Below, piece after piece: positions 1 to 64,000 of a stretch of DNA of 64,000 bases. The DNA comes from Bacteroidia bacterium (lineage in GTDB: Bacteria > Bacteroidota > Ignavibacteria > SZUA-365): NCBI GenBank assembly GCA_027493955.1, contig JAOSJT010000001.1:945131-1009130 (forward strand). The letters are read 5' to 3'. The notes below the pieces were generated by a model. That model ran no database searches and was not told the DNA's origin. It saw only the letters and a list, made by a program, of their open reading frames with translations. Each line of letters starts with the position of its first letter. Position 1 is the stretch's first letter. The translations under genes were made by a program, and so were the position numbers.

Positions 1-224
1 ACGGATCGGACCCCGCCTGGACGGAATCTTCGCACATACCTCGCTCCGTTTTCCCGAGAGTGACGGTGCCTGCCGTAGTGGCGAAGCGCACCCGACAGCG
101 CTCTTTCATTCTCATGTGAAATGCGTATCTTTGATATTGTCACGTTCTACAGACAGCACGCACCGCCTGTTGAGGAGCGCTTCATCCTGTATTCTTTGGA
201 CGAAAGAAGAAACGTTTCATCTCG

Positions 225-2009
225 ATGATGCATGATTCCGTACGAAATACCCGGCCGCGTCCCGGTAACGATCACGGTATCGACCCGGCCATACTGGACG
301 CCATTCGCAGCGGTGCCATGACCATCGGCGAGGCCCTCGAGCGGGAGCGTGAACGACTGGCTTCGGAGAAGGGTCTGACACGAGACGGTGTGGCGCACTG
401 GAATCGTCCGACGGAGCGAGCCTTCACACGCAAGGAGAGGGAACACACCACCGTGCTCTTCGGCGGCCTGACGTGGAAGCACGAGCGATTGATACAGGCG
501 AATCTGCGCCGCCTCGGCTACAAGGCGGAGTATCTGCCGGCACCTGACGGACGCGCATACGAGAAAGGCAAGGAATTCAGCAATAACGGTCTGTGCAATC
601 CGACGTACTTCACCGTCGGCTGCCTGATCGCCTATCTCCAGGATCTGGAAGCTTCCGGGCTGTCACGCACGGACATCATCGATTCCTATATCTTTTTCAC
701 TGCGGGCGCATGCGGACCCTGTCGCTTCGGGATGTACGAATCGGAGTACCGTCTCGCTTTGCGCAATGCGGGCTTCGACGGTTTCCGCGTTCTGATTCTT
801 CAGCAACAAGGCGGCCTCGATCAGACTGCGGAGAACGCCGGCCTGGAGATGAATCTGGATTTTACCCTCGGCATTGTCAACGCGTTTGTTCTCGCCGATG
901 TGCTCAACGATCTCGCCTATCGCACGCGTCCGTATGAACGCACGGCGGGTGCGACCGACCGTGCTCTCGAAGCGGCGATGGAACACGTGGCACGGGCAGT
1001 CGAAACCTTGCCGGTGCTGCGGCCGTCCCGCACGCTCACAACACTTCTCGGACGCCGCACGGCGGGTACGGCTCTCGCACTTAAAAAATTTCGCAGGCAT
1101 ATTTTTGGACAGGAGCTTCTACGGGCGTTGCGTGAGGCGCGGACGTACTTCACCGACATAGAAACCGATCGCACCCGCGTCAAGCCTCTCGTGAAAATCA
1201 CCGGTGAGTTCTGGGCTCAAACAACGGAAGGGGATGGCAATTTTCGCATGTTCCGCTTCCTCGAGCAGGAAGGGGCCGAGGTGCTCATCGAACCCATCAC
1301 TCCCTGGCTGCTGTACCTGCTCCATCAGGAAAAACAGGCGCGTCGCGACCGACGCCTGTTGGATGTTGATCCTTCGCTGCCGCGCGTGCGCAAGCTCTCG
1401 CGGAAAGCGGCATCACTGTTCCGCTATGCGCAGGCACAGTCGCTGCTCACCCTGGCCGAATATTTCTATGCGCGCGAGTACCGCCGCTACCGACGCGCGA
1501 TGCACGACATCCCGCAGTCCTTGCCGGATCAGTACCATTTTTCCAGAATCGCTTCCCGTTATTTCAATACCCGCATCGAGGGGGGAGAAGGCCATCTGGA
1601 GGTGGCGAAGACGATTTACTACTCGGAAAACGCGCTCTGTCACATGATGCTCTCGCTGAAACCCTTCGGCTGTCTGCCCAGCACACAGTCCGACGGTGTG
1701 CAATCCGCTGTCGTCGCCCATCATAAGGATATTCTCTTCCTCCCGATCGAAACCTCGGGTGAAGGCGAGATCAACGCCCAGAGCCGTGTCCAGATGATGC
1801 TGGCGGATGCGCGTGAGCGGGCCAGGGACGAGTTCGAACGCGCGCTTGCGGACAACTGCTTGTCCGTCGAAGCGTTACGCGAGGCCATGGAACACCATCC
1901 GGAACTGCGTTCCGCTTTTCTGCGACTTCCGCCCGACGGAAAACACGCGGGTACCGCGGCCCGGTTTGTCCGGCATGTGGCCGCACTGTCGAGGAGGACA
2001 GCGCGATGA
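225..2009 (+). CDS. 2-hydroxyacyl-CoA dehydratase-type (HgdB/COG3581-like) protein
   Basis: 594 aa. It resembles the component that in many bacteria forms the C-terminal part of large CoA-enzyme activase proteins related to 2-hydroxyglutaryl-CoA dehydratase. Cysteine-containing blocks typical of these iron-sulfur proteins are visible: SNNGLCNPTYFTVGC near residue 125 and GACGPCRFGMYESEY near residue 162. The start is an ATG directly followed by a second ATG; a weak GAAAGAAGA lies about 14 bases upstream. The stop overlaps the next gene by ATGA, so the two are almost certainly translated together and work together. In this family an ATP-driven activase passes one electron to a dehydratase or reductase. 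The substrate cannot be read from sequence. Bases 1-224 upstream hold no gene I can support. Confidence 0.75.
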   Translation: MMHDSVRNTRPRPGNDHGIDPAILDAIRSGAMTIGEALERERERLASEKGLTRDGVAHWNRPTERAFTRKEREHTTVLFGGLTWKHERLIQANLRRLGYKAEYLPAPDGRAYEKGKEFSNNGLCNPTYFTVGCLIAYLQDLEASGLSRTDIIDSYIFFTAGACGPCRFGMYESEYRLALRNAGFDGFRVLILQQQGGLDQTAENAGLEMNLDFTLGIVNAFVLADVLNDLAYRTRPYERTAGATDRALEAAMEHVARAVETLPVLRPSRTLTTLLGRRTAGTALALKKFRRHIFGQELLRALREARTYFTDIETDRTRVKPLVKITGEFWAQTTEGDGNFRMFRFLEQEGAEVLIEPITPWLLYLLHQEKQARRDRRLLDVDPSLPRVRKLSRKAASLFRYAQAQSLLTLAEYFYAREYRRYRRAMHDIPQSLPDQYHFSRIASRYFNTRIEGGEGHLEVAKTIYYSENALCHMMLSLKPFGCLPSTQSDGVQSAVVAHHKDILFLPIETSGEGEINAQSRVQMMLADARERARDEFERALADNCLSVEALREAMEHHPELRSAFLRLPPDGKHAGTAARFVRHVAALSRRTAR

Positions 2010-5000
2010 GCCACGAACGTCCGCGCTACCTGATCGGCCTCGATGTGGGCAGCACGACGGTTAAGGCTGTCGTCGCGCATACCGAAGACGGATCTGTGAT
2101 CTGGAAAGACTATCAGCGACATGAAACCCGGCAGGCGGAGAAAGTGCTGGAGTTTCTCCTGCGCATCGAGAGCGAATTCGGTGACGCACCCGGGCAATGC
2201 AGCGTCTACATCACCGGTTCCGGAGGCAAGACCCTCGCACCTGTGATCGGGGCGCGCTTCGTGCAGGAGGTCACCGCTGTGGCGCTTGCCGCCGAGAGGC
2301 GCTGTCCCCGCGCCGGCTCCGCGATTGAATTGGGCGGACAGGATGCGAAAATTCTGATTTTTCAGCGGGATGCGGAAAGCGGCCGTTCGAAGAAAATCGC
2401 ATCCATGAACGACAAGTGTGCCGGCGGGACGGGAGCGGTGATAGATAAAATCAACGCGAAACTCCGGCTTTCCCCGTCGGATTTGTCCATGCTCCGCTAC
2501 GAGGGTGTGCGTGTCCATCCCGTCGCGGGAAAATGCGGGGTGTTCGCCGAAACCGACATCAACAGTCTGCAAAAACAGGGGGTACCTCCACAGGAATTGA
2601 TGGCCTCCCTGTTCGAGTCCATCGTACAGCAGAATCTCTCGGTGCTCACGCGCGGAAATACTCTTCTGCCGGATGTGTTGCTGCTTGGAGGCCCGAATAC
2701 CTTCATTCCCGGCCTCGTCGAATGCTGGCAGCACAATATCCCTCCTATCTGGGAGGAACGCGGTGTGTCTCTGCCTCCCGGCACGACCCCTTCAGACCTG
2801 ATTTACGTACCCCCGGATGCGCAGTATTTCGCCGCGCTGGGCTGCGTGGAGCATGCCTTGCGCAGCGACGATCACGACAGCTTTCTGGGAAGCTCGGCGC
2901 TCCGTGAATTCATTACGGCAGATCGTGGAGCGCTGAAGCGGGAAAAAGCCGGCGCACCGCTCTGTGCGGATACCGCTGAGCTGGAGGAGTTCCGTCGGCA
3001 CTACACCCGTCCCGATTTTGCACCGGCGGTGCTTCATCCCGCAACGCGCTTCGACGCGTATCTCGGCATCGACGGCGGATCCACATCCACAAAGGGTGTT
3101 CTTATCGACAGGCAGAGACGGGTGGCGTTCAAGGCCTATCGTCTGTCCGGCGGCAATCCTATAGAAGACAGCAGGGAGATTATCACCGCGCTTCGCTCGC
3201 AGGTTGAGGAGCAGGGCTCCTCACTGCGCATTCTCGGTGTGGGCACTACCGGGTACGCCAAGGATATCCTCAAGGATTCCTTCGGAGCCGACGTCGCCCT
3301 CGTTGAAACCGTGGCGCATACACAGGCCGCCAGACACTTCTATCCGGATGCGGACGTGATCTGCGATGTCGGAGGTCAGGACATCAAACTCATTCTGCTT
3401 CATGAAGGTCGCGTTGTTGATTTCAAGTTGAATACGCAGTGCTCGGCAGGGAATGGCTACTTCCTCCAAAGCACGGCGGAAAGTTTCGGCTTCGATGTGG
3501 ATGACTTCGCGGAGGCCGCTTTTCGCGCTACGCAGGTTCCGGAATTCGGCTTCGGCTGCGCGGTGTTTCTGCAATCGGATATCGTGGACTTTCAGCGCCA
3601 GGGTTGGAGCCGCGAAGAGATCATGGCGGGTCTCGCAAAGGTGCTGCCGAAAAATATCTGGCTCTACGTATCACAGATCACGAATCTCGAGATGCTCGGG
3701 GGCACCTTCGTTCTGCAGGGCGGTACGCAACGAAATCTTGCAGCCGTCAAAGCGCAGGTGGACTTCATCAGGAAGAAGTTTCATTCTCTCGATCCCACGA
3801 TCATCGTCCATGAACACACGGGCGAGGCCGGTGCCATCGGCGCGGCGCTTGAATCCGCGCGTCTGCACGCGTCCGGAAGGGAAACGACGTTCATCGGTTT
3901 GGATGCGGCCGAGTATATTCGCTTCACCTCGAGACGGGATGAATCTACACGCTGTAACTTTTGCAAAAACAATTGCTTACGCACATTTATTGATGTTGAT
4001 ACCGCCGACAGCGATGAAACGCGCCGACTTATCATCGCCACGTGTGAAAAGGGAAGTGTCGAGGAAGCGGATGAGATGCGAACCATTGCACGCGACCTTT
4101 CCCGCATCCGCAAACAATTCCCGAATTATGCCGACGTAGCCGCAAGACTGGCATTTACCTCCTTCGTTCAGACGAATGAAACCGCATCCCGCATCGGAAC
4201 CCCCGGCGGAAAAAGCAGAGGAGAAATCCGTATCGGCATTCCGCGCGCCTTGAATCTGTACGCGCATGCCCCATTTTTCACAGCCTATTTTCAGACACTC
4301 GGCATTGCCTTCGAGAATATCGTTTTCTCGTCGCCCACCACAGACAGTCTGTATCGTGAAGGGAGCCGGCGAGGAGCCATCGATCCCTGCTTCCCGAGCA
4401 AACTGGCTCTTTCGCACGTGCACAACCTGCTCAATACGCATCATGCGCGCAGACCTCTCGACGCCGTCTTTTTTCCGATGGTAGACGACATGCCAAGCGA
4501 TCTGCACGGTACCCAGGCGTCGAAGGCCTGTCCGACCATCACCGGCACGGTCGAGTCGGTAGAAGCCGCTTTTACCAAGGAATCGGACGTATTTGCCGAA
4601 CTTGGTCTTCCGTATGTGCATCCTTTCCTGAATCTGGCGGATCACCGGCTTGCGGAGCGGCAGCTTTTCGACGGATTGCGTCCTTTTCTGGCTCCGGGAG
4701 TGGAGGAGCACGGCGCAGCGATGCGTGCGGGCTATATGGCGCTGAATCACTTTCACGATGCGCTGCGCAGCCAGGCGCGTGATACCCTGCTTGAACTGGA
4801 AGAGGAAAAACGTATCGGCATCGTCTTGCTCGGCCGGCCGTATCACAACGATCCCGGCATCAATCATGGCATCCCGGCCGAATTTCAGAAACTCGGCTAC
4901 CCAGTGTTCACGCAGGATGCCTTGCCGACGGACGATGAAACTCTGCAACGCGTATTCGGCGACGATATGGCGCAGGGACGCATTCCGCATCCGATGAGTA

Positions 5001-5443
5001 TCGACGACGTCTGGAAAAACAGCTACAGTGAAAACACGAACCGCAAGGTGTGGGCCGCGAAATTCGTGGCGCGCCATCCCAATCTCGTCGCGCTGGAATT
5101 ATCAAGCTTCAAATGTGGTCACGATGGTCCCATCTATGCTGTCGTGCAGGAAATCATCGAGTGCTCGGGAACCCCGTATTTTTCCTTCAAGGATATCGAC
5201 GAAAACCGTCCCAGCGGGAGCATCAGGATTCGCGTGGAAACCATAGGGTATTTTCTTAAACGGTATCGCGAAACTCTTGAAAATAAAATTCATTTGCAGG
5301 CCGAACTTCAAGCGGAATTACGATCCTACGAAGCCCGTCTGCTCGCGGCCCTCGGTGCGGCTCCCGCAGCCCATCCGCACTTCGCGCAGCCGGCCCGCCC
5401 TGATCTCATTCCCATAGAAATCCATCGCAAACCGCTCGAATGA
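2006..5443 (+). CDS. Double BadF/BadG-type ASKHA activase with DUF2229-like C-terminus
   Basis: 1145 aa. Two ASKHA ATPase domains stand in tandem. Domain 1 begins with GLDVGSTTVKAVV near residue 11, has ELGGQDAKI near 109, and cysteines C138 (MNDKCAGGTG) and C177 (GKCGVF). Domain 2 has GIDGGSTSTKGVLID near 354, DVGGQDIKLI near 454, and cysteines C479 and C518. In homodimeric activases such as HgdC the two equivalent cysteines of each subunit hold a [4Fe-4S] cluster between subunits; here one chain carries both halves. A CxxCxxxC motif follows at residues 650-657, then a region resembling DUF2229/COG3580 to the end. The start overlaps the stop of the preceding HgdB-like gene. Likely role: ATP-driven electron injection into the partner protein. 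Family confident, substrate unknown. Confidence 0.85.
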   Translation: MSHERPRYLIGLDVGSTTVKAVVAHTEDGSVIWKDYQRHETRQAEKVLEFLLRIESEFGDAPGQCSVYITGSGGKTLAPVIGARFVQEVTAVALAAERRCPRAGSAIELGGQDAKILIFQRDAESGRSKKIASMNDKCAGGTGAVIDKINAKLRLSPSDLSMLRYEGVRVHPVAGKCGVFAETDINSLQKQGVPPQELMASLFESIVQQNLSVLTRGNTLLPDVLLLGGPNTFIPGLVECWQHNIPPIWEERGVSLPPGTTPSDLIYVPPDAQYFAALGCVEHALRSDDHDSFLGSSALREFITADRGALKREKAGAPLCADTAELEEFRRHYTRPDFAPAVLHPATRFDAYLGIDGGSTSTKGVLIDRQRRVAFKAYRLSGGNPIEDSREIITALRSQVEEQGSSLRILGVGTTGYAKDILKDSFGADVALVETVAHTQAARHFYPDADVICDVGGQDIKLILLHEGRVVDFKLNTQCSAGNGYFLQSTAESFGFDVDDFAEAAFRATQVPEFGFGCAVFLQSDIVDFQRQGWSREEIMAGLAKVLPKNIWLYVSQITNLEMLGGTFVLQGGTQRNLAAVKAQVDFIRKKFHSLDPTIIVHEHTGEAGAIGAALESARLHASGRETTFIGLDAAEYIRFTSRRDESTRCNFCKNNCLRTFIDVDTADSDETRRLIIATCEKGSVEEADEMRTIARDLSRIRKQFPNYADVAARLAFTSFVQTNETASRIGTPGGKSRGEIRIGIPRALNLYAHAPFFTAYFQTLGIAFENIVFSSPTTDSLYREGSRRGAIDPCFPSKLALSHVHNLLNTHHARRPLDAVFFPMVDDMPSDLHGTQASKACPTITGTVESVEAAFTKESDVFAELGLPYVHPFLNLADHRLAERQLFDGLRPFLAPGVEEHGAAMRAGYMALNHFHDALRSQARDTLLELEEEKRIGIVLLGRPYHNDPGINHGIPAEFQKLGYPVFTQDALPTDDETLQRVFGDDMAQGRIPHPMSIDDVWKNSYSENTNRKVWAAKFVARHPNLVALELSSFKCGHDGPIYAVVQEIIECSGTPYFSFKDIDENRPSGSIRIRVETIGYFLKRYRETLENKIHLQAELQAELRSYEARLLAALGAAPAAHPHFAQPARPDLIPIEIHRKPLE

Positions 5444-6441
5444 GACGCGTCCGACGCCGTTTCTCCCTCTATCTGTTGCTGTTGCCGCATATGTTCACCG
5501 TATCCGTGTTCGCGCAGCACGGCGTGGATATCTGCTATTTCGGCGATTCCATCACCGAGGGTTGGATAGAAGCGGTGTTCCGGCCCGGACAATCGTATCC
5601 CGCCAAAACCGATTCGCTGCTGATAGCGTCCGGCCGGGATATCAGATCACTGCACAGCGGAAGGGGAGGTGAGACGACGGATGACGCACTCGCCCGCATT
5701 GACTCGGATGTCCTTCGACACACGCCGCGCATCGTTATACTGGCATTTGGCAGCAATGACTGGTTTGTGTGGGGTAATCCGCCCTTCCAGCGCGTACAGC
5801 ATGAGCGCTATGCGCGCAATCTGCGCGTGCTGATCCGGAAGGTACGTGGAATAGGAGCTATTCCTGTGCTTCTCACTCCACCCGTCGCGGTCCAGCACAG
5901 ACTGTATGCCCTGTTTGATTCCATGCTCTATGCCGGTCTGGGCGGAGCGGAGTTTTGCAGCGAACGCTACGCCCGTACCGCGGCCCAGGTGGCACGGGAG
6001 GAACATGCCTTATGGCTCGAGAGCGTATCCTCTGACGATAGGGAGCGATTTCTCGGCTCGGATGGTGTGCACCTGTTGGCCGAGGGACATCATGCGCTTG
6101 CTGAAGCGCTCGCACGCTTGCTTTCCGGCATTCTGGATTCCACCGCGACGATACCACTCACTTCAACCGTAGACCTCTATCCCGTTCCGTATCAACCCTC
6201 GACGCATCAGCATCTCATAGTTTCCATTGCTACACGAGCAGAAGAAGAAGTGCAGGTCCGCATTATTGATTTCGGGGGCAGGGAAGTCCGGAAATTCGTA
6301 TATTTCGCGTGGTCCGCAGGCACGCAGTATCTGCTCTGGGACGGCAGGACGACAAACGGAACACCCGCCGCCGCAGGCGCATATACCGTGTTTGTGCGAG
6401 CCGGATCGCGATATTCGCGCCATCAGCTGCTCATACTGTAA
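5440..6441 (+). CDS. Secreted SGNH/GDSL hydrolase with FlgD-like C-terminus
   Basis: 333 aa. An N-terminal signal peptide ends around FAQ. The SGNH blocks are visible: FGDSITEGW near residue 31 (nucleophile Ser), FGSNDWF near 104 (block III), and SDGVHL near 206 (catalytic Asp/His). Residues about 245-333 form a FlgD-like/Ig-like tail (VRIIDFGGREVRKF, LLWDGRTTNGTPAAAGAY) of the kind found on surface or T9SS proteins of this group. The ATG overlaps the stop of the activase gene, yet the function looks unrelated. Probable extracytoplasmic esterase or carbohydrate O-deacetylase, paired with the secreted deacetylase that follows. Confidence 0.8.
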   Translation: MRRVRRRFSLYLLLLPHMFTVSVFAQHGVDICYFGDSITEGWIEAVFRPGQSYPAKTDSLLIASGRDIRSLHSGRGGETTDDALARIDSDVLRHTPRIVILAFGSNDWFVWGNPPFQRVQHERYARNLRVLIRKVRGIGAIPVLLTPPVAVQHRLYALFDSMLYAGLGGAEFCSERYARTAAQVAREEHALWLESVSSDDRERFLGSDGVHLLAEGHHALAEALARLLSGILDSTATIPLTSTVDLYPVPYQPSTHQHLIVSIATRAEEEVQVRIIDFGGREVRKFVYFAWSAGTQYLLWDGRTTNGTPAAAGAYTVFVRAGSRYSRHQLLIL

Positions 6442-6453
6442 CGGAGTGCTCTC

Positions 6454-7599
6454 ATGCGACAATTGCTCGTTCTTTCGTTCTTCCTCGCCTCCACAGCGGT
6501 ATCCCAGATTCTTCCCAGCGGTAACGATCCTTCCATGTACAAGGTGGGTTACGATATACCCGCTGGCGTGGAGCACGGCACCTGGGATTTTGACGAATGG
6601 CCGGGCGTGGATCACAAAGTCGTGTACACGAAAAATTTCATGTACGGTGATGCGAACGAAAAAGTGAAAATCGATTATAATCTGAGCGTATTCGAGAAGA
6701 CTGATCACACGGGCTATCTGAGAACTCCCGCGGAACTTTCCTCCCGTTTCACATCCATGAACGCGGCGTTGAGCGGCCATCGGAGCATCATCGGTATTTT
6801 CACGCATCCCGACGACGAAATTCTTCTCGCCGGTGGATTGTTCGCGTGGGCTGCGGAGCGAGGCATGAATGCGAAAATCTATCTCGTCTCGAATGGCGCT
6901 GATGGTTCGAAGGGATTCACCGACGCTCCCGCGTCAGAACTTGGGGGGTACAACTGCTTCGGCATCATGCCGGACGGGAAAGTGCGCGTCGCCACCGATC
7001 GCATGGGACGCGAAAAGGAACGCATCCTCCGGGCCTATGCAAAAAGACTCGGCGTGTCCGTTGAAATTCTTCCGGTAGCGCTTCAACTCGATGGCAAGAA
7101 CATCGTTCAGGTAGGCGAGTTTGCGGGGTTGGATTTCAAGAAAACTTTCGCACCGGGATCAGACGCACGGAAGGCCATCGAGCGCTCTATCGTCGAAATG
7201 CTGCAGCGTGAACGTCCCGAAGTGGTGGTAACGCACGGCTCCGGGGGTGAATACGCCAACTATCTGCACAAAACGGTCCATCAGATCGTCAAGACCTCCG
7301 TCATCTCCCTGAAGTCTTTACTGCGCTGCAAACTGTTTACCGGTTTCCCTGAATACAATTACGACGATCGCATAACGCATTTTCTGGATCTGCGTGACGG
7401 GACGCAGGCCTGGCAGAAAAAGCATGATGCTTTCAAGGGACTCGAATTCGTCTATCAACCGGGCAATGACTACGACAAGCCATGGAATCCGAATGATGCC
7501 CTCATGGACGGGGTGTTCGTGAAGGACTACGGCTATACACCGATTGAGGGTAAACCACCCAGATACGAGTTTTTTCAATTGCTTGATGCCGGCAATTAA
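6454..7599 (+). CDS. Secreted PIG-L/LmbE-family deacetylase
   Basis: 381 aa. A short signal peptide (LLVLSFFLASTAVSQ) is followed by a family-atypical N-terminal region of about 100 residues. The PIG-L fold then begins with the zinc motif THPDDE near residue 116, and a second ligand cluster is seen in NYLHKTVHQ near 270. PIG-L enzymes remove N-acetyl groups from sugars such as GlcNAc in a zinc-dependent reaction. GGAG lies 8 bases before the ATG. It starts 12 bases after the SGNH hydrolase stop, so two exported hydrolases acting on acetylated glycans are probably co-expressed. A second, cytosolic PIG-L protein is encoded at 13329. Confidence 0.8.
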   Translation: MRQLLVLSFFLASTAVSQILPSGNDPSMYKVGYDIPAGVEHGTWDFDEWPGVDHKVVYTKNFMYGDANEKVKIDYNLSVFEKTDHTGYLRTPAELSSRFTSMNAALSGHRSIIGIFTHPDDEILLAGGLFAWAAERGMNAKIYLVSNGADGSKGFTDAPASELGGYNCFGIMPDGKVRVATDRMGREKERILRAYAKRLGVSVEILPVALQLDGKNIVQVGEFAGLDFKKTFAPGSDARKAIERSIVEMLQRERPEVVVTHGSGGEYANYLHKTVHQIVKTSVISLKSLLRCKLFTGFPEYNYDDRITHFLDLRDGTQAWQKKHDAFKGLEFVYQPGNDYDKPWNPNDALMDGVFVKDYGYTPIEGKPPRYEFFQLLDAGN

Positions 7600-7605
7600 A
7601 CCTGC

Positions 7606-8703
7606 ATGAACATCATCCATTTCGCCAATCATTTTTCACCGCGCATTGGTGGCGTGGAATTGAGTGTCGCCTGCACCGCCGAAGCCCAGGCGCGGAGAGG
7701 CCATCGGGTGACAGTTCTCACCGAAACACCTTCGTCCGAAGATCCGGCACGTCCGTATCAGGTGAAGCGATTTTCCGTTCCCATCCGGCGGCCGTTCACA
7801 CGCCTGCTGTACTGGCGGTGGATGTGGCAAAACAGAGCATGGATAGGCGCGGCGGACGTTCTGCACTTTCACGACTACACGACGTTTCTCCATTGGTTCT
7901 CTCCCCTCAGACTGCTCATACGCAAGCCGCGCTACGTCATCACTTTTCATGGCTTCGAGGGGATGCCGATTCGACGGCGGCACAAGGTGTTTCGCTCCGT
8001 CACGGCACGATGCATGCACGTCTGTTTGGGCGTCGGTTCGTATCTCGCGCAGTATTACGCGCATCGCTTCGACGCCTTTTATCTTGGCGCGCCGGTACGC
8101 GCCCTGGGTGTGCTGCCGCGAGGTGACGCCGCTACCTTTGCGTATGTTGGCCGCCTTGCACCGGATACCGGCATCGTGGAGTTTCTGCGCGATCTCGAAA
8201 CGGTCGTCTCGGGCCGCTCTCTGCACGCCACCGTCCGGCTGGCGGGCGAGGGCAGCGCCGGAGAGACACTACGTGCGCGAACATCCGCATACCTTCGCAT
8301 GGAGTTCCGAGGAATGGTGACCGATCCGGAAGCCGTGTACACGGGTGCGGGCATGATCGTCGCCACGGGTTTCCTCGCACTGTTTGACGCGTTCAGGACA
8401 GGTATTCCCGTGATCATTCCTGCATACAACACACTGAAACTTCGCTACGCCCGATCCATACCCGGGATAGAGGACATGGCTTTCGTTCTTCCAGACTCCG
8501 AAAGCGCAGTTGCCACGCTTCGGAACCTTCTGGATGGCAGCGCTGAGGAGCTTGCGCGGGCACGTGCGGCGCGGGCCTCGGAGTGGATTCGCGGACGGAG
8601 CTGGGACGAGGTCGCGGAAGTATTGGATGTCTGGTATCAGTCTTCACACACGAACGAACGAGAAACAGAAGTGCAAGCAGGGAGAAGCGGCGTATGCGCG
8701 TGA
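7606..8703 (+). CDS. Glycosyltransferase, family 4-like
   Basis: 365 aa, GT-B fold. The N-terminus IIHFANHFSPRIGGVELSV and HRVTVLTE are typical of GT4 enzymes, and HFHDYTTFLH and VITFHGFEG fit the N-terminal Rossmann domain. The C-terminal domain has YVGRLAPDTGI near residue 184. The usual GT4 EX7E motif is degenerate here (GFLALFDAFRTGIPVI), so donor binding may be altered. It starts 6 bases after the PIG-L gene stop and its end overlaps the next glycosyltransferase by 10 bases. Probable first gene of the glycan cluster; sugar specificity unknown. Confidence 0.75.
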   Translation: MNIIHFANHFSPRIGGVELSVACTAEAQARRGHRVTVLTETPSSEDPARPYQVKRFSVPIRRPFTRLLYWRWMWQNRAWIGAADVLHFHDYTTFLHWFSPLRLLIRKPRYVITFHGFEGMPIRRRHKVFRSVTARCMHVCLGVGSYLAQYYAHRFDAFYLGAPVRALGVLPRGDAATFAYVGRLAPDTGIVEFLRDLETVVSGRSLHATVRLAGEGSAGETLRARTSAYLRMEFRGMVTDPEAVYTGAGMIVATGFLALFDAFRTGIPVIIPAYNTLKLRYARSIPGIEDMAFVLPDSESAVATLRNLLDGSAEELARARAARASEWIRGRSWDEVAEVLDVWYQSSHTNERETEVQAGRSGVCA

Positions 8704-9872
8704 GCGACACACAGCATTTCATGATTTTCGGCCTGACCTCGTGGGATTCCTTTCCGCAGCGCGAACAAGGGCTTGCGCGCGAGCTGGCTGCACAGGGCCA
8801 CGAGGTGGACGTCATCGAAATGCCCGCATCCATGGCGGGAAAAACCCACGGAGTACTTCAGAAGCTGTTCACTCCGCTTGCACGCGACCGCGGTTTTCTG
8901 CGAAGCGAAACGCCGGCCAACCTGCGGGTGCACATCCCGCCCGTCATGCCCACCGGCTTCCGGAACACACTGACACCCATGGTGGACCGTTTGCTCTTTC
9001 GCCGCTGGTTTTCGGAAACCTTCCGCGGAGTGGATATGCGATCCAGCATTGGCCTGATCATGATGCCTCTGTGGTGGGGACGTTTTCTCGAACGCGATGT
9101 GTTCGACCCCGGTTTTCTCGTGTATGACATCGCGGATGCGCTGGAAGTGCAAAGCCGGAGTCCGCGAACGCTCAGCCGACTTCGGGATTGCGAGCATCTG
9201 CTCTCCCGCGAAGCGGATCTGGTGACCTTCAGTGCGCAGGAGATGCAGAGAGAGGTTGATATCCTGTTTCCCGGGGTGGCATCCCTCTTCCTTCCGAACG
9301 CGGTGTCCAGGGAATTTGTGGAGCAGTGCGCTGTGCGCAACGGCAATCCTGCCACAGAAAAGAAGGAAATCGGGTACGTCGGTTCAACCTGCGGGAAATG
9401 GTTCGATGCGGACCTGCTGCTGGAGGTGATACGCTCCTTCCCGGATTGCACCGTATCGATTCTGGGGCCGGTGGACAAGCACCTCGCCGCGCGCTGCGCA
9501 CAGCATGCGAATGTGCGTTTGCACGGCTTCGTTCCGCACAAGCAGCTTCCCGAGCATCTGCTCCGATTCGATGTCGCCATCATTCCATTCCGGCAGAACG
9601 GCATCACACGCATTGTGAATCCCCTGAAGCTCTATGAGTACGCCTCGGCGGGACTACCCATGGTGGCAACATACACCGACGAACTCCGCAATTACGCTCC
9701 GCTCGTGACCCTGGCACGCGATGCCGGGAGCTTCCTTCAGGCCATCGCCGATGCATTGGAATCCGACGCGCAGGACGTGCGCGAGAAGCGCCGTTCTTTC
9801 GCAATGGCGAACACCTGGACGGAGCGGGTCCATCGCTTGCTCGCGGTGCTGAAACGACAGGCGGACAATTGA
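8694..9872 (+). CDS. Glycosyltransferase (GT4-like, GT-B fold)
   Basis: 392 aa. I chose the ATG at 8694 because GGGAG lies 8-13 bases upstream and the protein then begins with a natural GT-B N-terminus (FMIFGLTSWDSFPQREQ, GHEVDVIEMP). A longer in-frame form from 8583 would only add a frame-shifted copy of the upstream gene. The C-terminal domain has GYVGSTCGKWFDADLLLEVI and the nucleotide-sugar region IVNPLKLYEYASAGLPMVA, with Glu in the position usual for such enzymes. Part of the 7606-14129 operon. Likely adds a sugar to a lipid-linked or envelope glycan. Confidence 0.75.
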   Translation: MRVSDTQHFMIFGLTSWDSFPQREQGLARELAAQGHEVDVIEMPASMAGKTHGVLQKLFTPLARDRGFLRSETPANLRVHIPPVMPTGFRNTLTPMVDRLLFRRWFSETFRGVDMRSSIGLIMMPLWWGRFLERDVFDPGFLVYDIADALEVQSRSPRTLSRLRDCEHLLSREADLVTFSAQEMQREVDILFPGVASLFLPNAVSREFVEQCAVRNGNPATEKKEIGYVGSTCGKWFDADLLLEVIRSFPDCTVSILGPVDKHLAARCAQHANVRLHGFVPHKQLPEHLLRFDVAIIPFRQNGITRIVNPLKLYEYASAGLPMVATYTDELRNYAPLVTLARDAGSFLQAIADALESDAQDVREKRRSFAMANTWTERVHRLLAVLKRQADN

Positions 9873-11179
9873 TGGTGCGGCGTACACTGGAACGAATCCG
9901 TGATCGCTTGCCCGCGGGGGCGCGTGATGCGGGTGTGGTGTTCACCGGCGACGTCTCATCCAAATTCCTGACCTTTCTCATTACGCTGTCCATGCTCGCG
10001 ATGCTCACACCGGAAGAATATCTCCTGTATGGGCTGTTTATCACCGTACTTGCCGCGGTGAACCAGTTCACGGATTCCGGACTGCATCAGAGCTTCATTC
10101 GTTTCTACGCCCTGTACAAGAACGACAATCCCGATCGTGCGCAGGCCTACTACCAACTCACGCTGCGAATAAAAATCGTCATTACCCTCTGCGCCGCCGC
10201 CGCCCTGTACGTGTTCGCAGGTCCGCTCGCGAACAACGTGCTCGAAGCTCCGGCCATAGAGGCACCTCTTCGTATCATGACCATCGCGGTGATCGGCGGG
10301 GGACTGATGGAGTACATACTCTCTGTGCTTCAGGCGCGGCAGGAATTCGCACGATTCACCGCGATCCGTCTTGCCGAAGCCGCTCTGAAAACGGGTTTCA
10401 TTTATGCGGCGATACTCTTCGGCGCGTTTTCCCTCGATGTCGTGTACGCGTCCTACGCGGCGGCACCGCTGCTCGTAGGATTTGCCGCTGTGTATTTCGT
10501 CACCTCCATGCGCGGCACGGTGGAATACGATTGGCGTGACGTCGGGACAGAGTTGTTCCGCTTCGCAAAGTGGCTGATGATTACGTCTTTCGCAACGATG
10601 TTTCTGATGCGTCTGGACGTGTTCATGGTTTCTCCCTTGCTCTCGGACATGCCGGATGAAGCCGGTTTGTATATCGCGGCAACCAAGCTCTGCACGCCGC
10701 TGATTGTGTTGGCCGGTTCCGTGTCCACGGTGTTCTTTCCGAAAGCGATGGAACTGCGCAGTACCGCCGACATGAAACGCTATCTGCTCCGCACGCTCGC
10801 GGTAAGCGTTCCCGTGACGGGAGTCGGACTGCTGTACCTCGTGACGCTCTCTGTCATGATTCCAGAGTGGTTCCCCGCATACGAGCCATCCCTGCCTCTC
10901 TTCGCGGTGCTCTTCATCGGTTATGCCTGGACTATCGTCGGCAATCCCGTCACCATGCTTATCCTGAGCATCAATCGGGCACGAGCCGCGACATGGATCG
11001 CGTTGGCGCAACTCGTTGTCACAACAGTGTCGCATTACTACTTCATCACCAGCATGGGCGCGATGGGTGCGGCGGTCAGCAGCGTGCTCGTCTGGTTCGC
11101 GGCGGGTGCGGTGACGATGTGGTATATCTGGGTGCATCGGTCCGAAATAGAAAACGTCGCGGCGGAGGGAAGCGCATGA
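9872..11179 (+). CDS. Polysaccharide/oligosaccharide flippase (Wzx-like)
   Basis: 435 aa integral membrane protein with about 12 predicted hydrophobic segments, beginning with a soluble stretch and [19 protein letters not shown]. Size and pattern match the MATE/MOP-superfamily flippases that move undecaprenyl-linked sugars across the inner membrane. The ATG at 9872 shares bases with the preceding stop (TGATG); a TTG just before it is the only other option. The stop overlaps the next gene by ATGA. A flippase beside two glycosyltransferases and three acyltransferases argues that this operon builds an exported glycan. I saw no Wzy polymerase here. Confidence 0.8.
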
Positions 11180-11745
11180 AGCACGTAGCCGCAACCTTTG
11201 CCGCATGGCTCTTCCGCAAGCTGCAGGGCGCTGAATTGCATCTGGCACTCGCACGCCTCCGCAAGGCGGGACATGCGATTCATCCCACTGCCACATTCGG
11301 ACCGCGGACGCAGATTCATATTCATGACGGCGCGTCGCTCCGCATCGGTGCGGGAGTGGAAATACTGAACGACAACTGGCTCATCGCGCATCCAGGCGAC
11401 GAACTCGTGCTCGGCGAGCGGGTGTTCATCTCACAGCACTGTACCGTATCCGGCACGGTGCGTATCGGGGCCGACACGCTGATCGCCGGGTACGTGACGA
11501 TCATCGACGCGAATCATGTGTTTACCGATGCATCGCGCCCGATACGAGAGCAGGGCGGGCGTAAGGCGCCCATCACGATAGGCAGCGATGTGTGGATCGG
11601 TGCGCACGCGGTCATCCTGCAGGGTGTGTCCATCGGTGACGGAGCCGTCGTCGCCGCCAACGCCACGGTGACGCACGACGTGCCGCCGCATGCCGTGGTC
11701 GGTGGAACTCCCGCACGCATCATCGCAGAACGCGGTGCGCCATGA
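11176..11745 (+). CDS. Left-handed beta-helix (hexapeptide) acyltransferase
   Basis: 189 aa. The hexapeptide repeats of the LbH fold run from about residue 40 to the end ([42 protein letters not shown]). The sequence DANHVF around residue 115 provides the His expected as general base in maltose/galactoside O-acetyltransferase relatives (WcaF, NodL, LacA). The end [12 protein letters not shown] is classical. The ATG overlaps the flippase stop (ATGA); a longer frame upstream is a shadow of the flippase. Likely O-acetylates or otherwise acylates a sugar of the glycan made by this operon. Confidence 0.85.
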
Positions 11746-12806
11746 CGGTCCGCGCGACAGACTGGACGGACGCGCGAGCTCTGGCGTGGTGGCATGGGTG
11801 CTATACTGCGGGCTCGCTGTACCGAAACACCTTTTTTCAATCGCCGGAATGGGTGCTGACCTGGAAGAGGCACTATGTCGATACGCATCCCCGGAGAGAA
11901 GCTCTGCTGCTCACCGCAGAGGAACAGGGACGCCTGATCGCGCTCGCTCCGTTGTTTTTGCATACCAGACATTTCGGTCCGTTTCGCGGCTGGCGCTCCC
12001 TGCATCTCATGGGCGAGCGTCTGGCGCAGTACCCGGATATCGTGACGGATGCAGCGGTTCCCGAGGCGGTGTGGACCGCCATTCTCGGGTATCTCGAAGA
12101 CACCTATCCCGATGCCTGGCTGGAAATCCGTGATGCGCTGCCGGAATCCACGGCCTTCGGCCTGTCCGGTGTTGTTGCAGAGGAAGGGGAATGCTACCTC
12201 CGTCTGCCATTGCGCGGTCTGACACCGGAAACGCTCGAAACCTCCGCCACGGATCATATGCGACGGGAATTGTCGCGTGCCCGGAATCGTCTCGCCACGG
12301 ATGCGACGTGGCATTGGGAATTCACGACAGCTCCCGACGAGGCGGTGCTGTCTGCATTGATCCTTCTGAACCGCCAGCGTTTCGGCAGCGCATCGTGGTT
12401 TGAAGACGCAGCCAGCCAAAGTTTTTTTCTCGACCTCTGCGCTGTGGCCGGTGGCGAAAGCTGGTGCGCGGTGCTGCGGCATGAGGGGATGATCGTGTCC
12501 ATACTCATGGGACATACGCACGGGGACAGCATGCTGTATCTGCTCTCCGGCATGGATACGCAGTATCGGTCGCTCAGTCCCGGGACGATGAATCTGGGTC
12601 GCACCATAGCGCATGCCGCTGCATCGGGGTATGCCTATTTCGATTTTCTTCGCGGTGAAGAAGCATACAAAAGGGAATTCCATCCGGAAGAGAGACTGTC
12701 GCGGCACCTTCTGCGCGTCCCGCCGGCGGCCAGATTCCGCAAGCACGTCGCGGACAGTGCACGACGCCTGTTCGTCCGCGCGGAAAGGAAGCGTCGCAAT
12801 GCCTGA
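11742..12806 (+). CDS. FemAB/CelD-like GNAT acyltransferase
   Basis: 354 aa. It resembles the Acetyltransf_6 (BioF2-like, CelD) proteins common in exopolysaccharide and lipid-glycan clusters. Typical features are [15 protein letters not shown] near residue 28, [11 protein letters not shown] near 171 and, in the C-terminal half, [19 protein letters not shown] and [15 protein letters not shown]. It is joined to the preceding acyltransferase by an ATGA overlap and overlaps the next gene by 8 bases. Probable acyl transfer to an amino sugar, perhaps using the amine freed by the PIG-L protein two genes downstream. That link is inference. Confidence 0.7.
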
Positions 12807-13332
12807 CCTGCTCCATCATCTGCATTTCTTCCGTGCGACGACTGGCGGACACTCCGAAATTCCCCCGGAGACATTTCGTCTCGCTACGACACCCACACAG
12901 CTGCCCCCTATGCCGAAAGCCCTTGTGCCATTCCGTGATATTCATGCTTCGCGTTTCGCGGAAGGCCATGCCGCCGTGCTCGGCGAAAGCAACGGTACCC
13001 TGGCGTTCATCGCCTGGCTGGCGTTCGGAACATTGCGCATCGATGAACTCGCCCGCACCTGGCATATTCCGGAGCGAAGCGCGGTACTGTACGATGTGAA
13101 CACCATGCCCGAGCATCGCGGCCGCGGTCTGTATACGTCCGCGCTCCGATGGGTATTGGGAACGCTGGCCGGAATGAACGTCTCCCGCTGCTGGATCTAT
13201 GCGGAACAGAGCAACACCGCATCGCTGCGAGGCATAGCGAAGGCGGGCTTCGCGCACATCGGAAGCATGCGATCATTCCGAATCGGTAACTGTGCCCTTC
13301 GGCTGGGGCGCGTCGCAGAGAGCGGACTATGA
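12799..13332 (+). CDS. GNAT-family N-acetyltransferase
   Basis: 177 aa. The acetyl-CoA binding signature is seen as VNTMPEHRGRGLYTSAL around residue 105 (R-G-R-G-L), followed by YAEQSNTASLRGIAKAGF, which matches motif B of GNAT proteins. The ATG at 12799 has GGAAAGGAAG just upstream; a longer in-frame extension from 12613 lies inside the previous gene and is a shadow. Start and stop overlap both neighbours. Probably a sugar N-acetyltransferase of the glycan operon; a protein substrate is possible. Confidence 0.75.
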   Translation: MPDLLHHLHFFRATTGGHSEIPPETFRLATTPTQLPPMPKALVPFRDIHASRFAEGHAAVLGESNGTLAFIAWLAFGTLRIDELARTWHIPERSAVLYDVNTMPEHRGRGLYTSALRWVLGTLAGMNVSRCWIYAEQSNTASLRGIAKAGFAHIGSMRSFRIGNCALRLGRVAESGL

Positions 13333-14129
13333 TGCTCCTTCGACAGATACTGGACCGCTTGCGACAGCGGCGCCTGCAACTACGGGCACGGCAACTCACG
13401 GATTTTGCTTTCGACACGCTGGCGACGGTGTATCCGCGTCCACTCGAATGGCGCGGACCGCCTCAGCGCGTGCTGGTGCTCACCCCCCATGCCGACGACG
13501 AGACTTTCGGAGCGGGAGGAAGCATGCTGCTCCACGCCGATCGCGGAGATACGCAGCACATCATCCTTTTTTCCGACAATGCGGCCAGCATCGACGACAC
13601 GTCACTGGAAACGCGGGAGAAGGTGGCACTGCGCGAAGCGGAGTTCGACGCCGCCTCCGCGTGCGTACCCGGTCTGCGAACAACAGCACTGCGCCTGGGC
13701 GAGAAGGATTTTCACGAAAATATTCCCGCACCACCCGCATTTGTTCGTCAACTCGTTGAGTTTCAGCCCGATGTTTTGTATCTTCCTTCGTTATTCGATA
13801 ATCATCGCGATCATCGGGTACTCAATATCTGGTTATCCCGGACACTCCGTACGCACAAGGACGTCCGGCCCCTCATACGGGGTTTCGAAGTGTGGAGTCC
13901 ATTGCCCGCCACCGTCGTTGCCGATATCACCAGCCGCGTGGAAGACAAAAAGAACATGATGCGTTGTTATCCGTCCCAGTTACGCGCCATCGATTACGAG
14001 CATCATATCCTCGGTCTCAACGCCTACAGGGCAATGACGTTCGGATCAACGGCACGCTTCGCGGAAGCATTTCTTGAATTGCCTTCCGATGCGTATCTTA
14101 CACTCGGAAATTCGGTTTTTCACTTGTAG
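13329..14129 (+). CDS. PIG-L/LmbE-family deacetylase (cytosolic)
   Basis: 266 aa without a signal peptide. The zinc-binding motif TPHADDE is near residue 55 and FDNHRDHRVLN near 155 supplies the distal His cluster (HxxH). These identify the PIG-L fold that deacetylates GlcNAc-type sugars. It is the last gene of the 7606-14129 operon (ATGA overlap with the GNAT gene). A deacetylase with N-acyltransferases next to it suggests remodelling of an amino sugar: acetyl removed, another acyl group added. Confidence 0.8.
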   Translation: MMLLRQILDRLRQRRLQLRARQLTDFAFDTLATVYPRPLEWRGPPQRVLVLTPHADDETFGAGGSMLLHADRGDTQHIILFSDNAASIDDTSLETREKVALREAEFDAASACVPGLRTTALRLGEKDFHENIPAPPAFVRQLVEFQPDVLYLPSLFDNHRDHRVLNIWLSRTLRTHKDVRPLIRGFEVWSPLPATVVADITSRVEDKKNMMRCYPSQLRAIDYEHHILGLNAYRAMTFGSTARFAEAFLELPSDAYLTLGNSVFHL

Positions 14130-14164
14130 AATATCATAGTCAAGCGCCCAGGAGGACAGCTTCA

Positions 14165-14938
14165 ATGCGGAAATTCTCGAAAGCGTCACTCAGTATCATA
14201 CTGGCAACCGCTGCATTCATCCTTAGCACGATGCAGCTTGATGCACAGGTCGGCAAGAACCTCGTTATCAACAGGTTCGTGTCCGATCCCGACAACATCG
14301 AAACACATGTCGTGGTAAGCGACGTGGACGGTGTCGGCCCCAATCTCAAACTCTCGATTTACAATGAGGAAGGCCGCCTGGTCTATGAGCGGTACGAAAC
14401 CCTAAAGGCTTTCGGGAAAATCAACTACGATCCGCTCATGTATCTGAATGCCTATCAGCACGGGTACAACCAGAATCCGAAATTTGTCGGTACTGTGCGC
14501 ATTGAAAGCGACGGTGGCAACATCGCCGGCCAGTATTGGGAAAAATATCGCAAGGCCGATCGTTCGTTCATGAACATCGCCGTACCCGCCTCCGATGGCA
14601 ATGGCTATGATAAACTGGTCTGCCAGCATTTCGTGAGTGACAAGACCGTGGATTCCCGTATCATCGTTTCGAATACCGACGTGGTGCGTCCGGTTTCCAT
14701 CGACGTGAAGTTCTATTCCGACAACGGCGGTCTCGTCGGCGTCGAAAAGCGCGTGATTCCGCCCAACGGCGTGACAACCATACAGCCCTACAAAGTGCTG
14801 CGCGGCGTACAAATGACGGGAACCGCCTATCTGGTGGTCGTCGGCGCCGGGAAAATCACGGGCGAATACTGGCAGGCGGTGGAAAACGAGAAATATCAGA
14901 TCGCGCTGCCGCTCGAGGGTGTCACCAAAATCCGGTGA
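14165..14938 (+). CDS. Exported protein of unknown function, internally duplicated (copy 1)
   Basis: 257 aa, no family recognised. An N-terminal signal peptide ends near LDAQ, and GGAGG lies 10 bases before the ATG. The mature part consists of two repeats of about 110 residues. Repeat 1 has NRFVSDPDNIETHVVVSD and SDGGNIAGQYWEKY; repeat 2 has CQHFVSDKTVDSRIIVSN and GAGKITGEYWQAVENEKYQ. The shared pattern is F-V-S-D, V/I-V-S, G-x-I-x-G-x-YW. The next gene is a paralogue of the same design. Position behind a glycan operon suggests an envelope role, but this is not shown by sequence. Confidence 0.75.
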   Translation: MRKFSKASLSIILATAAFILSTMQLDAQVGKNLVINRFVSDPDNIETHVVVSDVDGVGPNLKLSIYNEEGRLVYERYETLKAFGKINYDPLMYLNAYQHGYNQNPKFVGTVRIESDGGNIAGQYWEKYRKADRSFMNIAVPASDGNGYDKLVCQHFVSDKTVDSRIIVSNTDVVRPVSIDVKFYSDNGGLVGVEKRVIPPNGVTTIQPYKVLRGVQMTGTAYLVVVGAGKITGEYWQAVENEKYQIALPLEGVTKIR

Positions 14939-14939
14939 C

Positions 14940-15725
14940 ATGCCGACGCTGCTTCGCATATTGTTGATCCTCACGGGAATTGCGTGCGTGCCCTCAGCGG
15001 CGCGCGCGCAATTTTCGTTTAGCGATGACGAACACGCGCCGCAACTCCGTGTGGGCGATCAGCTCATCGTGAACTATTTCGAATCCGACGACGAGCTCTT
15101 CACCACCTACCTGGTGATCACCGACCATGAAGGAAGCGGGGCAGTGGTCAACGTCATGGTGCATGACGACGCAGGGACGCTGATGGATGAGCAGTCGTTC
15201 TTCCTGCCCATTTTCGGCAAAGTCAATTACGATCCCGCGCTGCGCTTGCGCGGGAAGAAATTCTCCGGCACGATTCGCATCTTCTCCGACGGCGGAAACG
15301 TCTCGGCCCAATACTGGCATTTTTATCGCGATCCATCCCGCTCGGCCTTCAATACCGCCATCCCCGCAGCTTCCGCCACAGGCGGTGCGGCGCTGCTGTG
15401 TCAGCACGTCGTGTCCGCCCCCGACATCGACGCTCGCCTCATTCTCGCGAATCCGTCCTCCGACAGCGCCGTGACGGTTTCAGTCACCTTTTATCTCGAT
15501 CGGGGCAAGCAGCTTACGCGCGACGTGCATGTCGTGCCGCCGGACGGCATGCTCGCCCTCGATCCGTACAAAGAGAACGAGGGCCTCGTGCGTACCGGTC
15601 TCGCCTACTGTGAAGTGGTGGGGAATGGGGTGATTACCGGCGAATACTGGCAAACCAGTGAAAAAGAGCGATACCGAGTGTCTCTGCCGCTCGATATCAT
15701 CCCGGTCCGTGCGAAGCACTGGTAG
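14940..15725 (+). CDS. Exported protein of unknown function, internally duplicated (copy 2)
   Basis: 261 aa. Starts one base after the stop of its paralogue. The chosen ATG begins a clear signal peptide (LLRILLILTGIACVPSAARAQ); a longer frame from 14919 starts inside the neighbour. Same two-repeat architecture: SDGGNVSAQYWHFYRD in repeat 1 and GNGVITGEYWQTSEKERYR in repeat 2, plus FGKVNYDP, equivalent to FGKINYDP in copy 1. A tandem gene duplication on top of an older internal domain duplication is the simplest reading. Confidence 0.75.
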   Translation: MPTLLRILLILTGIACVPSAARAQFSFSDDEHAPQLRVGDQLIVNYFESDDELFTTYLVITDHEGSGAVVNVMVHDDAGTLMDEQSFFLPIFGKVNYDPALRLRGKKFSGTIRIFSDGGNVSAQYWHFYRDPSRSAFNTAIPAASATGGAALLCQHVVSAPDIDARLILANPSSDSAVTVSVTFYLDRGKQLTRDVHVVPPDGMLALDPYKENEGLVRTGLAYCEVVGNGVITGEYWQTSEKERYRVSLPLDIIPVRAKHW

Positions 15726-15884
15726 CTTCGTCGAAAGCCCTATGGGCTGAATCCGGACCGCCGCTGCGGCTCATGCTCTGGTATGACCTACCGCCTTCTA
15801 TACCTCGTCTCTCGCAACCCTCTGAACTGCTATGGAACCGTCCCCCTTGCGCAGGCACCGGTGACTGTACTAAGTTTTTCCTAC

Positions 15885-15939
15885 GGTATACAAAATACCT
15901 TGACAATGCGTACGGAATATCGCACGTTCGGCAAGGTAT
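15885..15939 (+). promoter_or_regulatory. Putative TA promoter and operator half-sites
   Basis: A perfect inverted repeat GGTAT-acaaa-ATACC (15885-15899) abuts a consensus -35 hexamer TTGACA (15900-15905), and a third GGTAT half-site lies at 15935-15939. No good -10 hexamer follows. Phd/YefM antitoxins repress their own operon by binding short palindromes near the promoter, so this is a candidate operator. Inferred from position and sequence only. Confidence 0.4.
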
Positions 15940-15959
15940 TAAGACAAACGGATAGCACA

Positions 15960-16202
15960 ATGGCAATATTCACCGTCACCGAAGCGCGCGCCAATCTCTA
16001 CCGGCTGGTGGATGAGACGGCGGATTCGCATGAGCCCATCATCATACAGGGCAAGCGCTCGCGGGCCGTCCTGATTTCCGAGGGGGACTGGCGTTCCATG
16101 CAGGAAACCATGCACTTGCTCGGCATTCCGGGAGTGCGCGAATCCATTCGCCTCGGCATGGAAACTCCTCTCGAAGAGTGCGACGGCGAGCCCGGCTGGT
16201 AA
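15960..16202 (+). CDS. Phd/YefM-family antitoxin
   Basis: 80 aa. N-terminus IFTVTEARANLYRLVDE, then PIIIQGKRSRAVLISEGDW, as in Phd/YefM DNA-binding antitoxins. The C-terminal part (GIPGVRESIRLGMETPLEE) would be the toxin-neutralising segment. The ATG at 15960 is preferred over longer in-frame starts because it gives the family's usual length. Its stop overlaps the toxin start (TAATG). Confidence 0.85.
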   Translation: MAIFTVTEARANLYRLVDETADSHEPIIIQGKRSRAVLISEGDWRSMQETMHLLGIPGVRESIRLGMETPLEECDGEPGW

Positions 16203-16462
16203 TGAGGATCATCGTATTCACCAGGCAGGCGCAGGCCGACGCGAGAAAAATTGAAGCCGCCGGCCTCCGCACGAATGCCGAACGATTGCTGGAAACTCTC
16301 AGGGAAGATCCGTTCGCGTCCTATCCCCGTTACGAAAATCTGCTTGGCGACCTGCGGGGAGCATACTCCCGCCGCATCAACATACAGCACCGACTGGTGT
16401 ATCAGGTGCTGCGGGAAGAGGGGTTGGTGAAAGTACTGCGGATGTGGACACATTATGAGTAG
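16202..16462 (+). CDS. YoeB/RelE-family mRNA interferase toxin
   Basis: 86 aa. IIVFTRQAQADARKIEAAG at the N-terminus and the C-terminal block YSRRINIQHRLVYQVL ending WTHYE match YoeB toxins, which cleave mRNA at the ribosome. The conserved Arg, His and C-terminal His-Tyr are present, so it looks intact. Translationally coupled to the antitoxin (TAATG). A short frame downstream, 16466-16654, has no coding features. Confidence 0.85.
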   Translation: MRIIVFTRQAQADARKIEAAGLRTNAERLLETLREDPFASYPRYENLLGDLRGAYSRRINIQHRLVYQVLREEGLVKVLRMWTHYE

Positions 16463-16816
16463 TGATTGATCCTGGCTGCTCGATGGATGAACGGCCCTTC
16501 GGCGGTGCTGAGCGAAGTTGAAAACACGCTCAGGGACCGCTCCAACCAACACTCCGGGAGACCATTCAAGCCAGGTTCAGGATCCGTTCAAGCCACGCGC
16601 AGCGGGATGATTCAAAGCTCGCTCAACGAGACAGTCCTCATCGGAGGGACATGACGTCATGCATGAATCTGCGTGTGACAATTCTTATGGCGTGCTCCGT
16701 TGATTTCCGTTACATGTCGCGCTATTTTGCATCCATCCATTTTTTGACACGGTGGGAGCGCCAGCGATCGTTGCGCTTTCGCCGTCGATGTTTGAAACGA
16801 CGAGGCCTCCTCTCCG
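16463..16816. other. Intergenic region, no gene seen
   Basis: 354 bases between the toxin and the GT2 gene. I see only a small hairpin element at 16508-16533 and an isolated TTGACA-like hexamer at 16744-16749 without a convincing -10 partner. The last 200 bases may hold the promoter of the GT2-TMTC pair. Confidence 0.4.
16508..16533. repeat. Short hairpin element CTGAGCG / CGCTCAG
   Basis: Inverted arms CTGAGCG (16508-16514) and CGCTCAG (16527-16533) separated by 12 bases containing GAAGTTGAA-like sequence. Elements of this general look are scattered in intergenic regions of many environmental genomes; only one copy was noticed here. Confidence 0.4.
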
Positions 16817-17773
16817 ATGAGCACGACACGACAGCTATCAGTCATCATTCCGGTTCGAAACGAGGAAGGAAATGTCAAACCTCTCTGCGAAGGCCTTCTG
16901 GCGGTATTGTCCGATATCACAGCGGAGTATGAAATCATTTTCATCGACGACGGCAGCACCGACGGCACCTTCGCGGGAGTCAAGGAGTTCAGCACACGCG
17001 ACGCGCGTATCACGGGCATCTCGCTCTCCCGCAATTTCGGCCATCAGATCGCGCTGCTCGCAGGCATGCGGCGTAGCAGGGGAGAAATCGTCATCAGCAT
17101 GGACGGCGACCTGCAGCATCCACCGGAAGTTATTCCGACACTTCTGCAAAAACATCTCGAGGGCTTCGACATCGTCAATACGCGGCGCATCGATGCTTCC
17201 GATACCGGATATGTCAAAAAATTGACTTCAAGGTGGTTTTACCACGTGCTGAATTTTCTCGGCGAGGTACAGGTGCAGCCGGGTTCGGCGGACTTCCGGC
17301 TGATGAGCAGAAGGGCGGTGGAGGCCTTTCTCGCCATCCCCGAGCGCGACCGTTTCACGCGCGGGCTCGTCAGCTGGATGGGATTCCCGCAGGCGGTGGT
17401 GGAGTATACGGCGCGACCTCGTCTGAGCGGGCGAACGAAATACAGTCCCGCTGCGATGCTGCGCTTTGCTCTGAGCGGAATCACTTCCTTCTCCTCCCGG
17501 CCGTTGCACCTGTCATTCTATCTCGGGATTATGATTTCTCTCGCGGGCCTGCTGTATGCGGTGTATGCGGTGGTCATGTTTTTCGCCGGCCGCACCATCA
17601 CCGGTTGGGCGTCCATACTGGTCTCCGTGCTCATTATCGGAGGTGTGATTCTCGTCAGTCTCGGGATCATCGGGGAATATATCGCCCGCATTTTTCATGA
17701 AGTAAAATCGCGTCCGTTGTACTTTATCAAGGACGAAACGGGCGAGCAGAAAAAGAACAACGAGCAACCATGA
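16817..17773 (+). CDS. Family 2 glycosyltransferase, DPM1/GtrB-like
   Basis: 318 aa. The GT2 domain starts with SVIIPVRNEEGNV, has IDDGSTDGT near residue 47 and the metal-binding DGDLQHPPE near 95. SADFRLMSRRAVEAF near 155 and the GRTKYS region are typical of polyprenyl-phosphate sugar synthases (DPM1, GtrB, ArnC). Two C-terminal membrane helices follow (about 235-300). Such enzymes load mannose or glucose on a lipid phosphate at the inner membrane. No clear Shine-Dalgarno before the ATG. ATGA overlap with the TMTC-like gene downstream suggests that this enzyme makes its lipid-linked donor. Confidence 0.85.
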   Translation: MSTTRQLSVIIPVRNEEGNVKPLCEGLLAVLSDITAEYEIIFIDDGSTDGTFAGVKEFSTRDARITGISLSRNFGHQIALLAGMRRSRGEIVISMDGDLQHPPEVIPTLLQKHLEGFDIVNTRRIDASDTGYVKKLTSRWFYHVLNFLGEVQVQPGSADFRLMSRRAVEAFLAIPERDRFTRGLVSWMGFPQAVVEYTARPRLSGRTKYSPAAMLRFALSGITSFSSRPLHLSFYLGIMISLAGLLYAVYAVVMFFAGRTITGWASILVSVLIIGGVILVSLGIIGEYIARIFHEVKSRPLYFIKDETGEQKKNNEQP

Positions 17774-19734
17774 CAAAAAAGAAACAACAAATCGGAAAAC
17801 CCTCCGGCAACGCCTCATCAGCGCGACCGACCGGGATGACCATGACACCGCTCCGCTGGGCAGCCCTGGCGGCAGTGCTTCTCGTAATCGTCGTCGTGTA
17901 TTGGGACATGTTTTCGGCGAGTTTCATCAACTATGACGACGACGTGTACGTCACCGAAAACCCGCTGATCACCTCGCTGAACTGGGACAACATCAAAGCG
18001 CTGTTCAGCGGATATTATCGGAATCAGTATTCGCCGGTCGCGATGTTCCTCATGGCGGTGCAGATTTCTCTGTTCGGCCTCACTGCGGCGCTGCCATTCA
18101 AAATCGTGAGCGTACTGCTTCACGCGGCGAATGCGCTGCTGGTGTTCCTCACCGTGCGCCGTCTGAGCGGGCGCTTTGATTACGCGTGGATAACGTCTCT
18201 GTTTTTCGCGGTGCATCCCATGCAGGTGGAGTCCGTGGCATGGCTGACCGCCTCCATGAAAATCGGGGCCTACACCTTTTTCTTTCTGCTGGCGCTGCTG
18301 TTGTACGTTCGGTATGTGGACACGAAGAGGCTCCTGTACTATTGGCTCTCATTGTTTGTCTTTCTGTTGTCCTGTTTCTCCAAGGAACAGGCCATCGCGC
18401 TGGCCGTCACCTTGCCGCTGGTGGATTATCTCCGCGGAAGAGCCGTGTTCAGTCGCGCCGTTCTTCTGGAAAAGCTGCCGTTCGCCATCATCGCGGTGAT
18501 ATTTGGTCTCGCCACCATGACAGTCGTGGAGGAAATGCAGGGCGGAACTCCCGCGTACGCGTATTACACCGCCGTGGACCGGCTGATTTTCACCTCATAC
18601 GCGTTGGCGAGTTATGTGATAAAGATGATACTTCCGATGCAGTTATCGGCCTTTTACACGTATCCGCTGCGCGACGCCATTCCGGGCTGGTATTACGTCA
18701 CACCCATCATCGCTCTGGCCGTCGGCGCGGCGTTGTACGCGGCGTGGAAAAGAAACAACAAAATGGTGGTCTTCGGAATTCTGTTTTTCCTCTTCAACAT
18801 CTTTCTGACACTGCTTTCGCAGGTACTGTCCGTGCGGGATGTGATCATGGCCGATCGCTACGTCTATCTGCCGGCGATAGGATTCTTCCTCATCCTTGCG
18901 CATTTCGCCCAGAAGCTCCTTGCCGCGAAGAAGCTTGCTCCGGAAATCGTGTACGGGGTTCTGGGATTGGCGGCTGTCGTGTATGCCGGGACCGCGTATG
19001 TACGTACGACGGTGTGGAACAACAGTATCTCCATATTCACTGACGTCATTGAAAAGGGACAACTCGAAAACAATCGTTACAATCCCTACCTCGCGCTGGC
19101 GCACACCAACAGGGGAGTGGCGCGCAGGGCAGCGGGCGATCGCGACGGCGCGCTCGAAGATTACAACACGGCGATCACCATCAATCCCGCCCATGCCAAC
19201 GCCTGGCTGAATCGCGGCAATGTGTATTTCTACTCCGGCAGGCTCGCGGAAGCGGTGGAGGATTACAATACCGCGCTGAAACATCAGGACGACAATCCCA
19301 AAACCTACTCCGGCCGCGGAGCCGCCTACGCCCAGCTCGGCAAGCCGGACCTCGCACTGGCGGATTTGAACAAGGCGCTGCAACTCTCGCCCGATTTCCT
19401 CGATGCCCGGCAGAATCGTGTATTGCTGTACTTCGACATGCAGAGGAACGCGGAAGCGCTTCAGGACGCCGAATACTATCTGCGATTCAAGCCGCAGGAC
19501 GCGGACATGATTCACATCACGGCGATTCTGCTCGAACGTCTCGGACGCAGCGCAGAGGCCGAGTCTGCGTTCAACCGTGCCATCATGATCAGACCCGGCA
19601 ACGCTCAATTTCACCTCAACCGCTCCTTTTTTTACCGCGATCGCGGCAACCGCGCGGCGGCACTGGCGGATGCGGAGAGAGCACGCGCCCTCGGCATGAA
19701 CGTGGACGAGAGCTACATCAACAGTCTCCGGTAG
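17770..19734 (+). CDS. TMTC-like membrane protein with TPR repeats (putative O-glycosyltransferase)
   Basis: 654 aa. After one N-terminal helix comes INYDDDVYVTENPLI and later FFAVHPMQVESVAWLTASM, the signatures of GT-C, TMTC-type O-mannosyltransferase relatives; YDDD carries the acidic pair expected in the first external loop. About 10 hydrophobic segments extend to residue 420. The rest is TPR: ALAHTNRGVARRAAGD, NAWLNRGNVYFYSG, KTYSGRGAAYAQLGKPDLA and more, around six units. GT-C enzymes use lipid-linked sugars, which fits the coupled GT2 gene. Acceptor proteins may be exported or T9SS proteins; that is inference. Confidence 0.75.
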   Translation: MTKKKQQIGKPSGNASSARPTGMTMTPLRWAALAAVLLVIVVVYWDMFSASFINYDDDVYVTENPLITSLNWDNIKALFSGYYRNQYSPVAMFLMAVQISLFGLTAALPFKIVSVLLHAANALLVFLTVRRLSGRFDYAWITSLFFAVHPMQVESVAWLTASMKIGAYTFFFLLALLLYVRYVDTKRLLYYWLSLFVFLLSCFSKEQAIALAVTLPLVDYLRGRAVFSRAVLLEKLPFAIIAVIFGLATMTVVEEMQGGTPAYAYYTAVDRLIFTSYALASYVIKMILPMQLSAFYTYPLRDAIPGWYYVTPIIALAVGAALYAAWKRNNKMVVFGILFFLFNIFLTLLSQVLSVRDVIMADRYVYLPAIGFFLILAHFAQKLLAAKKLAPEIVYGVLGLAAVVYAGTAYVRTTVWNNSISIFTDVIEKGQLENNRYNPYLALAHTNRGVARRAAGDRDGALEDYNTAITINPAHANAWLNRGNVYFYSGRLAEAVEDYNTALKHQDDNPKTYSGRGAAYAQLGKPDLALADLNKALQLSPDFLDARQNRVLLYFDMQRNAEALQDAEYYLRFKPQDADMIHITAILLERLGRSAEAESAFNRAIMIRPGNAQFHLNRSFFYRDRGNRAAALADAERARALGMNVDESYINSLR

Positions 19735-19773
19735 CTGCCGGCGCACTGCGCATCCCGGCAACCGGTATTTCTC

Positions 19774-21321
19774 TCATCTGATCACCAGAAACGTCTTCAG
19801 CATCTTTCTGTCACCGGCAAGAAACACCATTGTGTACGTGCCCGGAAGCAGATGCCCGGTATCCTGCCGGAGAAGCACGGAGCCACCATGCAGCTCGAGG
19901 GTGCGTTCAAAAACCAAGCGCCCGCGAATATCATAGCACCATGCTCTGAGGTGACCTCTTGAATCGGAAGGCGTGCTGATTCGCAGGCGAAGAAACGTCC
20001 CGACGGGATGCGGATATACATCGCCGGCGTGCAGTTCCGACGGTAACTCGCTTTCGATGTCATTTGTCAGCATATCGATATCGAAAATCCGGATCCAGGG
20101 TATCCAGTTGTTCACGGATTGTCTGTGTTGCCAGCAGAGGTAAACGCGGGATCCCTGTACAGTGAGCACCGGAAGTGTACGCGCTCCGGGACCGCTTGCA
20201 TGAGCCTGTTTCACAGCACCGATAACTCGCCATTCCTGATCAAATCGTGCCACAAGGAGCACCGTATCACCGGGACTGTGCTCAGCGACCCAGGCGACGA
20301 GCGTCGTCCCGTCGTTCAGCGGATGCACGGTATAATCCGCTTTGTTATCCCGAACGTTCACGCACACTGGTCCGATGAGGAAGAGCTTTCGGATGTCCGC
20401 CGTCGCCGAATCAACACGCTCGATGTACAAGCTATTCGATTGGTTGTCCTTGCGCAGTATCTCGTATCCATGCGAGCGAAAGGGGAGTACGATATCCGAA
20501 TAATCCAGGTCGGCCCCATTAAGGGTATCGATGATCAGTGCTTCGCGCATTTTTCCCGTCTTGATATTGAATCGCGAGAGGGATCGGATATAGGGATTCA
20601 GCGTATCGTGAGGACCGCCAATGCGATCGCGGCGATACAGCGCGCAGTCTCCCGCAAACGGACGTGAAATACGAGTCAGTGTAAGCGGAAAATCGGACTC
20701 ATGCCAATCATGTCTCTCGCTCACCATTGTCAGAATTGGCGGGGAGGAGGTCCATCGGTGCACCACAGTATGTGCGCCTACTCCGCCGCCCCATTCATAG
20801 GAGGAGGAATTCAGCTCATGGGTTTCCAGAACAATAATGGAGCTGTCCCGCCATCCATTCATCATTTCGATCCAGCTGCTGCTCGACCAGGGATCCACCA
20901 TCCCACGCTCCTGATGGATGCTGGCCACCACAACGGATGAGTCCTGAATCACCGATCCCTCTCCGTGACACAGTTTGAAGCTTTCATGCCATCCTTGCGT
21001 ATTACCCTGACTTGACGATTGCCTGGTGGAGAATACGCCGTACCAGCGTTCGTCGTCGAGCGCGAGCACTTTCGAGAAAGATTTCGGAGGGAGGGCGCGT
21101 TCGAGCACCTGCGCTTTCGAATCCACCCATACCGTCGTGTCCCCCCTGGTGATCATCGCTTCACCGGCGGTATTCACCGCGACAGACAGTTCCGCAGGAT
21201 AGTATTGCGGTCTGAGGTTCAATCTGCGCTCAGGGGCTCCGTGCAGGACGTCCTGCGCCGCCACAGGGCCGCCCATCACGAATGTGAGGGCGACGATACA
21301 GACTCGTTGACGGATATTCAT
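19774..21321 (-). CDS. Secreted protein with T9SS-type C-terminal sorting domain
   Basis: 515 aa, no catalytic domain recognised. The ATG at 21321 is preceded by a perfect AGGAGG and begins a signal peptide (VCIVALTFVMGGPVAAQ), so longer in-frame starts are rejected. The body is rich in beta structure, Ser/Thr and Trp. The end (about 430-515) has YPHPVGTFLRLRIS, YDIRGRLVFERTLEL and LLPGTYTMVFLAGDRKMLKTFLV, which is the T9SS type A sorting pattern. Predicted to be exported and anchored on, or released from, the cell surface. Confidence 0.75.
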   Translation of the reverse strand: MNIRQRVCIVALTFVMGGPVAAQDVLHGAPERRLNLRPQYYPAELSVAVNTAGEAMITRGDTTVWVDSKAQVLERALPPKSFSKVLALDDERWYGVFSTRQSSSQGNTQGWHESFKLCHGEGSVIQDSSVVVASIHQERGMVDPWSSSSWIEMMNGWRDSSIIVLETHELNSSSYEWGGGVGAHTVVHRWTSSPPILTMVSERHDWHESDFPLTLTRISRPFAGDCALYRRDRIGGPHDTLNPYIRSLSRFNIKTGKMREALIIDTLNGADLDYSDIVLPFRSHGYEILRKDNQSNSLYIERVDSATADIRKLFLIGPVCVNVRDNKADYTVHPLNDGTTLVAWVAEHSPGDTVLLVARFDQEWRVIGAVKQAHASGPGARTLPVLTVQGSRVYLCWQHRQSVNNWIPWIRIFDIDMLTNDIESELPSELHAGDVYPHPVGTFLRLRISTPSDSRGHLRAWCYDIRGRLVFERTLELHGGSVLLRQDTGHLLPGTYTMVFLAGDRKMLKTFLVIR

Positions 21322-21793
21322 TTCATCCTCCTTGATAAATATTCTAGTTGTGAATTCGGGCAGCCAAATTCGGGATGCTCGTTTGCACCGCAATTTCGCG
21401 ATTGCCGAAGCCCGCCGCCTCCCATATCTATGGGATATTTTGCGGGCGGCATCATTATTTTTAAGACCTGGTCTGCATGTTGGATCACGGTGCATCAATG
21501 TGTGTTTCCGCGAAAGGAATCCCTGCGTGACGGTGACCATCGGCATCGTAGACCACCGTGATTATTATCATTCATCACTGACGCGTTTATTGATACCGAA
21601 CAGGCCTGCATGTTTCCACACCGCCGATACCATCCTTTGAACAGAGCGCAAAAGCGCGTAATTTTGAGGATGATCGCTCTGCATCCAATATCCCTGGAGA
21701 TTCTCGCTGAAGCATGCATACAAAAGGGCATTACAGGCACGATCTAACTTTACATAATATTTATTATACGAAGCAGTTGGCATACGCGAATAC
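21322..21793. other. Divergent intergenic region
   Basis: 472 bases between the minus-strand T9SS cargo gene and the plus-strand methyltransferase. No coding sequence supported. It must contain promoters for both directions; an AT-rich palindrome ATAATATTTATTAT lies near 21757-21770, about 25 bases before the methyltransferase start, which itself has no visible Shine-Dalgarno. Confidence 0.4.
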
Positions 21794-22561
21794 ATGAAAG
21801 AATCAACCAAACAGAACTGGGAAAGCTTCTGGCAGCAAAAAGCCGAAACCAAGGAAGTCTACGCGAACACCGACCGCATACGACGCCATCTCATGCGGCA
21901 AATGGATCTTCGCGGTAAACGCATCCTCGAAGTCGGCGCTGGTACGGGCCGCGATTCCTTTTACATGTCCCAGGACGGCGCCACGCTCGTGCTGCTGGAC
22001 TATTCCATGAATTCCCTTAAAATCATCAGGAACGGACTGCCGGCAGACAGTCCCATCACCGCGGTTGGCGGCGACGCTCTCGGACTTCCGTTTCCCGACG
22101 AAACCTTCGACGCAATCTTCCATCAGGGACTTCTTGAGCATTTCAGAGAGCCTGAGGCCCGAAAGTTGCTCGAAGAGAACGTGCGTGTTCTTAAAACCGG
22201 CGGATTACTGGTGGTTGATGTTCCTCAGCGCTGGCACGTGTACACAATCATCAAGCACATCCTCATCGCCCTCAACGCGTGGTTTGCAGGCTGGGAACGC
22301 GAATTTTCGGTGCGCGAACTGCGTAATCTGTTAAAATCATTGAAGTTACAGCCGGTGCACGCCTACGGCGAATGGATGTATCCCAGTCTGGTGTACCGGA
22401 CACTGCGCGAAGCGCTGTACAAGCTCGGAATCAAGCTTCCGCTCTATCCGAAACTCATTCCGCCAGTTTCCCGACTTCGTGAGCGCATCCGTAACGCGAT
22501 GGACGGCAGTTTCGTGAAGCTCAATACCGCACTTTCCATTGGAGTGATCGCCAAAAAATGA
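21794..22561 (+). CDS. Class I SAM-dependent methyltransferase
   Basis: 255 aa. Motif I is ILEVGAGTGRDSFYMS near residue 43, with an acidic LLDYS at the end of strand 2 and FDAIFHQGLLEHF as motif IV/post-motif; VLKTGGLLVVDVPQ is the usual motif VI. The C-terminal third (ELRNLLKSLKLQP, YGEWMYPSLVYRTLREALY) is typical of methyltransferases from polysaccharide and lipid clusters. Substrate unknown. The following gene in the same direction is a glycosyltransferase, 520 bases away across a large repeat. Confidence 0.8.
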   Translation: MKESTKQNWESFWQQKAETKEVYANTDRIRRHLMRQMDLRGKRILEVGAGTGRDSFYMSQDGATLVLLDYSMNSLKIIRNGLPADSPITAVGGDALGLPFPDETFDAIFHQGLLEHFREPEARKLLEENVRVLKTGGLLVVDVPQRWHVYTIIKHILIALNAWFAGWEREFSVRELRNLLKSLKLQPVHAYGEWMYPSLVYRTLREALYKLGIKLPLYPKLIPPVSRLRERIRNAMDGSFVKLNTALSIGVIAKK

Positions 22562-22572
22562 TCGCTTGAATC

Positions 22573-22600
22573 GTTAAACGTTAAAAGTTAAACGTTAAAC
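22573..22600. repeat. Four heptamers GTTAAAC
   Basis: Exactly four 7-bp units (GTTAAAC, GTTAAAA, GTTAAAC, GTTAAAC) 11 bases after the methyltransferase stop. The same heptamer occurs four times in reverse orientation at 34595-34622. A single inverted copy of the 14-bp unit of the array at 22827 follows at about 22620-22635 (CGAGAATCGTTAATCG). Confidence 0.7.
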
Positions 22601-22826
22601 GAGAGCTGCAAGTCGTTTCTCGAGAATCGTTAATCGTGAACCGGGTCGAACGAAGCAACGCGATTCAGAAGCGGAGAATGCACTTCATTGAGAGAGAATA
22701 ATGGCAGATTATACCTCAATAAACGCCTGTAATCCGTTATGTATAAATGATTTATCCGCATCGTCCTTACATCATTTCTGGTCCTGACTATTCGAGCCGC
22801 CCACCCCGATTAACGATCCAGATTCT

Positions 22827-23078
22827 CGATTAACGATTCCCGATTAACGATTCTCGACTAACGATTCCCGACTAACGATTCCCGATTAACGATTCCCGAT
22901 TAACGATTCTCGATTAACGATTCTCGATTAACGATTCTCGATTAACGATTCTCGATTAACGATTCTCGATTAACGATTCCCGATTAACGATTCTCGACTA
23001 ACGATTCCCGATTAACGATTCTCGACTAACGATTCCCGATTAACGATTCTCGACTAACGATTCCCGATTAACGATTAA
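22827..23078. repeat. 18 x 14-bp tandem array in front of a glycosyltransferase gene
   Basis: Eighteen uninterrupted units of consensus CGAYTAACGATTCY with period exactly 14; each unit is itself two related heptamers (CGATTAA, CGATTCT). Y positions vary (CGATTAA or CGACTAA, TCT or TCC). The array ends 3 bases before the ATG at 23082. The 22562-23081 interval has no gene; between the two arrays lie only scattered TAATCG-like fragments. Confidence 0.95.
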
Positions 23079-23081
23079 CGC

Positions 23082-24236
23082 ATGTCCGAAAAACGTTTAA
23101 AAATCCTCGTTTTCAACTGGCAAGACATCACCAATCCTCTGGCCGGCGGAGCCGAGGTGCATCTCCACGAGGTTTTCGAGCGTCTCGCCGCACGCGGACA
23201 CAAGGTGACCCTGTTTTGTCATCATTTTGCCGGCGCGGCGCGCGAGGAAACGCGGAACGGCATACGCATCATTCGCAAAGGCGGACGCTTCCTGTTCAAT
23301 CTCCATGTGCCGCTGGCCTGGTGGACCCGTTTCCGCAAGGATGGCTATGATGTGGTTGTGGACGACGTCAACAAAATCCCCTTCCTCACTCCCCTCTTTA
23401 TTCGCACTCCGATTCAGGGAGTGACGCATCATCTCTTCGGCAAGAGCATCTTTCTCGAAACGATATGGCCGCTCGCGGCATACGTGTACCTTTCCGAGCG
23501 TCTGATAAAGCCCGTGTACAAGCATGTGCACTTCATCATCGGATCGCCGAGCACGCATAAGGAGTACCTCGAATGGGGCTTTCCGGAAGATCAAGTGACG
23601 GTCGTAAACTATTGCGTTAACAGAGATATCTACTATCCCGATGAACGTAATTCCTTCGATGAATTCCGCCTTGGGTATTTCGGACGCCTGAAGAAATACA
23701 AGTCCGTGGATCATCTCATCAGCGCAATGGCCGTGCTGCGCGGGCAGTATCCGAAGATCAGGCTCGACATCATCGGCGACGGCGACGACAAGGACAGACT
23801 CATTGCGCATACGCAGCAGCTCGGGCTCGGGGATATCGTCACCTTTCACGGCTTCATACCCGAGGAAGACAAGGCGCCGCTGCTGCAGAAAATGCATCTC
23901 GTCGTCAATACCTCCTCCAAGGAGGGCTGGGGTCTCACCGTGGTCGAAGCCAATGCCTGCGGCGTTCCCGTGGTGGCGGCCAATGTACCCGGACTTCGCG
24001 ACTCGGTAGTCGATGGTAGAACCGGCCTGCTCTACGAGTATGCAAACATTGAAGATATGATCGGTAAGATCAAGGTGTTTCTGGATTCCGTCGGGACCAG
24101 AAATGAATTCCGTGAGAGAGCCCTCGCCTGGGCCGCCGAATTCGACTGGGAGATCGCCGCGGACCGCACGCTGGAGTTGATGGAGAACAGCATCCGAAAA
24201 TACACGCTCTTTCGGTCGAGATCGGAACGCGCATAA
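23082..24236 (+). CDS. Family 4 glycosyltransferase
   Basis: 384 aa. N-terminus KILVFNWQDITNPLAGGAE with HLHEVFERLAARGHKVTLF is a textbook GT4 start (G-G-A-E loop). The C-terminal domain carries LGYFGRLKKYKSVDHLI near residue 205, VNTSSKEGWGLTVVEANACGVPVVA near 285 with the EX7E pattern (E of KEG and VVE), and PGLRDSVVDGRTGLL. Unusually, no Shine-Dalgarno precedes the ATG: the bases before it belong to the 14-bp tandem array, so repeat number could affect expression. Product probably an envelope glycan sugar transferase. Confidence 0.85.
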   Translation: MSEKRLKILVFNWQDITNPLAGGAEVHLHEVFERLAARGHKVTLFCHHFAGAAREETRNGIRIIRKGGRFLFNLHVPLAWWTRFRKDGYDVVVDDVNKIPFLTPLFIRTPIQGVTHHLFGKSIFLETIWPLAAYVYLSERLIKPVYKHVHFIIGSPSTHKEYLEWGFPEDQVTVVNYCVNRDIYYPDERNSFDEFRLGYFGRLKKYKSVDHLISAMAVLRGQYPKIRLDIIGDGDDKDRLIAHTQQLGLGDIVTFHGFIPEEDKAPLLQKMHLVVNTSSKEGWGLTVVEANACGVPVVAANVPGLRDSVVDGRTGLLYEYANIEDMIGKIKVFLDSVGTRNEFRERALAWAAEFDWEIAADRTLELMENSIRKYTLFRSRSERA

Positions 24237-24270
24237 CGCGGATTGTCAAGGGTTTTTAGGGAGAGTTTTT

Positions 24271-24312
24271 TTCGGGGGCTCGATTCCGAGGTTTTGCCCG
24301 GTAGCCCCCGAA
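24271..24312. repeat. Inverted repeat with 10-bp perfect arms
   Basis: Arms TTCGGGGGCT (24271-24280) and AGCCCCCGAA (24303-24312) enclose 22 bases. A T-run precedes it on the plus strand, so read on the minus strand the A-run follows the hairpin and it is not a standard terminator for the GT4 gene. It lies in the 243-base gap after that gene; nothing else was seen there. Confidence 0.6.
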
Positions 24313-24479
24313 GAGCTGTTCTCCCGACGAGATTCGCGTACCACCTCCCCTGATGGCGCTACGTAGTAACCTTGACTTTCTGATCTGACGTTCGTAACTT
24401 CAATGTTACAATATCAGAGCTTTATAGCTTATGTATTTTTTATATACGTGAGACATTCGCTCAATTCTCAGGAGGTGTT

Positions 24480-27068
24480 ATGCCGAGGGTTCTTCTACTT
24501 GCCTGGATCGCAGCATCCTTTACGTATGAGGTGGGTTCGGCACAAACGGTGGGCTTCGACCCTGCGCCGGTATTTTATGGCGGAAACATGCGCATCGCCA
24601 TCTCCATGTTCGGGCAAATCGGCAGGAGCAATGATGCTCGAACACATGGCTGGTTCTGGCCGGGAGATGCGACTTCCGCCCCCCTGTCTCGTACGATGTG
24701 CTACGCGTCTACACCTGTGTTGGTGGGGCTGGCCGGGGGAAGCCGACGAGTATCCGGGGCGTATTACCGGAACAGCTTCATCCCGGGCCCGATCTCGAAT
24801 GGTAAGGCGCAGTCTGATCCGACCGATCCGTTGTACCGCGCCTACACCATAACCATGGGACAAACCGACACTCAAGATTACCGCGAATGGCCCTCATCGC
24901 TTGGAGCTCCCTCTCTCGCGAATGGAGAGCCAGAGCTATACGGCAAAAAGCAGATGTTCTGGGTAATGAATGATCTCGATTCCGTTATGATGATGGAAAG
25001 TACCGGCAGCATTCCTCTGGGACTTGAGCTCCGCTGCCTCATGTACGAACCGTCGGCAGCCGGGGCTGAAGATCATACCGTCCTCCTCCAGATCACCTAT
25101 ATCAATAAGGGGACGGAGTACATCAGCGACGCCTACACAGGATACTATATGGATATGGATATCCGTGACGGCCATAGGAATCATGCAATGAGCGACTCGG
25201 CACGCGGCATGATCTATGCGTATTCCGCAGATGATAACTACAAGACCCAAGGAATGCCGGCGGCACTGGCCCTCGTGATGCTGCAGACACCCGTTGTTCC
25301 GGCTCCTGGAGAACGTGCGCGCTGGTTTTCCGGCTGGAAAACGGACGCACGGAACATGCCTGTTACAGCGGCGGTAATGCCCGTCAAATCAAGCTCTAGT
25401 CCAATAGGAGATCCGCTAAACGGCGATGATTCCTCAAAGTGGTATGCATTGATGCGCGGACAAGGTGCTTCAGACGTGTTTGTGCTGAATCCTGCAACCA
25501 GTATGGCTTCCAGATTCTGGATTTCCGGAGATCCCATCGCTGGTACAGGATGGCAAAGTTGGAATGGCCTGCCGCTCTCCGACGGTAAAGCGATCGTCCA
25601 ACCGGTCAGCGATAAGCGCGTTCTGATTTCCTCCGGACCATTCAACCTGGCTCCGGGAGACACCCAGCAAGTCACCTATGCCTTCGTTGCCGCTCGCGGA
25701 GCTACCTCGGCTGCTGCGATTCACGCGCTGCATGACCGCGTAGACTTTATCCGCGCGTACTTTCTCGGAAACCCATTGGCCACCGCATGTCTCGAGGCTG
25801 GATGTACACCGGTCGGTGCAGCGACCGGAACAGGGCAAGTAGACGTCCGGGCTCGCTTCCGGGGTATTGCTCCGGACGTAAGAATCGAGGTCTTCGACAC
25901 GAAGGGAAAACTCCTCATCGCAGCACCGCTGGAACGCAGCGCTTCGAATAATGATTGGATATACCAAGGCAGAGTATCTGTGCCCCTGACCAATGAGAAG
26001 GGCGTGAATAGTACGCTCGTTGCGGAATGGAATGGAGAAGTGCTTCGTATACCCGCACGTGTTTCCATGCAGCTCGTAGGGAGAATGACCTGTATGTCCA
26101 CTCTCATGCTGGAGGAAGGTGACGACAACAAACGTGTCGCGCCCGAGGAAGAGGCAAAGTGGTTTCCACACATCTACAACACGACACGTTACACCTACGA
26201 CGTGTATGCGCAATCTTATCATCTCCCCAATTCGCAGTGGCTGTATATCCCATCAATAGGATCGTACAGCACAGTTCCCACCTGGGACCGTCCCTGGGAG
26301 CCATCTATGGGCTTTAACAGCGTATGGGACCCGTCACTTATCACCGCTGCCGACACCATGCAGTATTTCTATGATCTGTACGATCCGTCGAAGAATGTCT
26401 GGTGGGAAGCGGTAAGCCGCGTTCCCACGGATACGGTGGCCGGAGAATGGTACGATGTACTTATGACGCAGGTGCGCGGGTCGTCGCAGGGTCAGCCGGG
26501 AATCCGGATCATACATCAGACCGCGTTGCAGGATAAATGGTATGTAGCCCAAATCAGTGGTGATTGGTATTCCACGAAACTCTCGCTGTATGACTCCCTC
26601 AGCGGAGCGCCCTACTTTCTGGATTATGGGTTGGACGTATTCACCGGCCCGGCACCGACGATTGACGGATTCCGTGTGGTGCGTGGTACCCTCTCAGGGC
26701 CGGAAAAACCGGGAACACGGGCAAAACAAGGAGATCTGTTCGTTTTCAACCCACGCCACACAGTCCTCGCCCGTTCAAACAAGCCTCCGAATGAATGGAC
26801 CGTTTCGGAGGCATCACCCATGCCACTCACCGATGGAACCTCCGTGAGAATCGAGTTGCCCTTCGCTACCCCACTCCGCGTCGAAGTGTACAACTCCATC
26901 GGCCAACGCGTCAAGGTGCTGCGCGACGAGTTTGCGCGTGCCGGCCGCCACCTGCTGATCTGGGACGGCTACTGGACCGACGGCCGCCCTGCGGATTCGG
27001 GAATGTACCTGCTGCGAGTTGTAAGCGGCAACGGCGAGGTGACGAGGAAGATTATGGTGTTGCGGTAG
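24480..27068 (+). CDS. Large secreted protein with T9SS/FlgD-like C-terminus
   Basis: 862 aa. AGGAGG is 6 bases before the ATG; a signal peptide (VLLLAWIAASFTYEVGSAQ) follows. The body is not assigned to a known domain. It has features common to large cell-surface proteins of this phylum: FWVMNDLDSVMMM, VLLQITYINKGTEYISDAYTG (residues about 170-225) and APGDTQQVTYAFVAARG near 400. The last 85 residues (LRVEVYNSIGQRVKVL, LLIWDGYWTDGRPADSGMYLLRV, KIMVLR) form a FlgD-like T9SS sorting domain. No catalytic motif seen. Confidence 0.8.
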   Translation: MPRVLLLAWIAASFTYEVGSAQTVGFDPAPVFYGGNMRIAISMFGQIGRSNDARTHGWFWPGDATSAPLSRTMCYASTPVLVGLAGGSRRVSGAYYRNSFIPGPISNGKAQSDPTDPLYRAYTITMGQTDTQDYREWPSSLGAPSLANGEPELYGKKQMFWVMNDLDSVMMMESTGSIPLGLELRCLMYEPSAAGAEDHTVLLQITYINKGTEYISDAYTGYYMDMDIRDGHRNHAMSDSARGMIYAYSADDNYKTQGMPAALALVMLQTPVVPAPGERARWFSGWKTDARNMPVTAAVMPVKSSSSPIGDPLNGDDSSKWYALMRGQGASDVFVLNPATSMASRFWISGDPIAGTGWQSWNGLPLSDGKAIVQPVSDKRVLISSGPFNLAPGDTQQVTYAFVAARGATSAAAIHALHDRVDFIRAYFLGNPLATACLEAGCTPVGAATGTGQVDVRARFRGIAPDVRIEVFDTKGKLLIAAPLERSASNNDWIYQGRVSVPLTNEKGVNSTLVAEWNGEVLRIPARVSMQLVGRMTCMSTLMLEEGDDNKRVAPEEEAKWFPHIYNTTRYTYDVYAQSYHLPNSQWLYIPSIGSYSTVPTWDRPWEPSMGFNSVWDPSLITAADTMQYFYDLYDPSKNVWWEAVSRVPTDTVAGEWYDVLMTQVRGSSQGQPGIRIIHQTALQDKWYVAQISGDWYSTKLSLYDSLSGAPYFLDYGLDVFTGPAPTIDGFRVVRGTLSGPEKPGTRAKQGDLFVFNPRHTVLARSNKPPNEWTVSEASPMPLTDGTSVRIELPFATPLRVEVYNSIGQRVKVLRDEFARAGRHLLIWDGYWTDGRPADSGMYLLRVVSGNGEVTRKIMVLR

Positions 27069-27100
27069 GTTGGGGAGCGCAGGGATGGTGAAAAGGTGGG

Positions 27101-27286
27101 AGGGGATCGTGAAAAGGTGAAAAGGAAAAAAGGTTAAAAGGTAGGAGAATGGTGAAAAGGAAAAAAGGTTAGAAGGTTAAAAGGTAAGAGCGCTAATTCG
27201 AAGAGCGTCGTACCTTTTTACTTTTTTTCCTATTCACCCCGCTCCGGCGAATCTTCGACTTTTCACGATCCTATTCCTACCCCTCC
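27101..27286. repeat. Purine-rich inverted repeat upstream of the four-helix-bundle gene
   Basis: Left arm: GATCGTGAAAAGGTGAAAAG and further GGTGAAAA/GGAAAAAA/GGTTAAAA octamer-like units to about 27187. Right arm: the complementary TACCTTTTTACTTTTTTTCC from 27211 and CTTTTCACGATCC near 27259-27271. The region 27069-27397 has no other gene-like content. A related copy in inverted orientation lies at 27901-27949. Confidence 0.7.
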
Positions 27287-27397
27287 GGTGCAAAATATTT
27301 TGACTCGCACTGATCGACAACATCATGTATATTGATTAAATCAGAATGAGGGAAGGGGATATTCCACTCATTCATTCTTAGTAGTCAGGGAGTAGTT

Positions 27398-27790
27398 ATG
27401 GATCACCAATTTGAATGGTCGCATCGCCGATTGGATGCATGGAAAATCGCCATGGACCTTGCGGTCAAGGTCTCAGAAGAATTGAGAAAATTCCCACCTT
27501 ACGAATTGTATGGGCTCTGTGCACAGCTTCGGGATGCGTCCGTATCGGTCCCGACAAATATCGCGGAGGGTGCGGCAAGGCCGTCGAAACGTGAGTATTA
27601 TCGTTTCCTTGGAATCTCGAGAGCTTCACTGAGTGAAATGGATACCGAATTAGAACTGGCAAAGCGGCTCGGATATATCTCGACAGATTCCGAAGTGTTT
27701 CCGCTGCTCACCAGAGCATCATATTTGCTGGACGGGCTTATGAAACACGTTAAGTCCAAGATCGAGCATCCCAGGGCAGGCAAAAGGTAA
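27398..27790 (+). CDS. Four-helix-bundle protein (23S rRNA IVS family)
   Basis: 130 aa. HRRLDAWKIAMDLAVKVSEE, FPPYELYGLCAQLRDASVSV, PTNIAEGAARPSKREYYRFL and SLSEMDTELELAKRLGY match the four-helix-bundle family first described from intervening sequences in 23S rRNA genes. Its function is unknown; in other genomes it also occurs as a free gene. GGGAG lies 8 bases before the ATG. The gene is isolated, on the strand opposite to the rib operon, and lies between two purine-rich repeats in inverted orientation (27101-27286 and 27901-27949), which suggests a mobile cassette. Confidence 0.85.
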   Translation: MDHQFEWSHRRLDAWKIAMDLAVKVSEELRKFPPYELYGLCAQLRDASVSVPTNIAEGAARPSKREYYRFLGISRASLSEMDTELELAKRLGYISTDSEVFPLLTRASYLLDGLMKHVKSKIEHPRAGKR

Positions 27791-27900
27791 CAACGAGATC
27801 AAATCCCCTTCCCTCAAATCTATTACCTTTTCCCATCAGCTCAGACCACACGTGCCGATTCTTTCGCTCCAAGAACATACATATTAATTGGAACCAGCCT

Positions 27901-27949
27901 CTTACCTTTTTTCCTTTTCACCTTTTCACCCTTTCACGATCCTCCCCTC
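27901..27949. repeat. Purine-rich repeat, inverted copy downstream of the four-helix-bundle gene
   Basis: The minus strand reads GGATCGTGAAAGGGTGAAAA followed by GGTGAAAAGGAAAAAAGGTA, nearly the same as the left repeat at 27101-27144 on the plus strand. It sits at the very end of ribE (its stop overlaps the repeat edge). Together the two copies frame 27398-27790. Confidence 0.75.
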
Positions 27950-28583
27950 AATACCCCAGCTTCTCCAGAAACTCATTGGTCACCCCGCCGCTCTTCCCCT
28001 GGGAAACATAGCTCAGCACGTACTTCCCTATCATGTCGAGTTCGATGTTCACGTCGCTGCCTTTTGCAAGCGAGGCGAAGAGCGTGTTGCTCCAAGTGTG
28101 CGGAATGACGGAAACGCGGAAGGATGATGTGGATTTTTCAGCGACGGTGAGGCTCACTCCGTCGATGCAGATGCTGCCCTGGGGAATGATGTTGGCAGCT
28201 GCCTGCGGCGGGAAGCCTATTTCCACCATCCAGCTCTCCTGCCGGCGTTCGACGGAGAGAATGCGCGAGGTGAAATCCACATGTCCCTGCACGAAATGTC
28301 CGCCGAGTTTGCCGCCGACGCGCAAGGCACGCTCAAGATTCACTCTCCAACCACTCCTGAATGACCCGATGGTGGTCTTTTTCACCGTCTCCTCCACGGC
28401 CTCGACCGTGAAGCTGTCCTTCGAAAAAGAGATGACGGTGAGACAGGCGCCGTTGACGGCGATGCTGTCCCCCGTCGCCAGATCGCGCAACGCCACAGAA
28501 GCGGCGATTTCGAGACTGCGTCCCTTGCCCAAGGGTGATACCGTACGCACGAGTCCGATTTCCTCAATAATGCCCGTGAACAT
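27948..28583 (-). CDS. ribE: Riboflavin synthase, alpha chain
   Basis: 211 aa. Catalyses the dismutation of two 6,7-dimethyl-8-ribityllumazine molecules to riboflavin. The start MFTGIIEEIG is the family hallmark, and there are two lumazine-binding barrels: the first with INGACLT-like VNGACLTVIS and GHFVQGHVDF near residue 100, the second with PQGSICIDGVSLTVAEK near 135. Starts 6 bases after ribD, with AAGGGG as ribosome site. Last gene of the xseA-xseB-dxs-NAGPA-ribD-ribE operon. No FMN riboswitch seen. Confidence 0.95.
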   Translation of the reverse strand: MFTGIIEEIGLVRTVSPLGKGRSLEIAASVALRDLATGDSIAVNGACLTVISFSKDSFTVEAVEETVKKTTIGSFRSGWRVNLERALRVGGKLGGHFVQGHVDFTSRILSVERRQESWMVEIGFPPQAAANIIPQGSICIDGVSLTVAEKSTSSFRVSVIPHTWSNTLFASLAKGSDVNIELDMIGKYVLSYVSQGKSGGVTNEFLEKLGY

Positions 28584-28589
28584 GTGCCG

Positions 28590-29699
28590 CTACCCCTTTC
28601 TGTTTCTGAGAACGGTGTATGTATCTCCCCCGATCAGTTGCACATGCTCCACACCATAGCGATGCGCGCCGGACAGATGCAGCGGACGGAGGGCGGAAAA
28701 GGCGCCGATGCCCTGCCCCAGCACGATGGGGGCCGTGAATACGTCGATGCGATCCGCCAATCCCGCATGGACGAAGGCGGAGAACACCTCCGCGCCGCCC
28801 TCGACAAGTATCGAGCGTACGCCGGCGTCCGTGTACAGCGCTTTCAACGCGGCGGACAGCGAGGCGTATTCCATCGGATCGGTCGAGACTTCAAGGACGG
28901 CGACACCTCGAGCACGGATCTTCGCGACTTCCTCCGCGTGGTGCTTCGCCGCTTTTACGGATGTCACAACGAGTGTGCGGTCAGGTTTGCCATCCGTGAA
29001 CAACATCGTTGAGCGCGGAAAGCCCCAGGAACGCGTGAGTACCACGCGCAAGGGATCGCGCCCCTGTACATGCCGCACGGTAAGCGAGGGATTGTCTTTG
29101 CGCACGGTTCCTGCGCCCACGAGCACGGCATCGTACAGCGAGCGGAGGCGGTGCACTTCGATGCGCGACTCTTCCGAGGTTATCCAGTGTGAGTTCCCTT
29201 TCGCGGCGGCAATAAAGCCGTCAAGTGTCTGTGCAATTTTCAGCAGCACAAAAGGACGCTGATGCAGCGTGTTTGCGAGCCAGACCTCGTTGAGGGCTTC
29301 GCAGCGCTGTCGCTCCACGTTTTCGGATACCAAGACACCGGCACCCCGCAAGCGTGCCGCCCCGCCGCCGGCGACAGCGGGATTTGGGTCGGGCATGCCG
29401 ATCACCACCTTCGCGATACCGGCGTCGAGAATCGCTTCGGTGCAGGGGGGCGTTTTTCCGAAATGATTGCAGGGCTCGAGTGTGACGTACATCGTGGCGC
29501 CGTGTGCACGCTCGCCCGCGCTGCGCAGGGCTTCCACCTCGGCATGTGGCCCGCCATAGCGCTGATGCCATCCCTTGCCGACGATGCGTCCGCCGGACAC
29601 GATGAGCGCTCCCACCATGGGATTGGGTTCCACGGCGCCGCGTCCGCGTTCGGCCAGCTCCAGACATTTCCGCATGTACTGCGAGTCTTTTTCGGACAT
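28590..29699 (-). CDS. ribD: Bifunctional riboflavin deaminase/reductase RibD
   Basis: 369 aa, normal length. N-terminal deaminase domain with PNPMVGA, the zinc motif GGPHAEVEAL near residue 50 and TLEPCNHFGKTPPCTEAI near 75. C-terminal reductase domain from about 148 (RPFVLLKIAQTLDGFIA, SDYxxV-like LYDAVLVGAGTVRKDNPSL, VEGGAEV near 320). Acts on 2,5-diamino-6-ribosylamino-pyrimidinone phosphate, two steps before lumazine synthesis. Ten bases after the NAGPA-domain gene and 6 before ribE. Confidence 0.95.
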   Translation of the reverse strand: MSEKDSQYMRKCLELAERGRGAVEPNPMVGALIVSGGRIVGKGWHQRYGGPHAEVEALRSAGERAHGATMYVTLEPCNHFGKTPPCTEAILDAGIAKVVIGMPDPNPAVAGGGAARLRGAGVLVSENVERQRCEALNEVWLANTLHQRPFVLLKIAQTLDGFIAAAKGNSHWITSEESRIEVHRLRSLYDAVLVGAGTVRKDNPSLTVRHVQGRDPLRVVLTRSWGFPRSTMLFTDGKPDRTLVVTSVKAAKHHAEEVAKIRARGVAVLEVSTDPMEYASLSAALKALYTDAGVRSILVEGGAEVFSAFVHAGLADRIDVFTAPIVLGQGIGAFSALRPLHLSGAHRYGVEHVQLIGGDTYTVLRNRKG

Positions 29700-29709
29700 T
29701 GCTTCTCCC

Positions 29710-31047
29710 CTATTTGCGACGGAGGATTTTTTTCACACGCTGCAGATCGGACTCCGCCGTTTTCCCAAGACGCTCATAAATCAACAATGCGGTAGATATT
29801 TTCCTGCTGCGGCGATTGCCGGTAAGCGGTACGCGGGTAACGTCCTCGATCATCATGGTCGCCGAGCTGCCGCCGTCGAAATTCAAGGCCTGCCAGGCAC
29901 CGTAGGCGAGCTGCAACTCAGCCATGGTCTGCAGACTGGCACCCCGCCGCCGCTGTTTACGATTGTAGGGTTCCACGGTTATGAGGATGAGCGAATCACC
30001 GCCCTGGGAGATGCCGACGGACGAGCGACCGTAATGTCCCGTCACGAAGCGCTGCTTTTTCAATCCCGCTTCAACCCACTCGATGCTCGGCTTTCCGTCG
30101 CGGACGATGCGCGGTACCCCGCCCGTCATTTCCACCACGGGACCCGGAATGGGCGGATCACAGACGGATGACAGCGCGAAGCGGTCGCCCACCATGAGCG
30201 AATAAAACAGAGGAAATTGTCCCTTGCCAAAACTGATCACTCCGCCGTTTTCCGGAATGGCGACAAAGCCAGTATCCATGGCGGTGATGCGGCATTGCAC
30301 CGGCGTGTTGACGCGCGGAGTACCGAGATATTCGAACTGCAGTTTCAGTGTCCCGCTCTCCGGACTGACGCTCCACACCGAGTCCATCAACGCCAGAATC
30401 ATGGTATCTATCGCGGCTTCTGTTTCGTCCGTCACCACATCGCGTGATGCCTCGCGAATACCCAAAGTGTCTATGAAGGGGACGCTGTTGCCGAAGTACG
30501 TCGTGTACAGCACAATCTCGGTGGAATCCGTGCGGCGATTCAATCGGGATATGGGAATGCTTCCGACACGCGTCCGGATGCGCACATCGATGTGAAACGT
30601 ATCGATATACATTCCCCCGTCTTCGGTAATGGCGAGCGAGGGCCAGTTACGGTATTTGTCCGCAGTCAGCAGTTCACCGTCGCTTACCGTCGGGCCCATG
30701 GGATGCAGAGTCCCGGCCTTCCAGAAATTCGCATTCACGCCTGCCAGTACGCGGACAGCCGTGAGCGCGCTGTCGAAACGATGCGCTATGCTGTGCACGC
30801 GTTCGAGTCCGGAAATGTGATCGAGGCCCTTGCCAACGCGCACGCCGAGAAAAGGATTGGACAGGTCCACAACCAGCGCGTGGACCGAGAGGCGGCTTTT
30901 CGGAATGTAGGTATGCGAATACGTGACGCCCGGAGTCAGTTCGCGTGTACTGTCGGGCTTAGGCCAGGCGCCACCGCCCTTTTGTGCGGATGCGAGCGCC
31001 GGAACGAGGGCGATCAGCAGCAGCGTGATGACGGTGCGTCGCGTCAT
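29710..31047 (-). CDS. Exported phosphodiester glycosidase-like (NAGPA/DUF2233) protein
   Basis: 445 aa. The ATG at 31047 follows GAGGGA at the end of dxs and starts a signal peptide (VITLLLIALVPALASAQ), so the longer in-frame start is not needed. Residues about 340-440 match the NAGPA domain: ILITVEPYNRKQRRRGASL, MAELQLAYGAWQALNFDGG with the conserved D-G-G-S-S, and NRRSRKISTALLI at the end. NAGPA-type enzymes cleave sugar phosphodiesters, e.g. in envelope polymers. Position inside an isoprenoid/flavin operon is odd and may only reflect shared transcription. Confidence 0.75.
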   Translation of the reverse strand: MTRRTVITLLLIALVPALASAQKGGGAWPKPDSTRELTPGVTYSHTYIPKSRLSVHALVVDLSNPFLGVRVGKGLDHISGLERVHSIAHRFDSALTAVRVLAGVNANFWKAGTLHPMGPTVSDGELLTADKYRNWPSLAITEDGGMYIDTFHIDVRIRTRVGSIPISRLNRRTDSTEIVLYTTYFGNSVPFIDTLGIREASRDVVTDETEAAIDTMILALMDSVWSVSPESGTLKLQFEYLGTPRVNTPVQCRITAMDTGFVAIPENGGVISFGKGQFPLFYSLMVGDRFALSSVCDPPIPGPVVEMTGGVPRIVRDGKPSIEWVEAGLKKQRFVTGHYGRSSVGISQGGDSLILITVEPYNRKQRRRGASLQTMAELQLAYGAWQALNFDGGSSATMMIEDVTRVPLTGNRRSRKISTALLIYERLGKTAESDLQRVKKILRRK

Positions 31048-31051
31048 TCCC

Positions 31052-32977
31052 TCAGCTTTGCTGTTCCATGGCGGATGCGAGACTGACACCGACGAGCGCT
31101 CCGGCCGTGCGCGCGATGCCCAGCGGATCCAGATTCAGATCGCGGTGTAATTCTTCCTGTGTCCCGTGATCAACGAAGTCATCCGGCAGACCATGCAAAT
31201 GCACGGCGGGCCTGTGTTCTGTTTTACTTGCGAAATATTCGGCAACGGCGCTGCCGAAACCGCCGACGATACTGTTGTCTTCCACGGTCAGCAGTATGCG
31301 ATGCCGCGCGGCGAGTTCGTCCAGAAGCGCGCCGTCAAGGGGCTTGATGAAGCGCATGTTGACCACGGTGGCGCGGACGCCGGAGTGCTCCAGCAGCTCG
31401 GCCGCTTTCAGCGAGTGGGCCACCATGTTTCCTACCGCCAGAATGGCGATGTCCTCCCCTTCGCGCAGCACTTCACCCTTTCCGACGGGCACGGACGCGA
31501 AAGTCTCGCGCAGAGGTTTCCCTGTAGCGCTGCCGCGGGGATAGCGCAGGGCCACAGGACCTTTCACGTCGTACACGGCGGTGTACAGCATATCGCGCAA
31601 TTCCTGCTCGTCCGCGGGCGCCATGAGCACCAGCCCCGGCACCATGCGCAGATAGCTGAGATCGTAGGCGCCGTGATGCGTGGGGCCGTCCGCTCCCACA
31701 AGACCGCCGCGGTCGAGCGCGAACACCACGTGCAAATCCTGGAGTGCGACGTCATGAATGACCTGATCGATCGCGCGCTGCAGGAAGGTGGAATAGATCG
31801 CGACGACGGGCACGTATCCTTCCGTCGCCATGCCCGCCGCGAAGGTCACGCCGTGGGGTTCCGCTATTCCGACATCAAAGTATTTATCAGGAACTTCGCG
31901 CTCGAGGATGTCGAGGCCGGTACCGGTGGACATCGCGGCGGTAATACCGACGACGCGGGGATGCTGTCGTACGATCTCCACCAGCGCATTGCCGAAAATG
32001 GTCGTATAGGCGGGTTTGGTGTCCGCTTTTTTCGGGGCCTTACCGGTGATTTTGTCGAACGGCGTCACACCATGCAGATGCATGTCGTCCGCTTCGGCGG
32101 GCGCGTAGCCCTTGCCTTTTTGCGTCACGACATGGACGAGCACGGGGCCGTTCCACTCCTGCACCTCGCGAAACAATTTCACCATGGTCACGACGTTGTG
32201 ACCGTTGATCGGACCAAAGTAGCGGAAGCCCAGGGCCTCCCACAACACGCCGGGAGTCACCATCGCCTTGATACCGCCTTCAACACGGGAGGCGATTTTG
32301 CGGAATCGATCGCCAAGATCGTCGAACTTCCCCGCCAATTCCCACATTTTCGCGCGGAAGCGATTATACGTGGGCGAGGCCACGAGTTCGTTGAAATAAT
32401 TGGAAATCGCCCAGACGTTCGGCGAAATGGACATGTTGTTGTCGTTGAGCACGACAATCATGTTTTTTTTCAGCAGGCCGCAGTTGTTCATGGCCTCATA
32501 CGCCATGCCGCCCGTCATCGAGCCGTCGCCGATCACGGCAACCACTTTGTAATCCTCACCCTCGTAATCGCGGGCGGTGGCTATGCCCAGCGCCGCGGAG
32601 ATGGATGTGGTCGCATGGCCGGCTCCGAACACGTCATAGGGACTCTCTTTGCGCTTGAGAAAGCCGCTCAGGCCCTGATACTGCCGTATGGTGTGGAAAC
32701 GGTGCTTTCGCCCGGTAATGATTTTGTGCGGATAGGCCTGATGCCCCACGTCCCAGATGACCTTGTCCTCGGGAGTATTGAATGCGTAATGCAGGGCGAC
32801 GGCGAGTTCCACAGTCCCGAGACCGGCACCGAGGTGCCCGCCGGTTTTTGCCACCGAGTCGATGAGAAAGTCACGTATCTCCTGACAGAGGGGCCGGAGA
32901 TCGCTGAGTTCCAGGGTGCGCAGGTCGACGGGAGAATCAACCTTGTCAAGAATGGGCGTATGCAAAGGTGTGGTCAT
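31052..32977 (-). CDS. dxs: 1-deoxy-D-xylulose-5-phosphate synthase
   Basis: 641 aa. First step of the MEP isoprenoid pathway: pyruvate plus glyceraldehyde-3-phosphate to DXP, TPP-dependent. Seen: HLGAGLGTVELAVALHY, DVGHQAYPHKI, the TPP/Mg motif GDGSMTGGMAYEAMNN near residue 150, and the transketolase central domain with DRGGLVGADGPTHHGAYDLS near 420. Complete. 26 bases after xseB; the next gene starts 4 bases after its stop. The xseA-xseB-dxs order is common in bacteria. Confidence 0.95.
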   Translation of the reverse strand: MTTPLHTPILDKVDSPVDLRTLELSDLRPLCQEIRDFLIDSVAKTGGHLGAGLGTVELAVALHYAFNTPEDKVIWDVGHQAYPHKIITGRKHRFHTIRQYQGLSGFLKRKESPYDVFGAGHATTSISAALGIATARDYEGEDYKVVAVIGDGSMTGGMAYEAMNNCGLLKKNMIVVLNDNNMSISPNVWAISNYFNELVASPTYNRFRAKMWELAGKFDDLGDRFRKIASRVEGGIKAMVTPGVLWEALGFRYFGPINGHNVVTMVKLFREVQEWNGPVLVHVVTQKGKGYAPAEADDMHLHGVTPFDKITGKAPKKADTKPAYTTIFGNALVEIVRQHPRVVGITAAMSTGTGLDILEREVPDKYFDVGIAEPHGVTFAAGMATEGYVPVVAIYSTFLQRAIDQVIHDVALQDLHVVFALDRGGLVGADGPTHHGAYDLSYLRMVPGLVLMAPADEQELRDMLYTAVYDVKGPVALRYPRGSATGKPLRETFASVPVGKGEVLREGEDIAILAVGNMVAHSLKAAELLEHSGVRATVVNMRFIKPLDGALLDELAARHRILLTVEDNSIVGGFGSAVAEYFASKTEHRPAVHLHGLPDDFVDHGTQEELHRDLNLDPLGIARTAGALVGVSLASAMEQQS

Positions 32978-33003
32978 GCGGGTCCGGAAAATGATGAATC
33001 GTG

Positions 33004-33237
33004 TTATTCCGCCTCGAAGTCCAGGAGTTCAAACACACCGTCAGCGCGTTTCCGCAGCTCCTTGACCCTGGTTCTGGCTTCCGACAGATCTTTAACACAG
33101 GATTCGACGATAAGAATTCCTTCCTCGTACAGTTTCATGCTGTCTTCGAGAGGTGTTTCTTCGGCGTCGAGTTTCTGGACTATGTCCTGTAAACGCTGAA
33201 GCGAAGCCTCTATGCCGGTATTTTTTTGCTTACCCAT
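33004..33237 (-). CDS. xseB: Exodeoxyribonuclease VII small subunit
   Basis: 77 aa. IEASLQRLQDIVQKLDAEETPLEDSM split as the classical XseB helix pair (SLQRLQDIVQKLD and PLEDSMKLYEEG). Start at ATG 33237 overlaps the xseA stop by 8 bases; a longer frame is a shadow of xseA. Forms a complex with XseA that degrades single-stranded DNA. Confidence 0.9.
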   Translation of the reverse strand: MGKQKNTGIEASLQRLQDIVQKLDAEETPLEDSMKLYEEGILIVESCVKDLSEARTRVKELRKRADGVFELLDFEAE

Positions 33238-34432
33238 GGCGCTGCACCTCCGTAACTGCCGCCTGAATATGTCCGTCGCGCAGGGTGATGCCGACGATAT
33301 CGGCGGCGTGCAATTGCGCGACGGAAGTGATGCGCCGTCCGTCTCTTTCCAGTAATACAGCACCTCGTCGAAACAGGCGCTCCGGATCGTGTGCGGCGAG
33401 ACGTTCGCGCTGCAGCTCCGCTGCATGACTGCGGCGCTCTATCACACGGTCCATGCCGCGATGCAATTGCGCTCCGCGTTCGTCCGTCAGTTGCCGCAAG
33501 GTGCGGAGTCGCCCGTCGAGACGCGTCAGGGCGCGGTCCGCCAACGCACTGCGAAACTCGTCCGCGCGACGCCGCAACAGAGAATCTACGAATTTCCCGG
33601 CAGTGATGGTAGTTTCTTTCAGCCAGGACAGGATGTCGTCGAGAGCGGGCACCACGAGCTCTCCGGCGACGCTTGGTGTGGCGGCGCGGAGATCCGCGAC
33701 GTGATCAGCAATGGTCACGTCAATTTCATGTCCCACGGCACTGACGACAGGAATTACCGACGCGGCGATGGCGCGCGCCACGATTTCTTCATTAAAGGCC
33801 CACAGATCCTCTATGGAGCCTCCCCCGCGACCGGTAATGATCACATCGATTTCGCCGTAGTCGTTGCAAAGCTGCAAACCCCGCACGATTTGCTCGGCCG
33901 CTCCGGCACCCTGCACCTGCACGGGTACCATGAGCAATTGCACGGCGGGATTCCGGCGGGAAATGACGCTGATCAGATCGCGTACCGCGGCTCCGGTGGG
34001 CGATGTCACAAGCGCCACGACGGATGGATATGCGGGCAGTTCGCGCTTGCGCGCCTCGTCGAACAATCCCTCGGCGTGCAGTTCGCGCTTGAGTTTTTCG
34101 AAGGCGAGCTGCAGGGCTCCCTCGCCGCGCGGCTGCATATCCGTGACCACGAGCTGATACTGACCGCGCGGCTCGTACACCGAAAGCCGTCCCCTGCACA
34201 CCACTTCCATGCCGTTCTGTGGCCGGAAGAATGTATTCATAGCGTTGCCACGGAACATGACGCCCGATATCTGGGCGCCGCTGTCTTTCAACGTAAAGTA
34301 CCAGTGACCGGAGCTGTGTCGGACGAAATTGGAAATCTCGCCGTTGACGGAAACGACTCCGAAGCTCCCTTCGAGAGTATCTTTGATGAGGCGTGTGAGT
34401 ACGCTGACGCTAAAAATCTGTTTCTGGTCCAC
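33230..34432 (-). CDS. xseA: Exodeoxyribonuclease VII large subunit
   Basis: 400 aa from a GTG at 34432 (start uncertain; ATG at 34468 gives 412 aa). The GTG has GGGAAG upstream and puts IFSVSVLTRLIKDTLEG at the usual place near the N-terminus. OB-fold with VNGEISNFVRHSSGHWYF, then ALVTSPTGAAVRDLISVISRR, DVIITGRGGGSIEDLWAFN and VSAVGHEIDVTIAD, all XseA landmarks. First gene of the operon that continues with xseB, dxs, the NAGPA-like gene and ribDE. Confidence 0.92.
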   Translation of the reverse strand: MDQKQIFSVSVLTRLIKDTLEGSFGVVSVNGEISNFVRHSSGHWYFTLKDSGAQISGVMFRGNAMNTFFRPQNGMEVVCRGRLSVYEPRGQYQLVVTDMQPRGEGALQLAFEKLKRELHAEGLFDEARKRELPAYPSVVALVTSPTGAAVRDLISVISRRNPAVQLLMVPVQVQGAGAAEQIVRGLQLCNDYGEIDVIITGRGGGSIEDLWAFNEEIVARAIAASVIPVVSAVGHEIDVTIADHVADLRAATPSVAGELVVPALDDILSWLKETTITAGKFVDSLLRRRADEFRSALADRALTRLDGRLRTLRQLTDERGAQLHRGMDRVIERRSHAAELQRERLAAHDPERLFRRGAVLLERDGRRITSVAQLHAADIVGITLRDGHIQAAVTEVQRHG

Positions 34433-34843
34433 CGTGCTTCCCAATAGTGCAACTTCTAAATGTAGCATTTCGCGGTGGTCTGAGGCAATGCACAAAAACG
34501 TGGGTGAATGGCGTGCTGCATCGCCGCTGTGGTTCAAGTGGACCGACGGGCGCGGAGCGCGTAGCTCCAGCTTCCCAAAACAGTACGTATCACTCGTTTA
34601 ACGTATAACGTTTTACGTTTAACCTCCCTGTAACTTTTCGGTGTCTCATGTGTTATTCTTGTACCAGCGATACTTTGTCCCCTATCCATTTAATGTCCTG
34701 TCACCCGATCGCGGAAGCGGAGATATTTTTTTTTGCGCGGGGGAATTTTTTACGGTTTCAAGTGTCACCCATTGTGAATTGATAACGATGCGCGACCGAT
34801 ACACGGCCGAAACGACGGTTCTCAACAACACAAGGAGGTTTGC
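34433..34843. other. Divergent intergenic region with four heptamers
   Basis: 411 bases between xseA (minus) and an FG-GAP gene (plus). It contains four consecutive 7-bp units CGTTTAA, CGTATAA, CGTTTTA, CGTTTAA at 34595-34622, the reverse complement of the heptamer array at 22573-22600. AGGAGG at 34833-34838 serves the downstream gene. No further gene supported. Confidence 0.6.
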
Positions 34844-36616
34844 ATGATGAAAGGTGTTTTTCTCTTCACGGCCCGCACACGGGGGCGGCCAAGGGCGCCG
34901 CGCTCGAATCGTGCGGCGATAACGCTGTTGCCTGTGGCGCTGCTGCTTCAGTTTGTCTTGCTGACGCCGGTTTGCGCCCAGGATGCGCGGGCGCCCGCCC
35001 TGCTCGCGAAATCCCCCGCCGAAATGGGCGTTATGTACAACGAGTTCGACACGATAGCCACCGTGATACCGAAGATACATACAGGGCTGGGGTGGTTTAC
35101 CGCTGAGCTTGGGGATCTGAATGGCGACGGTTTCGACGACTATGCCGTGACCTCGTCGCTCGACACAACGTTCCTCTTCTACGGTGGTGTTCCCTTGCCC
35201 GTCGAGCCGCGGTATTTCGTGCTCGGCGGTTCGGGTGGTGTGGCCGCCGGTGATTTCAACGGCGATGGATACGTGGATTTGGCGACGACGGTTCGAGCCA
35301 ATAATGTGACGGGTAATCCCGACCCGGAGCGGAGAGGATTTATACGTGTGTACTACAACACACGAAGCGATCCACCTTTTCGCGGTTCGGATCCTGATCA
35401 AATATTGCGGGCACCCGAGGGTAAAGTCGAGTTATGGGGTACTCCATTGGCGGGAGGGGACGTTTGGTATCCGGGCATCAAGGTTTGCGATTTCAACGGC
35501 GATGGCGTCCCGGATCTCCTGACGCACGCAACGCGAAAGGACTCCACGCTTGTATCAAATGGATACAAGTTCTACCAGGTATTCTTCGGTGGAGATTCGC
35601 TCCCAACCACGCCAAATCTGGAAATTCGCCCTCCGGTACGGGGTGACGGTATCAGTCATAACTACGACTATCGCTATCATGTCGGCGATCTCAACGGCGA
35701 CGGCTGCACTGACATAATGATTCGCAGTCTGTACTACGACAACCATCCTCAGGGTGCACACTCGCCGTTGGATGTCTACCTGGGTAATTCCGCAGGGCGG
35801 GTCGAGGCTCCTTCATTCTCCATGGAATACGGGTTCTGGAAACAGAATGACCGCTTCGGAGTTGCGGATCTGAACAACGATGGCTGCGACGAGGTGATCG
35901 GCGCCTACTCGGTAACGTATGGAAATGCTCCCTACTGCCAAGGACGCCCGGACATTTCGAGCATTCAGGCCGACGATTCGCTGCGCAATCCGTTGCCGAG
36001 CGTGCTTGTTGGTTCACAAATGGTTTGTCCGGTCGGTGACGTCAACGGCGACGGTACGCGCGATGTGCTCGTCAGTTGGGTGCCGGAGCTGTTCCGAATG
36101 ACGTCGGTGTATTTCCTCTATGCCAACCGGAGCGGTGCGGTTAACAAAACTGCGTATGGATCTTTCGGAGTGGATCTAGACCTCGATAATCTCGAGTGGG
36201 GCGCATGGCCGGTCGGTGACGTCAACGGTGACGGTTATGACGACGTCATCCTCTTGGGACTACCATCGGATACTCCCGGGAACAGATCGATCCGTTTCCG
36301 CATCTACGGCGGGAACAGCAAACTTGTCACCGTTGCTGACATACCGCGGCTTCCGGAGAGCATGCGGTTGAGCGCATACCCGAATCCTGTGCATGCCGGG
36401 CAGAGCGTGCAACTGCTCCTGCACAGCGATGCCGCGCTGTCGGGAGATGTACTCCTTTTCGATGCGCTCGGCCGCGAACTGCGGCGCATGTCCGTAAACG
36501 TCGAGGCGCGATCGAACTCCTGGCCGCTCGCTCTCGATGGTCTCCTGCCTGGCATGTACAGCATAGTCTTCCGTTCCGCGACACGCACTTCACATACATC
36601 GCTTCTTGTGCTCTGA
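34844..36616 (+). CDS. Secreted FG-GAP repeat protein with T9SS-type C-terminus
   Basis: 590 aa. Long n-region, then hydrophobic ITLLPVALLLQFVLLTPVCAQ signal peptide. Seven FG-GAP/VCBS-like calcium-loop repeats are visible: LGDLNGDGFDDYAV, AAGDFNGDGYVDLAT, VCDFNGDGVPDLLTH, VGDLNGDGCTDIMIR, VADLNNDGCDEVIG, VGDVNGDGTRDVLVS and VGDVNGDGYDDVILL, suggesting a beta-propeller. The C-terminus (MRLSAYPNPVHAGQSV, DALGRELRRMSV, GLLPGMYSIVFRS) is a T9SS sorting domain. Perfect AGGAGG before the start. Probable surface protein, perhaps adhesive; no enzyme motif. Confidence 0.85.
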   Translation: MMKGVFLFTARTRGRPRAPRSNRAAITLLPVALLLQFVLLTPVCAQDARAPALLAKSPAEMGVMYNEFDTIATVIPKIHTGLGWFTAELGDLNGDGFDDYAVTSSLDTTFLFYGGVPLPVEPRYFVLGGSGGVAAGDFNGDGYVDLATTVRANNVTGNPDPERRGFIRVYYNTRSDPPFRGSDPDQILRAPEGKVELWGTPLAGGDVWYPGIKVCDFNGDGVPDLLTHATRKDSTLVSNGYKFYQVFFGGDSLPTTPNLEIRPPVRGDGISHNYDYRYHVGDLNGDGCTDIMIRSLYYDNHPQGAHSPLDVYLGNSAGRVEAPSFSMEYGFWKQNDRFGVADLNNDGCDEVIGAYSVTYGNAPYCQGRPDISSIQADDSLRNPLPSVLVGSQMVCPVGDVNGDGTRDVLVSWVPELFRMTSVYFLYANRSGAVNKTAYGSFGVDLDLDNLEWGAWPVGDVNGDGYDDVILLGLPSDTPGNRSIRFRIYGGNSKLVTVADIPRLPESMRLSAYPNPVHAGQSVQLLLHSDAALSGDVLLFDALGRELRRMSVNVEARSNSWPLALDGLLPGMYSIVFRSATRTSHTSLLVL

Positions 36617-36647
36617 CCCGTCATTCACAATCAACAGGAGAAAGGTG

Positions 36648-39600
36648 ATGCGTATTTGCAGCGTTCTTTTCCTCGCCCTGCTGGCGACGAGTACGCTCCA
36701 CTGCCAGACGCTCGACAAATTCTATATCGGCGCATTCTGGGTGGGCGGCAATGCCACCGATACCGTACGGCAACCGAATCCCGGTTCGGTGGCAACCTAC
36801 AATGAAGCTACCAACTTACCCTCCGACCTCCCGCAAGGCAGATTCGACGAACTACAGGATCTTGGCCTCAATCTCGCGGGCATCGAGCTTCATTATAATT
36901 CCATCGTCCGTAGCGACGAAAACGGACAGCGCAACGTGCTCCGTGATATAACCGACGATCTGGTCGCAAACTACAGTACGGCCTTTGAAACCGACATCGA
37001 TGTGTGCATCTTCGACTGGGGGATACACACGGCCAGCGAACTCAACCGTGTTATCCTCAATCCGGAATCCACGTGGGATTTCGAGCACCGTACGTTCGAT
37101 TCAACAAGCCTCGCGGCACTTACTGCCTTCCGTAGTTTCCCATTCAACAACCTTCGAACCGACCGCTCCATCCTCGAACAAACGCAGACCATCAACTGCG
37201 TCCGCTTCACGCAACCGGGCGACACGGTCCGGGGCCTGCGCTTCGAGAGGAAACGGGAGCTGACCGCGAGAAAGAACTACTGGGGCGATAACGAATCCCA
37301 TCACAGCCAGCCTAAAAATCTGATCGCGGGGCTGTATCATCTTTCCGTGGTACTTGCGGATGATGAGGATGAGTTCACTAATCCTCCCAATTCATCGGCG
37401 ACGGTCCTGACCATCCGCATTTTCTCGACACATCCGGATTCCATAACCAAACGCGTTTCTCGCGATTTTGTCGTGCCGGGCAGCGCATTCTACGACGGTC
37501 CCACGCTCCGTGCCGCACCGTTCGAATATCACCTCGCTCAGATCGAGATGCGCATCGACTCGTTCGACGTGCGCACACCGGGGACCTCCGAGGACGCCTG
37601 GATGCACAGCGCCCTCACGGTAAACGATCCCGACTCGACAACGAACTGGGAGCGTACGGATGTGCTGGTGGCGGATCGACTCAAGCACTGGAAGGACCTC
37701 ATCGACAAGGACCTGATGGGTCCTCTTGAGATTGAAGTCTTTGCGAATTCGAACGCCCATTTTCTTGTCGACGCGGTGTGCCTGTCGAGCCCCGCCGCCT
37801 ACGGACTTTTCGCCTCGGGCGATAGTCATGCGGGTGTACATTCCGGCATGCATACGGATTTCATGACCCGCCTCTCCGCCATCGCCAGCGACCGCAACGG
37901 CGTGGGCAGCTTCACAACGAGCAGGATACCACTCATGACGGTCCAGGAACAGCGCCCGAGCATCGGCTCATGGCCAAGCGCGCGCGTGGTGGGTGCCGCC
38001 CTGGCCGACAGCCTCCCGCATTGCCTCCCCTACTCGGCGCACGGAGCGGAGGTAAGCACCGAGGATATGGGTCCATTGCTGGAATTTCACCGGAACATGG
38101 TTTCCGGATTTTACACGTATTCCGTGGACTACGCGTATCCCCGTATGTGTGAAGATCCGGACCCAAGCGCGTACTACGATTCTCTGTATCAGCACTACAG
38201 TTTCGCCAAGGCCGGTCGCATGCGTGACAATGTCACCCGCTACCGGAGCTATACCGTGAGCCGCGCTCTGAGAGGCATCCATGCGCCGTGGATTCCGTTT
38301 GTGCAAAACCACAGCAATATGTTCGTGCGGGATGCGGACTCTCTCGGAGTTGCGTGGGACAAGGATCCCCTGCGCGAACCCAACGCGGCCGAGCTAAGAC
38401 TGATGTGCAACATCGCGCTCGCCCACGGAGCGGATGGCATCATGTTCTATCAGTACAATACACATGGAGCGAGGATTATTGATGCCGCAAACGCCTGCTG
38501 GCCGCGTCTGCGTCGCGACTGGGTCTTGGACTCAACTCGTCAGATACATACCAACTCGGGTTCAATGGGCTTTCTGGGCGCCAACAACCTGCCGCGCGTG
38601 TGCGACACGAACGGTGAAAACAAATGGGATTCTACCAAAACTTATATCGCGGGATTTTTACGTCCCGTGGGCGAGCTCCTGCGGGAGATGACCTGGGAGC
38701 GAAGCAAATCCTGGTACTGCGGCGAAGGCGAGGCGCAACTGGTCTCGAAGGTCATCAGTCAGAGACAGGATGCGCTCGATCCCATCGACGGGTCGTCCGA
38801 AACGTTCGTGGAAACGGCGGAGTTCAGTGATGCGGGGACGAAGCACCTCCTCGTCATCAACGGCCGGGCGCATCGCGAGGGACAGCGGCATATCACGGTA
38901 AAGCTCGCACGACACGAAGTGACCTACGATGAATGGAAAGTGACCAACGTTCAGACAGGTGATATCTGGATCGTTCGGCCCAACGATGCACCCGACAGCA
39001 CCAGCACGGCGAACGGCTTCACCGAATTTTTCGCCCCCGGCTCGGCGGCGTTGTACCGTCTCGAACCGTTTGCGGACGAGACGCTGGATTTCGATGGCGA
39101 ATGTCTGTCGGGAAGCATCTTCATCGAACCGGCTGCGATGCTGTATATCAAGCCCTCCGATAACCTGCGCTTCCGGTCGGGACGCGGGCTCTATTGCGAT
39201 GGTCAGCTCTTCGGTCAGGGAGCCAGCTTCGATGCGTGCGATACTGAAATCACCTGGGAAGGGATTGTCGCTCGAAATAACGGAGAGGTCAACCTCGTCG
39301 ATGCGCTGATCTCCCGCGGCGGTGTCGTCGCCGGTTCGGGAGGTACGGTGGGGGTCAACAATATACAGGTCAGCGGGACCTCGACCGCCCTCAGGAATTA
39401 TGGGGGCGTGCTCGAAAGCGAAGGCAGCACGTCTACCGATGTTTTTCACCATCTCTCCGTCGTTGGACCCGGCTCGACCGGGACTCCCAGCACCTGGCTT
39501 GTTCGGGACATCGCGACGGGAAACGCTGAGGACAGTTCAACGGCGGTCTTCGTTTCCTTCGGAGATGCCGCCATTGACGAAATCGAAGCGGGAAACTTCT

Positions 39601-40814
39601 GGAGAAGCATCCGCTGTCTCGATGGACACCTGATCGGTGATGTGGATGGAGCCGAGCCGGTGGATGGATTGAACAATCGGCTTTCATCGGTATCCATCGG
39701 ACTCGAGGCGGGTTGGAGCGGCAGCATCGATCTTGGCGAAATTAGAATCAGCCCAACGGAATGCGCACGGAACCTGATTGCCATCGACAGCGCGATGGGA
39801 TATCACGCCATCTGCGAAACCGGATCCACCGTTGCGGCACGTCAAAACTGGTGGGATCCGCTCGATCTGCTTGCCGTACCCGATCCTATTCGTATTCAGG
39901 GGACAGTGCTCTACGATTACGTTCGCACGGATCCGTTACCGTTCGCGCCGACATATCGTGAGTCTCTTGCCGGTGGTCGGACCCTGGAGAAATCGATCGC
40001 ATCCCAACCAACGCCGACATTTTCCGACTCACTCCGCGCAGCGTTCAAACGTCGTGACACCCTCGCACTGCGGTCGTGCGTCACCGCATTCCTGCAATCT
40101 CCGGTCGCCGCTGTGGCGGAGTACACGCAGCTTCGCAGGATACACAGCATACTGCGTCAATCCGGCGAAGCGGATCTTGTCGATTCTCTTCTGCTGCTTT
40201 GTCTCCGGCGTCCCGATGTGGAGAGCAAGCTCCTTGCGTGCGATATCGCCACCGCCGATAGTCTGTATTCGGAAGCAATACAGATCCTGAACAGCTACAG
40301 CTTCATCGCCCGACCCTCACTGCAGACGCGCGCGCTCGTCCGTAAAACACAACTGTATCCCCGCTCCGGCCCCGGAGGGTATGTCTCCGGATTGAGCGCT
40401 CTGGATAGCCTGCTCTCACTTGCGGGCATCGATGGCCCGTTGCTGGATTATGCCGGTTGGTATCCCAGACTCTATTCGGGTCTGACGTCTGTGCAACGTC
40501 ACGCAATCCCGAAGTTGCCCGTACGTTCACTCCTCGACCGCGTCATTCCCTCCAGCATAGTAATGGGACAGAACTATCCCAATCCCTTCTCCGCCGTCAC
40601 GTCCTTCACCTTCAAACTCCCCGACACCCGCGAAGTGAAGCTCACCGTGCATGACATGCTCGGCCGCGAATTGACGGTGGTCAAACAGGGTATGCTCGAT
40701 CGCGGCGTCCACTCGGCGGTGCTGCATGCGGAAAGGCTCTCGGCGGGCATGTATTTGTATCGCCTGCAGGCCGGGAGCGAGGTGTTGCAGGGAAGGATGG
40801 TTCTTGTAAGGTAA
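36648..40814 (+). CDS. Giant secreted protein with T9SS-type C-terminus
   Basis: 1388 aa from ATG 36648 (AGGAGAAAGG just before; signal peptide ICSVLFLALLATSTLHCQ). Residues about 20-700 look like a large alpha/beta region with aromatic-rich segments (FYTYSVDYAYPRM, HGADGIMFYQYNTHGARI) reminiscent of glycoside-hydrolase-like barrels, but I cannot name a family. Residues about 800-1100 resemble a right-handed beta-helix or pectate-lyase-like region (NNGEVNLVDALISRGGVV). The end (MGQNYPNPFSAVTSFTF, LTVHDMLGRELTVV, LSAGMYLYRLQAG) is a clear T9SS sorting domain. Its stop codon lies inside the 13-bp repeat flanking the IS110 element. Confidence 0.8.
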   Translation: MRICSVLFLALLATSTLHCQTLDKFYIGAFWVGGNATDTVRQPNPGSVATYNEATNLPSDLPQGRFDELQDLGLNLAGIELHYNSIVRSDENGQRNVLRDITDDLVANYSTAFETDIDVCIFDWGIHTASELNRVILNPESTWDFEHRTFDSTSLAALTAFRSFPFNNLRTDRSILEQTQTINCVRFTQPGDTVRGLRFERKRELTARKNYWGDNESHHSQPKNLIAGLYHLSVVLADDEDEFTNPPNSSATVLTIRIFSTHPDSITKRVSRDFVVPGSAFYDGPTLRAAPFEYHLAQIEMRIDSFDVRTPGTSEDAWMHSALTVNDPDSTTNWERTDVLVADRLKHWKDLIDKDLMGPLEIEVFANSNAHFLVDAVCLSSPAAYGLFASGDSHAGVHSGMHTDFMTRLSAIASDRNGVGSFTTSRIPLMTVQEQRPSIGSWPSARVVGAALADSLPHCLPYSAHGAEVSTEDMGPLLEFHRNMVSGFYTYSVDYAYPRMCEDPDPSAYYDSLYQHYSFAKAGRMRDNVTRYRSYTVSRALRGIHAPWIPFVQNHSNMFVRDADSLGVAWDKDPLREPNAAELRLMCNIALAHGADGIMFYQYNTHGARIIDAANACWPRLRRDWVLDSTRQIHTNSGSMGFLGANNLPRVCDTNGENKWDSTKTYIAGFLRPVGELLREMTWERSKSWYCGEGEAQLVSKVISQRQDALDPIDGSSETFVETAEFSDAGTKHLLVINGRAHREGQRHITVKLARHEVTYDEWKVTNVQTGDIWIVRPNDAPDSTSTANGFTEFFAPGSAALYRLEPFADETLDFDGECLSGSIFIEPAAMLYIKPSDNLRFRSGRGLYCDGQLFGQGASFDACDTEITWEGIVARNNGEVNLVDALISRGGVVAGSGGTVGVNNIQVSGTSTALRNYGGVLESEGSTSTDVFHHLSVVGPGSTGTPSTWLVRDIATGNAEDSSTAVFVSFGDAAIDEIEAGNFWRSIRCLDGHLIGDVDGAEPVDGLNNRLSSVSIGLEAGWSGSIDLGEIRISPTECARNLIAIDSAMGYHAICETGSTVAARQNWWDPLDLLAVPDPIRIQGTVLYDYVRTDPLPFAPTYRESLAGGRTLEKSIASQPTPTFSDSLRAAFKRRDTLALRSCVTAFLQSPVAAVAEYTQLRRIHSILRQSGEADLVDSLLLLCLRRPDVESKLLACDIATADSLYSEAIQILNSYSFIARPSLQTRALVRKTQLYPRSGPGGYVSGLSALDSLLSLAGIDGPLLDYAGWYPRLYSGLTSVQRHAIPKLPVRSLLDRVIPSSIVMGQNYPNPFSAVTSFTFKLPDTREVKLTVHDMLGRELTVVKQGMLDRGVHSAVLHAERLSAGMYLYRLQAGSEVLQGRMVLVR

Positions 40815-40910
40815 AGGGTAAAGAGACGGTATGTTGAAAATGGATAGCAAACCTCACCGTCGTTGATGCATACATTGCATCACCAACAATATACCAACAG
40901 GAGGTTTGCT

Positions 40911-42038
40911 ATGACTCGGAAACTGAAACTTCAACCTATCAAAGAAATGTTTGCCGATCAAGATCTCTACATCGGCATCGACGTACACCTGAAGAGTTGG
41001 ACCGTTTGTATCCTCACCGCGACACGTGTGTATCGATCATTTAATCAGCCACCGGATCCTTCTGTGCTTATTGATCATTTACATCGACACTTTCCCGGCG
41101 CCCGATACCATTGCGTCTATGAAGCCGGATACTTTGGATTTTCGGCGGCACGCGCACTCAACGCCGCCGGTGTCGAGTGCATTGTCGTACACCCCGCGGA
41201 TGTTCCCCAATCGGATTATGAGCGGCGGAACAAATCGGATCGCATCGACGCCCGGAAACTCGCGCATGAATTGCGCGGCAAACACTTGAAGGCGATCTAC
41301 ATACCCGAGGCGGAGATGGAACAAGACCGTGGGCTTCTGCGGGCGCGCGAGGATGTGGTCACAAAGCAATCGCGCGTCAAGCATCAAATCCGCGCCTATT
41401 TGAAGCAGCATGCGGTGCCGTTTCCGTTGAACGAGAGTGGTTCTCCGCGTTCATGGTCTCGCGCGGTGATTGCCAAACTCGCGAAGATCGTTTTGCCCGC
41501 ACACAGTGGCACACGCACGTTGCAATTCCTTGTTCGGGAGTTGTTGTTCCACCGTGAGCAACTTCTCGAGCTCACCCGCGAGATACGCGCGTTGTCCCGC
41601 ACCGCGCGCTATGCCGAGAATGTGGAGCTGCTCTGTAGTTGTCCGGGCATTGGTATGGTAACAGCCATGGCGTTATTAACGGAATTGGCGGATATCCGAC
41701 GCTTCCCCAATGCCGATCGCCTCGCCAAATATATCGGGCTGATACCGGACGAGGAGTCGAGCGGCGATACGAAGAAGACGAAGGGCGTATCGAAGCGGCG
41801 GAACGCGCATCTGCGTCACAAATTGATCGAAAGCGCCTGGGTTGCCGCGCGCACCGACCCGGCCCTGATCGCCGTGTACGAAAGGGCATGCCGCCGTATG
41901 AAGAAACAACGCGCAATTATTGTCGTCGCGCGGAAATTGTTGAATCGACTCCGCGCGGTGCTGTTACGCAAAGAAAAGTACCAGATGGGCCAGACGGCCA
42001 TGCTGGCGAGCGAAGACACGTTGGAGCACGCGGCCTAA
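40911..42038 (+). CDS. IS110-family transposase (DEDD)
   Basis: 375 aa. RuvC-like DEDD domain with D24 (IGIDVHLKSW), E71 (CVYEAGYFG), D110 and D113 (KSDRIDARKLAHE). The C-terminal Transposase_20 domain has LLCSCPGIGMVTAMALLTEL and SSGDTKKTKGVSKRRNAHLR, where the Ser of the SG motif is the expected second catalytic residue. AGGAGG lies 6 bases before the ATG; a longer frame upstream is not needed. The gene appears intact. Proteins of this family act with an element-encoded guide RNA in the systems studied. Confidence 0.95.
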   Translation: MTRKLKLQPIKEMFADQDLYIGIDVHLKSWTVCILTATRVYRSFNQPPDPSVLIDHLHRHFPGARYHCVYEAGYFGFSAARALNAAGVECIVVHPADVPQSDYERRNKSDRIDARKLAHELRGKHLKAIYIPEAEMEQDRGLLRAREDVVTKQSRVKHQIRAYLKQHAVPFPLNESGSPRSWSRAVIAKLAKIVLPAHSGTRTLQFLVRELLFHREQLLELTREIRALSRTARYAENVELLCSCPGIGMVTAMALLTELADIRRFPNADRLAKYIGLIPDEESSGDTKKTKGVSKRRNAHLRHKLIESAWVAARTDPALIAVYERACRRMKKQRAIIVVARKLLNRLRAVLLRKEKYQMGQTAMLASEDTLEHAA

Positions 42039-42082
42039 ACACCGCCCGTCTCCGAAGGGCAACGTCCCCAGCTCGTCCGAGT

Positions 42083-42216
42083 AGACGCATTTTTCTGTGG
42101 ATCTCAACGCTTACCCTTTACTGCGGCAAACACGACGAATCACCGCACGAGACGCATTTTTCTGTGGATCTCAACGCTTACCCTTTACTGCGGCAAACAC
42201 GACGAATCACCGCACG
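42083..42216. repeat. 67-bp perfect tandem duplication downstream of the transposase
   Basis: Two head-to-tail copies (42083-42149, 42150-42216) beginning AGACGCATTTTTCTGTGGAT. Each contains TTACCCTTTAC (42111-42121 and 42178-42188), the reverse complement of the first 11 bases of the 13-bp repeat flanking the element. Confidence 0.95.
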
Positions 42217-42381
42217 AGGTGCACCGAATCGTACGCCTGACCGCTTTTTAGAGACTGCGGATCCACCCATGATAGAACGTAATAACGGATTTGTGGCGTA
42301 TTGATAACGAGCGTCTCTCTCGGGTACGACCACTCACAAAAGTCTCCGCGTCATGGTCGAGCAACAAACGGACAGTCGTAT

Positions 42382-42525
42382 GCCCACGTTCCACCAAGGA
42401 AAGATGGCCCGGTGATCCCCGCTGTCAAGATGGCGGGACACACTTCAGCTTGAAGACCACGGGCCAGCACCGCATCTTGACAGCACGGCTCCACCGAGCC
42501 CATGGGCTTCTGGTGGAACATGGGC
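42382..42525. ncRNA. Nested palindrome, candidate structured RNA or MITE
   Basis: 144 bases with two nested stems. Outer: GCCCACGTTCCACCA (42382-42396) against TGGTGGAACATGGGC (42511-42525), 14 of 15 paired. Inner: GCTGTCAAGATGGCGG (from 42421) against CCGCATCTTGACAGC (42470-42484), one bulge. The loop has a small CTTCA/TGAAG stem. A run of seven T follows at about 42550. Either an RNA gene of the IS110 element or a miniature inverted-repeat element; strand cannot be decided. The remaining bases up to 42746 hold no gene. Confidence 0.4.
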
Positions 42526-42746
42526 TAGAGAAGTATGTGCGGACTGACATTTTTTTCTGGTGATGGCTTGCTTTTTCACACAAAAGTAAAGGGTAAAGGG
42601 GTCTATAACCGTAGAGTGTACTCTTCATCCTTTATCAGTTTGTCATACGCTCAAGGCGGTCCGGACACGCGCCGGGCCGCCTCCCTTTGCCGGATCATTC
42701 GAGAACAGAAAATGCATAGATTACACACTTCAGAACTGGTGCGCAT

Positions 42747-43649
42747 ATGAAATCGATCATCCTTCCTCTTTTCGCTTTGCTCGTGTTCACCTTCGCCGCC
42801 TGCGACAGCACGGAGCCGACGTTGCCCGCTCTCGCCGCTCCGGCGCAACTCAGGGCTGCATCCGATAGCGGTGCCCTCATACTTGCCTGGAGTCCATCGA
42901 CGGACGAGGGGCATTCCGAATTTTCGGGCTATCACGTGACCGTGACGGACACCCGCACCGAAGCAATACAACATTTTGATGCGGGACGGAACAGCACGTA
43001 TCGTCTCACAGGTCTCGAAAATGGCGTGCTCTATCGCCTCGCTGTCCGATGTTGGGGCAAGGACGGTCTTTCCTCCCCGCAGGAGCGTTCCATCCTCTGG
43101 TCGCCCGCACAGCGCCGTGCGCACGATGCCGCCGGACAGCCGATACGCGTGTATGCCGTCACCGCCACCGGCTACCCCTCGGCCGTGGACATCCTGAATC
43201 CCGAAGGCCGCGTCGAAGCGTTACTGCTCAACTCCGCCGCCTTCCGCGAACGCGCCAGTCTGTATGTGCATACACTCGGCAGCGCGGCCGCCCTGATCAT
43301 ACGCAGTCCCGAGCTTGCCTTCGATCCCGGTCCCCGTACCCGCTTCGCGGATTGGGTGAACGGCGGCTATGTAATGGAAGCCAACAGTCTCAACGAGCCG
43401 CTCGCCTCCTCTCCTCCGGACACGTCTACCTACACCGCCACGTTCATCACGCTTCCGAACGGCACGTATCCGAAGGGGCGCGTGTACTTCGGCAAACTGC
43501 TGCGGCCCGGCGGCGACATCTATTTCCGCATGCTGGTCAAGCGCGGCGCGAACGGTCGCATGGCGCAGGGCACGGGCGACAATCGCTATATCGAAATCGA
43601 GGTGAGCGTGCAGAGCACGGCGGGGAATCACTTCGCGAAGCGGGGGTGA
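42747..43649 (+). CDS. Lipoprotein with fibronectin type III-like domain
   Basis: 300 aa. Lipobox VFTFAAC with Cys near residue 19 after a short hydrophobic stretch, so membrane-anchored. Residues about 30-115 read as FN3: APAQLRAASDSGALILAWSP, FSGYHVTVTDTRT, TYRLTGLENGVLYRLAVRCW. The remainder (about 120-300) is not recognised; it ends YIEIEVSVQST with charged residues. No obvious Shine-Dalgarno. Stands alone between the IS110 element and a repeat array. Function unknown. Confidence 0.75.
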   Translation: MKSIILPLFALLVFTFAACDSTEPTLPALAAPAQLRAASDSGALILAWSPSTDEGHSEFSGYHVTVTDTRTEAIQHFDAGRNSTYRLTGLENGVLYRLAVRCWGKDGLSSPQERSILWSPAQRRAHDAAGQPIRVYAVTATGYPSAVDILNPEGRVEALLLNSAAFRERASLYVHTLGSAAALIIRSPELAFDPGPRTRFADWVNGGYVMEANSLNEPLASSPPDTSTYTATFITLPNGTYPKGRVYFGKLLRPGGDIYFRMLVKRGANGRMAQGTGDNRYIEIEVSVQSTAGNHFAKRG

Positions 43650-43780
43650 GCACTCACATCTCCACCATCTCCCGGTGGCATGGCCGGAATACCAAAAGGG
43701 CGCCTCGTTCGAAGTAAATAAAACAGTTCAGAACTGAACCTCTTTTCCTCTTAACCCGCTCGTCATCAAGACCGCAAGAC

Positions 43781-44020
43781 TGCCCGGTAACAGGCCCCTT
43801 TTGCCTTTACCCTTCACCCTTTACCATGCATCACCTTTACGACAAAGGAGCCCGGAAACCCGCCCCCTTTACCCTTTACTCTTCACCCTTTACCAGGAAT
43901 CATCGAAACTAACCTATCAGCCCGCAACAGCGCCCCTTTACTCTTTACCCTTTACCCTTTACCAAGATTCTCCAAAACCACAAGGCGTCCCGGCAACAGA
44001 CCCCTTCACTCTTTACCCTT
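43781..44020. repeat. Composite array: about 69-bp units carrying TTTACCC heptamers
   Basis: Four imperfect units begin with CCCGG/CCCGC-AACAG-like blocks at 43783, 43851, 43921 and 43989 (spacing 68, 70, 68). Each continues with runs of CCCTTTA/CCCTTCA heptamers and an AGGAATC/AAGATTC-like tail. The array fills the gap between two convergent genes (lipoprotein and nadB); 43650-43780 has nothing else. Frames across it encode repeated FTLYQ-like peptides but have no start signals and are not considered genes. Confidence 0.85.
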
Positions 44021-44023
44021 CCC

Positions 44024-45628
44024 TCACCCAAAAACAGACAGCACCGTATCCGTCTGGCTCAGCGCGGTATCAGGCAGCGGGAAGTCCGTGGTGTAGTGCA
44101 GTCCCCTGCTCTCGCGGCGCTGAAGTGCGCTGTCGATGATGAGCCGCGCGAGCATGGTGATGTTGCGCAATTCTATCAGCGCTTCGGACACGCGTGTGCG
44201 TTTGTAAAAATTCTCCACTTCGAATTGCAGAAGGAGAATACGGCGCTGAGCGCGCTCCAGTCGGAGATTCGAGCGGACGATGCCGACGTAATCCCACATC
44301 AGCGTGCGCACTTCATTGCGGTTGTGGGAGATCAGCACCCATTCCTCGGGATTGTCGGTGCCGCTGTCGTCCCATGGCGCGATATCCGCAGCCGGAGGTG
44401 TCGGGGCGGCCGCGGAGAGCGTGGCCAGGGCCGCGCGATGCGCGAAGACCAGTGCTTCGAGCAGAGAATTGCTCGCCAGTCGGTTGGCGCCGTGCAAACC
44501 GGTCATAGCCGCCTCGCCGCAGACGAACAATCCTTTCAGATCGGAGCGCCCATAGTCGTCGGTAATCACACCGCCGCAGGTATAATGCGCCGCGGGAACG
44601 ACGGGAATGTAATCCCTTGCCAGATCGAGATTTACCTCTTTGCACCTCGCGGAAATACTGGGGAATGCCTTATGCACTTCTCCCGCGTCGAGGTGTCGCA
44701 AATCGAGGAAGACGCACTCCTCTCCTGAGCGCTTGAGCTCGCTGTCTATGGCACGAGCCACAATGTCGCGCGGCGCCAGTTCGAGCCTGCTGTCGTATTT
44801 GGCCATGAAGCGCTCTCCCGAGGCCGTACGCAGGATCGCCCCGAAGCCGCGGACCGCTTCCGAAATGAGAAAGGAGCGCGCTTGTGGGTGGTACAGCGTC
44901 GTGGGATGAAACTGGATGAACTCCATATTCGCGACACGCGCACCGGCACGATAGGCCATAGCTATGCCGTCGCCCGTCGCGATGGCGGGATTGGTGGTGT
45001 GCAAATACACTTGTCCGCAGCCACCGGTGGTGAGTACTGTCGTGCCGGCAAGAAAGACGTCCACCTCGTCGTTCACCTTGTCCAGCACGTACGCGCCCCA
45101 GCAGTGTATGTGCCCCGGTTGTAACGCCTGCGGTTGAATGAAATTGTGCTCGGTGAGCAGATCGATGGCGAGGTGATTTTCGTACACGGTCACATTCGGA
45201 TGGCTGCGGACGCGTTCCACGAGCACGCGTTCGATTTCCCTTCCGGTGTAATCCCTGGCATGGACGATGCGGTTGCGCGAGTGTCCCCCCTCCCGGCCGA
45301 GTTCGAGTTCCGCATCGTTCTCGCGCGTGAAGCCCACACCGAGCTCCAGCAGTTCCCGCACCAGATCCGGCCCTTCTTCCACCACCATCGTGACGATATC
45401 GCGATGACACAACCCGGCGCCGGCGGTGAGCGTGTCCTGTTCATGCAGGGCGAAGGCGTCGTCGCCGCTGAACACGGAGGCAATGCCCCCCTGCGCGTAG
45501 TTGGTGTTGGATTCCACCGTGTCTTTCTTGGTCACAAGCGCGACACTTCGCCGCTCAGCAACGCGCAAGGTGTAGAACAAGCCGGCGATACCGCTGCCGA
45601 TGACGAGCACATCCGTTTGTCTGATCAT
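44024..45628 (-). CDS. nadB: L-aspartate oxidase
   Basis: 534 aa. Oxidises L-aspartate to iminoaspartate, first step of bacterial NAD synthesis. FAD-binding VLVIGSGIAGLFYTLR at the N-terminus, NTNYAQGGIASVF near residue 45, EFIQFHPTTLYHPQARSFLI near 240, YIPVVPAAHYTCGGVITDDYG near 345 and LHGANRLASNSLLEALVF near 385 all match NadB. Complete. Last gene of the long minus-strand run; nadA and nadC are not in the window. 39 bases after the aminotransferase gene. Confidence 0.95.
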   Translation of the reverse strand: MIRQTDVLVIGSGIAGLFYTLRVAERRSVALVTKKDTVESNTNYAQGGIASVFSGDDAFALHEQDTLTAGAGLCHRDIVTMVVEEGPDLVRELLELGVGFTRENDAELELGREGGHSRNRIVHARDYTGREIERVLVERVRSHPNVTVYENHLAIDLLTEHNFIQPQALQPGHIHCWGAYVLDKVNDEVDVFLAGTTVLTTGGCGQVYLHTTNPAIATGDGIAMAYRAGARVANMEFIQFHPTTLYHPQARSFLISEAVRGFGAILRTASGERFMAKYDSRLELAPRDIVARAIDSELKRSGEECVFLDLRHLDAGEVHKAFPSISARCKEVNLDLARDYIPVVPAAHYTCGGVITDDYGRSDLKGLFVCGEAAMTGLHGANRLASNSLLEALVFAHRAALATLSAAAPTPPAADIAPWDDSGTDNPEEWVLISHNRNEVRTLMWDYVGIVRSNLRLERAQRRILLLQFEVENFYKRTRVSEALIELRNITMLARLIIDSALQRRESRGLHYTTDFPLPDTALSQTDTVLSVFG

Positions 45629-45667
45629 TGTCCGGGTCTCCGCAACAGTGCGGGATTCAACTTCATT

Positions 45668-46852
45668 TCAGGAGCGAAACTGCTTGTGTTGCAATATGTT
45701 GGAGAGAATACCCAATGCCGTTTCCACATGCTGTTTCTCGATAATAAGCGGCGGAAGCAGTCGGATGACACGCTCTCTGGTGACATTGATGAGCAAGCCC
45801 TCTTCCAGACACAAACCCATCGCTACGCGCATGTCGCGCGTACACTCGATGCCGACCATGCACCCTCTGCCCCGGATCTCGGTGATCAATCCGGGATGCT
45901 CTGCGGCCAGGGCGCGAAGTCCCTCCATAAGCATGTTGCCGATCTGTGCCGCATGCTTCATAAGTCCGTCCCGGAGCGCATCCACCACCTCTCTGCCGGC
46001 GGCGCATGCCACGGGATTGCCGCCGAAGGTGCTGCCGTGGCTACCCGGATCGAACACGTCGGTGAGCTCGCCTTTCACCAGCAGGGCGCCCAGCGGCAAG
46101 CCGCCGCCGAGGGATTTCGCCATGGTGACGATGTCGGGTTGAACACCCCAGTGCTCGAAGGAGAGGAAGCGCCCCGTGCGGCCCATACCCGCCTGAATCT
46201 CATCCGCGACGATCAGGAAGCCATGCTCATCGCGCAAACGAAACAGCGTTTCGACAAATTCGTCCGTCGCGGGTACAATGCCTCCCTCGCCCTGAATGAA
46301 TTCCAGCACCACAGCCGCGACGTCTCTTCCGGTTGCCGCTTCGAGCGCAGCCGCATCGTTGAACGGAAGATGCTCGCAGCCCTCGAGAAAGGGGCCGAAA
46401 CCGTCGCGGTACTTCGGCGCGTCCATCAGCGACATGCCCGCATAGGTGCGGCCGTGAAAGGAGCCGGTAAAGGAGAGAATGCGCTTGCGCCGTCGGATCG
46501 ATGCCCAGCGGCGGACAAGCTTGAATGCCGCCTCCATGACTTCCGCGCCGCTGTTCGCGAAAAACAGTTTGTCATAACCCGACAACGCGCGGACGCGCTC
46601 GGCGAGCTCTATCTGCGGACGTTGAGGGAAGAGATTGGAGACGTGTATGTAGCGTGCCGCCTGCGTGCCGATAGCTTCCAGTATGGCGGGATGCGCATAG
46701 CCCAGGGCATTGACCGCCAGACCTCCGAAGAAATCGAGATAGCGCTTCCCTTCCGTGTCAATCAGGTAGACGCCCTCCCCCCGCTCGATATCCATCGGCA
46801 GGCGCGTGTACGTGGCGAGCAGCGAGGCGTGGTCGCGTTCGGGCAGCGTCAT
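45668..46852 (-). CDS. Class III aminotransferase (acetylornithine aminotransferase-like)
   Basis: 394 aa. PLP enzyme of the ArgD/4-aminobutyrate type: YLDFFGGLAVNALGYAHP, FANSGAEVMEAAFKL, FTGSFHGRTYAGMSL, VLEFIQGEGGIVPA, VADEIQAGMGRTG and the Schiff-base lysine K246 in VTMAKSLGGGLPLGA, followed by GSTFGGNPVACA. Length and motifs fit acetylornithine/succinylornithine transaminase, but no other arginine gene is close, so the exact substrate is left open. The start overlaps the coaE stop by ATGA. Confidence 0.85.
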   Translation of the reverse strand: MTLPERDHASLLATYTRLPMDIERGEGVYLIDTEGKRYLDFFGGLAVNALGYAHPAILEAIGTQAARYIHVSNLFPQRPQIELAERVRALSGYDKLFFANSGAEVMEAAFKLVRRWASIRRRKRILSFTGSFHGRTYAGMSLMDAPKYRDGFGPFLEGCEHLPFNDAAALEAATGRDVAAVVLEFIQGEGGIVPATDEFVETLFRLRDEHGFLIVADEIQAGMGRTGRFLSFEHWGVQPDIVTMAKSLGGGLPLGALLVKGELTDVFDPGSHGSTFGGNPVACAAGREVVDALRDGLMKHAAQIGNMLMEGLRALAAEHPGLITEIRGRGCMVGIECTRDMRVAMGLCLEEGLLINVTRERVIRLLPPLIIEKQHVETALGILSNILQHKQFRS

Positions 46853-47481
46853 GGCCGGCGCCGCCGCAACGCGGACAGCATGGTGAGAATGATATCGGCG
46901 GCGCGGAGCATTTCTTCCACGGTGCCGCTGTTGCGTATGGTGAAATCGGCGAGATCCGCTTTTTCCTCCGGTGCGAGCTGATGGCGCATGCGGTCGCGCA
47001 CAGCCGCCGCGCTTACGCCGTCGCGCTCCATGATGCGCCCAACGGCGATTTCCGGATCGGTAAGCACGGTGACTACGTAATCGAAATCCTCATCCAGCCG
47101 GGCTTCGTAAATGAGCGCGGACTCGACGAACACCATGCGCGCGCCTTCGGAAAACAGGCGTTGCGCCTCGGCAAGGATACGTGTATGCGTGGGGGGATGC
47201 ACGATGGCGTTGAGCTTGGCGAGTTTGTCGCTGTCGTTGAACACCACCTCCGCCAGCCATGTACGATTGAGGCCGCCGTCGGAGAGATACACCTGTTCAC
47301 CGAAGACGCGCCGCAAATCATCCCGCACCTGCCCGTCGTCGAGCATGCACAAGCGCGCGATTTCGTCCGCGTGCAACACCGGATGCCGCTGCGCGATGTG
47401 CGCGGCGACCGTGCTTTTTCCCGAGCCGATGCCGCCCGTCAGGCCGATGAACAGCCCGCTGCCGGGTTCATAGTCACTCAT
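46849..47481 (-). CDS. coaE: Dephospho-CoA kinase
   Basis: 210 aa. Last step of CoA synthesis: phosphorylates the ribose 3'-OH of dephospho-CoA. P-loop LTGGIGSGKSTVAAHIA near residue 14, HADEIAR near 37, HPPTHTRI near 94 and VFVESALIYEARLDEDFD near 118 are CoaE features. GAGGTG lies 5 bases before the ATG. Sits 9 bases after rny and overlaps the aminotransferase gene. Confidence 0.93.
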   Translation of the reverse strand: MSDYEPGSGLFIGLTGGIGSGKSTVAAHIAQRHPVLHADEIARLCMLDDGQVRDDLRRVFGEQVYLSDGGLNRTWLAEVVFNDSDKLAKLNAIVHPPTHTRILAEAQRLFSEGARMVFVESALIYEARLDEDFDYVVTVLTDPEIAVGRIMERDGVSAAAVRDRMRHQLAPEEKADLADFTIRNSGTVEEMLRAADIILTMLSALRRRRP

Positions 47482-47490
47482 ATTGCACCT

Positions 47491-49059
47491 CTATTTCGCG
47501 AAGGCGATGGAGCGTTTCTCGCGTATCACCGTGACCTTTATCTGGCCGGGATACTCCATTTCCTGTTGGATTTTCTCGGCGATGTCATTCGCGAGCTGAT
47601 CGGCGAGATTGTCGTCGATGCGGTCATGTTCCACCACCACGCGCACCTCACGGCCTGCCTGAATGGCATAGGTTTTCGCAACGCCTTCGAAGCCGGTGGC
47701 GATGGTCTCCAGTTTTTCGAGCCGCTTGACATAGCCCTCCAGAGATTCGCGCCGTGCGCCGGGACGCGCGCCGCTGATGGCATCCGCCGCCTGGACGATG
47801 GGTGCGTACGGCGATTCCATCTCGATATCGTCGTGATGCGAGCCGACGGCGTTGATGATGATGGGATGCTCGCGGTACTTTTTCACGATGTCCATGCCCA
47901 GCAACGCATGCGGCCCCTCGATGTTGCGATCCACTGTTTTACCGATGTCGTGCAGCAGCCCCGCGCGCGTCGCGATTTTCGGATCGAGACCCAGTTCCGC
48001 CGCCATGATGCCGCAAAGCCAGCCGACCTCGACCGAGTGCTGAAGGAGATTCTGTCCGTAACTCGAACGGAATTTCATCTTTCCGACCATTCGCTTGATC
48101 TCATTGTGCGCATTGTGAATGCCGAGATCGAGCAACGTGTTTTCACCGGCGCGGAAGATTTCCTCTTCCAGTTCCTTACGGACCTTTTCCACCACTTCCT
48201 CGATACGGGCGGGATGGATGCGTCCGTCCGCCATGAGCGTTTCGAGCGCCATACGCGCCACTTCGCGGCGGAAGGGATCGAAGCCGGAGAGAATTACGGC
48301 CTCGGGCGTGTCGTCCACGATAACGTCGATGCCGGTGGCGGCTTCGAAGGCGCGTATATTCCTGCCTTCGCGTCCGATGATGCGGCCTTTCATATCCTCG
48401 CTGGCGAGGTTGAGCACGCTCACCGTGGTTTCGACGGAATGATCGGATGCGGTGCGCTGAATGGCCTGGATAATGACGCGCTGGGCTTCCTTGCGCGCCG
48501 TGGTCTTCATTTCGTCACGGATTTCCTTGAGTTGCTGAGCGGCCTGGAGCTTGGCGTCGTTGGTCATGTTTTCGACCAGCATTTTCTTCGCATCGTCGCG
48601 CGACATGCCAGACGCGCGTTCGAGGCGTTCCGTCTGCTCGGCGACGAGCTGCTCCGCACGCTGCAGGCGTTCATCGAGGGTGCTTTCTTTTTTCGCCAGA
48701 CGATCTTCCACTTGCTTGAGCGTCTGTTCTTTTTTCGTGACGACTTCGAGTTTGGCGACGAGAGAATCGTCTTTTTCGGAGAGCTGCTTTTCGCGGGCCT
48801 GGATCTTACTGCGTTGCCGGTTCAGCTCCTTTTCCACTTCCTGCTTTTTATGGAACCACTCGTCCTTGACTTCCAGAAGTTTTTCTTTTTTTACGTGTTC
48901 GGCTTCTTTCTCCGCCGCTTCCACAATTTCACGCGCGCGTTCTTCCGCGGCGGAAATCTTATTTTGGCCGACGCGTGAAGCGATGAACCAACCGATGAAG
49001 AGGAAGAGCGCACAGAGCGCGGCAACGGTCGGCAACAGCCAGTACAGTTCGACATTCAT
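47491..49059 (-). CDS. rny: Ribonuclease Y
   Basis: 522 aa. One N-terminal membrane helix (WLLPTVAALCALFLFIGWF), then a long coiled coil to about residue 200 rich in Glu/Lys, a KH domain (GRIIGREGRNIRAFEAATGI near 230) and an HD domain with LLHDIGKTVD near 360 holding the catalytic His-Asp. Endoribonuclease starting mRNA decay at the membrane. GGAGG before the ATG. The 6S-like RNA ends just upstream. Confidence 0.96.
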   Translation of the reverse strand: MNVELYWLLPTVAALCALFLFIGWFIASRVGQNKISAAEERAREIVEAAEKEAEHVKKEKLLEVKDEWFHKKQEVEKELNRQRSKIQAREKQLSEKDDSLVAKLEVVTKKEQTLKQVEDRLAKKESTLDERLQRAEQLVAEQTERLERASGMSRDDAKKMLVENMTNDAKLQAAQQLKEIRDEMKTTARKEAQRVIIQAIQRTASDHSVETTVSVLNLASEDMKGRIIGREGRNIRAFEAATGIDVIVDDTPEAVILSGFDPFRREVARMALETLMADGRIHPARIEEVVEKVRKELEEEIFRAGENTLLDLGIHNAHNEIKRMVGKMKFRSSYGQNLLQHSVEVGWLCGIMAAELGLDPKIATRAGLLHDIGKTVDRNIEGPHALLGMDIVKKYREHPIIINAVGSHHDDIEMESPYAPIVQAADAISGARPGARRESLEGYVKRLEKLETIATGFEGVAKTYAIQAGREVRVVVEHDRIDDNLADQLANDIAEKIQQEMEYPGQIKVTVIREKRSIAFAK

Positions 49060-49080
49060 AAAAAATCGTCCTCCGTCTAT

Positions 49081-49292
49081 AAAAAAACCGCACTACCCCG
49101 ATCGCAGTGGAGGGAAAAAAGAACCCTACCTTGACACGGTGGGTAAATGCCTTTGCATCGTTTGCTTCCACTGCCGGTCGCGAGCGACCGGATCACGAGG
49201 GATCGAGGCCTGCAATTGATGCGAAGAGTCAGATTCCCAGTAAAGACGTGTTGGTTCTTTTTAACGTATCCTGCGATCGGAACGCAGTGCGG
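49081..49292 (-). ncRNA. ssrS: 6S-like RNA
   Basis: About 210 nt between zapA and rny. The ends pair over 17 bp with one internal loop: CCGCACT...CCGATCGCAG at the 5' side and CTGCGATCGG...AGTGCGG at the 3' side (plus-strand 49088-49107 with 49271-49292). Inside it AAAAGAACC pairs with GGGTTCTTTT, then an open central region, then a stem capped by CCGGTCGCTCGCGACCGG. A U-run follows (A7 at 49081-49087 on the plus strand). A long irregular hairpin with a central bubble next to zapA is the layout of 6S RNA, which binds RNA polymerase holoenzyme. Structure read by eye. Confidence 0.65.
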
Positions 49293-49293
49293 T

Positions 49294-49323
49294 ATTTTCT
49301 TTCCGGATGGTAATCCGTGTCAA
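49294..49323 (-). promoter_or_regulatory. Putative promoter of the 6S-like RNA
   Basis: On the minus strand, TTGACA at 49318-49323, an 18-base spacer, and GAAAAT at 49294-49299. The -35 hexamer overlaps the zapA stop codon TGA. The -10 is a 4-of-6 match, so support is moderate; the RNA's exact 5' end is uncertain by several bases. Confidence 0.45.
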
Positions 49324-49601
49324 CCTATGGCACCATCGAGAAGGTCCGTAATGGAACGGATGTCCTGTTCTACTTTTCTCAATAGCTGCCGCTTTTCTTC
49401 CTGCTCGTGAGAGAGATCCTCAGCGAGATTGAGCGCGGAAAGTACGGCGAGGGTGACCGGTGGTTGATCGGGAATCTGCGTATGCAGATCCGTCATCATT
49501 TTATCCAGCCGCCGGGCCGACTCCGTCGTGAGTTCTTCGTCGTCCACCCGGAGCGGATACTCCTGGCCATATATCCTCAATCGTACGCTCTTTGCTTCCA
49601 T
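49320..49601 (-). CDS. zapA: Cell division protein ZapA
   Basis: 93 aa. VRLRIYGQEYPLRVDDEEL at the N-terminus and a C-terminal helix (LALNLAEDLSHEQEEKRQLL-like region around residues 60-90) match ZapA, which bundles FtsZ filaments. The immediate 3' neighbour is the 6S-like RNA, as in many bacteria. No clear Shine-Dalgarno before the ATG. Confidence 0.85.
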   Translation of the reverse strand: MEAKSVRLRIYGQEYPLRVDDEELTTESARRLDKMMTDLHTQIPDQPPVTLAVLSALNLAEDLSHEQEEKRQLLRKVEQDIRSITDLLDGAIG

Positions 49602-49656
49602 GTACGTGTGATTCGATTACCGATTCAAACCGCGAAAATGCAGAATCCAATTGTCT

Positions 49657-50019
49657 TTATCTGGGGTCCGACCCGAGATGCGAGTTGATACGCTTCAGCA
49701 GGTCGTCAATCTGACGCTCGAGGGCCTCTCGTTCGTCAGGCGAAAGATACAACAGTCTTTCGCCAACTTCAACAGCTGTATGGTGCGGCGGATGATTTTC
49801 GAGGGCCTCGATGCGCTGCTCCTTCTGCGTCAACTGCGACTCCATGGTCCGCAGTGTGAGCTCGAGTTCCTCCACACGAGTACGGAGCTGGCCGTTCTCC
49901 TCGCGCAACGCTTCAATCTGTGCGACGACAGCTTTGGCTTTTTGCCACAGATCCGCGAGGGCGGCCTGTATGATGTTCATCGCAGCATTTCGTCCTACGG
50001 AGGTCTCTGAATCCGCCAT
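49657..50019 (-). CDS. Coiled-coil protein, possible ZapB-like division factor
   Basis: 120 aa. Residues about 30-72 form a heptad-rich coiled coil (IEALREENGQLRTRVEELE); near residue 92 LSPDEREALERQIDDLLKR forms another helix. No domain named with certainty. Small coiled-coil genes directly before zapA are frequent in Bacteroidota and Chlorobiota, and the position between pheT and zapA suggests a role in division. Function is inference. Confidence 0.65.
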   Translation of the reverse strand: MADSETSVGRNAAMNIIQAALADLWQKAKAVVAQIEALREENGQLRTRVEELELTLRTMESQLTQKEQRIEALENHPPHHTAVEVGERLLYLSPDEREALERQIDDLLKRINSHLGSDPR

Positions 50020-50049
50020 GGTGCGTCCGCGTTAGTTGCTGTTCAATCT

Positions 50050-52419
50050 TTAGATCCGGAGTTCGGCCTGGTGGTCACGTCGCAAGGCGTCGAGCACGGT
50101 TTGTACAGCTGCCTGAATCTCGTCGTCCTTCAGCGTTCTGTCGTCGGCACGAAACGTCATGCTGAAAGCCATGCTCTTCCTTCCCGCACCGAGACTCTCA
50201 TGCCGAAACACATCCACGACACGCCAATCCCGAAGGTTTGCAGCTCCGCTGGCCGCGATGCAATTGCTCAATGCATCCACCGTGACAGTTTCCTGCACGA
50301 TGACGGCCAGATCTCGCGACACAGCGGGAAACTTCGCGACCGCTGTATAGCTCTGCTGCTCCGTAAGCACTTCCAGAAAAGCGTCCATCTCGAATTCTGC
50401 ATACATGACGGGCTGTTCAATACCGAAACTTGCGAGGATGTGATCAGAAACCGCAACAGCTTGCCCGATGTATCTGCCTTTGACTTCAATATGTAATGCT
50501 GCCGGACTTAAAGTGCTGGTTCTATCATAACAAAATTTCGTGTCTTTTTCAAGATGCAATGCGGAGATAAACGTCTCCACCGCTCCTTTAAGATCGAAGA
50601 AATCGCTGTCGCGAGAGCCGGCATACCAGCTCCGTTCCTGCGCAGATCCGGTAATGATAGCTGCCAGCATATCACGTTCGTTGAACGCATCGTCCGTTGT
50701 GAAATAGATACGTCCCATTTCAAACAGACGCAGCGAAGCGTTGCCGTTGCGTATGTTATGGTCAACCGCTTCAAGCAAAGAAGAGAGCAGACTGCCGCGA
50801 AGCGCAGGCCGCTCCTTGCTCACGGGATTGCGCACGGAAACCACATTCGCTCCTCCGAGACCCGCATGCGCGTGCGGCACGAGACTGGACGACAGAATTT
50901 CATCGAAGCCGAAACCCAGCCACAGTGCGCGAAAGCGTTGCGACAGCGCCTGTGCATCGAACTGATCCCCCACGTTGAGCGATATCCGTGTAGGCACCGG
51001 AATATTGTCGTAGCCGTGTATGCGTGCGATTTCCTCAATGAGGTCAATTTCGCGGGATATGTCGTTGCGGAACGTCGGAACGATGCAGTCAAAACTCGCG
51101 TCGGCGTTGTCGTAAAGCGTGAAGGACAACGATTCCAGAATCGTCCGCTGCTCTTCCGCAGGGAGATCAATCCCGAGGATGTCGCAGCACCGTTGCGGAC
51201 GCAAGGTGATGCGCTTCGGCTCCACGGGTACGGGGTACGCGTCATAGAGGCCTCGCACGGTGCCGCCGGCAATATCCGCAATCAGCGCGGCAGCCCGGCG
51301 AAGCGCCCACATGGTGATGTTGGGATCGGTGCCACGTTCGAAACGATAGCTGGAATCGGTTGACAATCCGAGCCGCCTGGCTGTACGCCGAACGGAGGAG
51401 GGATTGAAACAGGCGCTTTCGAGGAGAATGCTGGTCGTACCGCTCGTTACCGCGCTATCCAGACCTCCCATGACACCCGCAACCGCTACCGCGGCCTGCT
51501 CATCACAGATGAGCAGTGCTCCTTCGGGCAACGAGCGCTGCTCGCCATCGAGCGTGCTGATCGTTTCTCCGTCGCGCGAGGTACGGACGTGAATACCACT
51601 CCCCTGCAATTTCGCGCGATCGAACGCATGCATGGGTTGGCCGATTTCCATGAGAATGTAATTCGTGACATCCACCACATTGTTGATCGGACGAATGTCC
51701 GCCGCACGCAAACGGGCTGCGAGCCATTCGGGAGAATCACCAATGCGAACACCCTCGATAAGCGCTCCGGAATAACGGACGCACAGTTCCGCATCGTCAA
51801 TGTCAATGCGGAAGTCCGCGGCATCCTCAATAGTCGGCTCCTGCACCTGCGGCAGGCGCAGGGGCTGCCGGGTGGCGGCGGCTATATCGCGCGCAACGCC
51901 GATATGCGAGAGAGCGTCCCCCCGGTTCGGCGTGATGCCTATGCCGATGAGCACATCATTAATACCGAGATATTCCGCTATCGGCATGCCGGGCAAGGCA
52001 TCCGCAGGGAGAACGGCGATGCCACTGTGATCGTCGTCCAGACCGAGTTCCGCGGTAGAGCAGATCATTCCGGCAGACTCGACACCGCGCAGTTTGCGTT
52101 TCTCGATGGTGAAGCCGCCGGACGGCACCACCGTCCCGACCTTAGCGAAAATGATTTTCTGTCCGGCCGCCACGTTCGGCGCACCGCACACCACGGTGCT
52201 CACGGCTTCGCCGTCGTGCACGGTGCACACGGAAAGCTTGTCCGCATTCGGATGTTTCTCACAGGTCAGTACGGAACCTACCACAAAACCGTTGAGCGCG
52301 GCGGCTCTATCTTCAATGAATTCAACCTCTAAACCCACATCGGTGAGTATGCGGTCGAGATCGTTGTGATCCGCAGGAAGGGTGACGTACTCGGAGAGCC
52401 AGTTTCTTGAAAGCTGCAT
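50050..52419 (-). CDS. pheT: Phenylalanine--tRNA ligase beta subunit
   Basis: 789 aa from ATG 52419, two bases after the pheS stop; the longer in-frame start lies inside pheS. Begins MQLSRNWLSEYV as PheT does. tRNA-binding/EMAP-like domain (FVVGSVLTCEKHPNADKLSV near residue 42), B3/B4 editing domain near 215-400, B5 domain, class II-like core and a C-terminal anticodon-binding domain (FPAVSRDLAVIVQETV). Complete. Works as an alpha2-beta2 tetramer with PheS. Confidence 0.96.
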   Translation of the reverse strand: MQLSRNWLSEYVTLPADHNDLDRILTDVGLEVEFIEDRAAALNGFVVGSVLTCEKHPNADKLSVCTVHDGEAVSTVVCGAPNVAAGQKIIFAKVGTVVPSGGFTIEKRKLRGVESAGMICSTAELGLDDDHSGIAVLPADALPGMPIAEYLGINDVLIGIGITPNRGDALSHIGVARDIAAATRQPLRLPQVQEPTIEDAADFRIDIDDAELCVRYSGALIEGVRIGDSPEWLAARLRAADIRPINNVVDVTNYILMEIGQPMHAFDRAKLQGSGIHVRTSRDGETISTLDGEQRSLPEGALLICDEQAAVAVAGVMGGLDSAVTSGTTSILLESACFNPSSVRRTARRLGLSTDSSYRFERGTDPNITMWALRRAAALIADIAGGTVRGLYDAYPVPVEPKRITLRPQRCCDILGIDLPAEEQRTILESLSFTLYDNADASFDCIVPTFRNDISREIDLIEEIARIHGYDNIPVPTRISLNVGDQFDAQALSQRFRALWLGFGFDEILSSSLVPHAHAGLGGANVVSVRNPVSKERPALRGSLLSSLLEAVDHNIRNGNASLRLFEMGRIYFTTDDAFNERDMLAAIITGSAQERSWYAGSRDSDFFDLKGAVETFISALHLEKDTKFCYDRTSTLSPAALHIEVKGRYIGQAVAVSDHILASFGIEQPVMYAEFEMDAFLEVLTEQQSYTAVAKFPAVSRDLAVIVQETVTVDALSNCIAASGAANLRDWRVVDVFRHESLGAGRKSMAFSMTFRADDRTLKDDEIQAAVQTVLDALRRDHQAELRI

Positions 52420-52420
52420 A

Positions 52421-53428
52421 TCAGTTGAACTGTTGATTGATGCGCATGTCGTTTTCGAAGAGGAGACGGATGTCGTCGATACCGTGACGGAGCATGGCGG
52501 TGCGTTCGATACCGATGCCGAACGCATATCCGCTGTACACCTCGGGATCCACGTTCACGAAGCCGAATACATTGGGATCCACCATACCGCAGCCGAGAAT
52601 TTCCAGCCATCCGCTGTTCTTGCAGACGCGGCATCCGGAGCCGCCGCACAGATAACAGGTTACATCCATTTCGGCCGAGGGCTCGGTGAACGGAAAATAA
52701 CTGGGGCGGAAGCGGTAGCGCACGCCGGCGCCGTAGTACATGTTCGCGAAGGTGACCATCGCACCTTTGAGATCGGCGAAAGTAATGCCCTTGTCCACGA
52801 CAAGACCGTCTATCTGATGGAATTGCACATGACTACGGGCACTGATTACTTCGTTGCGGTAGACGCGCCCGGGAAATATCGCACGGATCGGTGGCTGCAT
52901 ACTCTCCATCAAGCGTATCTGCACGGGAGTGGTGTGCGTGCGCAGCAGATGCGTGTCCGTGATGAAGAAGGTGTCCTGCATGTCGCGCGCCGGATGATCG
53001 GCGGGGAAATTCAGCGCTTCGAAGTTGTAGTAATCGGTTTCGATTTCCGGGCCGTCGGCTACACTGAACCCCATGCGACGGAATATTCCCGTGATTTCGT
53101 CAATTGCCTGTGACACGATATGTTGATGTCCCCTTTTCGGGCGACGTCCGGGCAGACTCAGATCCACGCCCTGGGCCGCGTCGCTATTCTTGACCTGCGC
53201 AGCGGCATCGTCATGGATGCCTTGGGCTTTCTGGCGGAGTTCATTGAGCATTTTGCCTGCCAGCGGTTTCTCAGCGGGCGGGAGTTGCTTCATGGACTCG
53301 AACAGTTCGGCGATAATCCCTTTGCGGGACAGCCAGGTAATGCGGAAGCGCTCGACAGCATCGGCATCGAGGACGGTAGGCGCCTCCTGGTCGAGTCTCG
53401 TGCGTAGTTCTTCTATCTGCTCCTTCAC
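52421..53428 (-). CDS. pheS: Phenylalanine--tRNA ligase alpha subunit
   Basis: 335 aa from GTG 53428, chosen because GGAG lies 6 bases upstream and the N-terminus (VKEQIEELRTRLDQE) then fits the family; an in-frame GTG at 53485 would add 19 residues. Class II core with PDEIEDGPEIETDYYNFEAL-like VADGPEIETDYYNFEALN, HPARDMQDTFFI, LRTHTTPVQIR near 190, FHQIDGLVVDKGI and the motif 3 region GIGIERTAMLRHGIDDIR at the end. Between rplT and pheT as in the classical thrS-pheT operon. Confidence 0.95.
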   Translation of the reverse strand: MKEQIEELRTRLDQEAPTVLDADAVERFRITWLSRKGIIAELFESMKQLPPAEKPLAGKMLNELRQKAQGIHDDAAAQVKNSDAAQGVDLSLPGRRPKRGHQHIVSQAIDEITGIFRRMGFSVADGPEIETDYYNFEALNFPADHPARDMQDTFFITDTHLLRTHTTPVQIRLMESMQPPIRAIFPGRVYRNEVISARSHVQFHQIDGLVVDKGITFADLKGAMVTFANMYYGAGVRYRFRPSYFPFTEPSAEMDVTCYLCGGSGCRVCKNSGWLEILGCGMVDPNVFGFVNVDPEVYSGYAFGIGIERTAMLRHGIDDIRLLFENDMRINQQFN

Positions 53429-53526
53429 GGCAAGCTCCGGTTTGGTTTCAGCGGAAAAAGGAACGGCGGGCACACTGGAGGTCACTCTCCATGTAGCCCG
53501 CCGTAAAGCCAGGGACGACGCAGGAG

Positions 53527-53874
53527 TTATGCCACAGCCATTTTCACGATCTCGGCAAAAGCATTGCCATCATTGACCGCGATATCGGCGAGCATTTTCC
53601 TGTTGATGTCGATGTGTTTCTTGTTGAGTCCGTCAATAAGCCGGGAGTAGCTGACGCCCTGCATACGGGACGCCGCGTTGATGCGGGTGATCCACAGCTG
53701 GCGCATGCTGCGCTTTTTGGCGCGGCGGTCGCGATACGCGTAGCCGAGCCCTTTATCGACGTGATGTTTGGCGACGGTTAATATCTTGCTGCGGGCCGCG
53801 ACCATACCCTTGGCGCGCTGCAGAATTTTCTTCCTGCGGCGGTGCGACGCGACCTTGTTTTTTGCACGTGGCAT
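53527..53874 (-). CDS. rplT: 50S ribosomal protein L20
   Basis: 115 aa, normal length. [31 protein letters not shown]-like [18 protein letters not shown] and [20 protein letters not shown] match L20. Assembly protein of the large subunit; in several bacteria it represses its own operon. Confidence 0.98.
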
Positions 53875-53891
53875 TGTTCACCTGCTCTGTA

Positions 53892-54080
53892 TTAAATCAT
53901 CATTCTTACGCGTTTTTCTTCCACCGCGGCGACGAGCGTGCTCTGACGCAGACCACGTTTGCGCTTGGTGCTCTTCTTCGTCAGGATGTGGCTATGGTAG
54001 GCCTTTTCGCGCTTGACGCGACCGCTGCCGGTCAACTTGAAGCGCTTTTTGGCTCCTGACTTACCCTTGAATTTCGGCAT
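53892..54080 (-). CDS. rpmI: 50S ribosomal protein L35
   Basis: 62 aa. [20 protein letters not shown] and [11 protein letters not shown] are diagnostic. 17 bases before rplT. The 81-base gap to infC contains a small hairpin (AACAC/GTGTT) on the transcribed strand; an L20 leader site there is possible but not evident. Confidence 0.97.
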
Positions 54081-54161
54081 TGTACTTGAACTCCTGTTGA
54101 GTATTCCGTCTGAAAAACAAAGCTAGGTAATATACGAATTTTTTCAACACAGAACCAGTGT

Positions 54162-54737
54162 TTATTCGCTTTTCTGCTCTTTCGGCTTCACTTTTTTCTT
54201 GTCCGGAGCGAAAATGGCGATCATCTGGCGTCCCTCCATGTTGGGTTCCCGCTCCACGATGGCGATGTCCGCCAGCGCCTCCTTGAGGCGGTTGATCAGG
54301 TTCAGACCCAGTTCCTGATGCGCCATCTGGCGGCCGCGAAAAACGACGGCGGCTTTGACCTTGTTGCCCTCGAGGATGAACTGCCGGGCGTGGCGGAGTT
54401 TGAAATCGAAATCGTGCGTATCCGTTGTCGGATGATAGCGAACCTCTTTCAACGCGACGACAACTTGCTTTTTCTTCATCGCCCGCTCTTTTTTCTGCTG
54501 CTCGTATTTGAACTTTCCGTAGTCCATAATACGGCAGACAGGCGGTTCCGCCTGCGGGGCGATTTCCACAAGGTCGAGTTCTTTCTGTTCTGCCAGCGCA
54601 CGCGCCTTGTCAGGCGTGGTGATGCCGAGCTGTGACCCGTCTGCATCGATCAGGCGGATTTGTCGCGCCGTGATTTCTTCGTTGATGCGGGTTCTGTTCT
54701 GCGGTGTCCGTACGGGAGGACGATTTGGGGTAGCCGT
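54162..54737 (-). CDS. infC: Translation initiation factor IF-3, apparently ACG start
   Basis: 191 aa if read from ACG at 54735-54737. The reading frame is open back to the thrS stop (54753-54755) and contains no ATG, GTG or TTG before the conserved N-terminal block RINEEITARQIRLIDADG. The only well-placed candidate is ACG, 4 bases after GGAGG, giving an N-terminus ATPNRPPVRTPQNRTR. A GTG at 54569 would delete the whole N-terminal domain. PPVCRIMDYGKFKYEQ and the C-terminal domain (NMEGRQMIAIFAP) are normal. infC uses AUU or similar rare starts in other bacteria, which permits IF-3 autoregulation. Confidence 0.85.
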   Translation of the reverse strand, partial: TATPNRPPVRTPQNRTRINEEITARQIRLIDADGSQLGITTPDKARALAEQKELDLVEIAPQAEPPVCRIMDYGKFKYEQQKKERAMKKKQVVVALKEVRYHPTTDTHDFDFKLRHARQFILEGNKVKAAVVFRGRQMAHQELGLNLINRLKEALADIAIVEREPNMEGRQMIAIFAPDKKKVKPKEQKSE

Positions 54738-54752
54738 GGGGCCTCCGGGCTG

Positions 54753-56675
54753 TTACAGTGATTTGCTGTGAATTTCAGTAGTCAAGTCGCGCACTATATC
54801 GTCGAGTGTTCGGAAGCCGAGGTCGCCTTCCCTGTGTTTACGCAGGGACGCTCCTCGTGCCGATTGCTCTTTCTCTCCGATCACGAGCATGTACGGCACT
54901 TTGTGGACTTCCCAATCACGGATTTTATAGCCGATTTTTTCATTGCGGCTGTCCAGCTCGCAGCGCACACCTGCGGAGCGCAGCGTATCGCGAACCTCCG
55001 CCGCATACGCCATGAAGTTGTCGCTGATGGGCAGCACAGCCGCCTGCACCGGAGCGAGCCATGTAGGAAACGCGCCGGCGAAATGTTCGATCAATATACC
55101 AATAAATCGCTCCATGGACCCCATCACCGCGCGGTGTATCATCACCGGACGCTGACGCTCGTTGTTTTCGTCGATATACTCGAGGCCGAAGCGCTCGGGC
55201 ATATTGAAGTCGAGCTGTATTGTGGCGAGTTGCCAGGAACGTTTGAGAGCGTCACGGACGCTGATATCGATTTTCGGTCCGTAAAACGCTCCGTCACCGG
55301 GATTGAGCTTGTAGTCGATGCCGTTTGCCGCGAGAGCTTCTGCCAGACTGCGCTCGGCGGTTTCCCACAACTGCGGGACCCCCATCGCATCCTCCGGACG
55401 CGTGGAGAGCGCGAAATACGGTTCGAAGCCGAAAATGGCGTAGAATTTGCGTACGAGTCCCAGCAATTGGGTGATCTCGTCCTGAATCTGATCGGGACGC
55501 ACGTAGAGATGCGCATCATCCATACAGAATTGCCGTACGCGGAACATACCGTTGAGCGCGCCGGAGAGTTCGTTGCGGTGATTGGTGCCCAACTCGGAGA
55601 AGCGCAACGGCAGATCGCGATAGCTGCGCACGCGGTGACGGTACACGTAGGTACTTTCGGGGCAGTTCATCGGTTTGAGACTGAAGATATGGTCTTCACC
55701 ATCTTCAACGATGAACATGTTTTCCTGATAGTGTTCCCAGTGGCCCGACTGCTCCCACAACTCCTTTTTCACGAGAATGGGCGTGAGAATTTCGTCGTAC
55801 CCCGCGCTGTCGAGCATGTCGCGAATGAGCTTCTGCAATTCCTTGTACACGACCATGCCGCGGGGCAGCCAGAACACGGCACCGGGCGACACTTCATGGA
55901 AGGTGAATAGATCGAGTTCGCGGCCGAGTTTGCGGTGATCGCGCTTTTTCGCCTCCTCGAGCCGTTCGAGATACTCCTCGAGTTCTTTCTTTTTCGGGAA
56001 AGAAATGCCGTAGATGCGCTGCAGTTGCTTGTTCTTCGCGTCCCCCTTCCAGTAGGAGCCGGAAATATTCAGCAGCTTCACATACTTGATGCGCCCGGTT
56101 GAGGGCAAATGCGGACCACGGCAGAGGTCGGTGAACGAACCTTCCTCGTAGCAGCTGATCACCTCGTTCTCCTCGTCGAAGCCCGTGATGAGTTCCAGCT
56201 TGTACTGATCGCCTTTTGCGCCCCAAAAATCAAGGGCTTCCTGCTTGCTGAGTTCGCGGCGGACAAAGGGTTTGTCTTCCCTGACAAGTTCCATCATGCG
56301 CGCCTCGATGCGGACAAGGTCCTCGGGCGTGAGTACATGGTTGATGTCAATGTCGTAATAAAAACCCTGCTCGATCGCGGGACCGACACCGAACTTGGCA
56401 CCGGGAAACAGATCCTCCACAGCGTGGGCCATGAGATGACTGGAGCTGTGCCAGTAGACTTCTTTGCCTTCGTCATCGTTCCACGTGAGAATGCGCACGA
56501 GGGCGTCCGCATTGATGGGACGCATGAGGTCGAAAATATTTCCGTCCACCAATGCGCCCAGCGCTTCGCGCGCCAGACCCGCCGATATGCTCTCGGCGAT
56601 CTCCATCCCGGTCACGCCGCTTTTATAGGTGCGGGAATCGCCGTTCGGGAAGGTTACTGTGATCTGCTCTGCCAT
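54753..56675 (-). CDS. thrS: Threonine--tRNA ligase
   Basis: 640 aa from ATG 56675; the in-frame extension upstream runs through the tRNA-Val terminator and is rejected. N-terminal TGS domain (ITVTFPNGDSRTY), editing domain with SSSHLMAHAVEDLFPGAKFG (zinc-type HxxxH near residue 78) and YCEEGSFTDLCRGPHLP-like YEEGSFTDLCRGPH, then the class II core (MNCPESTYVYRHRVRSYRDL, RFSELGTNHRNELSG, YGPKIDISVRDAL, PVMIHRAVMGSMERFIGILIE) and an anticodon domain. First gene of the thrS-infC-rpmI-rplT-pheST run. Confidence 0.97.
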   Translation of the reverse strand: MAEQITVTFPNGDSRTYKSGVTGMEIAESISAGLAREALGALVDGNIFDLMRPINADALVRILTWNDDEGKEVYWHSSSHLMAHAVEDLFPGAKFGVGPAIEQGFYYDIDINHVLTPEDLVRIEARMMELVREDKPFVRRELSKQEALDFWGAKGDQYKLELITGFDEENEVISCYEEGSFTDLCRGPHLPSTGRIKYVKLLNISGSYWKGDAKNKQLQRIYGISFPKKKELEEYLERLEEAKKRDHRKLGRELDLFTFHEVSPGAVFWLPRGMVVYKELQKLIRDMLDSAGYDEILTPILVKKELWEQSGHWEHYQENMFIVEDGEDHIFSLKPMNCPESTYVYRHRVRSYRDLPLRFSELGTNHRNELSGALNGMFRVRQFCMDDAHLYVRPDQIQDEITQLLGLVRKFYAIFGFEPYFALSTRPEDAMGVPQLWETAERSLAEALAANGIDYKLNPGDGAFYGPKIDISVRDALKRSWQLATIQLDFNMPERFGLEYIDENNERQRPVMIHRAVMGSMERFIGILIEHFAGAFPTWLAPVQAAVLPISDNFMAYAAEVRDTLRSAGVRCELDSRNEKIGYKIRDWEVHKVPYMLVIGEKEQSARGASLRKHREGDLGFRTLDDIVRDLTTEIHSKSL

Positions 56676-56705
56676 GGCTGTCGCCTGATCGTTTGAGATT
56701 ATAAA

Positions 56706-56734
56706 GAAAAAATCGGATACACTCCGATTTTTTC
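56706..56734 (-). terminator. Rho-independent terminator after tRNA-Val
   Basis: Stem AATCGGA (56711-56717) and TCCGATT (56723-56729) with a 5-base loop. On the minus strand it is followed by TTTTTTC (plus-strand GAAAAAA at 56706-56712). T-runs on both sides make it potentially bidirectional. It separates tRNA-Val from thrS. Confidence 0.75.
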
Positions 56735-56746
56735 TCCGCTCGGGAG

Positions 56747-56820
<74 letters not shown>

Positions 56821-56836
56821 AGAACAAAGGTCCATA

Positions 56837-56865
56837 AATATAGACACAGAATCGCGAAAAAGCAA
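56837..56865 (-). promoter_or_regulatory. Putative tRNA-Val promoter
   Basis: On the minus strand TTGCTT (56860-56865), a 17-base spacer, then TATATT (56837-56842), 16 bases before the tRNA. Both hexamers match sigma-70-type consensus at 4-5 of 6 positions. Confidence 0.6.
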
Positions 56866-57122
56866 ATATTTCATGTGGTTTTTCAGCGGATTTTCAGCGC
56901 AATGACGCTCGCATGGCGAGCGGCGCAACCGACACAGGCCGGGAATCCATGCCCGGATCACAACGGTGTCCGACAGATACGCGGATCACATCGACGGGCA
57001 CGGAGCTGCGCGGAGGAATGATCCGGCGGATGTTTCCGAAAATTCATCGGACAGCGAAATGCAAGATTCCTCTGCGTGCATCCGTGTCCCGATACGTCTG
57101 CGGACGTCGCAATATTGCCGCG
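56866..57122. other. Intergenic region after the SH3-MBL gene
   Basis: Between the tRNA promoter and the stop of the minus-strand MBL gene. No open reading frame with support; a short direct repeat TTTTCAGCG occurs twice near 56880-56898. Confidence 0.4.
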
Positions 57123-58382
57123 CTATTGCACCTCATACGAATCCCAGAGGTCGGCGGTGTTTTTCACCTCCTTCATCTGGCTCATGAAAATGTCCTTGCC
57201 ATTGCTGCGCAGGTTGATCATGCCGAACAGAATCGTGTTCTTCTTCAGGTTCGTGGAACGGGCAAGTTCGGTGGAATAAACGAGCGGCCGTCTGCTTTTC
57301 GAGTACTTGCCCGCGCAACCTATGGCGTCGGCGCGGGGATGCGCGTGCCCTTCGTTGTCTCCGGACGAGATCACGGTCGCGTAGGGGTTGACGCGCTGCA
57401 TGAAGTCCTCGGTGAAATCGGAAGACCCATGGTGACAGGACTTCGCGACGTCCACCTCGAAGGGATTGTTCTGCCCGTAGGCGTCGATAAGGTAGCTCTG
57501 TGACGCGGAGTTCAGATCTCCTCCAAGCAGGACGGTTCGGGATCCGAAAGTCAGTTTGAGGACAATACTGTGGCCGTTGATCGTCTTTCCCTCGTCGCTC
57601 CAGTAGACGAACGCTTTTTTTCTTCCGACCGTTTCGAGCATGGGCGCAAGCACATCGAGCCGGAACGTCTGTCCGTCGATGGTCCGGTTGATGATGACAT
57701 CCCCCGCCGCGCAGCGTTTCACTTTCTGCACCCTCCCCTCGCCGTGCGCTCCGTGCAAGGCATTCATGAATGCCGTAATGTCTCTGTTGAACGGCGCCGG
57801 ACTCTTGACCGTCAGGAGGTTGTCGAATATCCTTGTGAGATAACGTACTCCATTTTCCTTCACCGTTTCACCGAGACCGGTGTCATAGGGGTTGCCTTTC
57901 TCAGCGAATTTCAGAATGCCGGGGTGAAGCACGGTCCCGATGGTAAAACCCTTGTTCTCCAGAATCCTGATGCAGCCGCGGTAATGGTCCGTATCGAAAT
58001 GGCTGACGATAAGGTAGTCAATATGCACGGTGTGCCCGGCTTTCAGGAGATAGGTGTATTGCCACTTCGTGAGGTAGTTGTGCATGCTGCTGTTGGGTCC
58101 CGCGTCGATCAGGATGCGGTACTTTCCTATCTCGATGAGCACACCGTCTCCCTGCCCGACATCGAGAAAGAAGATCTTCAATCCCATGGTGTCCGCAAGA
58201 CTATCCTTATGCATCCAGCCGTGTGTGCCGAAGGGTTTCACCTCACACCACGCGCCCTGCTCGCTCAGGATTTCGACATAGGTACCCATAAGGAGCCGAT
58301 TGACGGCCTTCTTCCCTTTGTCGTTCACAACGTTCTGATACACAACCGCTTCGTTGACGGCGGCATACTTGAAATTGCTCAT
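57123..58382 (-). CDS. SH3-like domain plus ComEC-type metallo-beta-lactamase fold hydrolase
   Basis: 419 aa, no signal peptide. Residues about 10-65 look like a bacterial SH3 domain (LLMGTYVEILSEQGAWCEV, HGWMHKDSLAD). The MBL domain follows: FLDVGQGDGVLIEIG near 71, the metal motif SHFDTDHYRG near 126, LLGGDLNSASQSYL near 287, and KSCHHGSSDF near 312. FDTDH replaces the usual HxDH order in a way seen in ComEC-type domains. These are otherwise part of DNA-uptake channels but here the domain stands alone. GGAGG lies 7 bases upstream; the ATG overlaps the stop of a small upstream frame. Substrate unknown. Confidence 0.75.
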   Translation of the reverse strand: MSNFKYAAVNEAVVYQNVVNDKGKKAVNRLLMGTYVEILSEQGAWCEVKPFGTHGWMHKDSLADTMGLKIFFLDVGQGDGVLIEIGKYRILIDAGPNSSMHNYLTKWQYTYLLKAGHTVHIDYLIVSHFDTDHYRGCIRILENKGFTIGTVLHPGILKFAEKGNPYDTGLGETVKENGVRYLTRIFDNLLTVKSPAPFNRDITAFMNALHGAHGEGRVQKVKRCAAGDVIINRTIDGQTFRLDVLAPMLETVGRKKAFVYWSDEGKTINGHSIVLKLTFGSRTVLLGGDLNSASQSYLIDAYGQNNPFEVDVAKSCHHGSSDFTEDFMQRVNPYATVISSGDNEGHAHPRADAIGCAGKYSKSRRPLVYSTELARSTNLKKNTILFGMINLRSNGKDIFMSQMKEVKNTADLWDSYEVQ

Positions 58383-58567
58383 ATTATCCTCCGATGATCA
58401 ATGTATATGGCAGTGTTCTCCAAAGCGTACAGCGGTGATACAAACACCGTGCCCGGATCATCCGGATTGGTGAAGGTATAACGCGGGGTGTCGGTAGGTG
58501 AGAACGCTGACAATGTACACAGACCGAAATTTGCATCCAACATCGAAACGCCATCGGGAACAAACAT
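58379..58567 (-). CDS. Possible small protein coupled to the MBL gene
   Basis: 62 aa if started at ATG 58567 (FVPDGVSMLDANFGLCTLSA, ending IYIDHRRII). Its TGA overlaps the start of the MBL gene, which is the arrangement of coupled genes, and it contains that gene's GGAGG. No ribosome site, no family recognised, and a longer frame to 58732 has no better start. May be real, a remnant, or chance. Confidence 0.3.
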   Translation of the reverse strand: MFVPDGVSMLDANFGLCTLSAFSPTDTPRYTFTNPDDPGTVFVSPLYALENTAIYIDHRRII

Positions 58568-58788
58568 TGAATGAAGAGATATTGCAGACCTCTGCACAAG
58601 CGAAGAAAATCCTGAGCTGATTGCGGCTGCTGCTATCCACCGATCACTCGATGTACGAGCAGCGTCAGATTTTCGAGCCGCGATATGATCACGTTGCAGG
58701 ATGTTATGCCGCCTGCGACAAGAACATTGCATCGCTCTCAGCGATCAGAGCAATGCCGCATTGTGTAAAGGCCCGGTTGAATTGGCGT
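58568..58788. other. Intergenic region, no gene seen
   Basis: About 220 bases between the small frame and the RAYT stop. Several short frames on both strands, none with start signals or recognisable sequence. Confidence 0.4.
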
Positions 58789-59733
58789 CTATCGCAGGAA
58801 GAACGTATCGGCTTTCCAATTCTTCACGTTGTTCTCGATGTAGACGCAGATGCGGTAGAGCGCCGCCTCGTCACGAATGATATTATCCCAGAATCGCGGC
58901 TGCCATGCGAACTCACTTCCCGAGCGACGAACGTATTTGCTCACCGCCGACTTATACGATCCGATCACGGAGGATACGGTGTTCTTTCCTTGATTGCGGT
59001 ATCGTTGAGCGGAATACGAATGATTCCGCGCAGGAGCACTCTCCGACCTGGGACTGCTCAATCCGGGTATGGGCCGATGTATCGTTGCCTCATCTGTTTT
59101 GAATATGGATGAACCGGGGACGGTATCGATATCGGAAATCGTGGGGGATTGCACGGATCGGGGAATTGCGGGGATCGGGGGATTGCGCGGATCGGGGGAT
59201 TGCACGGATCGGGGGATTGCACGGATCGGGGGATTGCACGGATCGGGGGGATTTGTAGAGACAAGGCATGCCTTGTCTCTACCAAATCCGCCGGCCGCAC
59301 GATCCGGACGTATATCGTCAATATTAACGCCAATATCGTGGATACGGTCCGTCGTTGCGTGATCCGCCGGATTGTAATCGATTTCCGTGAACGTTGAATT
59401 TTGCGGGATAATATCCGGCACCGCGGTATTGGTAGCTGCATCGCGTCCGGCATCGTTGCCGGGTTGGATGAATATGACTCCGTGAACGTGATTGGGCATT
59501 ACCACAAACGACCCCAGATCGATGCCGCTGCTGTGCTCCGGGATTTCATGCCACACGCTCTGTGCAATCTTTCCCGCTTCCGAGGGGATCATAACACCAT
59601 TCCGAATTTCTCCGAAATACTGTTTACGGTAGCGCGTACAAATGGTAATGAAATACGCCCCAGGATGACCGTAATCCCACCATTCGGCTCTCGCGGAGGG
59701 AATACGGTACCGGTTTTGAAATTTGTCCGTCAT
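58789..59733 (-). CDS. REP-associated tyrosine transposase (RAYT, Y1/HUH) with repeat insertion
   Basis: 314 aa from ATG 59733 (GGGAG upstream; the longer frame from 59796 is less likely). N-terminal part YFITICTRYRKQYFGEI and the HUH motif VVMPNHVHGVIFI (H82, H84); catalytic Tyr expected at Y260 in IGSYKSAVSKYVRR; WQPRFWDNIIRDEAALYRI and NPxxW-like NNVKNWKAD at the end. These are RAYT hallmarks. Relatives are about 200 aa; here residues about 90-240 are extra. They encode a REP-like palindrome (GRDKACLVST, 151-160) and two 17-residue repeats (PDPCNPPIRAIPRSVQS and a variant). The catalytic residues remain in frame, so it may still work. Confidence 0.85.
   Translation of the reverse strand: MTDKFQNRYRIPSARAEWWDYGHPGAYFITICTRYRKQYFGEIRNGVMIPSEAGKIAQSVWHEIPEHSSGIDLGSFVVMPNHVHGVIFIQPGNDAGRDAATNTAVPDIIPQNSTFTEIDYNPADHATTDRIHDIGVNIDDIRPDRAAGGFGRDKACLVSTNPPDPCNPPIRAIPRSVQSPDPRNPPIPAIPRSVQSPTISDIDTVPGSSIFKTDEATIHRPIPGLSSPRSESAPARNHSYSAQRYRNQGKNTVSSVIGSYKSAVSKYVRRSGSEFAWQPRFWDNIIRDEAALYRICVYIENNVKNWKADTFFLR
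59144..59245. repeat. 6 x 17-bp tandem repeat inside the RAYT gene
   Basis: Six units of consensus GGGGATTGCACGGATCG, with few substitutions. Because 17 is not a multiple of 3, three units (51 bp) make one 17-residue protein repeat, and six units keep the frame open. Confidence 0.95.
59249..59289. repeat. REP-like perfect palindrome inside the RAYT gene
   Basis: Core 59255-59282 is a perfect 28-bp palindrome: GTAGAGACAAGGCA followed by its reverse complement. Flanks GGATTTG / CCAAATCC extend it with one unpaired base. Sequences of this type are dispersed hairpins in many genomes and the natural substrates of RAYT enzymes. Confidence 0.9.
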
Positions 59734-60064
59734 TTCAGACTCCCTGTTCTGTTCCCAAAATATTCCTGTCAGTACAGGGGAAATCCGCCGATTCAATTAT
59801 CCCCGACAACAGAAATCGACCGACAACAAAAAAGCAATATTATCTATGCCGGCACAAGGGAATTTTCCATCCCCACCCCGGCATACTATTGCACACGTTC
59901 ACGGACTGACGGGCATGTCCTCGGATGCGTGTTTCTGTGCTTGCGTTCCGTCACAGGTGTGACTCTCAAGCTGTAATATCAGATTCTTCACTCCTATACT
60001 ATGCTTTGGATCCACGACGCTCTACGCTCTCCTACTGCAACGATTCGATCCTTGTATTTCTTTA
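59734..60064. other. Intergenic region upstream of RAYT
   Basis: 331 bases between the RAYT start and the stop of the 138-aa membrane protein gene. No gene supported. A possible -10 (GATAAT on the minus strand, 59796-59801) for the RAYT gene lacks a good -35. Confidence 0.35.
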
Positions 60065-60481
60065 TCAGTGAAACACCAGCACTGCAAGCACAACGATGAT
60101 GACCCCGAGCAGCAGCGAGATTTTTCCAAGCGCTTCGAGTCCCTTGAGCTTGTGCACATCACCCTGCTTCGCCTTCCGCACCTTGCCGCTGATGATGCCG
60201 ATCAATGCGGCGAGCAGCACAACGAGACTCAATTTCACAATCAGCAAAGGCGAATTTCCGAGCACAGACCAGAACGGCGTCATCAAATAGCCGCCCGAAA
60301 GAATGAGCAGCGTTAGACCGATATGCCCCATCCGGCTCAGTACGAATGTCTGCATTCGGAACTTCCCCGCTTCCTCCGGTGCCATTTTCGATGCGGCCAT
60401 GCCGAGAAACATGAAACCGAAACTCGTACCCAGTCCCATGGCCAGACCAATGAAATGCAGTATCAACATGGTATCGCGCAT
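60065..60481 (-). CDS. Small four-helix membrane protein, unknown function
   Basis: 138 aa. Four hydrophobic segments: about 5-27 (LILHFIGLAMGLGTSFGFMF), 50-70 (MGHIGLTLLILSGGYL), 78-98 (LLIVKLSLVVLLAALIGII) and 117-137 (ISLLLGVIIVVLAVLVF). Conserved-looking His in the first helix and in MGHIG recall DUF2269/CopD-like small membrane proteins that may bind heme or copper, but this is a weak resemblance. GAGGAG is well placed before the ATG. Stands alone. Confidence 0.7.
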   Translation of the reverse strand: MRDTMLILHFIGLAMGLGTSFGFMFLGMAASKMAPEEAGKFRMQTFVLSRMGHIGLTLLILSGGYLMTPFWSVLGNSPLLIVKLSLVVLLAALIGIISGKVRKAKQGDVHKLKGLEALGKISLLLGVIIVVLAVLVFH

Positions 60482-60973
60482 GATGCGTTCTCCTCAATGT
60501 GTTGGTTTGAAAATTGCAACATAGACATTATTATCGACATTCGGTATACGGAGGAAACGCTCGTCGGTTTCATAATGGCCGCAACATCACATCAAAGCTC
60601 AGGACCCGGCAGCGGGATGATTTTCCTGCTATGCGAATCGGGTACGTAGTGCAACTCGCCGGGTTCTTCACTGGGTTCTCCGGCGTATGGGAGAGGAGCG
60701 TTGCCAGTCAAGCTCCGGACGCAGGAAGCGGGATACGCTTTCATGCAAATACGTCCTTGAGACACGGCGTGATCGTCTGTGCGCATAAACCTGACTTCGC
60801 GATCGACATCAGGAGAACGATAGTTAGTGATTTCTATCATGACAAACCGGGATATCTGCAGGGATTATGGCTCCGCACAAAGAATGAGATTTATTGACCG
60901 CCCACATTTATACCGAATGTGGGAGGTTCATGAATCGCCCACAGTGTGCGCGCCTGAACTGGCACCTGCGTAC
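60482..60973. other. Intergenic region, no gene supported
   Basis: 492 bases. The best frame is minus 60592-60840 (82 aa, beginning IEITNYRSPDVDREVRF), which has no ribosome site and no family I recognise; it may be a gene remnant. Confidence 0.35.
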
Positions 60974-61528
60974 TCAACCCGCGTTATCGTAGGCCAATTT
61001 AATCCACCGCAGCACTTCCGTGTCGATATCCTCTGTACTCGCAAGATTGATCTTGTGCGAACACATGGCATTGCTGCTGTTGATGGCTTGCAGCTTTCCC
61101 GAGGGCTCCTGCCCTTTGAGATTCAGACCTATTTCGAAGCGCGTCTTTGTTGCGGGTTGCAACATGGCGAACTGCTTTTTACGACGGAGACTGACGTAGG
61201 CATTTTTCGGGGCTATCTCCACATCGTCACCGAAGCGCGAGATCTGCTGCATCAGCGCATCGTAGAGCGGCCGGAGATGTTCCTTGCCCTGATACTGCTT
61301 GACGATGAGATCGTCCTGGTTATCCACCGAGGCGGCGTCCGATCCTCTGGACTTGTGCGCAATGAGATTCGCATAGCCATGCGTCAGTCCATGCTGTTCC
61401 TTGAGGAACTTCAGAATTTCACCGTGCTTCGGTAGTTGCTCTTGCCGGACTACCGCGATCCACTGCTCCAGAGAGCGCCCGGTGCTTGTATGAAGATTCT
61501 CTATCATTGTCTGTGTCGCCTGATCCAT
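60974..61528 (-). CDS. DUF4287/DUF5655-domain protein
   Basis: 184 aa. N-terminal DUF4287-like part (IENLHTSTGRSLEQWIAVV, EILKFLKEQHGLTHGYANLI) and C-terminal DUF5655-like part (RPLYDALMQQISRFGDDVEI, PKNAYVSLRRKKQFAMLQPA, RFEIGLNLKG). Proteins with this pair are small cytosolic proteins of unknown role, sometimes described as transport-associated. GAGGAG precedes the ATG. The 273 bases between it and the next gene hold nothing else. Confidence 0.75.
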   Translation of the reverse strand: MDQATQTMIENLHTSTGRSLEQWIAVVRQEQLPKHGEILKFLKEQHGLTHGYANLIAHKSRGSDAASVDNQDDLIVKQYQGKEHLRPLYDALMQQISRFGDDVEIAPKNAYVSLRRKKQFAMLQPATKTRFEIGLNLKGQEPSGKLQAINSSNAMCSHKINLASTEDIDTEVLRWIKLAYDNAG

Positions 61529-61801
61529 TGAATTCTCCTCGATGTGTACAACTGTTCGTCCGCATGGAACCGGAGCGACGCGCCATCGCGGTCCAATGAG
61601 CGATGACCATGCGGCTCGGGAGATGTTCCACGCGGGATTAAAATATTGTTTTGCTTTTATTTATTCAAGAGCGCAGAACCTCGGTACGTCGGAAAGCAGC
61701 AATTCGTCGTCCCGGAAGAAGACGCGATGCAGGTTGTCCGATTCCTCGGGGATGCGCTTGCGTGAGCACGGCGACGGCGCCTCATCGTTCGCTTCATACG
61801 C

Positions 61802-63262
61802 TCAGCGTGTGAGCCGGACCAGCATGTCGCGCACGAAGGGATTCTCGGGTTCGAGGTCGAGACTCCGGCGGAAATACTTCAATGCCTCCTCATTGTTACC
61901 CGTTTCCATGTACCCTTCGCCGAGAGCTTGCAGCGCCTTGGCGGAACCGGGATACACACGCACGTTGAAGGCAAAAAGACGAAGCGCGAGACCGGACTCG
62001 CCACGATCAATACTCTCGAAACCCTCCTGGCGCATGCGATATTCCAGCAGCATCTCATCCGGAGCTTTGGCATCGAAGAGCTGCTGCGCCTCCCCGGAAT
62101 CCGAGGTTCGCAATGCGTTGATGATGCGCTGCGTAAACGCGCGATTCGTTGCGTTGTCCGGCGGAGGAATGACCGGCTGGTACGACGGACGGAACAGTAT
62201 TCGCGCGATTTCGAAAGCAATGCGCGCGAAGTACTGATGGGCATTGTTGCACAGCACGATGATGACTACCTCATCCTCGGGAAAGCGGACATAGTCGGCA
62301 TAGAACACTCTGTTCGTTCCGTTGTGCCAGAAACGCCGGCTTCCCCACTCGGTCAGCGACACATCCCAGCCATAGGCATAGTAGGACGTACTGTCTTCAT
62401 CCGCACGCAGAATCGGGTGATAGTACTTCTGTTTGGCTTCGTACGAGAGAATGTTCGTGCCGAGGAGGGCATGATGCCAGCGTAACAGATCAGCGGTCGT
62501 CGACAGCACCCCACCATTCCCCAGGAGATGCCGGAAGGGTGCGTTACCGTCCCATGCCTTCTCCGTCGGCAGGCCCCACAGAACCTGCTCCTCGTCATAC
62601 CCGATGGCAACCGCCTCCCGGTCGAAGGCGGGACGGGAATATCCTGTGTGCTCCATTCCGGCAGGCTTCCACAGCTGTTCGTACAGATAGCTCTCCCACG
62701 AGCTGCGTGAGACGCGTTCAACGATGATGGCGAGCAGACTGTAGCCGACGTTGGAATAGGAAAAACCGCTGCCGGGCGAAAATTCCAGCGGCGCGTTCAG
62801 AACGCTGTCAATGAAAGCCCCGGTCGTAATCGCTTCATAATCGCCGCCAACATTGCCGACAAGACCCGACTGATGTCGTAGCATATCGTGAATCGTGATC
62901 TGCTGCTTGTCCGCCGGGACATTCGCGAAGTACCGTGTCAGCGGATCTTCAGTGGACAGCTTCCCTTGCATTTCCAGCTTCAGAATCGCGGCAGCGGTGA
63001 ACTGCTTTGTAATGGAGCCGATGTCGAACACGGTTTCCGCTGTATTCCGCTGCTGACGCTCTCTGTCGGCAAATCCATACCCCCGCGAAAGCAGCAGTTG
63101 TCCTTTCTGCTCGACAAGAACTGTGCCGTGAAAACCGATCTTTTCCATCGCGCCGAGATACGCAGCAATGTGCAGCCGCATACGGTCCTGTTGTGCCGAA
63201 AGCGAGACGGAGCAGAAAGAGAGGGTCGTGAAAAAGACGAGTAAGTATGCTTTATGGACCAA
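61802..63262 (-). CDS. Secreted serine hydrolase (beta-lactamase/AmpC-like) with TPR tail
   Basis: 486 aa. The first codon is TTG at 63262, kept because the residues that follow form a signal peptide (YLLVFFTTLSFCSVSLSAQ); later ATGs would remove it. Catalytic motifs of class C beta-lactamase/DD-peptidase relatives: SxxK as SITK (S83-K86), YxN as YSN near residue 167 and HNG in RFWHNGTNRVFY near 325. Residues about 415-486 form TPR-like helices (ALRLFAFNVRVYPGSAKALQ, EEALKYFRRSLDLEPENPF). Probably an extracytoplasmic esterase or peptidase; beta-lactam hydrolysis cannot be assumed. Confidence 0.85.
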   Translation of the reverse strand: MVHKAYLLVFFTTLSFCSVSLSAQQDRMRLHIAAYLGAMEKIGFHGTVLVEQKGQLLLSRGYGFADRERQQRNTAETVFDIGSITKQFTAAAILKLEMQGKLSTEDPLTRYFANVPADKQQITIHDMLRHQSGLVGNVGGDYEAITTGAFIDSVLNAPLEFSPGSGFSYSNVGYSLLAIIVERVSRSSWESYLYEQLWKPAGMEHTGYSRPAFDREAVAIGYDEEQVLWGLPTEKAWDGNAPFRHLLGNGGVLSTTADLLRWHHALLGTNILSYEAKQKYYHPILRADEDSTSYYAYGWDVSLTEWGSRRFWHNGTNRVFYADYVRFPEDEVVIIVLCNNAHQYFARIAFEIARILFRPSYQPVIPPPDNATNRAFTQRIINALRTSDSGEAQQLFDAKAPDEMLLEYRMRQEGFESIDRGESGLALRLFAFNVRVYPGSAKALQALGEGYMETGNNEEALKYFRRSLDLEPENPFVRDMLVRLTR

Positions 63263-63365
63263 GAACGTGTCTTTCGGTATATGAAACAGTAACGAATCCC
63301 GCAGGAGTACCTGACCGGTATTTCACTTCAGCCGATCGCAGGTGAATGAAGAGTCAGACCGGTGC

Positions 63366-63860
63366 TCAAGCATTCCCGAGCCTCTGCACCTTCGCCATGA
63401 CCTCGGCAGACAATCGCTGTTTATAATCCTGAATTTGCGTACGCAGCTGCGGGTATTTGCCTGACAGTATCTGGAGCGCGAGCAGACCGGCGTTCTTCGC
63501 TCCGTTCAGCGCGACCGTCGCTACCGGTACGCCGCCGGGCATCTGAAGAATGGAGAGAATCGAATCCCACCCGTCTATGGATATTGATGACTTTATGGGG
63601 ACACCGATCACCGGCAGGGGTGAAATGGATGCGACCATACCGGGTAAATGGGCCGCTCCACCCGCACCGGCGATGATGACCTCGATTCCCCGTTGATGCG
63701 CGTTTTCCGCATAGTCAAACAAGCGCTTCGGCGTGCGATGGGCGGAGACTATTGTCAATTCGTAGGATATGCCGAATTCTTTGATGATTTCTGCAGCCTG
63801 CGTCATAACAGGCAAATCAGAATCCGACCCCATGATGATACTGACGACCGGTTCTACCAT
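63366..63860 (-). CDS. purE: 5-(carboxyamino)imidazole ribonucleotide mutase
   Basis: 164 aa. Class I Pur[13 protein letters not shown] near residue 8, [13 protein letters not shown] near 39, [15 protein letters not shown] near 66, GVPIKSS near 86 and [20 protein letters not shown] near 105. Rearranges N5-CAIR to CAIR in purine synthesis. Its start overlaps the purK stop by 7 bases. Confidence 0.96.
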
Positions 63861-64000
63861 GACGTTACCCTCAGTGTGCGTTTCACAATATCGGACTTTT
63901 GTATCGCTTCCTCGATAGTCGGAGCAAGCACTGTCACATGACCCATTTTTCTGAATGGTTTCGTTACCTTTTTTCCATACAGATGGATCTTCACACCACC
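63854..64000 (-). CDS. purK: 5-(carboxyamino)imidazole ribonucleotide synthase, C-terminal end (partial)
   Basis: Only the last 48 codons are in the window; the gene continues beyond base 64000. Translation gives [20 protein letters not shown] and [18 protein letters not shown], which is the conserved C-terminus of PurK (K-x-x-R-K-M-G-H). It makes N5-CAIR, the substrate of PurE encoded next. Stop TAG at 63854-63856. Confidence 0.9.

What the first reader, a model, noticed from the sequence alone, without database searches (positions are those of the whole stretch)
40811..42598. IS110 element whose downstream repeats contain the complement of its flanking 13-bp sequence
Both edges of the element show GTAAAGGGTAAAG (40811-40823, 42586-42598). 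Downstream of the transposase, a 67-bp unit present twice contains TTACCCTTTAC, complementary to 11 of those 13 bases. IS110-family recombinases are known to be directed by an element-encoded bridge/seek RNA whose loops pair with target and donor DNA; in the IS1111-type branch this RNA lies 3' of the transposase. The long 3' non-coding part and short 5' part here fit that branch. The duplicated guide-like unit would be unusual: two guides in one element. A caution: TTTACCC heptamers are frequent in this genome, so the match may reflect insertion into such an array.
Basis: partly seen in the sequence, partly recalled or inferred. Interest (0 to 1): 0.78.

Follow-up and report, generated by a model that had tools for sequence, protein, structure and literature searches.

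The report
RNA-guided insertion sequence aimed at microsatellites
This is a jumping gene of the RNA-guided IS1111/IS110 kind whose own guide RNA is addressed to a seven-base repeat scattered through its host genome, and half of its targeting loop is present twice in tandem, which is unusual but probably a recent accident.

Summary
The element (40824-42584, one core copy included) is an IS1111-type DEDD insertion sequence with its long non-coding region 3' of the transposase. TTACCCTTTACT, present twice, sits exactly where relatives carry the right-half target guide. In a set of 46 elements (window included) guides fit their own right flanks better than foreign ones (0 of 20,000 permutations reach it); the window fits 12 of 12. 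A second guide (AGAGAC, 42250-42255) fits the left flank, and a donor guide (CACAAAAG) matches the element's right end and covaries with it across the family. The target-binding loop shows compensatory changes (7 of 12 pairs).

The 13-bp edges are not a target duplication. They are neighbouring stretches of a GGTAAAG heptamer array; joining the flanks at an AG core restores the heptamer register.

Correction: the 67-bp unit repeats only the 5' half of the loop (outer stem strand plus right guide). There is one left guide, so 'two guides' is one and a half, with identical address. No other relative has it. Most likely recent slippage. Two relatives also sit in 9-bp tandem arrays.

The parts
40810..40823 (+). 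left flank: two GGTAAAG heptamer units (outside the element)
   Evidence: heptamer register continues into the right flank when joined at the AG core
40824..40825 (+). left copy of the AG core dinucleotide; left end of the element
   Evidence: by alignment with ends of relatives (xxAG-ACCTTATG) and restored heptamer register
40826..40840 (+). left end ACGGTATGTTGAAAA, with subterminal inverted repeat TATGTTGAAAA and the -10 half (TATGTT 40830-40835) of the predicted circle-junction promoter
   Evidence: TTGCTT-17 bp-TATGTT appears when the ends are abutted
40847..40909 (+). hairpin GCAAACCTC (40847-40855) / GAGGTTTGC (40901-40909) covering the ribosome-binding site of the transposase
   Evidence: I7; similar hairpins with different sequence in relatives by eye
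40911..42038 (+). DEDD transposase, 375 aa from ATG
   Evidence: Pfam DEDD_Tnp_IS110 2e-15 and Transposase_20 5e-24; matches solved ISCro4 and IS621 transposases
42083..42149 (+). 67-bp unit, copy 1 (5' half of target-binding loop; right guide TTACCCTTTACT at 42111-42122)
42150..42216 (+). 67-bp unit, copy 2 (right guide TTACCCTTTACT at 42178-42189)
42164..42266 (+). target-binding loop as in relatives: outer stem 42164-42170/42260-42266, right guide 42178-42189, inner stem 42190-42195/42238-42244, left guide 42247-42255 (TTTAGAGAC)
   Evidence: fold z -2.49; covariation in 13 sequences
42285..42342 (+). putative donor-binding loop: stem 42293-42300/42325-42333, right-end donor guide CACAAAAG 42335-42342; left-end guide slot 42285-42289 (ACGGA) is mismatched to the left end
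   Evidence: right-end guide covaries with right end across relatives; left slot
42568..42584 (+). right end TTGCTTTTTCACACAAA (subterminal repeat, -35 half of junction promoter)
42585..42600 (+). AG core (42585-42586) and right flank TAAAGGGTAAAGGG (target array, outside the element)
   Evidence: complementary to the right guide over 12 nt

Best explanation
An IS1111-type insertion sequence (IS110 superfamily). Its DEDD transposase is guided by an RNA from the 3' non-coding region. The RNA has a target-binding internal loop: the 5' side (TTACCCTTTACT) pairs with one strand of the target to the right of an AG core, the 3' side (AGAGAC) with the other strand to the left. A second loop carries a guide for the element's own right end. 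The address is the host's dispersed GGTAAAG heptamer array, here the AGTAAAG variant unit. The 67-bp tandem repeat duplicates the 5' half of the target loop; most likely a recent replication-slippage event that leaves the address unchanged and is nearly neutral, because either 5' half can pair with the single 3' half. Shown: anatomy, guide-flank matching, covariation. Inferred: RNA production, recombination, neutrality of the duplication.
For: Guide/right-flank score over 46 elements 9.08 for own pairs against 7.13 for foreign pairs, 0 of 20,000 permutations; window scores 12, best foreign 10.5. Right-end donor guide covaries (own mean 6.7, different ends 5.2 of 8; window 8 of 8). Loop structure conserved with compensatory changes: 88.5% of cells paired, 7 of 12 pairs changed on both sides, slid controls at most 54%. 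Loop of copy 2 folds better than shuffles, z -2.49. Heptamer register restored in the joined flanks. Junction promoter TTGCTT-17-TATGTT. Duplication absent from about 70 other relatives and perfect, hence recent. Mechanism of the family: PMC11187229, PMC11208160.
Against: Only one full copy in the genome, so no second insertion of this same element tests the address. The donor-left guide slot reads ACGGA where ACCGT is expected. The left guide match is short (AGAGAC, and its AC lies inside the element). The full-length RNA is not unusually stable (z +0.55 to +1.2). No empty allele of the same site was found; a paralogous gene pair lacks both element and heptamers. The 67-bp duplication could be an assembly error; no reads were available.
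Confidence: 0.87

Rival explanations
1. The duplicated half-loop is functional: two alternative target loops (copy 1 or copy 2 pairing with the single 3' half) raise guide RNA yield or change processing, and the duplication is maintained by selection.
For: Partition function shows that both loops can form: copy 2 at 0.96 in a long transcript, copy 1 at 0.77-0.98 in shorter ones. Both copies keep guide, outer strand and inner strand intact.
Against: Perfect identity needs no selection if recent; absent from all other relatives; copy 1 would enclose the whole of copy 2 in the inner arm, unlike any relative.
Confidence: 0.12
2. The complement between unit and flank is a by-product of heptamer abundance: the element landed in a common array, and the unit picked up a heptamer by chance or from an array.
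For: 74 GTAAAGGGTAA sites in the genome against 2 for the reversed control.
Against: The match fills exactly the guide slot bounded by conserved stems, extends through the AG core (12 nt), and relatives have other sequences there that match their own flanks. Only 12 nt match; no array was copied in.
Confidence: 0.03
3. The 67-bp tandem repeat is an assembly artefact and the real element has one loop.
For: Perfect 67-bp identity; unique among relatives.
Against: The genome is held as a single 5.24 Mb contig in which repeats longer than 67 bp, such as heptamer arrays and paralogous genes of up to 95% identity, are resolved. No reads to decide.
Confidence: 0.12

Closest known systems
IS1111 family with seekRNA (ISEc11, ISKpn4, ISPa11; PMC11187229)
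   Same: DEDD transposase with GL-P----SG motif, long 3' non-coding region, right-guide (top-strand complement) before left-guide, 6-7 bp left and 3 bp right terminal extensions, promoter formed at the circle junction
   Different: transposase 375 aa instead of 330-350; imperfect subterminal repeats; 5' half of the target loop tandemly duplicated; target is a heptamer microsatellite
IS621 and bridge RNA (IS110 group; PMC11208160)
   Same: two-loop RNA with target-binding and donor-binding guides split over two strands, a short core shared by target and donor, multi-copy repetitive target (REP there)
   Different: bridge RNA is 5' of the gene in IS621; guide order reversed; one set of loops
TIGR-Tas arrays (PMC12045711)
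   Same: dual-guide RNAs bound by a related Nop-type domain; repeated guide units occur
   Different: TIGR units are complete and varied; here only half a unit is repeated, with identical address, in a transposase system

Membership tests
IS1111 family (IS110 superfamily) | DEDD transposase with Transposase_20 C-terminal domain | tested here: met
   both Pfam models nearly full length
IS1111 family (IS110 superfamily) | GL-P----S(T)G motif in the C-terminal domain | tested here: met
   GLIPDEESSG in the translation; motif as given in PMC11187229
IS1111 family (IS110 superfamily) | long non-coding region downstream of the gene | tested here: met
   546 nt after the stop codon against 87 nt before the start
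IS1111 family (IS110 superfamily) | subterminal inverted repeats of about 11-13 bp, perfect or near-perfect | tested here: inconclusive
   TATGTTGAAAA against TGTGT-GAAAA: 9 of 11 with one gap, imperfect; a relative, L027, has 12 of 13 with one gap
IS1111 family (IS110 superfamily) | terminal extensions 7 (or 6) bp left, 3 bp right | tested here: met
   AGACGG (6) and AAA (3) with the ends set by the core and by relatives
IS1111 family (IS110 superfamily) | RNA with top-strand complement 5' of bottom-strand match to the target | tested here: met
   TTACCCTTTACT 42178-42189, then AGAGAC 42250-42255; family-wide test of the first; the second compared by eye only
IS1111 family (IS110 superfamily) | transposase length 330-350 aa (a usual range, not a strict criterion) | tested here: not met
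   375 aa from ATG 40911; relatives here are of similar length; range from PMC11187229
IS1111 family (IS110 superfamily) | seekRNA bound to transposase; circular intermediate | not testable with these tools
   needs RNA sequencing and PCR; only the junction promoter was seen in sequence
IS1111 family (IS110 superfamily) | transposase groups with IS1111 and not IS110 members in a tree | not tested
   no ISfinder reference set was on hand
bridge RNA with donor-binding loop | RNA segment that covaries with the element's ends | tested here: met
   right end: window 8 of 8; the left-end slot is mismatched in the window

The most novel reading that the evidence does not exclude
An IS1111 element caught in the act of becoming a multi-guide element: its target half-loop has been duplicated, so that one copy is free to change and the RNA could address two targets, a route by which these elements reprogram themselves and by which guide arrays could arise; combined with a habit of this clade of taking dispersed short tandem repeats as landing sites.
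Probability: 0.1. Interest if true: 0.75.

Novelty: new variant of a known kind. Interest (0 to 1): 0.45.

Why it matters
It shows that guide-RNA insertion sequences can be addressed to microsatellite arrays, which offers them many probably harmless intergenic landing sites in a host, and gives a natural case (a duplicated half-guide) for asking how these elements change their address. The family set collected here (about 70 loci) gives readable guide, target and donor matches for a clade that is not among the elements tested experimentally in the two 2024 papers.

Tried and rejected
Viral contigs: no relative. Close copies in 197 related genomes: none by DNA except fragments. First automatic guide test with a fixed GC[AGT] anchor was blurred by wrong right ends and subfamily-specific motifs (diagonal 6.7 against 6.1); replaced by an anchor-free test, in which a few right ends are still misplaced (L027, L083, L081), which lowers the score. 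Folding the whole non-coding region gave no stability above shuffles; the signal is confined to the target loop. Empty site: a flank search found mainly the neighbouring L-aspartate oxidase-like gene in relatives; the paralogous gene pair in the same genome lacks heptamers and element, so it shows only that the two genes can lie side by side without the element. Target site duplication of 13 bp: rejected in favour of array units. Paper searches for IS110 elements with tandem repeat targets or duplicated guides gave nothing; the library holds open-licence papers only.

Full report
What is there. The transposase ORF runs 40911-42038 and matches Pfam DEDD_Tnp_IS110 and Transposase_20; the closest solved structures are ISCro4 and IS621 transposases. 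The non-coding region is 546 nt after the gene and 87 nt before it. The 67-bp unit is perfectly repeated at 42083-42149 and 42150-42216. The genome (G000, 5.24 Mb, one contig) has one full copy and a 5' remnant.

Ends. Ends of relatives read xxAG-ACCTTATGTT on the left and TTAACATAAA-AG on the right. By the same rule the window element has AG at 40824-40825 and at 42585-42586. Joining the flanks there gives GGTAAAG GGTAAAG AGTAAAG GGTAAAG GG, an unbroken heptamer register. The 13-bp edge repeats are therefore two stretches of the same array on either side of the insertion, not a duplication made by transposition. Abutting the ends creates TTGCTT-17 bp-TATGTT, as expected for the circle-junction promoter of these families (PMC11187229).

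Right guide. In relatives the non-coding region carries the complement of the element's own right flank, beginning at the core: L026 CCCCGCCT for AGGCGGGG, L027 TGTCATTCT for AGAATGACA, L005 GAAACATCT for AGATGTTTC, L014 ATCACTAACT for AGTTAGTGAT. Scored without any anchor over 46 elements, the window included, own pairs average 9.08 and foreign pairs 7.13; none of 20,000 permutations reaches the observed mean. The window pair scores 12 of 12; the best foreign flank scores 10.5. Many relatives share targets, which makes the test conservative.

Loop structure. In 13 sequences (window and 12 relatives) the guide lies on the 5' side of an internal loop between an outer stem and an inner stem starting GC[AG]G, and a short same-strand copy of the left flank lies on the 3' side. 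88.5% of cells pair, 7 of 12 pairs have changes on both sides, and sliding the partner by 1-3 columns drops pairing to at most 54%. The window's copy 2 gives this fold with z -2.49. The window's left guide is TTTAGAGAC (42247-42255), of which AGAG matches the left flank and core. The left-guide matches in relatives were compared by eye only.

Donor guide. A second loop carries a copy of the right end, for example ATAGCGG, ATAACAG, ATAAGAG, ATAGATG, each matching that element's own right end. The window has CACAAAAG (42335-42342), matching its unusual right end CACACAAAAG where most relatives have ACATAAAAG. The slot that should pair with the left end reads ACGGA where ACCGT is expected; this is unexplained.

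The duplication. The unit covers the outer 5' strand, the right guide and part of the inner arm, not the left guide or the donor loop. It is therefore half a loop with an identical address. No other relative among about 70 loci has a repeat there, some being cut at contig ends. By computed folding either half can close the loop: copy 2 in the long transcript (0.96), copy 1 in shorter ones (0.77-0.98). Recent slippage is the simplest reading.

Targets. GTAAAGGGTAA occurs 74 times in this genome, two of them the guides themselves, against 2 for the reversed control. Two other relatives also sit in short tandem arrays whose register continues across the joined flanks: L077 (9 bp) and L095 (9 bp). 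Random 80-mers show such periodicity in 0.05-0.3% of cases, so 3 of about 31 is an excess, with the reservations that the window was picked partly because of its array (without it, 2 of 30) and that microsatellite content differs between genomes. Targeting of repetitive sequence is known in these families (REP for ISPa11 in PMC11187229; REP for IS621 in PMC11208160); targeting of microsatellites was not found in the papers held.

Verdict. A well-supported new IS1111-type element with a readable address. The unusual part is the repeated half-loop, whose function is unproven and probably nil.

Noticed in passing
G000:C1:1649714-1649882 (-), L061: A 5' remnant of a related element (74% identity to the first ~170 bp), no heptamers beside it, between two similar copies of a ~1 kb stretch; its left end reads ACCGTACG, which fits the window's odd donor slot ACGGA better than the window's own left end does.
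   Followed up: partly
window 40847-40909 and relatives L004, L010, L022, L026, L028: A hairpin over the ribosome-binding site and start of the transposase gene, with different sequence but the same pairing in relatives; possibly limits transposase translation.
   Followed up: partly
L077 (flanks) and L095 (flanks): Two relatives inserted in 9-bp tandem arrays (AGTGTATGG-like and AGTGACATC-like), with right guides that match array units in part.
   Followed up: partly
G000:C1:4307700-4307930 (L062), 481030-481147, 2903080-2903170 (L065), window 43806-43963: Dispersed GGTAAAG/AGTAAAG/GGTGAAG heptamer arrays, up to about 30 units; origin and function unknown.
   Followed up: no
L064 (G000:C1:3156300-3157700): Longer tandem repeats of about 80-95 bp, each with a heptamer pair between copies.
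   Followed up: no
L128 (G000:C1:3482800-3488500) against window 36941-40728 and 43237-43650: A paralogous copy of the gene pair that flanks the element (parts up to 95% identical), without element or heptamers between the genes.
   Followed up: yes
L075, L079, L094, L103 right flanks: Flanks AGCTTGAGCG(C/A)CTGGTT look like integron attC-type sites, a known IS1111 target.
   Followed up: no
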